A DNA stretch of 41,758 bases. Origin: Candidatus Didemnitutus sp. GTDB taxonomy: Bacteria; Verrucomicrobiota; Verrucomicrobiia; Opitutales; Opitutaceae. The stretch lies in contig JAUXXD010000071.1 of NCBI GenBank assembly GCA_030681265.1, positions 1 through 41,758 of the forward strand, in the 5' to 3' direction. Under the pieces are notes generated by a model. That model was not told the DNA's origin. It was given only the letters and a program-made list of their open reading frames with translations, and made no database searches. Position 1 is the stretch's first letter. Every line of letters begins with the position of its first letter. Below are positions 1 to 41,758 of this stretch, one piece after another. Made by a program: the position numbers and the translations under genes.

Positions 1-552
1 TCGCCAACTATCGGACGCGAATTCTTTTTCACTGCGGGAAACTCAACCTGTTGCCCGTGCTCCCGTCCTCACCGACCCACTAAGAAACCGGAAGAACCAA
101 ACATGGCGCGACTGCTCGTGGCGTGGCGCAAAGCGGGGCGACCCGTGGTGCATGTGAAACATAATTCCACGCTCACGGACTCGCCTTTGCATCCGCTTCA
201 TCCCGGCAACGCGATTAAACCAGAAGTAGCTCCGCTACCTAGCGAACGCATTTTCGAGAAGCGTGTGAACAGCGGTTTCATCGGCACGCATTTGGAGGAG
301 TATTTGCGCGCGCTCGGTGTGACCGACCTCGTCATCGTGGGTCTGACCACGCCGCATTGCGTGTCCACCACGACGCGGATGGCGGCGAATCTCGGCTTCA
401 CGGTGCGCTTGGTGGCGGACGCGACAGCGGCATTCGATTGCACGGCGCATGATGGCCGCGCGATTGCGGCGGCGGAGGTGCATTACCATGCGCTAGCGAC
501 GTTGCATCGCGAGTTCGCCGAAGTGGTGATGACAACGCAGGTCGGGTGCTAA
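1..552 (+). CDS. Isochorismatase-family cysteine hydrolase, N-terminus incomplete
   Basis: Probable isochorismatase-fold amidohydrolase (hydrolysis of amide or enol-ether bonds through a Cys-Lys-Asp triad). Seen: the segment AWRKAGRPVVHVKH, then FEKRVNSGF with the likely catalytic Lys, then TTPHCVSTT with the likely nucleophilic Cys, and a C-terminal HYHALATLHREFAEV, all in family order. The frame is open to the window edge. The first ATG is at 103, but residues just before it (PEEPN) still resemble the family pattern, so translation probably starts further upstream. The expected N-terminal strand with the catalytic Asp is not recognisable in any frame of nt 1-80, so the gene is either cut by the window or damaged at its 5' end. 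Substrate cannot be inferred. Confidence 0.7.
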   Translation, partial: SPTIGREFFFTAGNSTCCPCSRPHRPTKKPEEPNMARLLVAWRKAGRPVVHVKHNSTLTDSPLHPLHPGNAIKPEVAPLPSERIFEKRVNSGFIGTHLEEYLRALGVTDLVIVGLTTPHCVSTTTRMAANLGFTVRLVADATAAFDCTAHDGRAIAAAEVHYHALATLHREFAEVVMTTQVGC

Positions 553-708
553 ATGCATTCGGTCGGCGGGCAACCGTTTGGCCAAAGTTGGTGCGATTTA
601 GTAAATTGGCGGATTCGGACTTGGCGTTGAGATTGGAGCGGCGCACCTTCGCGGGTGGCACTCGGCGAGAATCACGAGTAGCAAATAAACCAATTCTGTA
701 GCGAGCTT

Positions 709-3700
709 ATGAAAAAACGTCTGGCGGCACTGGGCTTGGTTATTCTGTCATTGAGTCTCGGCTGGTTCGCCTTGCGTGTGCGCGAGACCGCGCCCCCAGA
801 CGCCGCGCCGGCGAACACCGCGGGAGCCGCGATACCGCCGGTGGCCGGGGCCGCGCCCGTTATCCCCGCCGCCACGACGGGCGCACCGCCCCGCACCGTG
901 CCGGTGGCGCGTCCGCGCAGCTACGCTTTTGGGCAGGACGGACCGGTGGCGCTCAGCGCGATTCCGGAAGGCGAGTTCCGCCGCCAACTCACGGCGCTCC
1001 AGCCCGACGCGCAGGCCCACGCGTTAAAGGAAATGGAGCGGCTGCAAATTCCGTTTATCGACCTCGGCTCGTTGCGCGTGGATGCCAACGGACAGTTGTT
1101 CTACGTGTGTGATTTGCCGGGCAAGGATGAGAAGGAGGCGAAGGGCGTCGCCTCCGATCCGGCCCAGCGTCCGACGCCGGGCGTCGGTGTGGACGGGCCG
1201 GAACTCGGATCGACGCGCCCGGCGACGGCGGCCGATTTTGCGGTGGCCGTGCCGGTCTCCTCGCCGCCGATCCGCCACAGCAAGCCCGGCGCGTCGAAGG
1301 TGATTTATCTCGATTTTAACGGTCACACCGTCACCGGCACGGCGTGGAATACCGCGGCGGGCGCTCCGGCGGCCTATGTGTGTCTGCCGTTCGATCGCGA
1401 TGGCAACGCCTCGACCTTTTCGCCGGCGGAGCAGGCCATCATTGTCAATATTTGGGAGCGGGTGGCGGAGGATTACCGCGCCTTTGACGTCAACGTAACG
1501 ACGGAAGAGCCGGCGGTGTTTACCGACACGACGGCACGCGCGCTGATCACCGCGGACAAGGATGCGAACGGCGTGGCAAATCCCAGTTCTTCCTCAGCGG
1601 CGGGCGTCGCCTACGTCGGCGTGTTCGGTAAATCTACCTACCGCGACACCTATGCGGTTTCCTTCATCTACCACACCGGGTTGAGCGAAGGTTATTTGGC
1701 CGTCGTGGTGTCCCACGAGCTCGGCCATAACATGGGCCTCAGTCACGACGGCACATTGAACTCCGACGGCAGTAAGAGAGACGAATATTACAGCGGTCAC
1801 GGTTCGGGCGCGACGGGCTGGTCGCCGCTGATGGGTTCGGGCTCGCGCATGGTCCAGCAGTGGTCGCGCGGCGAGTATTACCAAGCGAGCAATTTGCAGG
1901 ATGACCTCGGGATTCTCACCGCGCTGCTCGGCGCGCGTCCGGATGATCACCTCGACACGATTGCTGGCGCCACGCCGCTTTTTATCAACGGCGCGGAGGT
2001 GCGGCAGCGCGGCACGATCAGTTCCGCCGCCGATGCCGATCGGTTTTCGTTCAAGACCTCCGGTGCGGTGTCGCTCACGGTTGCTCCGCATAGTTCGGCG
2101 TTCACCAGTAACCGCGGTTCGCTCGACGTCGTGGCGGAAATCTACAACGCCGCCGGCAGTCTCGTCACGTCGGTCAATCCGGCCGACGCCACCGATGCGA
2201 CGATCAGCACGACGCTGGCGGCGGGCACTTACACGTTGCGCATCAGCGGCACGGGCACCGGTTCGCCACTCAGCAGCACGCCGACCGGCTACACTTCCTA
2301 CGCGAGCATCGGCCAGTATCAAATTTCCGGCACCATCGCGCCGAGCGCGGATCTCTTGGCCGCGGGCATTGCGGAGCAGCCCGAGTCGCAATCCGTTTTT
2401 CCGGGCAACACCGCGCGCTTCTCCGTCATCGCGGTGGGTAACCCCGCCGTCAGCTACCAGTGGCAACGCTCCACGGACAACGGCAGCAGTTGGCAGAATC
2501 TCGCCAGCGACGCCACGCACTCCGGCATGGCGACGGCCGCGCTCGCGGTTGCTGATCTCTCGGCGCCGATGAACGGTTACCGTTACCGCTGCGTGGTCAC
2601 CAACTCCGTCGCCTCCGCCACCAGCACGGCCGCCACGCTCACGATTCAAACGCCGCCGCCGCCCGTGTTGCCCGTTTTCGGCGGCACCGGTGTGCCGGTG
2701 CCGAGCTTCTCGCGCGGCCTCCCGGCGAGCACGAGTCAGAATCTGAGCATCACGCTGCAAGCCGGCACCGAGCCGATCACCTACCAGTGGCGGCTGAACG
2801 GCGTCGATATCCCCGGCGCCAACGGGCTCTATTATTTCGTGCGCAACTGGCAGCCGGTGCACGCGGGCGTTTACACCATCGTCGCCACCAACTCCGTCGG
2901 CAGCGTCACCTCGGGCCCTTACACGCAATACATCTCGCCCGAAGGCGGTTGGCGTTTCCGCAATCCGCTCGTCACCGGCAACGGCCTCACGCGCGCCGCG
3001 TTCATCAACGGCCGTTTCCTCGTCGGCGGCCTGCGCGGCACGTTGCTCGTCTCCACCGACGGCCTCAACTGGACCACGCGCACCGTCCCTGCATCGAACA
3101 ACCTCTACGGCTTTCACTACGTCAACGGCCTCTACGTCGCCCTCGGCAGTCTCGGTGCCATCTTCACTTCCACCGACACCATTACGTGGACACCGCGCAA
3201 CACCGGCACCTTGCACCAGGACGGCTCGAGCGGATTGCAATTCGTCGCCTACAGCGGCGAGCGACTCATGGCCGTCGGCACCGGCGGCACCGTGACCACC
3301 TCGACCGATGGCATCACCTGGACCGCGGGCACCGTCGGCACGGGCGACGACCTCAACGGCGTCGCGTTTGCCTTCGGCAAGTTTCACGCCGTGTCGCAAA
3401 CCAGCGGACGCGTTTACAGCTCGTCTGACGGCACCACTTGGACGTCGGTCGCGTCGTCGTCGAACACCCTGCGCGCGATCGTGTTTGGCGCGGGCCGGCT
3501 CGTCTCCGGCGGCACGGGCGGCGTCATGTCCACCTCCACCGACGGCCTCAACTGGAGTTCCGTGAGCACCGGTTCGTCGAACACCATCATCGGTCTCGAT
3601 TACGTGAACAACTTTTTCTATGCGGCGTGCACCGGCGGCGTGTTGCTCCGCTCGTCCAACGGCACCTCGTGGACCGTCATCGATATCGCCACCAACAATT

Positions 3701-5523
3701 CCAATCTCCAATCCGTCGCCTATGGCAACGGCCTCTACGTCGTCCCCGGCCAGAGCGGCGTCACGGGCCGCGCGTTGCTCACTTCGACCGACGGCCTCAA
3801 CTGGACGCAGCGCATCACCGGCGTCGGCGCGATCAGTTCAAACTTGCGCGCCATCACCGCCGGTGACAGCGGCCTGGTCGCCGCCGGCACGGCCGGTGTG
3901 CTCCTGTATTCGACCAACGGCACGACGTGGACGCAGGACGCAAATTTCGGTTTGCTGTTCAACGATGTGGCCTATGGCAACGGCCTCTACGTCGCCACCG
4001 GCAACAACGGCTCGATCGCCGGCGCCGTCATTCACTCCGCCACCGGCGCGCCCAACACGTGGATTTCGCAACCCGGCCTCACTGGCGTTGCTGCGCTCAA
4101 CGGCGTGCGCTACCACAACGGCGCATGGGTGTTGGTCGGCCTTGGCGGCACGACGCAACGCGGACGCGTTTACACGTCAACCACCGGCACGGCTTGGACG
4201 TTGCGCTACACCAGCGGCACCGCGCTCAACAAATCCTCCTACGGCAACGGGGTCTCTGTCGCCGTCGGCGACGCTGGTGCGGTCGCCCGTTCCACCGACG
4301 GCACTAATTGGACCGGCCTCCTCCCGCCAACCACGAAAAATCTCCGCGACATCGCCTTCGGTGCCGGTCTGCACGTCGCCGTGGGCGAAGGCATCGTGCT
4401 CAGCTCTCCCGATGGCAACACGTGGACCGATCGCACGTTCACACCTGACACACTCACCAGCGTGATCTACGCCGCCGGCCATTTCATCGCCACCGGGCCC
4501 GCGAGCACGTATTATGTTTCCAGCGATGGCCTCAACTGGACCGGTCGCTTCACCGGCGCCTTCGATCCGGTTTTCGACACCGTCGTGTTCAACAACACCA
4601 TCTATGCCGTCGGCGACAACTCGATCATCATTGCCGCCAACACCCCCGTCATCGACAACTCCGCCGCACTCACCGTCAACGCCGGCACGCCCCTCACCCT
4701 CCGCGCCGCCGTGGCCGCATCGGCGACTCCCGTGACCTACCAATGGTTCCGCGATGGCGCGCCCGTCGGCGGCGCGACGTCACCCATCACGACGTTGCAC
4801 AACCCGTTCGCCGGCTCCTACACACTCGTCGCGACCAACGGCTTCGGCGAAACCACCAGCGCGCCCACCGTGCTCACTCTCAACAAAATCGCGCAAACCA
4901 TCACCTTCCCCGCGCCCGCCAACCGACTCTTCACCACCACGCCGTTCTCGCTCATCGGCAGCGCCTCGTCCGGCCTCGCGCTCTCCTACACCGTGCTCTC
5001 CGGCCCCGCCACGCTCAACGGCGACAGTCTCACGCTCACCGGCACCGGCACCGTCACCGTGCGCGCATCCCAAGCGGGCGACTCCACCTACGAGCCCGCC
5101 GCACCGGTGGACCGCAGCTTCACCGTCGCGCCGAGTTTCGCCTCGTGGCAACGGGTGTATTTCACCGCGCCGGAATTGGCCAACTCCGCACTCAGTGGAC
5201 CGAACGCGAGTTACGCCACGGACGGTTTGCCCAACCTCGTGAAATACGCGCTCGGCCTCAACCCGACGCAAAGCAGCAGCCTCGCTGCCGTGTCGGAGGT
5301 CACCGCGAGCATCTCGGAGTGGATTTTCACTTATACACGACCGGAAGCCGTGACTGACCTCACTTACACCGTGGAATATTCCCTCGATCTAGTGAATTGG
5401 TCGTCGGTGGGCGTGATCCAGGAACTTGTCTTGCGCACCGGCGGCCAGGAAACGTGGCGCGGCTTCGTGCCACGGGGAGTTGGGGCCAACGTTTATTTCC
5501 GACTCCGCGTCACGCGGCTCTGA
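709..5523 (+). CDS. Secreted metzincin-like metalloprotease with PPC, Ig-like and STDGxxW propeller repeats
   Basis: Giant exported protein of 1604 residues. N-terminal signal/anchor (KKR, then a hydrophobic stretch) and an Ala/Pro-rich linker. Residues about 200-410 form a zinc protease: HELGHNMGLSHDG supplies H336, E337, H340 and H346, and M375 in PLMGSG fits the Met-turn. Then a PPC-like beta domain (about 425-545), two Ig-like modules (about 555-740), and some 13 repeats of about 40 residues each carrying an S-T-D-G-x-x-W-T type motif (nt 3053-4550), as in BNR/Ycf48-like propellers. Another Ig-like module and an MBG-like stretch follow, with a C-terminal domain containing DGLPNLVKYALGLNP, a motif I associate with verrucomicrobial exported proteins. 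The enzyme probably acts outside the cell; substrate unknown. It stands alone and converges on the PEP-CTERM gene. Confidence 0.85.
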   Translation: MKKRLAALGLVILSLSLGWFALRVRETAPPDAAPANTAGAAIPPVAGAAPVIPAATTGAPPRTVPVARPRSYAFGQDGPVALSAIPEGEFRRQLTALQPDAQAHALKEMERLQIPFIDLGSLRVDANGQLFYVCDLPGKDEKEAKGVASDPAQRPTPGVGVDGPELGSTRPATAADFAVAVPVSSPPIRHSKPGASKVIYLDFNGHTVTGTAWNTAAGAPAAYVCLPFDRDGNASTFSPAEQAIIVNIWERVAEDYRAFDVNVTTEEPAVFTDTTARALITADKDANGVANPSSSSAAGVAYVGVFGKSTYRDTYAVSFIYHTGLSEGYLAVVVSHELGHNMGLSHDGTLNSDGSKRDEYYSGHGSGATGWSPLMGSGSRMVQQWSRGEYYQASNLQDDLGILTALLGARPDDHLDTIAGATPLFINGAEVRQRGTISSAADADRFSFKTSGAVSLTVAPHSSAFTSNRGSLDVVAEIYNAAGSLVTSVNPADATDATISTTLAAGTYTLRISGTGTGSPLSSTPTGYTSYASIGQYQISGTIAPSADLLAAGIAEQPESQSVFPGNTARFSVIAVGNPAVSYQWQRSTDNGSSWQNLASDATHSGMATAALAVADLSAPMNGYRYRCVVTNSVASATSTAATLTIQTPPPPVLPVFGGTGVPVPSFSRGLPASTSQNLSITLQAGTEPITYQWRLNGVDIPGANGLYYFVRNWQPVHAGVYTIVATNSVGSVTSGPYTQYISPEGGWRFRNPLVTGNGLTRAAFINGRFLVGGLRGTLLVSTDGLNWTTRTVPASNNLYGFHYVNGLYVALGSLGAIFTSTDTITWTPRNTGTLHQDGSSGLQFVAYSGERLMAVGTGGTVTTSTDGITWTAGTVGTGDDLNGVAFAFGKFHAVSQTSGRVYSSSDGTTWTSVASSSNTLRAIVFGAGRLVSGGTGGVMSTSTDGLNWSSVSTGSSNTIIGLDYVNNFFYAACTGGVLLRSSNGTSWTVIDIATNNSNLQSVAYGNGLYVVPGQSGVTGRALLTSTDGLNWTQRITGVGAISSNLRAITAGDSGLVAAGTAGVLLYSTNGTTWTQDANFGLLFNDVAYGNGLYVATGNNGSIAGAVIHSATGAPNTWISQPGLTGVAALNGVRYHNGAWVLVGLGGTTQRGRVYTSTTGTAWTLRYTSGTALNKSSYGNGVSVAVGDAGAVARSTDGTNWTGLLPPTTKNLRDIAFGAGLHVAVGEGIVLSSPDGNTWTDRTFTPDTLTSVIYAAGHFIATGPASTYYVSSDGLNWTGRFTGAFDPVFDTVVFNNTIYAVGDNSIIIAANTPVIDNSAALTVNAGTPLTLRAAVAASATPVTYQWFRDGAPVGGATSPITTLHNPFAGSYTLVATNGFGETTSAPTVLTLNKIAQTITFPAPANRLFTTTPFSLIGSASSGLALSYTVLSGPATLNGDSLTLTGTGTVTVRASQAGDSTYEPAAPVDRSFTVAPSFASWQRVYFTAPELANSALSGPNASYATDGLPNLVKYALGLNPTQSSSLAAVSEVTASISEWIFTYTRPEAVTDLTYTVEYSLDLVNWSSVGVIQELVLRTGGQETWRGFVPRGVGANVYFRLRVTRL

Positions 5524-5544
5524 GCACCCCCGGCGAGTCGCACC

Positions 5545-5756
5545 GTCCAGACCCTGTCCGCGGACACGGTCTGGACATCGAAACAGCAGTCCGGAAGCCG
5601 CGAACCTTCGTTGTCCGCTGCAAACCGTGTCCACGAGCTGTCCAGACAGCGTTGGACAGCGCAATGGGACCATTTTCCGTATCAGGACACGGACAGCACC
5701 ATCGCTTTAAAGTAATTCGGATTTCCTGTCCGTGTCCCAACCGTGTCAGCGGACAC
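5545..5756. repeat. Palindrome-rich convergent intergenic region (GGACAC/GTGTCC motifs), possible bidirectional terminator
   Basis: The gap between two convergent genes holds three inverted repeats built from the same GTGTCC/GGACAC word: a 32-bp palindrome with one mismatched pair at 5545-5576, a 12-bp perfect pair at 5685-5696 and 5726-5737 with a 29-base loop, and GTGTC/GACAC at 5743-5756 overlapping the stop of the minus-strand gene. No T-tract follows, so this is not a classical intrinsic terminator. The shared word suggests a repeat family or a protein-binding site cluster. Confidence 0.5.
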
Positions 5757-6528
5757 GCCGCCGCCACGCGACAGCGCCGATGGCAAGCAGCCCGGCCAGT
5801 GCCGCGTAGGTCGACGGCTCGGGGATGGCGGAGATGTTTGCCGCCGTGTAGTCGCCCGTGAAGGTGAAGACCCTTACGTTGTCTGCGAGCCCCGTGTAGC
5901 TGACCGCGCCGCCCGAAATGACGAAGGCATGCCAGACAGAATTGGGCACGGTGGGATTGGAATTCAAGGTCGCCGCGACGGCGTAGTTTACCCACAGCGT
6001 GGTGGTGGTTCCGTTATTAACGAGCGAGACCGAATTCCAAGCACCGGGCGTGTAGGTCGCCGAACCAAAAGCTTGAATGCCGTTCAACTTGCCTTCGATC
6101 CGGTTGGTTGCCGGATTGTAGAGAATCGACATGCCGTTGATGTTGGCATCACCCACGGAAAAAATCTCAGTCGAAACGGTCGAGCTAGTGCTGCCGGGAT
6201 TCTTGAAAAGTAATTCCAAACCCCAGTTCGTCGCTTGGTTCACGGAGCCCCCGGTGACATTCCATGCAAAAAGTCCTCCACCGGCACCGTTGAAGGCATA
6301 GCTTCCGCCGGTCGGAGCCAGATTTGAGGAAGTGATGCCGAAACCAGTGGAATCCGGCATATTATGCCCATTGCCACTTGAGTCGCTATAGAAGTTTGTC
6401 GCGTTCGTGGGATCCTCGAAATTGTAGGCGGCAAAAATGGTCACGTTTGCCTGGGCCATCAGCAGTGCGGGGAAAGCTGCACAAACGAATAGAGTCACCA
6501 GAGCACGTGGAATCGTATGCATATTCAA
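5746..6528 (-). CDS. PEP-CTERM sorting-domain exported protein, LamG/concanavalin-like
   Basis: Exported 260-residue protein. It has an N-terminal signal peptide ending near LLMAQA, a beta-rich central region with YNFEDPTNATNFYSDSSGNG and LELLFKNPGST typical of LamG/concanavalin-like jelly rolls, and a C-terminal PEP-CTERM signal: IPEPSTYAALAG, a hydrophobic segment, then WRRRVR. PEP-CTERM proteins are known to be processed by exosortase and are usually linked to surface or exopolysaccharide biology. No exosortase gene lies in this window. It converges with the giant protease. Confidence 0.88.
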   Translation of the reverse strand: MNMHTIPRALVTLFVCAAFPALLMAQANVTIFAAYNFEDPTNATNFYSDSSGNGHNMPDSTGFGITSSNLAPTGGSYAFNGAGGGLFAWNVTGGSVNQATNWGLELLFKNPGSTSSTVSTEIFSVGDANINGMSILYNPATNRIEGKLNGIQAFGSATYTPGAWNSVSLVNNGTTTTLWVNYAVAATLNSNPTVPNSVWHAFVISGGAVSYTGLADNVRVFTFTGDYTAANISAIPEPSTYAALAGLLAIGAVAWRRRVR

Positions 6529-6611
6529 CTGCGATTAGTTGAAGACAATTCTTTGTCAACAGACGTTTGGCGCCTATGCAAAGCGGCGCTCCGCGGTTGA
6601 TTACAAGCGCC

Positions 6612-6643
6612 GCCGCCGCCGCAACGCGTCGAGCGGCGGCGGC
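6612..6643. repeat. GC-rich 11-bp inverted repeat (GCC trinucleotide stem)
   Basis: GCCGCCGCCGC at 6612-6622 pairs perfectly with GCGGCGGCGGC at 6633-6643 across a 10-base loop. It sits in the 366-bp gap upstream of the PEP-CTERM gene, just where the reading frame of the broken leader (6650-6790) stops resembling an exported protein. No T-tract on either side; it could be a stem-forming deletion endpoint or an attenuator. Confidence 0.45.
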
Positions 6644-6649
6644 ACGCGA

Positions 6650-6790
6650 ATTATTCTTGTTCGTGAGGGTGCCGTTGAAGTCCCAAGCGACAATCTTTGC
6701 AAACGAGAGGCCGGGTGCCGCGGCTAGGACCAGACTTGGCACCAGTGGAAATTGACGGAGTGAACGATACCAAGTGTGCAGCGTGGACAT
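6650..6790 (-). pseudogene. Truncated leader of a second PEP-CTERM-type exported protein
   Basis: An ATG at 6790 opens a frame whose first 40-45 residues look like a real exported protein: a hydrophobic signal ending LSFA followed by KIVAWDFNG, an opening common in PEP-CTERM proteins. After the GC-rich inverted repeat the frame becomes low-complexity (Arg/Ala) and then runs into the neighbouring gene out of frame, so the protein appears to have lost its body. The rest of the 6529-6894 gap shows no other gene. Confidence 0.35.
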
Positions 6791-6894
6791 AGGTGATGAG
6801 TGGAAGAAGGATCTGACGACACCGCCGCAATGGCCCGTCTATCACGTCACTTGAGCCGCTTATTGTCCGGCCTGCGGCCGCTCACCTTACCTTC

Positions 6895-7404
6895 TCAGCG
6901 CGACGCGGGAGTTTCACTCCACCGCGTCAAACGCTGCTCCGTTTCGGCGAGATCGTTGTGCAAACGGGCGAGGATATCTTGCACGTTTTGGAGGCGATTC
7001 GCGACGGTCTGCGACACCCCGCCGGTTGACTCCTGCTTCAATTTCAAATCCTGCTCCAACGTCGCCGTGAAGAGTGCGATTTCGCGGTGAAGTCGCGCGC
7101 GCCGTGCTTGCCAACCGAGTAGCTGCACTTCGCGCACGGATTTTCCGTGCACCACGCCGAGCATGTCATGCTCGCGCGCGGCAGCGGGCGTGACCTCGCG
7201 GTGCATGGCATCGAGCCGCAGTTCGTTCAACGCCGTATCGAGCGGCTCCAATTGCTCCGCCGTGAAACGTCGGCCGAGCTCCGCGCGGAACGCGGCCAGA
7301 CTCTCCCTCGACTCGCCGCGCACGATCACGTCAGGCAACGGCACCGGTTTGGCACAACCGGGCAGGCCACCGAACAGGAGAAAAACCAAGATGCCGCGCA
7401 ACAT
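6895..7404 (-). CDS. Small lipoprotein with helical C-terminal half
   Basis: A 169-residue protein. A short hydrophobic leader ends in a lipobox, LPGC with Cys17, predicting signal peptidase II processing and lipidation. The body is charged and mostly helical, with a coiled-coil-like C-terminus (LQNVQDILARLHNDLAETEQRL). I do not recognise the family. It follows rsmH by about 66 bp on the same strand and is probably co-transcribed. ATG at 7404. Confidence 0.72.
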   Translation of the reverse strand: MLRGILVFLLFGGLPGCAKPVPLPDVIVRGESRESLAAFRAELGRRFTAEQLEPLDTALNELRLDAMHREVTPAAAREHDMLGVVHGKSVREVQLLGWQARRARLHREIALFTATLEQDLKLKQESTGGVSQTVANRLQNVQDILARLHNDLAETEQRLTRWSETPASR

Positions 7405-7470
7405 CCTGCGATACTGTGCCGCCGCCGTAGATGACGCAAAACGGAAAACACGTTCCGCGAGCCGCGCTAA

Positions 7471-8550
7471 TCAGGCGCGGATGGCCCAGCGGAGTTTGGC
7501 GGAGGAACTGCGCGGATTGGCCCGGCGCTCGGCCGGTCCGGCGCGCACGACTTCGTCGTTCGTCTGCGCATAAATTCCGTCCCGCACGCCGTCGCGGAAA
7601 GCGTGCTTCACGCGGCGGTCTTCGCCGGAATGAAACGTGAGAATCGCCACGCGTCCACCGGACTTCAAACAATGCGGCAACTGGCGGAGCAGGAGATCGA
7701 GCACGCCAAACTCGTCGTTCACCGCGATGCGGAGCGCTTGAAACACGCGGCGCACACAGTCGTCGGCCGCCTCGGCATCGGTGCGGGGTTGATGCGTTGC
7801 GAGGATTTCGCGGATCGCTTCGGCCAGTGGCAACGTGCGCAGGAAGGGCCTCGCGCTGCGGAGCGCTGTCAGTTCGCGGGCGAGGAGCGCGGCGCGGGGT
7901 TCGTCGGCATTTTCTGTGAGCGCGCGTTCGAGTTCGGCGGGCGACACGCGGGCGAGCCAGTCGGCGGCGGAAGGAGGACGCGACGGGTTCAACCGCAAGT
8001 CGAGCGGACTGTCGGTCTTGAACGTGAAACCGCGCGCGGGATCATCGAGTTGCATCGAGGAAACGCCGAGGTCGGCGAGGATGGCATCGACGCCACTGAG
8101 TCCGAGGTTGGCCAGCGCCTTGGTGAGTCCGGCGAAGTTGGAGCGGACCGGCGTGAACACCGTCTCGTCCCAGCCGGCTTCGCGCAGGCGCGCGGTGGTC
8201 TTGGGGTGTTCGATGGGATCGACGTCGAGGCCGATGAGTCGGCCGCCGGGCGCGACCTGCGGCAACAACTCGCGCGCGTGACCGCCAAAACCAAGCGTGC
8301 AGTCCACGACGACTTCGCCGGGTTGCAACGCGAGCGCGGCGACAATCTCGGCGACGAGAATCGGACGGTGTGTGCCGGCGGGTGTCTTGCCGGCGGCGAT
8401 GACCTTCGCAACGTCGGCCGCGTAACGCTGCGGGTCGTGCTCTTTGTATTTGTCCGCGAAGCGCCGCGGATTTTTGCCGTGGTAACGCGGACGACGGCGA
8501 TGCGGCGTCGGCGTGGCATCAGCGTCGGACGAGGAGGGAAAGTCAGCCAT
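7471..8550 (-). CDS. rsmH: 16S rRNA (cytosine-1402-N4)-methyltransferase RsmH
   Basis: SAM-dependent methyltransferase that N4-methylates C1402 of 16S rRNA at the ribosomal P site. Seen: HRPILVAEIVAAL, motif I VVDCTLGFGGHARELL, GLDVDP, ADLGVSSMQLDDPARGFTF, LDLRLNP and the late FHSGEDRRVK, all in RsmH order. At 359 residues it is about 50 longer than E. coli RsmH because of a basic N-terminal extension (HRRRPRYHGKNPRRF). I chose ATG 8550; an in-frame TTG at 8586 would add 12 residues. There is no nearby mraZ, ftsL or mur gene, so it lies outside the usual division and cell wall cluster. Confidence 0.93.
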   Translation of the reverse strand: MADFPSSSDADATPTPHRRRPRYHGKNPRRFADKYKEHDPQRYAADVAKVIAAGKTPAGTHRPILVAEIVAALALQPGEVVVDCTLGFGGHARELLPQVAPGGRLIGLDVDPIEHPKTTARLREAGWDETVFTPVRSNFAGLTKALANLGLSGVDAILADLGVSSMQLDDPARGFTFKTDSPLDLRLNPSRPPSAADWLARVSPAELERALTENADEPRAALLARELTALRSARPFLRTLPLAEAIREILATHQPRTDAEAADDCVRRVFQALRIAVNDEFGVLDLLLRQLPHCLKSGGRVAILTFHSGEDRRVKHAFRDGVRDGIYAQTNDEVVRAGPAERRANPRSSSAKLRWAIRA

Positions 8551-8608
8551 TCCCTCTAGTTTGGGCGACTTCGCGGCAAGGCACAAGGGTCGGCGCGCGG
8601 TCTGGCGC

Positions 8609-9154
8609 TCAGTTGAGCGGGGCGAAAAAGCGGATGAGGTTGGCGATGTGGTCGTCGAGCGGCACGCCGAGTTTGTCGCAACCGAGCGTGATGGTGCTGC
8701 GGTCGATCTTGGCGGCGAAGCTGGGCTCCTTGAACTTCTTCTTGATCGAACTGGCCTTCATCTGCGCGTAGGGCAGCGGATTCATTTTCCGGTAGGCGTA
8801 GAAAATGCCGCTGATCTCGTCGCAGGCGAGCAGCGCGGCGGCGAGTTTGGTTTCGGGCAGTGTTTTGAAATCGTGGTAGCCGTAGGCGTGCGCCTCGACG
8901 GCGTGGATGAGCGCTGCGGGATAATTCCACTCCTTGAACCACGCCAGCGAAGGACCGGGATGCGCGGCGGGATGCAGCTCGTAGTCGAGATCATGCAACA
9001 GCCCCGTGACCGCCCAGAGTTGCGCATCCTCGCCGAAGTGGTGCGCATAGCCCTCCATGCCCGTCGCTACCATCTCGGCGTGCAGGCGTTGGTATTCATC
9101 CTGCACATGACTGTGCAGCAACGTCGTCGCTTCGGCGCGGGTGGGGAGGGGCAT
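8609..9154 (-). CDS. HD-domain hydrolase
   Basis: A 181-residue predicted metal-dependent phosphohydrolase of the HD superfamily. The core motif GLLHDLDYE supplies the His-Asp pair; upstream GYAHHFG, later AVEAHAYGYHDF, and ACDEISG with a downstream Asp fit the remaining ligands. The family acts on phosphomonoesters or phosphodiesters, often nucleotides; the substrate is unknown. It lies about 58 bp before rsmH on the same strand, probably in one operon. ATG at 9154. Confidence 0.8.
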   Translation of the reverse strand: MPLPTRAEATTLLHSHVQDEYQRLHAEMVATGMEGYAHHFGEDAQLWAVTGLLHDLDYELHPAAHPGPSLAWFKEWNYPAALIHAVEAHAYGYHDFKTLPETKLAAALLACDEISGIFYAYRKMNPLPYAQMKASSIKKKFKEPSFAAKIDRSTITLGCDKLGVPLDDHIANLIRFFAPLN

Positions 9155-9271
9155 GACGCGAGGTTGCGGGTTGGTGTCGCGTTTGGCAACACGCCGGCGG
9201 CGCGCATGTTTACGGCCAAAAATTTGTCCGTGTGCGCCTTGCCGCTCGTGCGCGGCGGCGCGCAGCCAGCA

Positions 9272-10054
9272 TCAATCGCGCTCCCGTCGCGCGACGTAGT
9301 TTTCGAGATTGTGCTGGGTCGGTTCTTTGCGATCGAGCTGTTCCAGCGCAAAGCCCGCGTCGCGCAGGATTTGTTTCACCGCCGAGGTGTCGTCTGCGGA
9401 ATCCTCAAAAATCACCGTGTGCAGTTGCGCGGAGTTGAGCAGGTGGCGCATGCCCCTGAGCACGTGCAGCTCGTTGCCCTCCACATCCAACTTCACCACA
9501 TGGGGCGCAGCGGCGCGACCGGCGCCAACCAAGCCATCGGCCGTCGCGGTGCTGACACGGATGGGCGGCAACGCGGGATCGCTCTCCCACTGATGGAGGC
9601 TGCTGCGCCCCGTATTGCCTGCGTGCACATAAAAATCCGCCGTGCCCGCCGCCGCATCCAGCGCGATTTCGACGAGATCGGCACGGAGCGCATTGCGTAG
9701 GCTCGCGGCGCGGATCAATGCCGCCGCCTGCGGATTCGGTTCGAAAGCGTAGGTGGCAACGTCGGGCCGCAGCAGCTTCACGGTCAGTGCGTGCAAACCC
9801 AGATTGGCACCGATATCCCAGAAGACATCGCCGGGTCGCAAGCGCCCCAATGCAGCTTCCAGCACCTCCTCCTCATAGAAACCGTAGCGAAGCACGAACG
9901 CATCGACCAAGTCATGGGGATCGAGACGCAAGGCGAGACCGTGTTTCGACCGGACGATGATCCGCCGACCCCGCAGCAGGAACTGATGCAACCGGATGGC
10001 ACCGCGCAGGCGGTGTCGGAAAAAGAAGGCGCAAACGGCGTCGGCAAGGGGCAT
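9272..10054 (-). CDS. FkbM-family SAM-dependent methyltransferase
   Basis: A 260-residue methyltransferase. SAM-binding motif I is DIGANLGLHAL, followed by YAFEPNP and the FkbM hallmark KLDVEGNELHVLRG. FkbM proteins typically O-methylate sugars or small molecules. The acceptor is not evident, since no glycosyltransferase or biosynthetic cluster is adjacent. ATG 10054 is my start; an in-frame TTG at 10096 would add 14 residues. It is upstream of the HD hydrolase by about 117 bp. Confidence 0.82.
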   Translation of the reverse strand: MPLADAVCAFFFRHRLRGAIRLHQFLLRGRRIIVRSKHGLALRLDPHDLVDAFVLRYGFYEEEVLEAALGRLRPGDVFWDIGANLGLHALTVKLLRPDVATYAFEPNPQAAALIRAASLRNALRADLVEIALDAAAGTADFYVHAGNTGRSSLHQWESDPALPPIRVSTATADGLVGAGRAAAPHVVKLDVEGNELHVLRGMRHLLNSAQLHTVIFEDSADDTSAVKQILRDAGFALEQLDRKEPTQHNLENYVARRERD

Positions 10055-10312
10055 GGAGACGTAGTGATCGGCGTCATGATTGGCGCCGTCGGCCAAACGT
10101 TACGGGCGGAGTGGAGCTTGGCAACCCGTTGCCGACTCCGATCGCCAGTAAAACAGGCCCGGCTCATACCCTCACGCCCGACCCCGTCTCACGCCCCCGA
10201 ACGCGGCGGAGCACCGCCGCTCGCCGCCTTATCGGCCCAGCGCGTAACTTTCCGCCCAGGGGCGCAGGGCTTGGGACGTCGTGTTCATACCCGCTCCCCC
10301 GTCTGCTCGCGC

Positions 10313-10377
10313 GCCATAGCCTGAAAGTGTAACCCATGTCCTTGGACTATCTGTTACCTATGTCCCCGGATCATACC
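10313..10377 (-). mobile_element. Solo end of an IS481-like element (65-bp copy A)
   Basis: This 65-bp stretch is identical to 12165-12229. It contains two imperfect 24-bp subrepeats (GTAACCCATGTCC and GTTACCTATGTCC cores), as expected for multiple transposase sites at an IS end. In copy B the same sequence leads into a transposase start codon. Here the ATG at 10317 opens only a 10-codon frame, so the transposase has been lost. The rest of the 10055-10387 gap shows no gene or clear structure. Confidence 0.65.
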
Positions 10378-10387
10378 TTCGCTTCTT

Positions 10388-10936
10388 TCAATCCATGCGG
10401 TATCGCACAGCGGAAGGCGGCGGCTTGAAATCGGATTGATGCCAAGTTGTGAGTAATGAGATCAAGTGCAGCACCTCCTTATTGTTTAACCGCAAGGAAG
10501 ATGGAGTGAACATCAAGTCTCCATGGCTGATAGAACGTGCAGCGGTCATCGCTAATTTCACCAGCGGTTTGCTCCGGGCGTAAAAATTGTCTGCATCACG
10601 AAGTTTCAGACACAAATGAACCACACCCTTGTGCTGCACCAAAAAGACTCGTTCGATTTCTTCCCAACGAACAAACTTTTCACCCCAACTCAAGGCCTGG
10701 ATACCATCTGCGGAAATCACGAGGTCCGGTTTTCTTAGCGCAAGCAGTAACAGACCGGCTCCGGCGATAAGGCAAAGCGCATACATTGCGTAGAATCTGA
10801 GCGGGTCGGAATAAACGCTAGGTCCGCGCCACAATATGGCTACACCGACAGCCGCGACAGTGACCACAGTTACCGTAGGCCAGATGGGCCCACGGACTAT
10901 CAAGGGCAGCTCCGCAGGCACTGTTTCGCTTTTCAT
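10388..10936 (-). CDS. Two-TM membrane protein with PH-like domain
   Basis: A 182-residue protein. Two hydrophobic segments (about residues 18-36 and 47-66) are followed by a soluble beta-rich part with LVISADGIQALSWGEKFVRWEEIERVFLV, the pattern of bacterial PH-like/STM3941-type membrane proteins, in which a W-x-x-I-x-x-V strand follows the TM hairpin. Function unknown. The base composition is less GC-rich than the flanks, in keeping with its position between two IS ends. ATG at 10936. Confidence 0.65.
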   Translation of the reverse strand: MKSETVPAELPLIVRGPIWPTVTVVTVAAVGVAILWRGPSVYSDPLRFYAMYALCLIAGAGLLLLALRKPDLVISADGIQALSWGEKFVRWEEIERVFLVQHKGVVHLCLKLRDADNFYARSKPLVKLAMTAARSISHGDLMFTPSSLRLNNKEVLHLISLLTTWHQSDFKPPPSAVRYRMD

Positions 10937-11042
10937 ATTTCAGATGTAGACGGAAGGCAGCTTGGGTCAGGAAGCAGGAAGATGGATGGGTCAGGCCGCA
11001 GTTCGCTGCTATGGATTTTATTAGTGGGGCGTGTGGCAGGTT

Positions 11043-11342
11043 TCAACCTTTGTGGACAAGTTGGGCGGCGGGGCGGATTTTGGCTGTTAGTTTTTTGCGA
11101 TCCTTGGCGAGGGCGCGGAAGTCGCACTCGACTTGCAGGCCGTGCCAGAATTCGGAGGTCTGGTCGAAGAAGGCGCCGAAACGGATGGACATCGCCGGAG
11201 TGATGGCACGCTTCCCGAGGACGATCTCATTGATCGCGCGCGGGGACACGCCAATCGCGCGTGCCATTGCGTTTTGCGAAATTCCCATGGGCTCCAGGTA
11301 TTCCTCCAAGAGGATTTCTCCAGGTGTGATAAGGGCAGTCAT
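11043..11342 (-). CDS. HigA-family antitoxin (XRE helix-turn-helix)
   Basis: A 99-residue DNA-binding protein. The start [21 protein letters not shown] and the [26 protein letters not shown] are diagnostic for HigA-type antitoxins, which neutralise HigB mRNA-cleaving toxins and autorepress. No HigB lies in the usual place directly upstream. Instead a RelE/ParE-type toxin with its own antitoxin ends 25 bp before this ATG. It may be an orphan or a second antitoxin in a three-gene operon. GTG 11360 is an alternative start. Confidence 0.8.
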
Positions 11343-11367
11343 AAGTGTGCGTCTGGTCACGGACTGG

Positions 11368-11670
11368 CTACTTGTTTTCTAAACTACGATTGGAATCTTG
11401 GGCGAAGTGGAGGACGCGTCGGACAGCAACGTGGGATTGGGATTCTTCCCAGACAAAGTAGATTGCGTAGGGGAAACGGTCAATTTTCGCTAAGCGGTGC
11501 AACGGGCCACGCAGGCGGAAAATCTGCGGCACCCGGGTGATCAGGTTCAAGCGAGCTTCGATGCAGCGGAGGAATTCGTGGCCGAGACCTGCGCTTCTCG
11601 CTTCATACCACTGAAACGCTTCCCGCAAATCGGTCTCGGCGCGAGGCGCGACAGAAAGCGTATTCGCCAT
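11368..11670 (-). CDS. RelE/ParE-superfamily toxin
   Basis: A 100-residue toxin-like protein: an N-terminal helix pair ([33 protein letters not shown]), then beta strands ending [12 protein letters not shown] and [12 protein letters not shown], the order seen in ParE-like toxins. Members either inhibit gyrase (ParE) or cleave mRNA on the ribosome (RelE); the sequence does not decide which. The antitoxin ends 4 bp upstream. I set the start at ATG 11670 because the frame upstream overlaps the antitoxin and is not family-like. Confidence 0.82.
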
Positions 11671-11674
11671 GGCG

Positions 11675-11896
11675 TCAGGTCTCGCTGGTGATTCGGCGTT
11701 TGACGTTTTCCCACGTGTCCCCGCGGGAAGAATCGGCGGCGTAACGTTGGGCGTCCTCGGCGAGGGCGTCGTCGTGCCACGCGGGCGGTTCGACCGCATT
11801 GGAATCGCGCGCAATCTGGTTCCAGAGTTCCTCGACCAAGAGCAGTTTTTCGGCGGGTGAGAGTCGTTCGAGCTCAGCGGCGAGGGCGGCGTTCAT
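11675..11896 (-). CDS. Addiction-module antitoxin component (small helical type)
   Basis: A 73-residue protein with AELERLSPAEKLLLVEELWNQIARD, the hallmark of the short addiction-module components that pair with RelE/ParE toxins, and an acidic C-terminal tail (AWHDDALAEDAQRY) likely to wrap the toxin. ATG 11896 was chosen because everything in frame before it is Arg/Pro-rich shadow. It is first in the antitoxin-toxin-HigA order. Confidence 0.8.
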   Translation of the reverse strand: MNAALAAELERLSPAEKLLLVEELWNQIARDSNAVEPPAWHDDALAEDAQRYAADSSRGDTWENVKRRITSET

Positions 11897-11996
11897 GGGG
11901 CGGAATGTGGTGCGGAAAAAGGCGCGAGGCAAGTTTGCAGGGGGAAATCGGCGCTGCGGGATTCGGCGACGCGGGCCTACGTTAGGCACAATAAGA

Positions 11997-12020
11997 AAGG
12001 CGGCCGGTTAGGGCCGCCTT
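11997..12020 (-). terminator. Intrinsic terminator reading on the minus strand
   Basis: AAGGCGGCC (11997-12005) pairs perfectly with GGCCGCCTT (12012-12020) over a 6-base loop. On the minus strand the stem is followed by a T-rich run (TTTCTTATT). It would stop transcription from the IS481/AbiJ remnants before it reaches the toxin-antitoxin genes. Confidence 0.65.
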
Positions 12021-12051
12021 GAGAAAAGTTGCGAGTCAAGAGTCAAGACCT

Positions 12052-12087
12052 GACGTCTTCCGCTGAGCCGACGTCTTCCGCTGAGCC
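12052..12087. repeat. 18-bp tandem duplication, partly repeated at 12238-12255
   Basis: The unit GACGTCTTCCGCTGAGCC occurs twice in tandem (12052-12069, 12070-12087) and a third time at 12238-12255 beyond the IS end. The tandem pair lies inside the frame of the transposase stub, so it arose after or during its decay. Too few units and no spacers for a CRISPR. Confidence 0.8.
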
Positions 12088-12169
12088 CGGTCAGGGTAAA
12101 CCTGCCCGTGCCAGCCAGACTGATGAATCGATGCTTCTGTTCCATTGGGGTTACTTCGTTCCAGGCCAT
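12061..12169 (-). pseudogene. N-terminal stub of an IS481-family transposase
   Basis: From ATG 12169 the minus strand reads MAWNEVTPMEQKHRFISLAG then TGRFTLTGLS, the characteristic opening of IS481-type DDE transposases, where a helix-turn-helix should follow. The frame then passes into the tandem 18-bp repeat and ends about 20 codons later. The HTH and the DDE integrase core are absent, so the element is dead. Confidence 0.65.
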
Positions 12170-12266
12170 AGCCTGAAAGTGTAACCCATGTCCTTGGACT
12201 ATCTGTTACCTATGTCCCCGGATCATACCGCTGAGCCGACGTCTTCCGCTGAGCCCGGATCATACC
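12165..12266 (-). mobile_element. IS481-like end (65-bp copy B) with a partial third repeat
   Basis: 12165-12229 is the second perfect copy of the 65-bp end found at 10313-10377, in the same orientation, and overlaps the start codon of the transposase stub. Its outermost 12 bases, CCGGATCATACC (12218-12229), recur at 12255-12266 after a copy of the 18-bp unit, giving a scrambled boundary that suggests repeated recombination or slippage at the IS edge. Confidence 0.65.
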
Positions 12267-12348
12267 AGTGTTACCCATCATTCTGGCTCGCCCTTTATTT
12301 GGGCTCCTTTCGCGACTAGATAGCTGCATGCTGCCGCCGAGATAACCA

Positions 12349-12537
12349 TCACGAGTCGCGCCTCGGCTTGAGATACTGGATGTGCGCTTTCCTTATTGGC
12401 ATGTCGCACACCGCCTTCATCTCCCGCGTATTCCAGAGCACAGACCACAGACCGTTACGCGTTTCTTCATCTATCGCTTCCCGCTGCATGGACTTCGAAG
12501 TTGGTTTTAAGCCTGCTCGGTGTGAAAATAGGTTCAT
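12349..12537 (-). pseudogene. Stub resembling an AbiJ N-terminal domain 4 (abortive infection)
   Basis: The 62-residue frame starts NLFSHRAGLKPTSKSMQREA then IDEETRNGLWSVLW. This matches my memory of the opening of AbiJ_NTD4-type proteins (F-S-x-R-x-G, an I-Q-x-x-S/A stretch, D-x-x-L/T-R-N-x-L-W). Complete proteins run to a few hundred residues with a C-terminal effector region; here the resemblance ends after about 35 residues. The base composition is poorer in GC than the neighbours. Probably the 5' remnant of a defence gene cut by the adjacent IS481-like element. ATG at 12537. The rest of 12267-12624 shows nothing else. Confidence 0.45.
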
Positions 12538-12624
12538 CGGCTGCAGTTTGTTCTTCTAAAAAAGGCCGCGGCGACTTGCGTCACTTGCGGCCCGTTAGAG
12601 TTGTGGTTGTGAATCCAGGTTAGC

Positions 12625-15600
12625 TCACTGGCAGGCCTCGCATTCTTCGCCGTTTTTCATGGCTTCAATGGAACACGCCTTCTTCTCGGCATCGCTGTAG
12701 GATTTCTTGGCGCTCAGCGCGGCGGACGCGGCGGCGCTGGCGACTCCGGCGTCACGGGTGGCGGTTTCGGCGTTGGTTTCGCCGGCGGCGCCGCGGACTT
12801 CCTTCTTCACACTCACCGTTGCTTTCTCGATCGTCGAGGCGGCGAGGGTGCGGAGGTAATACGTGGTCTTCAATCCGGCTTTCCACGCGTGGCGATACAT
12901 GTGCGAGAGCGTCTTCAGATCCGGCGTCTTGAGCCAGAGGTTCACGCTTTGCGACTGGTCGATCCACTTCTGGCGGCGCGCGGCGGCGTCTACGACCCAC
13001 TTGTGGTCGATGTCGAAGGCAGTGCGGTATTTTTCCTTCAAGTCGGCGGGCACGGCCTCGATGTCTTTGAGGTCGCCGTCGAAATATTTGAGGGAGTCGA
13101 TCATCTCCTGGTTCCAAAGGCCCCGGGCTTTGAGGTCCTCGACGAGGAAGGTGTTGATGACGACGAATTCGCCCGAGAGGTTCGATTTGACGTAGAGATT
13201 CTTGTAGTAGGGCTCGATGCAGGGCGACGTGTTGGTGATGTTGGAGATCGTCGCGGTGGGGGCGATGGCGAGGCAGTTGGAGTTGCGCATGCCTTGCTTG
13301 GCGATTTTGGCGCGGAGCGGTTCCCAATTCATCCGGCCGCCACGGGGCACATCGACGGCGACGCCGCGTTCCTGCTCGAGGAGGTCGAGCGTGTCTTGCG
13401 GGAGGAGGCCGCGGTCCCACTTCGAGCCTTTGTAGGTGGAGTAGGTGCCGCGCTCGCCGGCGAGGTCGGAGGAGGCTTCGAAGGCGTAGTAGGCGATGGC
13501 TTCCATGAACTCGTCGTTGAATTCGACGGCTTCGTTGGAGGCGAAGGCGATGCCTTTCACGTAGAGTGAATTGGCGAGGCCCATGATGCCGAGGCCGACG
13601 GGGCGATGGCGTTGGTTGGAGCGCTTGGCGGGCTCGGTCGGGTAGAAGTTGATGTCGATGACGTTGTCGAGCGCGCGGAGGGCGATGCGGATCGTCTCGC
13701 GGAGCTTCTCGTGATCGAGGGAGCCGTCGGGCTTGAGGTGCGAATCGAGGACGACGGAGCCGAGGTTGCAGACGGCGGTCTCGTCCTGCGAGGTGTTGAG
13801 CGTGATCTCGGTGCAGAGATTGGAGCTGTGGATGACGCCGACGTGGTCCTGCGGAGAGCGGATGTTGCAGGGATCCTTGAAGGTGATCCACGGGTGGCCG
13901 GTTTCGAAGAGCATCGAGAGCATCTTTTTCCAGAGCTCGAGGGCTTCGACTTTGTGGCCTTGGATTTTGCCGTCTTCGGCGAGCTTTTCGTAGTGCGCGT
14001 AACGCTCTTCGAATTTGCGGCCGTAGAGTTCGTGGAGGTCGGCGACTTCGTTGGAGCGGAAGAGCGTCCACGTGCTGCGGGACTCCATGCGTTTCATGAA
14101 CAAATCGGGAATCCAGTTCGCCGTGTTCATGTCGTGCGTGAGGCGGCGGTCGTCGCCGGTGTTACGACGGAGCTCGAGGAATTCGAAAATGTCGTTGTGC
14201 CAGGATTCGAGGTAGGCGCAGCCGGAGCCTTTGCGTTTGCCGCCTTGGTTGACGGCGACGAGTTGGTCGTTGTGGAGCTTGAGGAAGGGGATGACGCCTT
14301 GGGATTCGCCGTTGGTGCCAGCGATGTGGGCGCCGGTGCCGCGCACGGCGGTCCAGGAGCCGCCGAGGCCGCCGGCCCACTTGGAGAGCTGGGCGTTTTC
14401 GGCGATGCCGCGATACATGATGCCTTCGAGCGAATCCTCGACGTAGTAGAGGTAACAGGAGGAGAGCTGCGAGTGGAGCGTGCCGGAGTTGAAGAGCGTC
14501 GGGGTGGACGAGCAGAAGCGGCGGCTCTTGTAGAGCGAGTAGAGTTGGGTGACCCAGCCTTCGCGGTCGGATTTTTCCTCGAGGAACAGACCCATGGAGA
14601 CGCGGAGCCAGAAGAACTGCGGCGTCTCGAGACGGCGGGAGCGTTTGCCGGTCTTGTCGATGATGAGGTAACGATCGTAGAGCGTTTGGATGCCGAGGAA
14701 GTCGAGTTCGAGGTCGGCGGTCGGGTCGAGCGCGTCGGCGAGGCGGCTGAGGTCGTATTCCTTCAGGCGCGGCGTGAGGCGCTTGATGGCGATGCCGCGC
14801 TCGATGTAGGTGGCGAAGGCTTGTTGGTGCGCGCGTTTGAGGGCGGTGATGCCGTCGCGCACGATGTCCCAGCCGAGGACTTCTTCGTAGATGTAAGTGA
14901 GCTGGATGCGGCCGGCGAACTTCGCGAAGTCGGCGTCCTTTTCGATCAGCGTCTTGGCGTTGAGGACGATGGTGTTGTTGAGATCACCTTGAGCGATGTT
15001 GTCGAAGGTGGCGCGGCAGAGCTCGGCTTCGATTTCTTCGGAGGAGAGACAAAGTTTCAGGCCGATGGAGGCGAACTCGATGCGCTTCTTCAGATCGATG
15101 GCGTCCCAGAGGTAGGTGGAACCGTCGGCGCGTTGCACGACGATCATGGAGTTCTGGCCTTGCGCGGGCGCGCTCATCGGCGCGGTGGAATCGGTGCCCG
15201 GAGGCGAGACGATGTCGTCGGTCGAGTGACGCGCGGCGGATTCCTGCGCGCGGGAGGCGTGGCGGGCGGCGCGGTAGAGAATGTAATCTTCGGCGACTTT
15301 GAAGTGGCCGGCTTTCATCAACTCTTCCTGCACGAGGTCCTGCACTTCCTCGATGTGGAGGAAGGCCTGCTGCACGGTGGCGGCGCGCTCGGTGACGGCG
15401 CGGGCGATTTGCGGCGCGGGCGCGGAGTCCTTGCGGAGGGAGAGGAACGCCTTGCGGATGGCGATCTCGATCTTGGCTTCATTCCACGGCACCACCTGGT
15501 TGTTGCGGCGGATGAGGCGGACGGAGACGTGGGGATTATCGCGGACGACGGCGAGTTTTTGCGCGCGCTTATGGAGGAGCGATTTGGCGACGTCGTGGGC

Positions 15601-15981
15601 GTTGTTGTCGACGAGGGTTTTCTCGATGATCACGTAAAGGTCGTGGAGGGAGACGCGGAGCGGGCCGCGGCTGAGGGCTTGTTTGGTGAGATTGGAGGCG
15701 ACTTCGCGGGTGACATCGGCGACGAAGCGCTGGTTTTTCTCGTTGAAAATATCCTTCTCGCCGCGGGCGAGCATGAGGTTGGCGAGCGACTTGCCGACGG
15801 TGTCGGCGACCTCGGCGAGGTCGAAACGCTCGGCGCCGTGGGGGCAGAGCACTTCCGCTTCGGGCACGGTCACGTCGTCATGGAGGACGTCGCGCCAGTT
15901 GTAGTTGGGTTTCTGGTTTTGCGGCGTGCCGGTAAATTTTTTGAGGGCGAGGTCGGCGTGCACCGAGGAGGCATCATTCAT
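12625..15981 (-). CDS. nrdA: Class I ribonucleotide reductase large subunit NrdA with multiple ATP-cones
   Basis: Catalytic subunit reducing ribonucleoside diphosphates to deoxyribonucleotides. At 1118 residues it is far longer than E. coli NrdA (about 760) because of N-terminal regulatory modules: a degenerate cone-like region (about 45-145), an ATP-cone from about 151 (HVSVRLIRRNNQVVPWNEAK) and another from about 279 (VVQRADGSTYLWDAIDLKKR). The core holds SSNLCTEI (C723), AVCNLGS and NTANWIPDLF. The tail ends GEECEACQ with the shuttle cysteines that pass electrons from thioredoxin or glutaredoxin. Chlamydial NrdA is similarly long with repeated cones. It lies 88 bp after nrdB and is probably co-transcribed. 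Confidence 0.95.
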   Translation of the reverse strand: MNDASSVHADLALKKFTGTPQNQKPNYNWRDVLHDDVTVPEAEVLCPHGAERFDLAEVADTVGKSLANLMLARGEKDIFNEKNQRFVADVTREVASNLTKQALSRGPLRVSLHDLYVIIEKTLVDNNAHDVAKSLLHKRAQKLAVVRDNPHVSVRLIRRNNQVVPWNEAKIEIAIRKAFLSLRKDSAPAPQIARAVTERAATVQQAFLHIEEVQDLVQEELMKAGHFKVAEDYILYRAARHASRAQESAARHSTDDIVSPPGTDSTAPMSAPAQGQNSMIVVQRADGSTYLWDAIDLKKRIEFASIGLKLCLSSEEIEAELCRATFDNIAQGDLNNTIVLNAKTLIEKDADFAKFAGRIQLTYIYEEVLGWDIVRDGITALKRAHQQAFATYIERGIAIKRLTPRLKEYDLSRLADALDPTADLELDFLGIQTLYDRYLIIDKTGKRSRRLETPQFFWLRVSMGLFLEEKSDREGWVTQLYSLYKSRRFCSSTPTLFNSGTLHSQLSSCYLYYVEDSLEGIMYRGIAENAQLSKWAGGLGGSWTAVRGTGAHIAGTNGESQGVIPFLKLHNDQLVAVNQGGKRKGSGCAYLESWHNDIFEFLELRRNTGDDRRLTHDMNTANWIPDLFMKRMESRSTWTLFRSNEVADLHELYGRKFEERYAHYEKLAEDGKIQGHKVEALELWKKMLSMLFETGHPWITFKDPCNIRSPQDHVGVIHSSNLCTEITLNTSQDETAVCNLGSVVLDSHLKPDGSLDHEKLRETIRIALRALDNVIDINFYPTEPAKRSNQRHRPVGLGIMGLANSLYVKGIAFASNEAVEFNDEFMEAIAYYAFEASSDLAGERGTYSTYKGSKWDRGLLPQDTLDLLEQERGVAVDVPRGGRMNWEPLRAKIAKQGMRNSNCLAIAPTATISNITNTSPCIEPYYKNLYVKSNLSGEFVVINTFLVEDLKARGLWNQEMIDSLKYFDGDLKDIEAVPADLKEKYRTAFDIDHKWVVDAAARRQKWIDQSQSVNLWLKTPDLKTLSHMYRHAWKAGLKTTYYLRTLAASTIEKATVSVKKEVRGAAGETNAETATRDAGVASAAASAALSAKKSYSDAEKKACSIEAMKNGEECEACQ

Positions 15982-16069
15982 GGTGAGAGCGGGTGTGTGC
16001 GGGTGGGCGGTCAGGGGCGGGGTAGCTAAAGCAAACGAACGGACGGAAAGAGGGAAGGTGCGCGACGGC

Positions 16070-17155
16070 TTAGAGCTCGTCGTCGCTGGCGGATTGGAGC
16101 GCGGACGATTTCTGGTATTCGGTCACGCGACCTTCGAAGAAGTTTTGCTCCTTCTTAATGTCCATCATCTCGGCGAGCCACGGCAGCGGGTTCTTGATGC
16201 CGGGGTTGAGCGGCGTCAGGCCGCAACCTTCGAGGCGACGATCGGCGATGTAATCGATGTAAGTGACGAACTCATCGACGGCGAGGCCGACGGCGTTGAC
16301 CGGGAGGCAGTCGCGGATGAAATCTTTTTCGAGTTCGACGGCTTCGACCATCGTCTGGCGGAGCTCTTCCTTGAATTCGTCGGTCCAGATCTCGCGGTTC
16401 TCCTCGATGAGATCCATGAACAGGTCGCGGAAGAGCTCGATGTGGTTCGACTCGTCGCGCAGGGTATAGCGGAACATCTGGCCGATGCCGGGAAACTTGT
16501 TCTGGCGGTAGAGGGCGAGCACCATGCCGAAGAGGCCGTAGAACTGCGTGCCCTCCATGCATTGGCCGAAGATGAAGATGTTTTTCGCGAGGAGGCGCTT
16601 ATTCGCCGGGTCCTTCATGTCGAGGTCGCGGCGCAGGGCTTGGGAGGCGCGGTTGACAAACTCGTTCTTGCGCTCGATCGACTTGATGTCCTCGAACATC
16701 GCCTCGCACTCGTGCGGGTTGATGCCGAGCGAGGAAATCATGTAGAGCAACGAATCCGCGTGGATGTTTTCCTCGTGCGCGTGGCGGCCGAGCACGAGCT
16801 TCAATTCCGGCGCGGTGACGAGTTCGCGGACGACGTGTTGGATGTTGTCGCCGACGATGCCTTCGGCGGCTGAAAAGTAGCCGATGCCCATGCGGATGAT
16901 CCAACGCTCGATGTCGGACACGGCGGCGGTGTCGCGCCATTGTTCGATGTCCTTGCCCATCGGGATATCCTCGGGTTCCCAGTGGTTGGCCTTCATCTTT
17001 TTGTAGAGATCGTAGGCCCACTGGTATTTGAGCGGGAGGATGTTGAAATAAGGCACCTGGCGGCCGTTGATCACCATCTTCGCGGCGAAGGCGGCTTCGG
17101 CTTTCTCCTGGTCGAGGACGAAGGATTTGGAGCCGACTAGGAAAGTTTTGAGCAT
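16070..17155 (-). CDS. nrdB: Ribonucleotide reductase small subunit NrdB, class Ic-like (Leu at the radical-Tyr position)
   Basis: Radical-generating subunit partnering NrdA. In the 361-residue protein the dimetal ligands are E98 (SAAEGIV), E129 and H132 (HEENIH), E201 (CMEGTQF), E235 and H238 (RDESNH). Two features depart from E. coli: the first ligand is Glu rather than Asp, and the residue four after H132, where E. coli has radical Y122 and Chlamydia trachomatis F127, is L136. By analogy with the chlamydial enzyme a Mn/Fe cofactor replacing the tyrosyl radical is likely (inference). The start is ATG 17155, since LKTFLVGSK matches the family start. First gene of the nrdB-nrdA unit. Confidence 0.94.
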   Translation of the reverse strand: MLKTFLVGSKSFVLDQEKAEAAFAAKMVINGRQVPYFNILPLKYQWAYDLYKKMKANHWEPEDIPMGKDIEQWRDTAAVSDIERWIIRMGIGYFSAAEGIVGDNIQHVVRELVTAPELKLVLGRHAHEENIHADSLLYMISSLGINPHECEAMFEDIKSIERKNEFVNRASQALRRDLDMKDPANKRLLAKNIFIFGQCMEGTQFYGLFGMVLALYRQNKFPGIGQMFRYTLRDESNHIELFRDLFMDLIEENREIWTDEFKEELRQTMVEAVELEKDFIRDCLPVNAVGLAVDEFVTYIDYIADRRLEGCGLTPLNPGIKNPLPWLAEMMDIKKEQNFFEGRVTEYQKSSALQSASDDEL

Positions 17156-17329
17156 GGCGAATTCTGGTAGGGGTCGGACGGAGGAGAAGGGGGCGTTGCG
17201 CGGACGGCAAAACGCCATCCTCCAATGGTCATAAAACCGCCCAAGTCGTTCTAGCGAACCGAAGTTACTAGAAGTTTCTCACGCGTTATTGACCACCACA
17301 GGATGTGGCTGCCCGGAACCAAGGCCACT

Positions 17330-17358
17330 ACTAATGGTAGTCGGGTGGGGTGCGTCAA
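17330..17358 (-). promoter_or_regulatory. Weak candidate promoter for nrdB-nrdA
   Basis: On the minus strand TTGACG (17358-17353) and ATTAGT (17335-17330) are separated by 17 bases, about 175 bases before the nrdB start. The same 456-bp gap (17156-17611) holds two small inverted repeats, CCACA/TGTGG at 17296-17308 and ACTAC/GTAGT at 17327-17341. No convincing NrdR box or cobalamin riboswitch core was seen, and no gene. Confidence 0.25.
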
Positions 17359-17611
17359 TTATTTCGCGCAAAAATTCCCCAACTTTTTTGGTGGACAAAG
17401 CAGCGCGTGAAATTCGCGGGAGTTTGGCGCGCGAGAAACCGCGGGCGTGGGGGCTTTTGAGAGGGGAAAACCGGGGCGGAAAGCACCGCAAAAATCGCGC
17501 AAATCGGGTCTTGACCAATCCAGCCGCGAGGTTTGCCGAATCGGGGCCGAAAAGAGGCGCGCGCGACCGGGCTGGCCGGAGTGGACGTTTTGCACGCTGC
17601 CGCGCCGTAAA

Positions 17612-18178
17612 TCAGGCCGGGTGACTCACGGCCATCGACAATACGATCGGCTGCATGCCCTGAAAGATATGGACGATCTCGGGCACGGACGGCACGCGGG
17701 CATCACCAAAGGCTCGCGTGAGTTGGGCTGCGGTGATCTTTTCTTGGGCCAACAGGAAGAGGATGTCCTGCACGTCTTGTGGGTCGTTCCGCATCATTTT
17801 TGTGAGAATCAGGTCGGTCCCCGACGGGCGGAATAATTCGAGGTGCCGAAAAGCGACATTCGACTGAACAGGCACAATTTTTTGAAACCAATCGGCAGTC
17901 AGCACCACTTGCTCGTCGGCAAAAAGGTGAGTCATGTAAAGACCGGTGGGTTCCAATTCCTTGTTGGTCGCCTCAAGGGCGTCCCAAAACTGTCGGTCGG
18001 CCTCGATACGAGCCATCTCGATCGCGGGTAGGATCGCGTCCACATCCTGCGTGACGCCGAAAGCACTGCCCTGTGCCCCATAGCCCAGAGCCAGGGCGGC
18101 GCGGCCAAAAAGCACGATGCGAGTGGGCTGGCGCAGGTGGCGGTCGAGGGCTTGAAGTATTCGCTCCGGATTATTCAC
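17612..18178 (-). CDS. Nucleotidyltransferase-fold protein, DUF6036/AbiEii-like
   Basis: A 188-residue protein. The segment VLFGRAALALGYG followed by TQDVDAILP matches the minimal nucleotidyltransferase pattern (glycine turn, then D-x-D on the next strand), and ILTKMMRNDPQDVQDILFLL resembles the helical region of DUF6036/AbiEii proteins. The glycine turn reads G-R instead of the usual G-G/S. Starts at GTG 18178, overlapping the upstream gene by 4 bases (GTGA), so the two are probably translationally coupled. Two-gene nucleotidyltransferase units are common among toxin-antitoxin systems, but that role is inference here. Confidence 0.7.
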   Translation of the reverse strand: MNNPERILQALDRHLRQPTRIVLFGRAALALGYGAQGSAFGVTQDVDAILPAIEMARIEADRQFWDALEATNKELEPTGLYMTHLFADEQVVLTADWFQKIVPVQSNVAFRHLELFRPSGTDLILTKMMRNDPQDVQDILFLLAQEKITAAQLTRAFGDARVPSVPEIVHIFQGMQPIVLSMAVSHPA

Positions 18179-18597
18179 GGGTAGGCGTGCAACCAGTCGG
18201 TGCGAGGGAGGCCGGAACGGGTAATGCCACTGTGGGAAACAAACCGGCTCCAGTGCGGCAGGCGACCGGAGGGAACCGGGAGGGGCGAGCCCAGAAGTCG
18301 GAGCAACTCCAGCCAGCGAACCGTCTGTCCGGAGTCATGCGCGGCTCCGGCGCGGGCGATATGAGCGAGCGGACGACTCACGCGCTCCCGGCGGGCGATC
18401 AGGCTCAACCGGCACGGGTCGCAAAGAGTGATTATCTGAGCGGCGCAGCGCAGGGCGAAGGGCTCGAACGGTTGTGCGCCGAGCAGGAGGAGCGCGACCA
18501 GTTCCTCGTGGCTGATGGCCTCCACGCCCGGATCCCTCTCGGCGGGGGGATAGACCGAAGCATAGTGTCGGGCACCACGGGCCACGGCCAGCCGCAT
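18175..18597 (-). CDS. Hypothetical protein coupled to the nucleotidyltransferase gene
   Basis: A 140-residue protein from ATG 18597 (RLAVARGARHYASVYPPAE), rich in Arg, Leu and Ala and mainly helical; no recognisable domain. It overlaps the downstream nucleotidyltransferase by GTGA, which argues for a joint function. An in-frame ATG at 18756 would add 53 residues and would start immediately after the terminator of the receptor remnant; the extra residues are less protein-like, so I prefer the shorter form. Confidence 0.55.
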   Translation of the reverse strand: MRLAVARGARHYASVYPPAERDPGVEAISHEELVALLLLGAQPFEPFALRCAAQIITLCDPCRLSLIARRERVSRPLAHIARAGAAHDSGQTVRWLELLRLLGSPLPVPSGRLPHWSRFVSHSGITRSGLPRTDWLHAYP

Positions 18598-18768
18598 GAT
18601 CGAGGTCAGATCGGTCAGGTGGTGGCGGCGGGCCTTGCGCTGCAGGAGGGAGCAGTGCGCGGTTTCGCCGATTTGCTGGGCCAGCGTGATCACAATCTGG
18701 GAAAATATGGGTGGGGTCGGGAAAAAGGCAATCCCGGCGACGGTATGCGAGTGCATGGATGGAGGCGC

Positions 18769-18798
18769 AAAAAAGCGGCTGCATTGCTGCAGCCGCTT
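18769..18798 (-). terminator. Intrinsic terminator of a lost TonB receptor gene
   Basis: Perfect 11-bp stem AAGCGGCTGCA / TGCAGCCGCTT (18773-18783 and 18788-18798) with a 4-base loop, followed on the minus strand by six T. It sits just after the stop of the receptor tail remnant and has the same design as the terminator at 21383-21411 behind the intact receptor. Confidence 0.85.
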
Positions 18799-18825
18799 GG
18801 AGACTAGAGGAAGGCTCGGCGTTGT

Positions 18826-18890
18826 TTAGAACGACAGCTTCGCGCCGACTTGGATGCGCCAACGGGACATGCCGTTGTCGGTGGCGGGAG
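18826..18890 (-). pseudogene. C-terminal tail remnant of an Oar-like TonB-dependent receptor
   Basis: The minus strand reads ATDNGMSRWRIQVGAKLSF and stop, which is the last beta strand with terminal Phe of an Oar-like receptor; the intact receptor nearby ends NDTPISRWQVQSGIRIKF. Only about 20 codons survive. Upstream (18891-19022) the frame is low-complexity and the divergent TPR gene begins, so the body has been deleted. The remnant keeps its terminator. Confidence 0.6.
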
Positions 18891-19022
18891 CCGCATGCGC
18901 GGGTCGGGTAGGTGAGAACTTGCGCCGACTTGCACCGGGCGAGGTGATCGGTTGAGGTGATGCCGCCTCGCTTGCGGTGCCGGACGGGTTGTCTGCAGTG
19001 CGGAGCGCCGGCTTCACTTTTC

Positions 19023-21176
19023 ATGAGTTCAGTCACTCCGCAGTCCCCTCCAACCCCAGCGCCTTCGTCGGCGAAAAGTGAAAGCCGGCGCATCGGCGGA
19101 GCAGTGGCTGCGATCACGGCGGCGGTGTTGGCGGTGTATGCGAACAGCCTCAATGCACCGTTTCTGTTTGATGATTTCCCGGCGATCGTGCGCAACACCA
19201 CGATTCGTGACCTCGGCAATTTCGGCGCGGTGTTGACGCCACCGCTCGATGGGGCGGGCGTGACGGGGCGGCCGTTGGTGAATCTGTCCTTTGCGCTCAA
19301 TTACGCGCTGGGTGGACTCGACGTGCGCGGCTATCACGCGGGGTCCGTGTTGCTGCATCTGGCGACGAGTTTGTTGTTTTTCGGGGTGTTGCGCCGGACA
19401 TTTCTGCTGTCGTGCTTTGCGGCGCAGCACGCAAGCCAAGCGACGGTGCGCGCGGGGTGCATCGCACTGCTTTGGGCGGTGCATCCGTTGTTAACGGAAT
19501 CCGTCGTCTGCGTGGTGCAGCGCAACGAAGTCATGGTGGGGTTCTTTTGTTTCGCGGTCTTCTATGGCTTCGTGCGCTCAGTCGATGGCTCGAGGGGCGG
19601 GCGCGGGTGGCAGGTGTTGGCGGTGGTCAGTAGTCTGCTCGGCATGGCGACGAAGGAAGTCATGGCGACGGTGCCGCTGCTGATTTTGCTTTATGACCGC
19701 ACATTTGTGGCGGGGACATTTGCGCAGGCGTGGCGCGCGCGAAAAGTTTTCTATGCGGCGCTGGCGGCGACGTGGTTGTTGCTCGCCTTCCTGATGATTC
19801 GCAGTGAGCAACGCGCGGGCATCGTCGGCTTCGGGCTCGGGATGAGCGCGTGGGATTATCTCGTGACGCAATGTCGCGCGCTGGTGCTCTACCTGCAATT
19901 GGCCCTCTGGCCGCACCCGCTGGTGATCGATTATGGTCCGGTGATTTATCAACTCAGCGAAGTGTGGCGCGAGGCGATTGCCGTGGTGACATTCGGGCTG
20001 GTGGTGGTGTGGGCGTTGTGGCGGCGGCCGCGCTGGGGATTTGTCGGCGCGTGGTTTTTTGTGATTCTCGGACCGAGTTCGAGCTTCGTGCCGTTGACGA
20101 CGCAGACGATTGCAGAGCATCGCATGTATTTGCCGCTGGCGGCGGTGATCGTAGCCTTGGTTTTGGCAATCGAACGCGTGACGACGCGGCGCGTCGGCTG
20201 GGTGTGTCTCGTGCTCGCGGTGGGCGCGGGCTGGCTCACGGTGCAGCGCAATGCGGACTATGGCGACGAGCTGACGTTTTGGCAGAAGACGATTCGCCAC
20301 CAACCCGACAACGCGCGCGTGCATGCGAGCCTCGGCTATTATTATTTGCGCAACGGGATGCGACCAGAGGCGATTGCGGCGTATCGGCGCGCGACGGAAT
20401 TGCGCGCCAATTTTGCCGATGCGCACAGTGATCTCGGCACGCTGTTGCTCGAAGAGGGACGCGTGAGCGAAGCGTTGGTGGAACACCGGCGCGCGGTGGC
20501 GATCAAGCCGGCGGACGCGGCGATCCGCTTTAATTTCGGGGTGGCGTTGGAGCGGGCGGGCGACATGGCCGGAGCAACGGCGCAGTGGCGCGAAGCCGGG
20601 CGGCTGCGATCGACGCTCGCACCCGCGCAGCGCAAGTTGGGCTGGGCGGAACTCGCGCTGGGACGCCCCGCAGTCGCGCGGGAGCATTTCCGAGCGGCGT
20701 TGCAAATCGAACCGGACGACGCCGAGGCCTTGGCCGGCGCAGCGCAGGCGGCGCTGTTGCTCGGTGACCGGGCGGCGGCAATGGGTTTTCTGGTGCAGGC
20801 GATCGATCGGCATCCGACGGTGGCGGAATTGCACTACAATCTTGCCAATTTGCGATTGGAAGACCGGGAGTGGAGCGCGGCGATTGCGGGGTTTGAGGAG
20901 GCGTTGCGCGCCAAGCCGGCGTTCTCCTATGCGCGACACAATCTGGCGCTGGCGTTGACGAATGCGGGGCGCGCGCCCGAAGCGCTGACGCATTATGAAC
21001 AAGTGCGCCGCGAGTTGCCGGACTCGGCTGCGGTTTGTGTGAACTACGCGTATGCGCTCGAAGCGACAGACCGCCGGCGCGAGGCGCTGGCGATGTTGCG
21101 TGAGGCGCTGCGGCTCGATCCGAATTCGATCGAGGCGCGCGAGCAGGCACGGCGGATGGAGCAGTTGGTGCGTTGA
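19023..21176 (+). CDS. TMTC-like multi-pass membrane protein with C-terminal TPR repeats
   Basis: A 717-residue protein. The N-terminal part (about 20-420) is polytopic, with NAPFLFDDFPAIVRN near the first external loop; the Asp pair D50-D51 is where GT-C glycosyltransferases and eukaryotic TMTC O-mannosyltransferases carry catalytic acids. Later RPLVNLSFALNYALGG, HPLLTESVVCVVQRNE and AEHRMYLP are recurring motifs of bacterial TMTC-like proteins. From about 430 onward come about eight TPR units. A role in protein glycosylation is plausible but unproven. ATG 19023 precedes the first TM; an upstream in-frame start adds 22 Cys/Arg-rich residues. Confidence 0.8.
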   Translation: MSSVTPQSPPTPAPSSAKSESRRIGGAVAAITAAVLAVYANSLNAPFLFDDFPAIVRNTTIRDLGNFGAVLTPPLDGAGVTGRPLVNLSFALNYALGGLDVRGYHAGSVLLHLATSLLFFGVLRRTFLLSCFAAQHASQATVRAGCIALLWAVHPLLTESVVCVVQRNEVMVGFFCFAVFYGFVRSVDGSRGGRGWQVLAVVSSLLGMATKEVMATVPLLILLYDRTFVAGTFAQAWRARKVFYAALAATWLLLAFLMIRSEQRAGIVGFGLGMSAWDYLVTQCRALVLYLQLALWPHPLVIDYGPVIYQLSEVWREAIAVVTFGLVVVWALWRRPRWGFVGAWFFVILGPSSSFVPLTTQTIAEHRMYLPLAAVIVALVLAIERVTTRRVGWVCLVLAVGAGWLTVQRNADYGDELTFWQKTIRHQPDNARVHASLGYYYLRNGMRPEAIAAYRRATELRANFADAHSDLGTLLLEEGRVSEALVEHRRAVAIKPADAAIRFNFGVALERAGDMAGATAQWREAGRLRSTLAPAQRKLGWAELALGRPAVAREHFRAALQIEPDDAEALAGAAQAALLLGDRAAAMGFLVQAIDRHPTVAELHYNLANLRLEDREWSAAIAGFEEALRAKPAFSYARHNLALALTNAGRAPEALTHYEQVRRELPDSAAVCVNYAYALEATDRRREALAMLREALRLDPNSIEAREQARRMEQLVR

Positions 21177-21199
21177 AGTGAAACGCGAGCCGGAGTTTT

Positions 21200-21333
21200 A
21201 AACCACAGAGGCGCGGAGACGCAGAGATGAAGCGGAAATCTTATTTTGCACGGCGGTGCTTTGCGCGTGAACTAGGCATTCATTTTTTGAACAGGCAGGG
21301 TTCCGCTCCGTGATCGCTGTGCCTCTGTGGTTT
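21200..21333. repeat. Short element with 13-bp inverted ends (AAACCACAGAGGC)
   Basis: AAACCACAGAGGC at 21200-21212 is perfectly inverted at 21321-21333, and the flanking bases inside remain loosely complementary. The 134-bp unit carries no reading frame. Its ACCACAGAGGC-type end resembles, in word structure, the CCACGGAA-type ends of the GxxExxY element at 30403-30849, so it may be an internally deleted relative (inference). It lies between convergent genes. Confidence 0.6.
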
Positions 21334-21382
21334 CAGGATCTTCAAATTGGTGCGTGAGAGCGACGCGGGGAACTTGGGCAAG

Positions 21383-21411
21383 AAAAAGGCGGCTGCGTTA
21401 CCGCAGCCGCC
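21383..21411 (-). terminator. Intrinsic terminator of the Oar-like receptor gene
   Basis: Perfect 10-bp stem GGCGGCTGCG / CGCAGCCGCC (21388-21397 and 21402-21411), 4-base loop, followed on the minus strand by TTTTTC. It lies about 30 bp after the receptor stop codon. Confidence 0.9.
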
Positions 21412-21441
21412 TGGAAGTTGAATCGTTAGATCGGGTCCGAC

Positions 21442-24400
21442 TTAGAACTTGATGCGGATACCCGACTGAACTTGCCAGCGGGAGATCGGCGTGTCGTTCA
21501 CCGTGACCGGGACGCCGTTGAGCGTGGTCGTGTTGAACACGTAGTTCCACTGGCCCGCGCCGCCGTTACCCGCGGCGTTGTAGGACGCGTAAGCGACGGC
21601 GCGACGGAACGAGAACGGCACTTCTTCGAGCGAACCGAAGTTCTTGTCGAAGAGGTTCCAGAAGTTGAAGAAGTTCACGTAGAGTTCCGCGCGGAGGTTG
21701 CCGCGGATCGGAATGCGCTGGGTGAACTTCAAGTCGATCGTCTGGTTCCACGGGGAGGTTTCGCTGTTACGCGGGGCGTTTTTGCCGGCGTAGTTGGCGA
21801 GAGTGGAGCTATTGACGAAGGCGAAGAACGCATCGCGCTCAGTCGTGCTGGCCCAGTTCACGCGCGGATCGGTCGGACCGGTCGGCACGTAGAGCAGGTC
21901 GTTGAAGCCGTAGCCGTCGCCGTTGGCATCACCGTAGAACACCCACGAGTAGGGGCGGCCGGTGCGGCCTTGATAGACGACGGACACGGTGGTCGGGGCC
22001 TTCTTGATGAACTCGAACTGACGGGTGAGCGACAAGACGATACGATCCTTGATGGCTGTGTTCGAACGGGAGGCGACATCTTCGTTCGGGTTGAATGAAG
22101 CACGATTCTGGAAGTTCGAAGCCGCGACGGACGAGGTGACCGGGCTGACTTCGGACGCATCGCTGCGGGTCCAAGCGGCGGACCATGCCCACTTGTTCTT
22201 CATCGGACGGGCGAGGCTGAGCGTTACGCCATCGGAGTCACCCTTGCTGGTGTTCGTCATATAGAAGACGTCAGCGAAGGTGGAGACCCGGCGGCGACCG
22301 GCCGTGCTGGTGCTGGTCGTGGCGGTGGCCGACGTGGGGGTGCCGATGTAACGGACACGACCGTCGGGGAGAGTCAGCGGACCGGTGGTCGGGATGCCGA
22401 AGTTGAGGAATTCAACCTGCACGCCGCTCTCGACCACATTGTAGTAATACTCGAGGGAGAGCGTGATGTCGCCGAAGGGCAGCTTGTGGTCGACGGCGAT
22501 GTTCGACTTCCACAGCGCGGGCTGTTTGAAGTTCGGGTCAGTGATGTTGATGTTCGGCGTCGGCAACGTGCCGGCGGGAACCGGTTGGGTCGTGACGTTG
22601 GGCGAGAAGACCAAGGTGGGCAATTGACCGGAGGTGGCGTTCACGTTGGCGGTGGCACCGGCGTTGGAATACGCGTTCGAGATCCAGACGGCTGGGTTCT
22701 TGCCTTGGAACAGACCGACGCCACCGCGGATTTGGGTGCGGCGCTTCGTGTCCATGTCGAAGGTGAAGCCAATACGTGGGGCCAACGTAGCGTTGCCGCT
22801 GTTGGTCGTGTTGTTGGCGGTTACTGGGCTACCCGAAGCGGTTACGAAACCGGCAGTCGCGAAACCAGCCGCGATCGGAGGAGCCTCCGGAATATACGGA
22901 TAGTCGTAACGCAAGCCCGCCATGATAGTCAGGCGATGGTTGGGCTTCCACGTGTCCTGAAGGAAACCAGCATAAGCCGAGTAGCTCCAGCGGGCAATGG
23001 CGTCGTTCAGCGAGAAGCCAGGGAAAGGACGTTGCAGCGTGTAAGCCGTCGGAGGCGTGCCAGCGAGCCAGGTCGTTGGATTGGCAAAGGTGTAGACACC
23101 GTTGGTGGCCTGCACGAAGGCGTTTTGATACTCCGTTTCGATTTCTTCCAAACCGAAGGCGAGGGTGTGATCACCCATGGCGTATTCGGCCGAAATTTTC
23201 AATTGACGCTCCTTGGTGTCGAGGAAGTTCATTTGGCGGGAGGAGTCGGTGCCGAACACAACCGAGCCGCTGGTGACGGTGGCGCCGGTGTCAACGCGCG
23301 TGCCGGAGATACCTTGGACGGTGACCTGTGGGAACGGGCTGCCGTTCGGACGCGGGGAGCCGACGTAGGTGGTGTAGGAAGCGGTGACTTCGGTGCGGAA
23401 GTCGGGTGTCCATTGGCTGAAGAACTGCGCATTGTAGCTCTCGGTATTGCGCGGTTGTTGATACCAGATGCTGCTGAGCGAGGTGCCGGTGGTGCCGCCG
23501 AAACCGAAGAAGCTGGTGTCTTCGCCGTTGTTCTTGCGGTAAGTCAGCGTGGCGCGGTGGTTGTCGCTGATGTTCCAGTCGACCTTACCGATGTAGGTCT
23601 TCTGGAGGGCGAGGCTGGCGCCCGGGGGGCTGAGGGAGCCGGGATCGTAGCCCAGCGCTTTAGCGCGGGCGATGATCGAATCGATCTGCGCGAGGCCGGC
23701 GGCATTCGGGATGAAGTTGGCGGTCGGCGCGGCAGTCGTGCGCTCGAAATCATCATAGATGAGCGAGAAGAACAGCTTGTTGCGGATGAGCGGGCCGTTG
23801 AACGTGAAACCGAAGGTTTTTTCGTCGAACGCTTCGCGCACACCGCTGACGGGGTTCTTCTGCCGTTTGCTCTCGTCGGTCATTTCATAGTAGGCGCTGC
23901 CATGAAACTCGTTGGTGCCGGACTTGATGACGGCGTTCAACAGGGCGCCGGTGAAGCCCGCGCGCCGCACGTCGTAGGGGTTGAGTTCCACGGCGAGGCT
24001 TTGGATGGCCTCCATCGGGATCGGGCTACGTTGGGAAGAGAAACCGTTGCTGTTCAAACCGAACGAGTCGTCAGCGCGGACGCCGTCGATCAAGAGCGAG
24101 TTGAAGCGGAAGTTCTGACCTTGGGCGCTGAGTTGGCCGCCTTGGTCGAGGGAGCCGAGGAACATACGCGAGTCGAGCTGGGCGATGTCTTGGATGTTGC
24201 GGCGGACGGAAGTGACGTTGGCGATGTCTTCTTCGCCGAACGAGCTGCCGGTGCCCATCTTGCCCGTGCCGAACGTCGTGTCGCGATCTGCGGACACGGT
24301 GAAGGCATCGAGGGTGACGACGTCGGAGCCGAGCGTAAAATTCTCAGTGCTCGTTTGACCGAGTTCCAAGTAGATGTTGCTCTGGGAGGCGGGTTGATGA

Positions 24401-24672
24401 CCCACCGCGGTAACGCTGATGGTATAAGGACCGCCGATACGAAGACCGGACATGTTGTATTGTCCGTTAGCGCGAGTCGTGGACACCGCTTGGGTGCCCG
24501 ATGCTTCGTGAATGATCGTGACGGTGGCGCCGGAGATGGGCACGCCTTGGTTGGTGCTGACAAAGCCACTGAGCGACGAGGTCGTAAGACCTTGGGCCAG
24601 GGCGGAGGGGGCGATCGCGGCCATAACAATGGCAAACGCAAACGTCAGTAGCTTAACTAGCGGTTTATACAT
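21442..24672 (-). CDS. Oar-like TonB-dependent outer-membrane receptor
   Basis: A 1076-residue outer-membrane transporter. Signal peptide with cleavage expected after SALA (residue 26). Next comes a carboxypeptidase-regulatory-like beta-sandwich (LSGFVSTNQGVPISGATVTI ... YTISVTAVG), a plug domain (NVTSVRRNIQDIAQLDSR, LLIDGVRADDSFGLNSNG) and a long barrel ending in aromatic Phe. This is the Oar/CarboxypepD_reg type; ligands are typically large oligomers, but none can be inferred. Start at ATG 24672, because the upstream in-frame extension is Arg/Pro shadow without a signal. No TonB or ExbBD nearby. A paralogous tail remnant lies at 18826-18890. Confidence 0.92.
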   Translation of the reverse strand: MYKPLVKLLTFAFAIVMAAIAPSALAQGLTTSSLSGFVSTNQGVPISGATVTIIHEASGTQAVSTTRANGQYNMSGLRIGGPYTISVTAVGHQPASQSNIYLELGQTSTENFTLGSDVVTLDAFTVSADRDTTFGTGKMGTGSSFGEEDIANVTSVRRNIQDIAQLDSRMFLGSLDQGGQLSAQGQNFRFNSLLIDGVRADDSFGLNSNGFSSQRSPIPMEAIQSLAVELNPYDVRRAGFTGALLNAVIKSGTNEFHGSAYYEMTDESKRQKNPVSGVREAFDEKTFGFTFNGPLIRNKLFFSLIYDDFERTTAAPTANFIPNAAGLAQIDSIIARAKALGYDPGSLSPPGASLALQKTYIGKVDWNISDNHRATLTYRKNNGEDTSFFGFGGTTGTSLSSIWYQQPRNTESYNAQFFSQWTPDFRTEVTASYTTYVGSPRPNGSPFPQVTVQGISGTRVDTGATVTSGSVVFGTDSSRQMNFLDTKERQLKISAEYAMGDHTLAFGLEEIETEYQNAFVQATNGVYTFANPTTWLAGTPPTAYTLQRPFPGFSLNDAIARWSYSAYAGFLQDTWKPNHRLTIMAGLRYDYPYIPEAPPIAAGFATAGFVTASGSPVTANNTTNSGNATLAPRIGFTFDMDTKRRTQIRGGVGLFQGKNPAVWISNAYSNAGATANVNATSGQLPTLVFSPNVTTQPVPAGTLPTPNINITDPNFKQPALWKSNIAVDHKLPFGDITLSLEYYYNVVESGVQVEFLNFGIPTTGPLTLPDGRVRYIGTPTSATATTSTSTAGRRRVSTFADVFYMTNTSKGDSDGVTLSLARPMKNKWAWSAAWTRSDASEVSPVTSSVAASNFQNRASFNPNEDVASRSNTAIKDRIVLSLTRQFEFIKKAPTTVSVVYQGRTGRPYSWVFYGDANGDGYGFNDLLYVPTGPTDPRVNWASTTERDAFFAFVNSSTLANYAGKNAPRNSETSPWNQTIDLKFTQRIPIRGNLRAELYVNFFNFWNLFDKNFGSLEEVPFSFRRAVAYASYNAAGNGGAGQWNYVFNTTTLNGVPVTVNDTPISRWQVQSGIRIKF

Positions 24673-24920
24673 GGTGCAGATGTGGTTTGTTAGTGTAGGG
24701 AAAACCTTAGGAACCACTCCGAGGTTAGGTAGGGGACGAGGCAAAGACTGGCGCGGACGGTAGTCAAGCATGCATAGCCTTGGCGCATGGCAAATTCTGG
24801 TCCAGCGCCCCTGCCGTCCAGCCCGGCGGTGCAGCCCGAGTGGGCGCGGCGCCGGGAGCTGATTCGGGTGGCGGCGTTTCGGGCGTTGCTTCCGCCGCGC
24901 GGCGCACAAGTCTTACGCGG

Positions 24921-25376
24921 ATGATTTCTGCATTCGCCCACACCCGCACCGTGGAGTTCGCCGAGACCGACATGGCCGGCATCGTGCATTTCTCGAATTT
25001 CTTCCGCTGGATGGAAGCCTGCGAGACGGCTTTCGTGCGCTCGCTCGGTTTGCCGGTCGTGTCGTTCATGCCGGGGCAGGCGGTCGGTTGGCCGCGCGTC
25101 AACGCGCAGTGTGACTACCGTTCGCCGCTGCGTTTCGGCGACACGGTCGAGGTGCGTCTGCTGGTCAAGGAAGTGCGCACACGCTCGATTTGCTACGTGT
25201 TTCAATTCCGCAAAGTCAGCGACGGGCAAGTGGCAGAGACGCCGGTGGCGCAAGGCGAGATTGTCGCCGTCTGCGTAGCGGGCGATGGTCGCGGCGGGAT
25301 GGTGGCGCAACCGATTCCGGACAACTACCGCACGAAAATTTGCGCCGCGCCGCGTTCGAAGTGGACCGAGGCGTGA
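24921..25376 (+). CDS. Acyl-CoA thioesterase, 4HBT hot-dog fold (YbgC/DHNA-CoA-hydrolase-like)
   Basis: A 151-residue hot-dog thioesterase. The active-site block EFAETDMAGIVHFSNFFRWM carries the catalytic Asp (D17) and H-F-S-N-F as in 4-hydroxybenzoyl-CoA thioesterase relatives. The acyl-CoA substrate is not determined; no menaquinone genes are adjacent. ATG 24921 precedes the conserved block; longer in-frame starts are Ala/Gly-rich shadow. The last codons and stop are duplicated 200 bp downstream with a REP doublet. Confidence 0.88.
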   Translation: MISAFAHTRTVEFAETDMAGIVHFSNFFRWMEACETAFVRSLGLPVVSFMPGQAVGWPRVNAQCDYRSPLRFGDTVEVRLLVKEVRTRSICYVFQFRKVSDGQVAETPVAQGEIVAVCVAGDGRGGMVAQPIPDNYRTKICAAPRSKWTEA

Positions 25377-25484
25377 GATCAGTAGCGCCGCGTGCGTCGC
25401 CGTATTCGCTGTAGGGGCGGACCTTGTGTCCGCCCGCGTGCGCTACGAAATAAGCGCGGGCGTGGGCAAGCCACGCCCCTACAA
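25341..25484 (+). repeat. 144-bp direct repeat, copy 1 (includes the thioesterase 3' end)
   Basis: Matches 25541-25684 with three substitutions (25355, 25356, 25454) at an offset of exactly 200 bp. Copy 1 contains the last 11 sense codons and stop of the thioesterase plus a REP doublet at 25410-25483. The intervening 56 bp differ from what follows copy 2. The 25377-25724 gap holds these repeats and no gene. Confidence 0.95.
25410..25483. repeat. REP doublet (REPIN-like), copy 1
   Basis: Two REP-type hairpins face each other. The first is GTAG followed by GGGCGGAC-cttgt-GTCCGCCC. The second, on the opposite strand, is GTAG followed by GGGCGTGG-cttgc-CCACGCCC. The unit is bounded by TGTAGGGGCG/CGCCCCTACA. 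A GTAG head followed by a GC-rich hairpin is the known signature of REPs mobilised by RAYT transposases. No RAYT gene lies in the window. Confidence 0.8.
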
Positions 25485-25540
25485 GATGAGCGCTAGTGTG
25501 AGCAGGCCGCGCCGGACTCACGCGTAGACCGCAGATAATC

Positions 25541-25684
25541 TGCGCCGCGCCGCGCGCGAAGTGGACCGAGGCGTGAGATCAGTAGCGCCGCGTGCGTCGC
25601 CGTATTCGCTGTAGGGGCGGACCTTGTGTCCGCCCGCGTGCGCTACGAAATAAACGCGGGCGTGGGCAAGCCACGCCCCTACAA
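25541..25684 (+). repeat. 144-bp direct repeat, copy 2 (second REP doublet at 25610-25683)
   Basis: Second copy of 25341-25484. The duplicated thioesterase tail here is non-coding, which shows that the duplication moved gene sequence along with the REPIN. It ends about 40 bp before the stop of the minus-strand cyclase gene; the short stretch between also has a GTGAC/GTCAC hairpin. Confidence 0.95.
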
Positions 25685-25724
25685 AAGCAGCGTGAGTGAC
25701 GGCGCTGACGAGTCACGCTCCGGC

Positions 25725-27422
25725 TCAGGCGTCGACCGCGAAAATTTGCACGGACTCGGTCTTGCCTTTCACGACGACGCCGCCGAGCGGACGCAACGTC
25801 TCCCTCGTGGCCGCCGCTGTATGGGCGCTGACGATAATGCGCGTGGCGTAGGCCGGATCTTTCGTCAGTGCTTCGAGACGCGCGGCGAGATTCACGGAGT
25901 CGCCGACGACGGTGTAATTCAGGCGCGTCTTCGAACCCATGTTGCCGGCGATGACTTGCCCCGTGCTGATGCCGATGCCGAGCGCGAGGGTGGGTTTTCC
26001 TTCTGCCGCGAGTTCGCGATTAAGGACGACGAGCGCGACGGCCATCTCGCGCGCGGCGGCGACGGCGCGCGCGGCGGAATCTGCTTGCGCGACCGGTGCA
26101 CCGAAGAGCGCCATGACGGCATCGCCGATGTATTTATCGATCACGCCATGGTGTTTTTCCACCACCGCGCTCATCCGGTCGAGATACCGGTTGAGCAACG
26201 CGAGCAGTTCGGTCGGCGGCAGTTTTTCACTCAACGCAGTGAAGTCGCGCAGATCGGAAAAGAGGACGGTGACTTCGCGCACTTCGCCGCCGAGCTGCAG
26301 ATCAGACTGGAGCAACTGCGTCGCGATTTCCGGCGAGACAACTTTGCCGAGCAAGTCGCGCACGCGGTCGCGTTCGGCGAGGCCGGTGGTCATGTGGTTG
26401 AAGGCGTGGGCGAGGGCGCCGAATTCGTCGGCGCGGCGCAAATCGAGTTGGCGCGTGTAATCACCAGCGGCGACGTGTTGGGTGTGTGCGGCGAGTTGTT
26501 GCACAGGTCGGCTGACATTCCGCGCGAGACCGAGGGCGGCGAGGATGGCGATGACGAGGCCGATGATGGTGTCGTAGATGATGGTTTGCTCAAGCAGGCG
26601 CGAGGGCGCGAGTTGGACGCGGAGCGAGCGTTGCAACGCGATGCGGGCGGGCTCGGCACCTTCGAGGGGCAATATGCGGATCGCGGTGACGTAGTCCTCT
26701 TTCTGCAAGTGCATCAAGCGCGTGGCGGGGTTGGGGTCTTGGCGTGCCAATTCATCGGCGAGCGCAACGGGCATCGTGCTCGCGAGAATTTTCGCGTCCG
26801 CACCGCTGGAAAGAAAGGTCACTTCGACATCAGCACTCGCTTTTAATTCGGCCGCCGTCACGGCGTTGATGGGGAAACCGATGCCGACCCACGCGACGAC
26901 AATCGGTGGCGGTGCCAGCAGCGGCACGAGCACGATCTGGTGAAGTTCCCCGTCGAAGTAGCCGTAGCCCGAAGCTTGTTGCGCATCGGCGTTTTCGGCG
27001 GTGGCGATCAAGGCGTGAAACGGGGCCAAGTCCGCGCTGGAAATCATGCTGCGTGTGCCAGCGAGCACATCGCCCGTCGGATCGAGCAGCAGGATGAGCG
27101 GCGCCTGAATTCGGCCCTGATAAGAGGTGAGCGCGGAGCGCGCTGTTGGCCCACTGAACTCTTCCATAAGGAAGAGTTGTTTCATCGCGTAGTCGTTCGC
27201 CATCAGTCGCGCGGCGAGGAGTAAGGCTTCTTCGCGGCGATCGGCGGAGACTTGGAATTGGCGCGACGCGCGGTGGAGGGCGTCGTCGATCGTCGTGAGG
27301 GCGTTGGTGCGGTTGGCGTTGGAGACGATGACAAAGGTCGCCACTTGCAATGCCGCGACCAGGCCGACGATGAGCACGAGCAGTCGCGTGCGAAAATGGC
27401 GGAAGCGAAACCAGTTCGTCAT
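25725..27422 (-). CDS. Membrane sensor class III adenylate cyclase (extracytoplasmic sensor, HAMP, cyclase)
   Basis: A 565-residue cAMP-producing receptor. An N-terminal TM (LLVLIVGLVAALQVATFVIV), a periplasmic sensor region of about 240 residues, a second TM near 280, a HAMP linker (about 300-355, starting NVSRPVQQL) and a C-terminal cyclase domain. Metal-binding Asp residues are D390 (FSDLRDFT) and D434 (KYIGDAVMALFG). K430 and the Thr of NYTVVGDSVNL fit the ATP-specific Lys/Thr pair of bacterial cyclases. The start is ATG 27422; the longer frame overlaps the cupredoxin gene. Last gene of the esterase-barrel-cupredoxin-cyclase unit. Confidence 0.9.
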   Translation of the reverse strand: MTNWFRFRHFRTRLLVLIVGLVAALQVATFVIVSNANRTNALTTIDDALHRASRQFQVSADRREEALLLAARLMANDYAMKQLFLMEEFSGPTARSALTSYQGRIQAPLILLLDPTGDVLAGTRSMISSADLAPFHALIATAENADAQQASGYGYFDGELHQIVLVPLLAPPPIVVAWVGIGFPINAVTAAELKASADVEVTFLSSGADAKILASTMPVALADELARQDPNPATRLMHLQKEDYVTAIRILPLEGAEPARIALQRSLRVQLAPSRLLEQTIIYDTIIGLVIAILAALGLARNVSRPVQQLAAHTQHVAAGDYTRQLDLRRADEFGALAHAFNHMTTGLAERDRVRDLLGKVVSPEIATQLLQSDLQLGGEVREVTVLFSDLRDFTALSEKLPPTELLALLNRYLDRMSAVVEKHHGVIDKYIGDAVMALFGAPVAQADSAARAVAAAREMAVALVVLNRELAAEGKPTLALGIGISTGQVIAGNMGSKTRLNYTVVGDSVNLAARLEALTKDPAYATRIIVSAHTAAATRETLRPLGGVVVKGKTESVQIFAVDA

Positions 27423-27462
27423 CGGCGCATGGGGTGGGGCATCGGAGACAGTCTGCGTTACC

Positions 27463-28098
27463 TCAGTAGCCGCCAGTTTTCCCTTCGAGCGTGCGGCGGA
27501 TACGGCGGTCGGGTTTGAGCGTGAGACGATATTCGAGCGGACCGACGCCGTCGGCAAAAGTGACTTCCTGGATCTGCGGCGCACTGAGGCGCGGATGCCA
27601 GACCTCGACACGGTAGCGACCGCTTGGCGCGATAAGTTGCGCAGTGCCGGTGGCGTCTGTTTTGGCGAAATGCGGCGTGGGCAACACGACGATGTAGGCG
27701 ATCATCCAATCGTGAATATTGCAGCCGAGCGTGATGATGCCCGGATGATCGAAGAGCACGGATTCATGCGCGCCGGGCGCGTAGAGCGGTTTCTCGAAAC
27801 GCTTCGCTTTCGAGAGCGAGTAGATATGGTGCTGAATGTCGTCACGATTGGGAAACTCAATGACCGTGCCGACGCGAATGACGGTGACGTAGGGCGTGTA
27901 TTCCTGGTCCTGCTGGCTGATTTCAATCAGAGGCTGGTCGGCGGCGGGCGAGGAGACGGCGCCATCGAGCGCGTAGAGCGCGATCACCGCATCCGGCACC
28001 GCTGCGCCTTTCGCGTCTTTGATCACCGCACTCACCGTAGTGGCTGCGGTGGCGCGGAGGGTGAGCAGGCAGAGCGAAAGCAAAAGGAGGCGGATCAT
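27463..28098 (-). CDS. Periplasmic cupredoxin-like protein (methylamine-utilisation-type)
   Basis: A 211-residue exported protein. Signal peptide IRLLLLSLCLLTLRATA, then a carboxypeptidase-regulatory-like start (VSAVIKDAKGAAVPDAVI) and a plastocyanin-type copper site: H90 or H91 (DDIQHHIYS), C126, H129 and M132 (GCNIHDWM). The C-terminal SGRYRVEVWHPRL is another beta motif. These proteins are often labelled methylamine utilisation proteins, but no mau genes are present; a copper- or redox-binding sensory partner is more likely here. It sits between the barrel (7 bp) and the cyclase (40 bp). Confidence 0.85.
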   Translation of the reverse strand: MIRLLLLSLCLLTLRATAATTVSAVIKDAKGAAVPDAVIALYALDGAVSSPAADQPLIEISQQDQEYTPYVTVIRVGTVIEFPNRDDIQHHIYSLSKAKRFEKPLYAPGAHESVLFDHPGIITLGCNIHDWMIAYIVVLPTPHFAKTDATGTAQLIAPSGRYRVEVWHPRLSAPQIQEVTFADGVGPLEYRLTLKPDRRIRRTLEGKTGGY

Positions 28099-28105
28099 GG
28101 GAAAC

Positions 28106-28975
28106 CTAAAAGCGATGCAACACACCGAGTGACACAACCGAGGTGTTATAGCGAACATCGATACGGTTCACCACGCGCGCACTTTCATAGCGCAACGGAA
28201 TGCGCGTGCGGTCGTTCAAGGTGAATGACGCCTCTGTCCACCAGAAATCTGCCGTGCAATCGACGCGGTAAGCGACCCACCCGGGACCGAAGGTGTGTGA
28301 AATTTCCCAAGGGATGCTGTTGTAATAACTGCTCACGACGGGACCAAATCCCCCGGCAATCGCCTGACTCCAGATCGGCCAAGCCGCATTGGCGACGAGG
28401 CGGCCCCACTGGCGCGCGGCACCGGCACTGAGGGTCAAGCGCTCGCTGGCGTGCCAATGCGTTTCCACAGCGAAACGGCGATGTTGAATATCGAACGTGG
28501 TGTGCGACGCGTCGAATTTCTCCCAGCTACCCGATGCGCCAATCCGCCACTCGGGTGTCAGCCGTTTACTGACCGCTAGCGTCGCCTCGCTGCGCCAACC
28601 GCTCCGGCCGTGCTCGCGAAAGGCGACGCGCGCCACGCCCGCGCTGAGATCCACGACTGGCGCCATCGGGCCGAGGCCGAATTTGCGCCGCAAGGTGAGT
28701 TGTCCGTGCGCGTTGACCTGATCCAGCGCGCGGTAATCCGGCACGTGTTCGAATCCCGCATCGAGCTCCGCCAGTAGCAGCCAGCGGGAATTGAGCTGCC
28801 GCGCGTGTGCCGCGAAGCCGTGCGCGGTGTAAATCGTGGCCTCGCGAATCGTCGGCGCATGCGACGTGCGGCTATAGTTTTCCGCCCACGCGACCGACGC
28901 CTGCATCCGGTAATCGACCGCGAGCAGCGGCAGCGGCGCGAGGGCGAGCCAGAGAAGCGACCAACGCGCGCGCAT
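28106..28975 (-). CDS. Outer-membrane beta-barrel protein, function unknown
   Basis: A 289-residue protein with signal peptide ending LPLLA, alternating hydrophobic/polar strands throughout (for example RLTLSAGAARQWG, TRIPLRYESARV) and a terminal VLHRF whose Phe fits the BAM recognition rule. No named family recognised. The start codon overlaps the stop of the upstream esterase as TGATG, so translation is probably coupled. The cupredoxin gene follows at 7 bp. Confidence 0.75.
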   Translation of the reverse strand: MRARWSLLWLALAPLPLLAVDYRMQASVAWAENYSRTSHAPTIREATIYTAHGFAAHARQLNSRWLLLAELDAGFEHVPDYRALDQVNAHGQLTLRRKFGLGPMAPVVDLSAGVARVAFREHGRSGWRSEATLAVSKRLTPEWRIGASGSWEKFDASHTTFDIQHRRFAVETHWHASERLTLSAGAARQWGRLVANAAWPIWSQAIAGGFGPVVSSYYNSIPWEISHTFGPGWVAYRVDCTADFWWTEASFTLNDRTRIPLRYESARVVNRIDVRYNTSVVSLGVLHRF

Positions 28976-29616
28976 CAGAGGAGCGGAGCCAGGGTTTGCC
29001 AGACGGTATCGGCGACAAGGCGGTGGCCCTCGACCGTCGGGTGAATGCCGTCGGGCAGATTCAATTCCGGCACGCCGCCGACGCCTTCCAAGAGAAACGG
29101 AATCAGCGGAATTTGATTTTTCTCGGCGAGGCGCGGGAAAATCTCCGCAAAAGCGGTCGAGTAGTCGGTGCCCATATTCGTGGGGATTTGGAGACCGGTG
29201 AGCACGATGAGAATCTGCGGATTCTTGGCGCGAATCCGCTCAATCATCAACTGAAGGTTCGTCTCCGTGACGCCGGACGGTGTGCCGCGCAATCCGTCGT
29301 TGCCGCCGAGCTCGAGCACGAAGACATCGACCGGTTGCCGCAAAATCCAATCGATGCGCCGCAGTCCGCCCGCGGTGGTTTCGCCGCTGAGGCCGGCGTT
29401 GACGACGCGCCATTTGCCGGGTTGCGCCTCGTCGAGCCGTTGTTGGATCAGCGCGGGATAAGCGTCGTGAGGGTCAATGCCGTAGCCCGCCGTGAGGCTG
29501 TCGCCGAAGAAGAGCAGGGTCTTCGGCTCGGCCGCCCACGCGGCGACGCCGAGCAGCAGGGCGACCGCCGTGGCGGCGAACCGTCCGGCCCCTCGAAATC
29601 GCCATTCGTCGAACAT
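28975..29616 (-). CDS. SGNH/GDSL arylesterase/lysophospholipase, TesA-like
   Basis: A 213-residue exported esterase. Signal peptide up to AAWAA, block I FFGDSLTAGYG with nucleophile S40, block III GGND, block V DGIHP with the Asp-His pair. TesA of E. coli is a periplasmic thioesterase/lysophospholipase/arylesterase of this type and is divergent from ybbA-ybbP, exactly as here. Start at ATG 29616 gives a clean signal peptide; upstream ATGs at 29637 and 29655 are possible. Head of the minus-strand unit leading to the cyclase. Confidence 0.88.
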   Translation of the reverse strand: MFDEWRFRGAGRFAATAVALLLGVAAWAAEPKTLLFFGDSLTAGYGIDPHDAYPALIQQRLDEAQPGKWRVVNAGLSGETTAGGLRRIDWILRQPVDVFVLELGGNDGLRGTPSGVTETNLQLMIERIRAKNPQILIVLTGLQIPTNMGTDYSTAFAEIFPRLAEKNQIPLIPFLLEGVGGVPELNLPDGIHPTVEGHRLVADTVWQTLAPLL

Positions 29617-29665
29617 CTTTGCTCTTTTGCCCAGCATGACTGTGTTACTTCGCATCCTGCCATTC

Positions 29666-30358
29666 ATGAGTGTCAAATCTATCCTGAAAGTCGAGCGCCT
29701 CACCAAGTCTTATCCTACCGCCGTGGGCGAACTCACCGTGCTGAAAGAAGTCAGCTTCGCGCTCGAACCGGGAGCGACCTGCGCTATCGTCGGTCCGTCC
29801 GGCAGCGGCAAGACCACGTTGCTCGGCCTCTGCGCCGGTCTCGATCAACCGAGTGGTGGCAGCGTGCAACTCGCGGGTCGCGAAATCGGCCATCTTTCCG
29901 AAGACGAGCGCGCCGCCGTGCGCAACGCGGAGATCGGTTTCGTGTTCCAGAATTTTCAATTGATTCCCACGCTCACGGCGTTGGAAAACGTGCTCGTGCC
30001 GCTCGAATTGCGCGGCGAATCCGGTCGCGAGGAAGCCGCCACGGCGTTGCTCGCACGCGTCGGTTTGGGCGATCGTCTCGACCATTACCCGATGCAACTT
30101 TCCGGCGGCGAACAGCAACGCGTGGCGCTGGCGCGCGCGTTCATCAATGAGCCGCACATTCTCTTCTGCGATGAACCGACGGGCAACCTCGACGGCGACA
30201 CGGCGCACGCGATGGTGGAGCTCATCTTCGGCCTCAACCGCGAGCGCGGCACGACGCTCGTGCTCGTGACGCACGACCTCGAACTCGCGCGCAAGACCCA
30301 ACGCATTATCCGCCTTCGCAACGGCGGCGTCATCTCCGACGAACGCACCACCCACTGA
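29666..30358 (+). CDS. ybbA: ABC transporter ATP-binding protein, YbbA/LolD type
   Basis: A 230-residue ATPase. Walker A GPSGSGKTT, Q-loop FVFQNFQ, signature LSGGEQQR, Walker [13 protein letters not shown], switch His in VTHD. Together with the large FtsX permease downstream it matches YbbA-YbbP, an ABC pair without a known substrate-binding protein, thought to act on the envelope. ATG 29666 leaves about 50 bp to the divergent esterase. The partner permease is separated by the GxxExxY element. Confidence 0.9.
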   Translation: MSVKSILKVERLTKSYPTAVGELTVLKEVSFALEPGATCAIVGPSGSGKTTLLGLCAGLDQPSGGSVQLAGREIGHLSEDERAAVRNAEIGFVFQNFQLIPTLTALENVLVPLELRGESGREEAATALLARVGLGDRLDHYPMQLSGGEQQRVALARAFINEPHILFCDEPTGNLDGDTAHAMVELIFGLNRERGTTLVLVTHDLELARKTQRIIRLRNGGVISDERTTH

Positions 30359-30402
30359 GCCGCGCGCGAAAAATTTCGGTCACCAACCTCCAAACCAAAC
30401 AG

Positions 30403-30849
30403 GCCCACGGAATACACGGAACGCACAGAAGGAGTGACCATGAACAAACTGATTCACGAAGAACTGACGTATAAAATCCTCGGCGCGTGCTTTGAGGTTT
30501 ATCGCGAGAAGGGGTGCGGATTTCTTGAGGGTGTTTATCAGGAATGCCTCGAACTTGAGTTTGATCTGCAGGGTTTGCCGGCGCGATCACTCGTGCAGAT
30601 TCCGCTCAGCTACAAAGGTCGCCCGCTCACCAAAACTTACATCGCGGACTTCGTCTGCTTTGGCCAAGTGCTGCTCGAATTGAAAGCGGTGAGTGCATTA
30701 ACCGACGAACACCGCGCCCAAGTTCAAAATTATCTGCACGCTACCGGGCTGCGCGTCGGCTTGCTCGTGAATTTTGGTCATTTTCCGAAAATAGAGCACG
30801 AGCGCTTCGTCCTCTGAATCCTTCCGTGTATTCCGTGTGTTCCGTGGGC
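30403..30849 (+). mobile_element. Compact GxxExxY element with 31-bp inverted-repeat ends
   Basis: Ends 30403-30433 and 30819-30849 are inverted copies with 27 of 31 bases matching; each is built from a CCACGGAA-type word with a period of about 9-10 bases. They enclose a single gene with almost no spare DNA: 6 bp before its ATG and 1 bp after its stop. It sits between an ABC ATPase and its permease, which are normally adjacent, so it looks inserted. No target duplication could be assigned by eye. Confidence 0.65.
30440..30817 (+). CDS. GxxExxY protein (PD-(D/E)XK nuclease-like)
   Basis: A 125-residue protein. The name-giving motif is visible as G-F-L-E-G-V-Y in GCGFLEGVYQE. Later YIADFVCFGQVLLELKAV gives the D...E-x-K spacing of the PD-(D/E)XK nuclease fold, and RVGLLVNFG is the typical C-terminal strand. 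Biochemical function of the family is unknown to me; a nuclease-like fold is the usual inference. It has a strong AGGAG ribosome site 5 bp before ATG 30440 while its neighbours have none, and its base composition is less GC-rich; both suggest foreign origin. Confidence 0.88.
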   Translation: MNKLIHEELTYKILGACFEVYREKGCGFLEGVYQECLELEFDLQGLPARSLVQIPLSYKGRPLTKTYIADFVCFGQVLLELKAVSALTDEHRAQVQNYLHATGLRVGLLVNFGHFPKIEHERFVL

Positions 30850-30876
30850 ACTCCTCCATCTTCCTCTTCTCTTTCG

Positions 30877-33402
30877 ATGAACTTCATCCTCAAAATGGCC
30901 TGGCGGGATACGCGGGCGTCGCGGCGGCGGTTGTTGCTGTTCTCGCTCGCGATCGTGCTCGGCATCGCGTCGCTCGTCGCGGTCGGCTCATTGCGCGACA
31001 ACCTGCGCGCCGCGATCGAAGACCAGACGAAGGCATTGCTAGGCGCGGATTTGATCGTGACCTCCCGTGCCGCGCTTACGCCGGATGCAGAGACGTTCAT
31101 CAACGGCCTTGGCGGCGAACAGGCGCGCGAAATCAGTTTCAATTCCATGCTCGTCGTGCCCGCGAGCGGCGCGACGCGGCTCGTGCAAGTGCGCGCGCTC
31201 GAAGGCGCGTTTCCTTTCTACGGCGAATTTGCCACGAATCCCGCGGGTGCACGTGCGAAGATCGGCGGCGGACAATACGCGATCATCGAGGAAAGTCTCA
31301 TGGTGCAATTCGCGTTGCAACCGGGCGAACGCCTCAAGCTCGGGGCGGGCGAGTTCGTGCTCGCGGGCGGGTTGACCAAGGTGCCGGGCGAATCGGCCGC
31401 AGTGGCGACGATTGCGCCGCGCGTGTTCATTCCGCTGTCGTCGGTCGGCGAAACGGAATTGCTGCAGGCGGGCAGTCTGGCGCGCCATCGTATCTACCTG
31501 AAATTTGCGCCCGGCTACGACGTGGAAAAACTCGTCGCCGACCTGCGCGGACGCTTCCGCGAGTTGCGGCTCGGTTTTGAAACGGTTGAGGCCCGCAAGC
31601 GCGAGCTCGGCAATTCGATTCGCAATGTGAATTCGTTTCTCATGCTCGTCGGTTTCGCGTCGCTCTTCCTCGGTGCGATCGGGGTGGCGAGTGCGATTCA
31701 TGCGCACGTGCGGCAGAAGGTGCCGACGGTTGCGATGCTGCGTTGCCTCGGCGCGAGTGCGCGCACGAGCTTCGCGATTTACCTCGTGCAAGGCGTCGGC
31801 CTCGGCCTCGTCGGTGCGCTCGGTGGCGCGCTTCTCGGGGTGGCGGCGCAACTGGTGCTGCCGTCCTTGTTGCAGGATTTTCTGCCGTTCGCGTTTAACG
31901 CGGCGATTTCGTGGTCGGCGGTCGTGAGCGGAGTGACGGCGGGCGTGGTGATCAGCGTGCTGTTCGCGTTGCTACCGTTGCTCGAAGTGCGGCATGTGTC
32001 GCCGTTGCTCACGTTGCGCTCCGGTCTCGCGGAAGGCGCGCCGAAACGCGACTGGCTGCGCCTTGCGTTGCTCGTGGTGATCGTCGGAGCGGTTTTTGCC
32101 TTCGCGATTTGGCAGACGGGACGCTGGCAGTGGGGCATCGGTTTTGCGGGCGCCTTGTTGGTCGGTTTCGCGGTGTTGGCGGGGATGGCAAAATTGATCG
32201 CGCTCGCGGCGAAGCGGCTGAATTTGCGGCGGCTGCCGTTCGCGTGGCGGCAGGGCGTGGCCAATCTTTATCGGCCGAACAACCGCACGGTGCTGCTGCT
32301 TGTCTCGCTCGGTATGGGCACGTTTCTGATGATGACGCTTTACCTGACGCGCGACACTTTGCTCGGGCAGTTGCGCATCATGGGCGGCGAGGGTCGGCCG
32401 AATCTGATGCTGTTCGATATTCAGGATGATCAGGTTGAGTCGTTGAAAAAAGAACTGGTCGCGATCGGCGCGCCGGTGAAACAGGAAGCGGCGATCGTGA
32501 CGATGCGCATCAGCGGCTTGCAGGGGCGTCCGCTGGCGGAAGTGTTGCGCGATAAATCCATCCGGGTGCCGGCGTGGACGGTGCGGCGCGAGTATCGCTC
32601 GACGTATCGCGGGGAGTTGAGCGCGACGGAGAAAGTGGTGGCGGGCAAGTTTGTCGGTAAGATGCCAGCGGGTGCGGCGCTCGTGCCGGTGTCGGTGGAG
32701 CAGTCGTTGGCGGCGGATCTCGGTCTCACGGTCGGCGATGAAATTGAGTTCGACGTGCAAGGCGTGCCGATTCGCACGGTGGTCGGGAGTTTGCGCGAAG
32801 TGGATTGGCGGCAGATGTCGCCGAATTTTTTCATCGTGTTTCCCGAGGGCGTGTTGGAACCCGCGCCGAAATTTCACGTGATGGCGGTGCGCGTGACGGA
32901 TTCGGCGCACTCGGCGCGCGTGCAACAGGCGGTGGTGCAGGCGCACCCGAATGTGTCGGCAATCGATCTCGAATTGATCATGCAGACAATCGACGGCGTT
33001 TACACGAAGGCCTCGTTTGTCGTGGAATTTCTCGCACTGTTCACCGTGGTGACGGGCGTGGTGGTGTTGGCGGGTGCGGTCTTGATCGGGCGACACCAAC
33101 GCGTGCGCGAAAGCGTGTTGTTGCGCACGCTCGGTGCGACGAAGCGCCAAGTGAACCGCATCATGCTCGCCGAATATTTGGCGCTCGGCACGCTCGGCGC
33201 GGCCGTTGGCGCGGTGCTGGCCGTCGGCGCAAACTGGGGGTTGGCGAAATTTATTTTCAAAATGAACTGGGTCACGCCTGCGCCGGAGGTGTTGTTGCTC
33301 GGCTGGCTGGCGGTGAGTGCGGTGACGGTGATCACGGGACTGTTGGCGAGTCGCGGGATTTGCGATCATCCGCCGTTGGCGGTGTTGCGCCAGGAGACGT
33401 AG
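30877..33402 (+). CDS. ybbP: FtsX-like ABC permease, YbbP type
   Basis: An 841-residue membrane protein with two MacB/FtsX-type modules: a first TM (LLLFSLAIVLGIASLVAVGS), a periplasmic domain, a TM bundle (FASLFLGAIGVASAIHAHV and on), then a second set starting NRTVLLLVSLGMGTFLMMTL and ending with three TMs. PTVAMLRCLGAS and ESVLLRTLGATKRQV are the cytoplasmic coupling helices that contact the ATPase. Partner of the upstream YbbA-like ATPase. Start at ATG 30877; earlier in-frame codons lie inside the right end of the GxxExxY element. Confidence 0.9.
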   Translation: MNFILKMAWRDTRASRRRLLLFSLAIVLGIASLVAVGSLRDNLRAAIEDQTKALLGADLIVTSRAALTPDAETFINGLGGEQAREISFNSMLVVPASGATRLVQVRALEGAFPFYGEFATNPAGARAKIGGGQYAIIEESLMVQFALQPGERLKLGAGEFVLAGGLTKVPGESAAVATIAPRVFIPLSSVGETELLQAGSLARHRIYLKFAPGYDVEKLVADLRGRFRELRLGFETVEARKRELGNSIRNVNSFLMLVGFASLFLGAIGVASAIHAHVRQKVPTVAMLRCLGASARTSFAIYLVQGVGLGLVGALGGALLGVAAQLVLPSLLQDFLPFAFNAAISWSAVVSGVTAGVVISVLFALLPLLEVRHVSPLLTLRSGLAEGAPKRDWLRLALLVVIVGAVFAFAIWQTGRWQWGIGFAGALLVGFAVLAGMAKLIALAAKRLNLRRLPFAWRQGVANLYRPNNRTVLLLVSLGMGTFLMMTLYLTRDTLLGQLRIMGGEGRPNLMLFDIQDDQVESLKKELVAIGAPVKQEAAIVTMRISGLQGRPLAEVLRDKSIRVPAWTVRREYRSTYRGELSATEKVVAGKFVGKMPAGAALVPVSVEQSLAADLGLTVGDEIEFDVQGVPIRTVVGSLREVDWRQMSPNFFIVFPEGVLEPAPKFHVMAVRVTDSAHSARVQQAVVQAHPNVSAIDLELIMQTIDGVYTKASFVVEFLALFTVVTGVVVLAGAVLIGRHQRVRESVLLRTLGATKRQVNRIMLAEYLALGTLGAAVGAVLAVGANWGLAKFIFKMNWVTPAPEVLLLGWLAVSAVTVITGLLASRGICDHPPLAVLRQET

Positions 33403-33480
33403 GCGCACGGCGCGGTGAGGGGGAGTGGGACGCATTTCGCGCTTGTGCGCGGCGCGGAGTTGCGGCGCATTGGCGACATC

Positions 33481-33936
33481 ATGGCCGAACGACTCCTGAC
33501 TTTTCACTACACCTTGCGCGATGCCGCCGGGCAGGTGCTCGATACCTCGCGTGGTGCGCAACCGATCGACTGTGTCGAGGGCGCGGACCAAATTGTGGAG
33601 GGCTTGGAGAAAGCGCTGCGCGACATGAGCGCGGGCGAGCAACGCCAGGTCGTCGTGCCGCCAGCGCAGGGTTACGGGGACGTCGCTACTGATTTGGTGC
33701 AACGCGTGCCGCGCGGAGCGTTGCCGGTGGATGAGTTGAGGGTCGGCGATCAGTTTCAAACCGGTCCGGACCGCCATGCGCCAATCGTGCGCGTGCAAGC
33801 AATCGAGGGCGATGAGGTCGTGCTCGACGCGAATCACCCGTTGGCGGGGCAAGCGTTGTATTTTGACGTCGAGTTGGTGGCGGCGCGTCCGGCGACGAAG
33901 GATGAGCTGAGTGCGGCGCGCGGCAATATGTCGTAA
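33481..33936 (+). CDS. FKBP-type peptidyl-prolyl isomerase, SlyD-like
   Basis: A 151-residue prolyl isomerase and chaperone. FKBP strands flank an inserted insert-in-flap region as in SlyD: LTFHYTLRDAAGQVLDTS, QIVEGLEKALRDMSAGEQ, PPAQGYGDVATDLVQRVPR, LDANHPLAGQALYFDVELV. It lacks SlyD's His-rich metal-binding tail and is probably cytoplasmic (no signal). ATG 33481. The polyphosphate-glucokinase-like gene follows after 44 bp. Confidence 0.92.
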   Translation: MAERLLTFHYTLRDAAGQVLDTSRGAQPIDCVEGADQIVEGLEKALRDMSAGEQRQVVVPPAQGYGDVATDLVQRVPRGALPVDELRVGDQFQTGPDRHAPIVRVQAIEGDEVVLDANHPLAGQALYFDVELVAARPATKDELSAARGNMS

Positions 33937-33980
33937 TGCCGCTATTGCATCCGGCGGGCCGCCCCGTAGCTTCGCCCGCC

Positions 33981-34709
33981 ATGAATGTGCTCGGCATCGA
34001 CGTTGGAGGTTCTGCGTTCAAAGGTGCGCCGGTGGAAATCGCCACGGGCAAGTTGCTGGCGGAGCCGTGGCGGGTGCCGATTCAGTCGCCGTGTCCGCGA
34101 CCGCAAGGTTTGGCGGCGGCGCGCGCCATCGTGCGGCATTTCAATTGGACGGGCCCGGTCGGCATCGGTTTTCCTGGGGTGATTCAGGAAGGGCGCATCG
34201 GCGCCGTGGGTAATTTGGGCTTTGTGTGGCAAAACCAGCCCGGCGCGAAGTTGTTCGCGCGCGCGACGGGTTGTCCGGTGAAGTTGGCCAATGACGCCGA
34301 TGCGGCGGGTCTGGCGGAGTTGCGGTTTGGCGCGGGGCATGGCCGGCAAGACACGGTGCTGATGCTGACCTTCGGCACGGGGATCGGCTCGGCGCTGTTT
34401 TATCGCGGTGCGCTTTATCCCAATGTCGAACTCGGGCACATCCCGTGGAAGGGCAAGCCGATCGAACGCTACGCGTCGGCGGCCGTGCGCGATCGACGCA
34501 AGCTTGAGTGGGCGGAGTGGGCGGAGCGGGTGAATGTTTTTCTGGCCAACGCGGAGCGGCTGGTCTCGCCGGGGCTGATCATCATCGGTGGCGGCGTGAG
34601 TAAGGATCACCGCCAGTGGTTCAAGTATCTGAAAACGCGCGCGAAGGTGGTGCCGGCGAAATTGCATAACGAGGCGGGCATCGTCGGCGCGGCGCTGGCC
34701 GGAGAATGA
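33981..34709 (+). CDS. ppgK: ROK-family polyphosphate glucokinase
   Basis: A 242-residue sugar kinase that would phosphorylate glucose with polyphosphate and/or ATP. Phosphate-binding LGIDVGGSAFKG at the N-terminus, GIGFPGVI, catalytic Asp in NDADAAGLAE, LMLTFGTGIGSALF and the ELGHIPWKG motif with its conserved His. The short length and the region after ELGH (RRKLEWAEWAERVNVFL) fit PpgK better than classical ROK glucokinases. ATG 33981. Its stop overlaps the next start as ATGA. Confidence 0.85.
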   Translation: MNVLGIDVGGSAFKGAPVEIATGKLLAEPWRVPIQSPCPRPQGLAAARAIVRHFNWTGPVGIGFPGVIQEGRIGAVGNLGFVWQNQPGAKLFARATGCPVKLANDADAAGLAELRFGAGHGRQDTVLMLTFGTGIGSALFYRGALYPNVELGHIPWKGKPIERYASAAVRDRRKLEWAEWAERVNVFLANAERLVSPGLIIIGGGVSKDHRQWFKYLKTRAKVVPAKLHNEAGIVGAALAGE

Positions 34710-35743
34710 ACGCGCTGGCGGAGCGCGTGCTGATTGTCGGGCAAGGGCTCGCGGGCACGGCGCTCGGTCTGGAACTGGAAGCGGCCGGGGTGGATTTTGT
34801 GGTCGCGAGCGAGGGTCATGCCCACGCGGCGTCTCGCGTCGCAGCCGGACTCATTAATCCGATAACGGGTCAACGCTGGGCGAAGAGCGCGCAGATCGAT
34901 GCGCTGTTGCCGCGCGCGGAGAAAGCTTACCGGCGTTGGGAGGAGCAACTCGGACACGCGCTGTGGCATCCGGTGACTTTGCGGCGACTCTTTCGCGACG
35001 ACGAAGAGCGCACGCGCATCGTGGAAAAAATCTCGCGGGGCGAAATGGCGCCGTTCGTCGGCGAAGTTGATGCGACGGGCATGACGGTGTGCGGGGCGGC
35101 ATGGGTGGATTTGCCCGCTTTGCTCGCGGCAGCGGAAGAACGCTGGCGGGGGGCGGGAAAACTGCGACCGACGACGGTGGTGCGCGCCGAGTTCCAGGCC
35201 GCGGCTGATGGCGTGAGTTGGGCTGGGGAGAAGTTTGCCGCGGCGGTTTTGTGCACGGGCCACGGGGCGTTGGCGCGCGAATTTTTTCCAGATATGCCGT
35301 GGGTGGCGGCCAAAGGAGAAATTCTGCACGTGGAAGGTGCAGGCATTGTCGCAGGCGAGGTGGTGAATCGCGGGGTGTGGTTGCTCGGCGAGGGTGCGGG
35401 CCGCGGACGATTAGGCGCAACTTACGAGCGGGGGCAGGAGGATAATGAGATTACGGCGAACGCGCGCGACGTGTTGCTGGCGCAAGGGTGCGAGTTGGGC
35501 CGAGGTGAATTGCGCGTGGTGGATCAAGTGGCGGGTGTGCGCATGACGTTACCAGATCGATTGCCGGTGGCGGGGTGGAGGAGTGACGATATTCGCCTTG
35601 GTTTGTGCGGAGGTCTCGGTTCCAAAGGTGCGCTTTGGGCACCGATGTTAGCGCAGTGTTGGCGTGCGGTTTTGACCGATCCGGCTGAGGATTTCCCCAA
35701 GGAATTAGCCGCCGCGCGCTTTGCTGGGAAAACGGCCGGTTGA
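34706..35743 (+). CDS. FAD-dependent oxidoreductase, DAO family
   Basis: A 345-residue flavoprotein. The dinucleotide fold is RVLIVGQGLAGTALGLELE (G-x-G-x-x-G), followed by SRVAAGLINPITGQRW, typical of D-amino-acid-oxidase/MnmC-C-like proteins, and a C-terminal LGLCGGLGSKGALWAP that closes the FAD site. Substrate unknown; an amine or amino acid is usual. Overlaps the upstream kinase by ATGA, so the two are translationally coupled. Confidence 0.86.
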   Translation: MNALAERVLIVGQGLAGTALGLELEAAGVDFVVASEGHAHAASRVAAGLINPITGQRWAKSAQIDALLPRAEKAYRRWEEQLGHALWHPVTLRRLFRDDEERTRIVEKISRGEMAPFVGEVDATGMTVCGAAWVDLPALLAAAEERWRGAGKLRPTTVVRAEFQAAADGVSWAGEKFAAAVLCTGHGALAREFFPDMPWVAAKGEILHVEGAGIVAGEVVNRGVWLLGEGAGRGRLGATYERGQEDNEITANARDVLLAQGCELGRGELRVVDQVAGVRMTLPDRLPVAGWRSDDIRLGLCGGLGSKGALWAPMLAQCWRAVLTDPAEDFPKELAAARFAGKTAG

Positions 35744-35792
35744 GGCACGGAAGTCGTGCGGGAGAGGAAGGATGTTAACGCACTGCTAATTA

Positions 35793-35838
35793 GTGACGCA
35801 CGGGGCCAAACGGCCGCCCCGTTTATCCAGCGCGTCAC
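35793..35838 (+). terminator. Nested hairpin after the FAD oxidoreductase gene
   Basis: An inner stem ACGGGGCC/GGCC-G-CCCCGT (35800-35822, one bulged G) is followed by TTTATCC, and an outer pair GTGACGC/GCGTCAC (35793-35799 and 35832-35838) encloses it. Plausibly it ends the FKBP-kinase-oxidoreductase transcript. The T-run is short, so terminator activity is uncertain. The remaining gap to 35966 should hold the promoter of the macA-like operon, but no clear -35/-10 pair was found. Confidence 0.4.
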
Positions 35839-35966
35839 CCGTTTATCCTTAAAACAACTGCGACTTACCGCAAATTCGCGTGTATTGACCTTAATCTTTT
35901 GCCGAACACGCATCCCCGCTAAGGTGATACTTCCGCTTTAACCTACGACACCAACTCGAGAACACC

Positions 35967-37349
35967 ATGACTTCAGAAAACCTCCGGCCGGCCTCGAAAC
36001 CCGCCGTTAAGAAAAAATCCCGCAAACGCCTCTATCTCGCTCTTGGCGGCTTGGCGCTCTTGATTGTGCTGGGCGCGGTCGCAGCGAATAAGAACCGCGG
36101 TCAGGAAAAACCGATCGGGATCACGATTGAGAAAGCGGTCGTGAAAACCATTACCCACGTGGTGACCGCCACGGGTAAAGTGCAGCCGGAAACGGAAGTG
36201 AAAATTTCCCCCGAAGTCGCCGGCGAATTGATCGAGATTGCCGTCAAGGAAGGCGAAACGGTCAAGAGGGGCCAGTTGCTCGTGCGCATCAAGCCCGACT
36301 TCTACAAAGCACAATTGGAACAGCAGGACGCTTCACTCGCCTCCGCCCGCGCCAACAGCGTGCTCAGCAACGCCCGCCTAGCCAAGGCCGAGCAGGACTT
36401 TAAGCAGGCCAACGATCTCTATGAAAAGAAGCTGATCTCTGATGCCGAATTTCTCGTCGCGCGCACCAACCTCGATGTGGCCCGGGCGGATTTTGATGCT
36501 TCCCTCGCGCAAATTCGCCGCACGGAAGGTTCGGTCGATCAATCGCGCGACCAATTGGCCAAGACCACGATTTACGCGCCAATCGAAGGCTCCATCAGCT
36601 CCCTCACCAGCGAAGTCGGCGAGCGCGTCGTCGGCACCAACCAATTTGCCGGCACCGAAATCATGCGCCTCGCCAACCTCGACAGCATGGAAGTGCGCGT
36701 GAAGGTGAACGAAAATGATATCGTCAACGTCAAGGCGGGCGACCGCGTGATCGTCACCGTTGATGCGTTCCCGGGCCGCCGGTTTGTGGGCAAAGTCCGC
36801 GAAATCAGCAGTTCCGCGCTCAGTGCGGGAGCGACCGGCAGTTCCGCCGCCGCGCTTGCCGCCTCGGCGTCGGACGAAGTCACGAATTTCCTCGTCAAGA
36901 TCAGCATCACCGAGCGCGAAGTGCGTTTGCGCCCCGGCATGAGCGCCACGGTGGATATTGAAACCGAAACCGTCACCAACGTCGTCGCCGTGCCGATCCA
37001 AAGCGTCACGGTGCGCGCAGAAAGCGGCAAGTCCACCGATGAAATGCAAAAAGAGCGGGCTAAAGAAGCCAAGGAACGCTCCGGCAATGATCTCGAACTC
37101 GAGAGCGAACGGGACAATGCCCGCCGCGCCCTCGAGCGCCTCCAACGCGTGGTCTTCGTCAAAGAAGGCGACAAAGTCGCGCTGCGCGTGGTCGAAACTG
37201 GTATCGCGGACAACAGCTCCATTGAAATCAAGAGCGGGATCAAAGCCGGGGACGAAGTCGTCTCGGGCAGCTACGCCGCCATCAGCCGCCGCCTCAAGGA
37301 TGGAGCCAAGGTCATCATCGAGCGCGCCAAAAAGGACGAGAACAAGTAA
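35967..37349 (+). CDS. MacA-like periplasmic adaptor subunit (HlyD/RND type)
   Basis: A 460-residue membrane-fusion protein linking an inner-membrane ABC transporter to the outer membrane. N-terminal TM anchor (LYLALGGLALLIVLGAVAA), lipoyl-type halves (TGKVQPETEVKISPEVAGEL and TTIYAPIEGSI), a coiled-coil hairpin between (about 100-190) and a beta-barrel (VRVKVNENDIVNVKAGDRV). Unusual: a Ser/Ala insertion (GSSAAALAASASDEV) and a charged helical insertion (about residues 350-395) rich in Lys, Glu and Arg within the C-terminal part. First gene of the ABC operon. Confidence 0.88.
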   Translation: MTSENLRPASKPAVKKKSRKRLYLALGGLALLIVLGAVAANKNRGQEKPIGITIEKAVVKTITHVVTATGKVQPETEVKISPEVAGELIEIAVKEGETVKRGQLLVRIKPDFYKAQLEQQDASLASARANSVLSNARLAKAEQDFKQANDLYEKKLISDAEFLVARTNLDVARADFDASLAQIRRTEGSVDQSRDQLAKTTIYAPIEGSISSLTSEVGERVVGTNQFAGTEIMRLANLDSMEVRVKVNENDIVNVKAGDRVIVTVDAFPGRRFVGKVREISSSALSAGATGSSAAALAASASDEVTNFLVKISITEREVRLRPGMSATVDIETETVTNVVAVPIQSVTVRAESGKSTDEMQKERAKEAKERSGNDLELESERDNARRALERLQRVVFVKEGDKVALRVVETGIADNSSIEIKSGIKAGDEVVSGSYAAISRRLKDGAKVIIERAKKDENK

Positions 37350-37355
37350 CCGGAC

Positions 37356-37375
37356 GCGCGCCGTCACAGGCGCGC
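37356..37375 (+). repeat. Intra-operon hairpin between the macA-like and ATPase genes
   Basis: GCGCGCC (37356-37362) pairs perfectly with GGCGCGC (37369-37375) over a 6-base loop, in the 39-bp gap after the adaptor stop. No T-tract follows, so it is more likely an mRNA-stabilising or expression-balancing stem than a terminator. Confidence 0.5.
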
Positions 37376-37388
37376 CCCGTCTCCCCCT

Positions 37389-38126
37389 ATGTCTTCGCCA
37401 GCCCCCGCTTCGCCCGTCTCTCGCACCTACCGCGAGCCCGGTCCCCTCGTGATCGACATCGCCGGTGTCACCAAGCTCTACCACATGGGCTCGGAAACCG
37501 TGCATGCGTTGCGCGGCGTCGAGATCAAGGTGCACCGCAACGAATACCTCGCCATCATGGGCCCGTCCGGCTCCGGCAAATCGACGTTGATGAACATGCT
37601 CGGCTGCCTCGATACGCCGACCAGCGGTCATTATGAATTCGCCGGCAAGGACGTCTCGGCCATGACCGACGACGAACTGGCCGAGATCCGTAACCGCGAA
37701 ATCGGTTTCGTGTTTCAGACGTTCAACCTGTTGCCGCGCTCCACGTCGCTCGCGAATGTCGAGCTGCCGTTGATCTACGCCGGCATCGGTCCCAGCGACC
37801 GCCGCGCCAAAGCGATCGAGGTCCTCACCAGCGTCGGCCTCGGCGACCGCATGAGCCACAAGCCCAACGAACTCTCCGGCGGCCAGCGCCAACGCGTCGC
37901 CATCGCCCGCGCGCTTGTCAACAACCCCTCCATCATCCTCGCCGACGAACCGACCGGCAATCTCGACAGCCGCACCGGCGAGGAGATCATGCAGCTGTTC
38001 GAAGACCTCTATGCCGCCGGCAACACGATCATTGTCGTCACCCACGAAGAGGACATCGCCAGCCACGCTCGTCGCATCGTGCGTTTGCGCGACGGTCTGA
38101 TCGAGTCTGACGAACGCAAACGCTGA
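37389..38126 (+). CDS. ABC transporter ATP-binding protein, MacB-like
   Basis: A 245-residue ATPase. Walker [21 protein letters not shown] at the Q-loop, signature LSGGQRQR, Walker [13 protein letters not shown], switch His in VTHEED. In E. coli MacB this domain is fused to the permease; here it is a separate polypeptide serving two separate permeases downstream. The first 25 residues (Ser/Pro-rich) precede the conserved core. Confidence 0.92.
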
Positions 38127-38152
38127 GCACGGTCCGCCGTGCCACCACCACC

Positions 38153-39403
38153 ATGAGTCGCTTTTTCTACGAATTCACCGAGTCTTTCCGCATTGGTTTG
38201 GCGCAAATTCTCGCGAACAAGATGCGCTCGGTGCTCACGGCGCTGGGTGTCATTATCGGCATTGTGGCGGTGACGCTGATGGGCACGGCGATCCGCGGCA
38301 TCGACACCGGATTCCAAAACAGTCTGGCGATGCTCGGCGACGATGTGCTTTACGTGCAAAAATGGCCGTGGGGTCCGGTGGATGATTGGTGGAACTACAA
38401 CAACCGCCCGAATCTCAAGCCGCAGGACGCCGTGGTGCTCAACCGCATCATCCAATCCACGCCCAACTCCCAGCTGGAAATTGCCGTGCCGGTCGTCGCC
38501 AGCGGTCAATCGATCAAGGTCGGCGAAGCGAAACTCAACGGCGTCTTCGTCATCGGCACACAGGCGGAGTATGCGCGCATCAGTGGCGCCGATTATCGCG
38601 AAGGCCGTCTGTTCAATGAAGCCGAAGCCGGGGCCGGTCGCGAAGTGTGCGTGCTCGGCTACGATGTGGCGGAGGCGTTGTTTCCCAATCGTTCGGCCCT
38701 CGGTCAACGGATCAGCATCCGCGGCCATCCCTTCGAGGTCGTCGGCGTGTTTGCCAAACAGGGCGAGTTCCTCGGTCTCTTCAGTTTCGACAACCAGACG
38801 ATCGTGCCACTCGAGGCCTATCAGAAATATTTCTCCACCCGCCGCGGGGCGGAGTTGCGCGTGAAGATGCGCGACAAGAACCAACTGGAAGCCGCCCGCG
38901 ATGAGTTGGTCGGCGCGATGCGGCGCGTGCGCGGGCAGTTGCCGGGTGTGCGCGATAATTTCTCCATCAACGAGCAACAGGCGTTCAAGGCGCAGCTCGA
39001 TCCGGTGAAACAGGGCATCGCAATGGCGGGTTTGTTTATTACCGGGCTTTCGCTCTTCGTCGGCGCGATCGGCATCATGAACATCACCTTCGTGTCCGTG
39101 AAGGAGCGCACCAAGGAGATCGGCACGCGCAAGGCGCTCGGTGCCCGCCGCCGTTCCATTCTTATGCAATTTCTGATCGAAGCGGTCTCCATCTGTCTCA
39201 TCGGCGGGGCCGTGGGCATGGTGATTTCCTTTCTCCTCTTCCTCGGCATCGGTCAGGCCGCACCGAATTTTCCCGTGGAATTTTCGCCCGACCTCGTCCT
39301 CGTGAGCATGTTTGTCTCCGTCGCCACGGGGATTGTCTCCGGCTTCGCCCCCGCGTGGGGCGCGTCCCGCCTCGATCCGGTCGTCGCGTTGCGTTACGAA
39401 TAA
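38153..39403 (+). CDS. MacB-type ABC permease 1
   Basis: A 416-residue permease: TM1 after ILANKMRSVLTALGVIIG, a periplasmic MacB_PCD domain of about 220 residues, then three C-terminal TMs from AMAGLFITGLSLFVGAIGIM onward, with VKERTKEIGTRKALGARRRS as coupling helix. It starts 26 bp after the ATPase and precedes a paralogous permease, with which it probably forms a heterodimer. Confidence 0.9.
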   Translation: MSRFFYEFTESFRIGLAQILANKMRSVLTALGVIIGIVAVTLMGTAIRGIDTGFQNSLAMLGDDVLYVQKWPWGPVDDWWNYNNRPNLKPQDAVVLNRIIQSTPNSQLEIAVPVVASGQSIKVGEAKLNGVFVIGTQAEYARISGADYREGRLFNEAEAGAGREVCVLGYDVAEALFPNRSALGQRISIRGHPFEVVGVFAKQGEFLGLFSFDNQTIVPLEAYQKYFSTRRGAELRVKMRDKNQLEAARDELVGAMRRVRGQLPGVRDNFSINEQQAFKAQLDPVKQGIAMAGLFITGLSLFVGAIGIMNITFVSVKERTKEIGTRKALGARRRSILMQFLIEAVSICLIGGAVGMVISFLLFLGIGQAAPNFPVEFSPDLVLVSMFVSVATGIVSGFAPAWGASRLDPVVALRYE

Positions 39404-39415
39404 TCTACCGCGCCC

Positions 39416-40654
<1,239 letters not shown>

Positions 40655-40720
40655 TCGCGAGGAGCAAGACACGATTTACGGTTGAAGCGTTCGGCGGCAC
40701 TGCCTTTGCTGGCGGAGCCT

Positions 40721-41758
40721 GTGAAACTCAAACTCAACTCCTCTTGGCGCCGGGAAAACAGCGGCAACGTGCGCCGACGTTTCTTCCTGCGTTCGATCGA
40801 ATTTCGCAGCGACAAACTCGGCAAGGGGCCGCTGGTGGTCGAAATCTATTGGCGCCGCTTGCTCGTCGCCGGCTCGGTCCTGTCGCTCACCACCTATCTG
40901 GTGGCGGCCACCGCGTTGTTTTTCTGGTGGGAACGCAGCGCGTGGAACCGCGTGACTTGGACGGACATCGTGCTCGCGCCGGTGCGGTGGGAGCAGTTCC
41001 GCGAAGCGCGCGGTAACTCCGCGATCCAAATGGCCATCCACCAATTGGAGCAACGCGACTACGTGGAGGGTTTCTACGGTTTGCGGGTGGGCTTGCAGCG
41101 GGCACCGGGTCACGTGGCGGGCCGAGTGCTCTTGGCGCGCATCTACACCGGATTCGATCCGGCGCAGACGATTTCCGTCCTCGAAGCGGGCATCCCGCAT
41201 GCGATCAACGATCTCGGTTTCGCGCGCCTGCTCCTGAGTTACTACCGCAATTATCAGGCGGGGGAGCGGGCGCTGACCAAAACCGCGCAACTGCTCGCCG
41301 GCGAAATCGGCCCCGTGCTCACGCCCGAAGCCCGGCAGGTCATTGCCACTGCCCGCGCCGGTTTCCTGCTGGATAAGGACCGCGCCGACGAAGCGCTGCT
41401 CCTCCTCACGCCCCCAGCCACGCGCGCCGCCACGGTGGTCGAACAACACATTGTGCGCCTGCGGGTCGATGCCTTGATTCGACTCGGCCGCGCCGAAGAG
41501 GCGGCGGCGGAATTCGCCCGCCTGCGCCACGAGGAAGCCGACTACGATGATTTCCGCGCGGAAGCGGAACTTGCCATTGCGGCGGATGACGCGGTGGCGC
41601 TCGAAGGCGCCTTGCGCCGCATGCGCGCAGAAAAACCGACCGAGCCGCCACCCTACCTTTACACGTTTCAATCGTGGCACCGCCTTAAACGCCTCACGCT
41701 GCGGGATGCGGCGGAACAGGAATATCATCGCTTATTCGGCGCCAATGACGGCGCCATG
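40721..41758 (+). CDS. Membrane-anchored protein with helical (TPR-like) repeats, incomplete at the window end
   Basis: The frame is open to the last base, giving at least 346 residues from GTG 40721 (TTG 40682 is an alternative). A basic N-terminal segment (SWRRENSGNVRRRFFLRS) precedes one TM (about residues 45-70, VLSLTTYLVAATALFFWWER). The rest is Ala/Leu/Arg-rich paired helices (AIHQLEQRDYVEGFYGLRVG, ADEALLLLTPPATRAATVVE) like TPR solenoids. It follows permease 2 by 66 bp on the same strand, so it may belong to the ABC operon. No specific function recognised. Confidence 0.7.
   Translation, partial: MKLKLNSSWRRENSGNVRRRFFLRSIEFRSDKLGKGPLVVEIYWRRLLVAGSVLSLTTYLVAATALFFWWERSAWNRVTWTDIVLAPVRWEQFREARGNSAIQMAIHQLEQRDYVEGFYGLRVGLQRAPGHVAGRVLLARIYTGFDPAQTISVLEAGIPHAINDLGFARLLLSYYRNYQAGERALTKTAQLLAGEIGPVLTPEARQVIATARAGFLLDKDRADEALLLLTPPATRAATVVEQHIVRLRVDALIRLGRAEEAAAEFARLRHEEADYDDFRAEAELAIAADDAVALEGALRRMRAEKPTEPPPYLYTFQSWHRLKRLTLRDAAEQEYHRLFGANDGAM

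Follow-up and report, generated by a model that had tools for sequence, protein, structure and literature searches.

YfiBNR and HmsCDE are relays that connect the outer membrane, the periplasm and the inner membrane and that lead to c-di-GMP (PMC2837407, PMC3375315, PMC4655355, PMC5550408), and one of their components, HmsC, responds to the redox environment (PMC4655355, PMC5550408). The dCache_3 domain was defined in a 2016 survey in which only four adenylate/guanylate cyclases were listed with it (PMC4822843), and cdgD, which codes for a c-di-GMP enzyme of Pseudoalteromonas marina with dCache_3, GGDEF and EAL domains, alters c-di-GMP levels (PMC11190208). Here we describe a locus of Candidatus Didemnitutus sp. 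in which a predicted outer-membrane beta-barrel, a predicted periplasmic cupredoxin and a sensor adenylate cyclase are encoded together, and we show that these three genes are a real conserved module.

The window, which is the whole stretch of 41,758 nucleotides analyzed, carries four consecutive genes on the minus strand between positions 25725 and 29616: a TesA-like GDSL esterase (28975..29616, 213 aa), which is a neighbour outside the module, the predicted outer-membrane beta-barrel (28106..28975, 289 aa), the predicted periplasmic cupredoxin (27463..28098, 211 aa) and the inner-membrane sensor adenylate cyclase (25725..27422, 565 aa). The barrel ATG and the esterase stop codon overlap in a TGATG, 7 bp lie between the barrel and the cupredoxin genes and 40 bp between the cupredoxin and the cyclase genes. 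A preliminary description of this DNA had given the same span, the shared strand, the overlap and both gaps, and had named an outer-membrane barrel, a periplasmic copper-type protein and a two-TM sensor cyclase; the layout was confirmed in full and the identities of the parts were upheld as predictions. Sigma-70-like promoters were not found between 25400 and 29900 (0 versus 0.8 expected by chance), a count that is weakly informative for this phylum.

The coupling of the three genes is not due to chance, because numerous genomes of Opitutaceae and Chthoniobacterales carry the trio in the same order and closely spaced. Of 132 genomes of the order that were searched by homology, 18 contain the cupredoxin; scanning GTDB genomes contributed 80 further cupredoxin loci, and plasmid searches added cases from Caballeronia, Comamonas and Novosphingobium. 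Within Opitutaceae, some relative of the cupredoxin is present in 102/200 genomes and its close form (E below 1e-44) in 65/200. Neighbouring genes were called by script, and 97 cupredoxin loci had usable flanks, belonging to Verrucomicrobiota, Alpha-, Beta- and Gammaproteobacteria, Rokubacteria and Desulfuromonadaceae. A dCache/HAMP-type signalling protein lies at most three genes from the cupredoxin in 89 of them, and the same test, applied to genes more than four positions away, was passed by none (0/447); this test measures one sensor family rather than all sensors, because its models were built from the same sensors, and by it the other 8 of the 97 loci have no sensor within three genes. 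Cupredoxin, sensor and barrel are in the same directon in most loci, and in the close Verrucomicrobiota set the gap between cupredoxin and cyclase is 1-12 bp in 14/23 loci. Distances between cupredoxins also follow those between sensor inputs (Spearman 0.79) and those between barrels (Spearman 0.76), values reached by 0/500 permutations in either case, although these correlations show co-inheritance and not contact, because shared ancestry alone raises them. The envelope signalling module that had been proposed from this locus is therefore, as regards the trio, strongly conserved across phyla, and the neighbourhood search that had been suggested as a check, with lack of conservation as the outcome that would speak against the proposal, found barrel, cupredoxin and cyclase together elsewhere.

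The cupredoxin gives weak matches to Cupredoxin_1 and CarboxypepD_reg in Pfam, both under the cut-off, and is composed of a signal peptide, a copper domain (aa ~54-139) and a C-terminal basic tail ending in GGY. Its AF2 model, built with 71 homologues (pLDDT 90), places the copper domain at Z ~12 (VIA Z) from plastocyanin, amicyanin, the Nitrosopumilus purple cupredoxin and NirK, and the model is at a Z of about 12 from structure 5fc9. The type-1 ligand set is complete (His90, Cys126, His129, Met132), so that fold and ligands together identify a putative type-1 cupredoxin, and the C-x2-H-x2-M spacing is also that of amicyanin. These ligands are kept in 14/14 sequences from plain homology searches and in 71/71 of a wider set, the latter count being partly by construction, because the search for the wider loci used peptide patterns covering the copper motif; the CNIHDWM loop is highly conserved. 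The copper domain seems to be inserted in a split CarboxypepD_reg-like domain, because the C-terminal part (aa about 144-192) is CarboxypepD_reg-like and the strands that precede the copper domain (aa about 19-43) resemble the opposite end of a domain of this kind. The tail is of low confidence in the AF2 model, as expected for a free tail, and its terminus varies with the outer protein of the locus: a Tyr is found in the last two residues in 46/46 cases with a barrel of the window type and in 9/9 cases with a 410-aa barrel, compared with 2/10 cases with porins and 0/18 with DUF3034/globin (all four counts uncorrected for kinship). The Tyr-ending tail could thus be a docking tail. Charge matching of this tail with the barrel was also considered and rejected, as no net-charge complementarity was seen.

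The barrel has no Pfam family of its own, and an OMP_b-brl match was obtained in 10/42 of its relatives. A signal peptide, judged by eye, and an even number of strands in the AF2 model (12 strands, 42 homologues, mean pLDDT 95.6) predict an outer-membrane location. In structure comparisons the modelled fold resembles KdgM and a COG4313 channel (Z 19) and also CymA, which are of the small-solute channel type; the Z 19 matches reflect a common porin-like fold and say nothing of function. Most loci carry an outer-membrane barrel, which belongs to one of several families: the window type, family A, in 46 loci, a DUF3034 protein in 14, a 410-aa barrel in 10, and in some loci porins resembling Porin_O_P; the barrel may therefore be a generic pore, since its family varies by lineage. 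Some barrel relatives occur without a cupredoxin (loci L185 and L187). The identification of the window barrel as a DUF3034 protein was rejected, as PF11231 matched neither the barrel nor the 42 members of its alignment, and no kinship between DUF3034 and family A was detectable (hhalign probability 0.4 on a 0-100 scale).

The cyclase contains, in this order, an N-terminal TM segment, a periplasmic dCache_3 domain (aa 46-247; 7.9e-6, 26.1 bits against a Pfam cut-off of 25.7), a second TM segment, a HAMP domain (aa 299-348; 4e-16, 59.5 bits against 25) and a catalytic domain (aa 382-557; Guanylate_cyc PF00211, E 6.6e-25), a composition that makes it a dCache_3-HAMP sensor. The catalytic residues D390, K430, D434, T504, N511 and R515 are all present, and the D, K, D, T/S, N, R set is intact in 16/16 (T or S at 504). 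From these residues the window enzyme would be a class III adenylate cyclase, of IIIb type by its Lys/Thr pair, and they favour ATP as the substrate and hence cAMP as the predicted product. The dCache_3 plus HAMP front end is shared by the sensors of the other loci (dCache_3 in 39/47, HAMP in 46/47), while the output differs, being a class III adenylate cyclase, GGDEF-EAL or a histidine kinase (GGDEF in 28 of the 47 sensors, EAL in 26, cyclase in 18 and HisKA in 3). A single clade of cyclase-type inputs was rejected in the input-domain tree (p-AU 0.0021), a result to be read with the long branches that meet there. With all outputs pooled, the periplasmic positions D77, T93, S96, R104, P171 and W178 stay conserved.

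Our preferred reading, held with moderate confidence, is that barrel, cupredoxin and cyclase are one envelope-spanning relay, in which the copper or redox state of the cupredoxin, or the gas or ligand that it meets, sets the activity of the cyclase. The barrel would admit or anchor something in the outer membrane; the periplasmic cupredoxin, through its type-1 copper site, would report copper or redox state, which a gas or ligand could alter; it would then dock on dCache_3 in the inner-membrane protein, and HAMP would pass the change to the class IIIb-type adenylate cyclase, setting cAMP. Elsewhere, this front end would act on a histidine kinase or on enzymes of c-di-GMP. For this relay we infer that the cupredoxin is loaded with copper and touches its partners, and we likewise infer which signal is read and which part controls which. 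The most likely role of the cupredoxin is that of a periplasmic reporter acting on dCache_3, and copper or redox is a plausible signal; three observations favour it: the ligand set is retained, relatives have haem partners, and a second cupredoxin module of the host (response regulator, cupredoxin, histidine kinase and porin) has ApbE, redoxin and DUF4266 genes just upstream. The preliminary description had also offered a lipid signal, and nothing was found in its support. At the thresholds used, no His, Cys or Met is conserved in either dCache_3 or the barrel, and hence no conserved copper relay is seen; direct metal sensing by dCache_3 and a copper path through the barrel were rejected on these grounds. 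A broader proposal, which we advance only tentatively, is that envelope sensors of one class extend across phyla and take as their signal the redox state or copper loading of a type-1 copper protein, which would dock by its Tyr tail on a dedicated barrel and by its copper face on dCache_3, this front end having been plugged in evolution into cAMP, c-di-GMP or a phosphorelay.

It is rather unlikely, although it is the strongest of the alternatives, that dCache_3 binds a small molecule admitted by the barrel and that the cupredoxin is an accessory (in ligand delivery, copper supply or folding), the signal being something other than copper redox. Small ligands are common partners of dCache domains, the domain has the set of positions conserved over every output, and the resemblance of the barrel to the channels named above fits such an entry route. 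Against this, the copper ligands and the CNIHDWM loop are highly conserved, and of all partners the cupredoxin varies least, whereas the barrel is drawn from different families; this constancy is to be read with the fact that the loci were chosen by cupredoxin.

Sensing of nitric oxide or oxygen, with the gas bound at the copper site or by a haem protein and the state handed on to the sensor by the cupredoxin or a globin, is an unlikely but not a far-fetched alternative to the relay driven by copper or redox state. It draws on relatives in which a periplasmic group-1 truncated haemoglobin, bearing a signal peptide, is encoded beside the cupredoxin (18 loci), and on a cupredoxin (locus L027) fused to a cytochrome c'-like domain with a CxxCH motif. 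Against it, no haem protein belongs to the module in the window and none was seen in the other Verrucomicrobiota loci with a family A barrel, and the usual role of type-1 copper sites is electron transfer.

Still less probable is a cluster for copper acquisition or homeostasis, in which barrel and cupredoxin would carry copper and the cyclase would merely regulate them. The cupredoxin fold with its full ligand set would suit such a function, and PcoB, a copper protein of the outer membrane, is in the list of structural matches of the barrel, but it ranks low there, among many barrels; the absence of conserved His, Met or Cys in the barrel counts against copper transport, as does the fact that the gene clusters recurring next to the cupredoxin included none recognised as copper-handling.

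The esterase matches Lipase_GDSL_2 (PF13472, E 1.9e-32), is similar to TesA of E. coli (PRK10528, 150 bits, under the equivalog cut-off of 270), and faces a gene for a YbbA-like ABC ATPase (29666..30358, plus strand; outside the module) and a ybbP-like gene (30877 onwards), which is the arrangement of tesA, divergent from ybbA/ybbP, in E. coli; it is by this similarity and position that it is called TesA-like. It adjoins the trio in 14 loci, all of them from Opitutia, and was rejected as a part of the module for this reason, so that of the coupled four-gene unit in the preliminary description the trio stands and the esterase does not. That four unrelated genes lie together by chance, or that the unit includes the esterase, is suggested by the TGATG overlap and by the tesA-barrel pair that persists in locus L187, where cupredoxin and cyclase are absent, but can be practically dismissed, and is contradicted for the trio, as Chthoniobacterales loci keep the trio and proteobacterial loci keep cupredoxin, barrel and sensor without the esterase, and the sensor accompanies the cupredoxin in nearly all loci with usable flanks.

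The host genome encodes two class III cyclases. It also has two proteins that bind cNMP: one is a regulator of the Crp/Fnr type, and the other is an NrfD-like membrane protein into which a cNMP domain is inserted, with the FGEL...PR.A signature retained (read by eye). Genomes with the close form of the module tend to contain the NrfD-cNMP protein (Fisher p 0.018 when compared with genomes that have plain NrfD, and 0.004 when compared with all other genomes); both tests are post hoc and uncorrected for kinship, and the association is a lead only. To our knowledge, cAMP signalling in Verrucomicrobiota has been little studied. Blue-copper proteins are known as electron carriers, and we know of no precedent for one as a dedicated signalling input to a second messenger, so that this role, if true, would be new. 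The module is common in Opitutaceae, and a single front end with three kinds of output provides a natural experiment for what dCache_3 senses.

Relatives of the cupredoxin are annotated as 'methylamine utilization protein', a misleading database name; methylamine dehydrogenase families PF02975 and PF06433 had no match in genome G000, nor in the control genomes. No description of the function of clusters with 'methylamine utilization protein', DUF3034, globin and EAL was found in papers, and no paper describing a module of barrel, cupredoxin and sensor was found in the open-access literature (subscription journals were mostly outside the scope). BPSS0404 of Burkholderia pseudomallei, which bears the name 'methylamine utilization protein' too, is induced when the bacterium is within macrophages (PMC3418162).

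Compared part by part with known proteins, the window cupredoxin would share its fold with amicyanin and plastocyanin, but is apparently set in a CarboxypepD_reg-like domain, and its gene neighbours serve signalling, where those proteins go with a dehydrogenase or a photosystem. The cyclase has the residue set and the HAMP domain of class IIIb adenylate cyclases with HAMP, and differs from them in a dCache_3 input coupled to a cupredoxin gene. The locus also resembles TesA-YbbAP loci, with its TesA-like esterase divergent from ybbA and ybbP, except that in Opitutia tesA is immediately followed by the trio. In the cluster of Caballeronia sp. Sq4a (NZ_CP084253.1), a homologous cupredoxin, with about 41% identity to that of the window, has immediately after it a GGDEF-EAL sensor that falls in the same sensor cluster, and the directon also encodes a DUF3034 protein and a globin that bears a signal peptide; GGDEF-EAL thus takes the place of the adenylate cyclase, and the outer protein is of another family. 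None of the sequence families of YfiBNR/HmsCDE is shared with the three window proteins in a Pfam scan: the YfiR/HmsC-like PF13689 has no match in the trio, although the same library detects it in locus L186, and the window output is Guanylate_cyc and not a diguanylate cyclase, whereas relatives do have GGDEF-EAL. As in the window trio, an outer-membrane part, a periplasmic regulator and an inner-membrane second-messenger enzyme are encoded together in YfiBNR and HmsCDE, which thus seem to be the closest functional likeness, built from unrelated parts; what would set the trio apart is a cupredoxin as the periplasmic part, a 12-stranded barrel outside and a predicted cAMP output.

In the host genome, an NrfD-like membrane protein (L197:7398-9134, on contig G000:C161) carries a cyclic-nucleotide-binding domain inserted at residues ~244-394, and NrfD proteins without this insert are present in other Opitutaceae. 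This may place an electron-transfer complex under the direct control of cAMP.

The cupredoxin at L027:1505-2557 contains an N-terminal cytochrome c'-like domain (PF01322 match, E 2.4e-4, with CxxCH present) and is flanked by a porin-like gene on one side and a HAMP-type kinase on the other. At L039:7267-8619, a porin N-terminus runs on in the same reading frame into the latter half of a cupredoxin, a fusion that may represent a deletion or an assembly error.

In the region L186:3379-7709, a paralogue from the outer-membrane barrel family, barrel-A, has as neighbours a hybrid kinase of the CHASE8-HAMP type, a TonB-dependent receptor and a protein that resembles YfiR/HmsC (PF13689). The second paralogue of the host genome (L185:6270-7112, contig G000:C86) has no cupredoxin in its neighbourhood.

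Beside the module, the window encodes a large TonB-receptor-like protein (21442-24624) with a CarboxypepD_reg-like stretch at its N-terminus. Proteins of 1085-1117 amino acids, noted by length and position, adjoin the module in L024, L025, L049, L050 and L058. Between ybbA and ybbP lies a gene for a 125-aa GxxExxY-like protein (30440-30817), and similar proteins occupy this interval in other Opitutaceae loci (L023, L024, L192-L194).

Downstream of the cyclase there are two copies (25400-25498 and 25600-25698) of a 99-nt palindromic dispersed repeat, TGTAGGGGCGGACCTTGTGTCCGCC...CCACGCCCCTACA, which share 94% identity. This sequence, found at 12 genome sites when <=2 mismatches are allowed, is REP/MITE-like.
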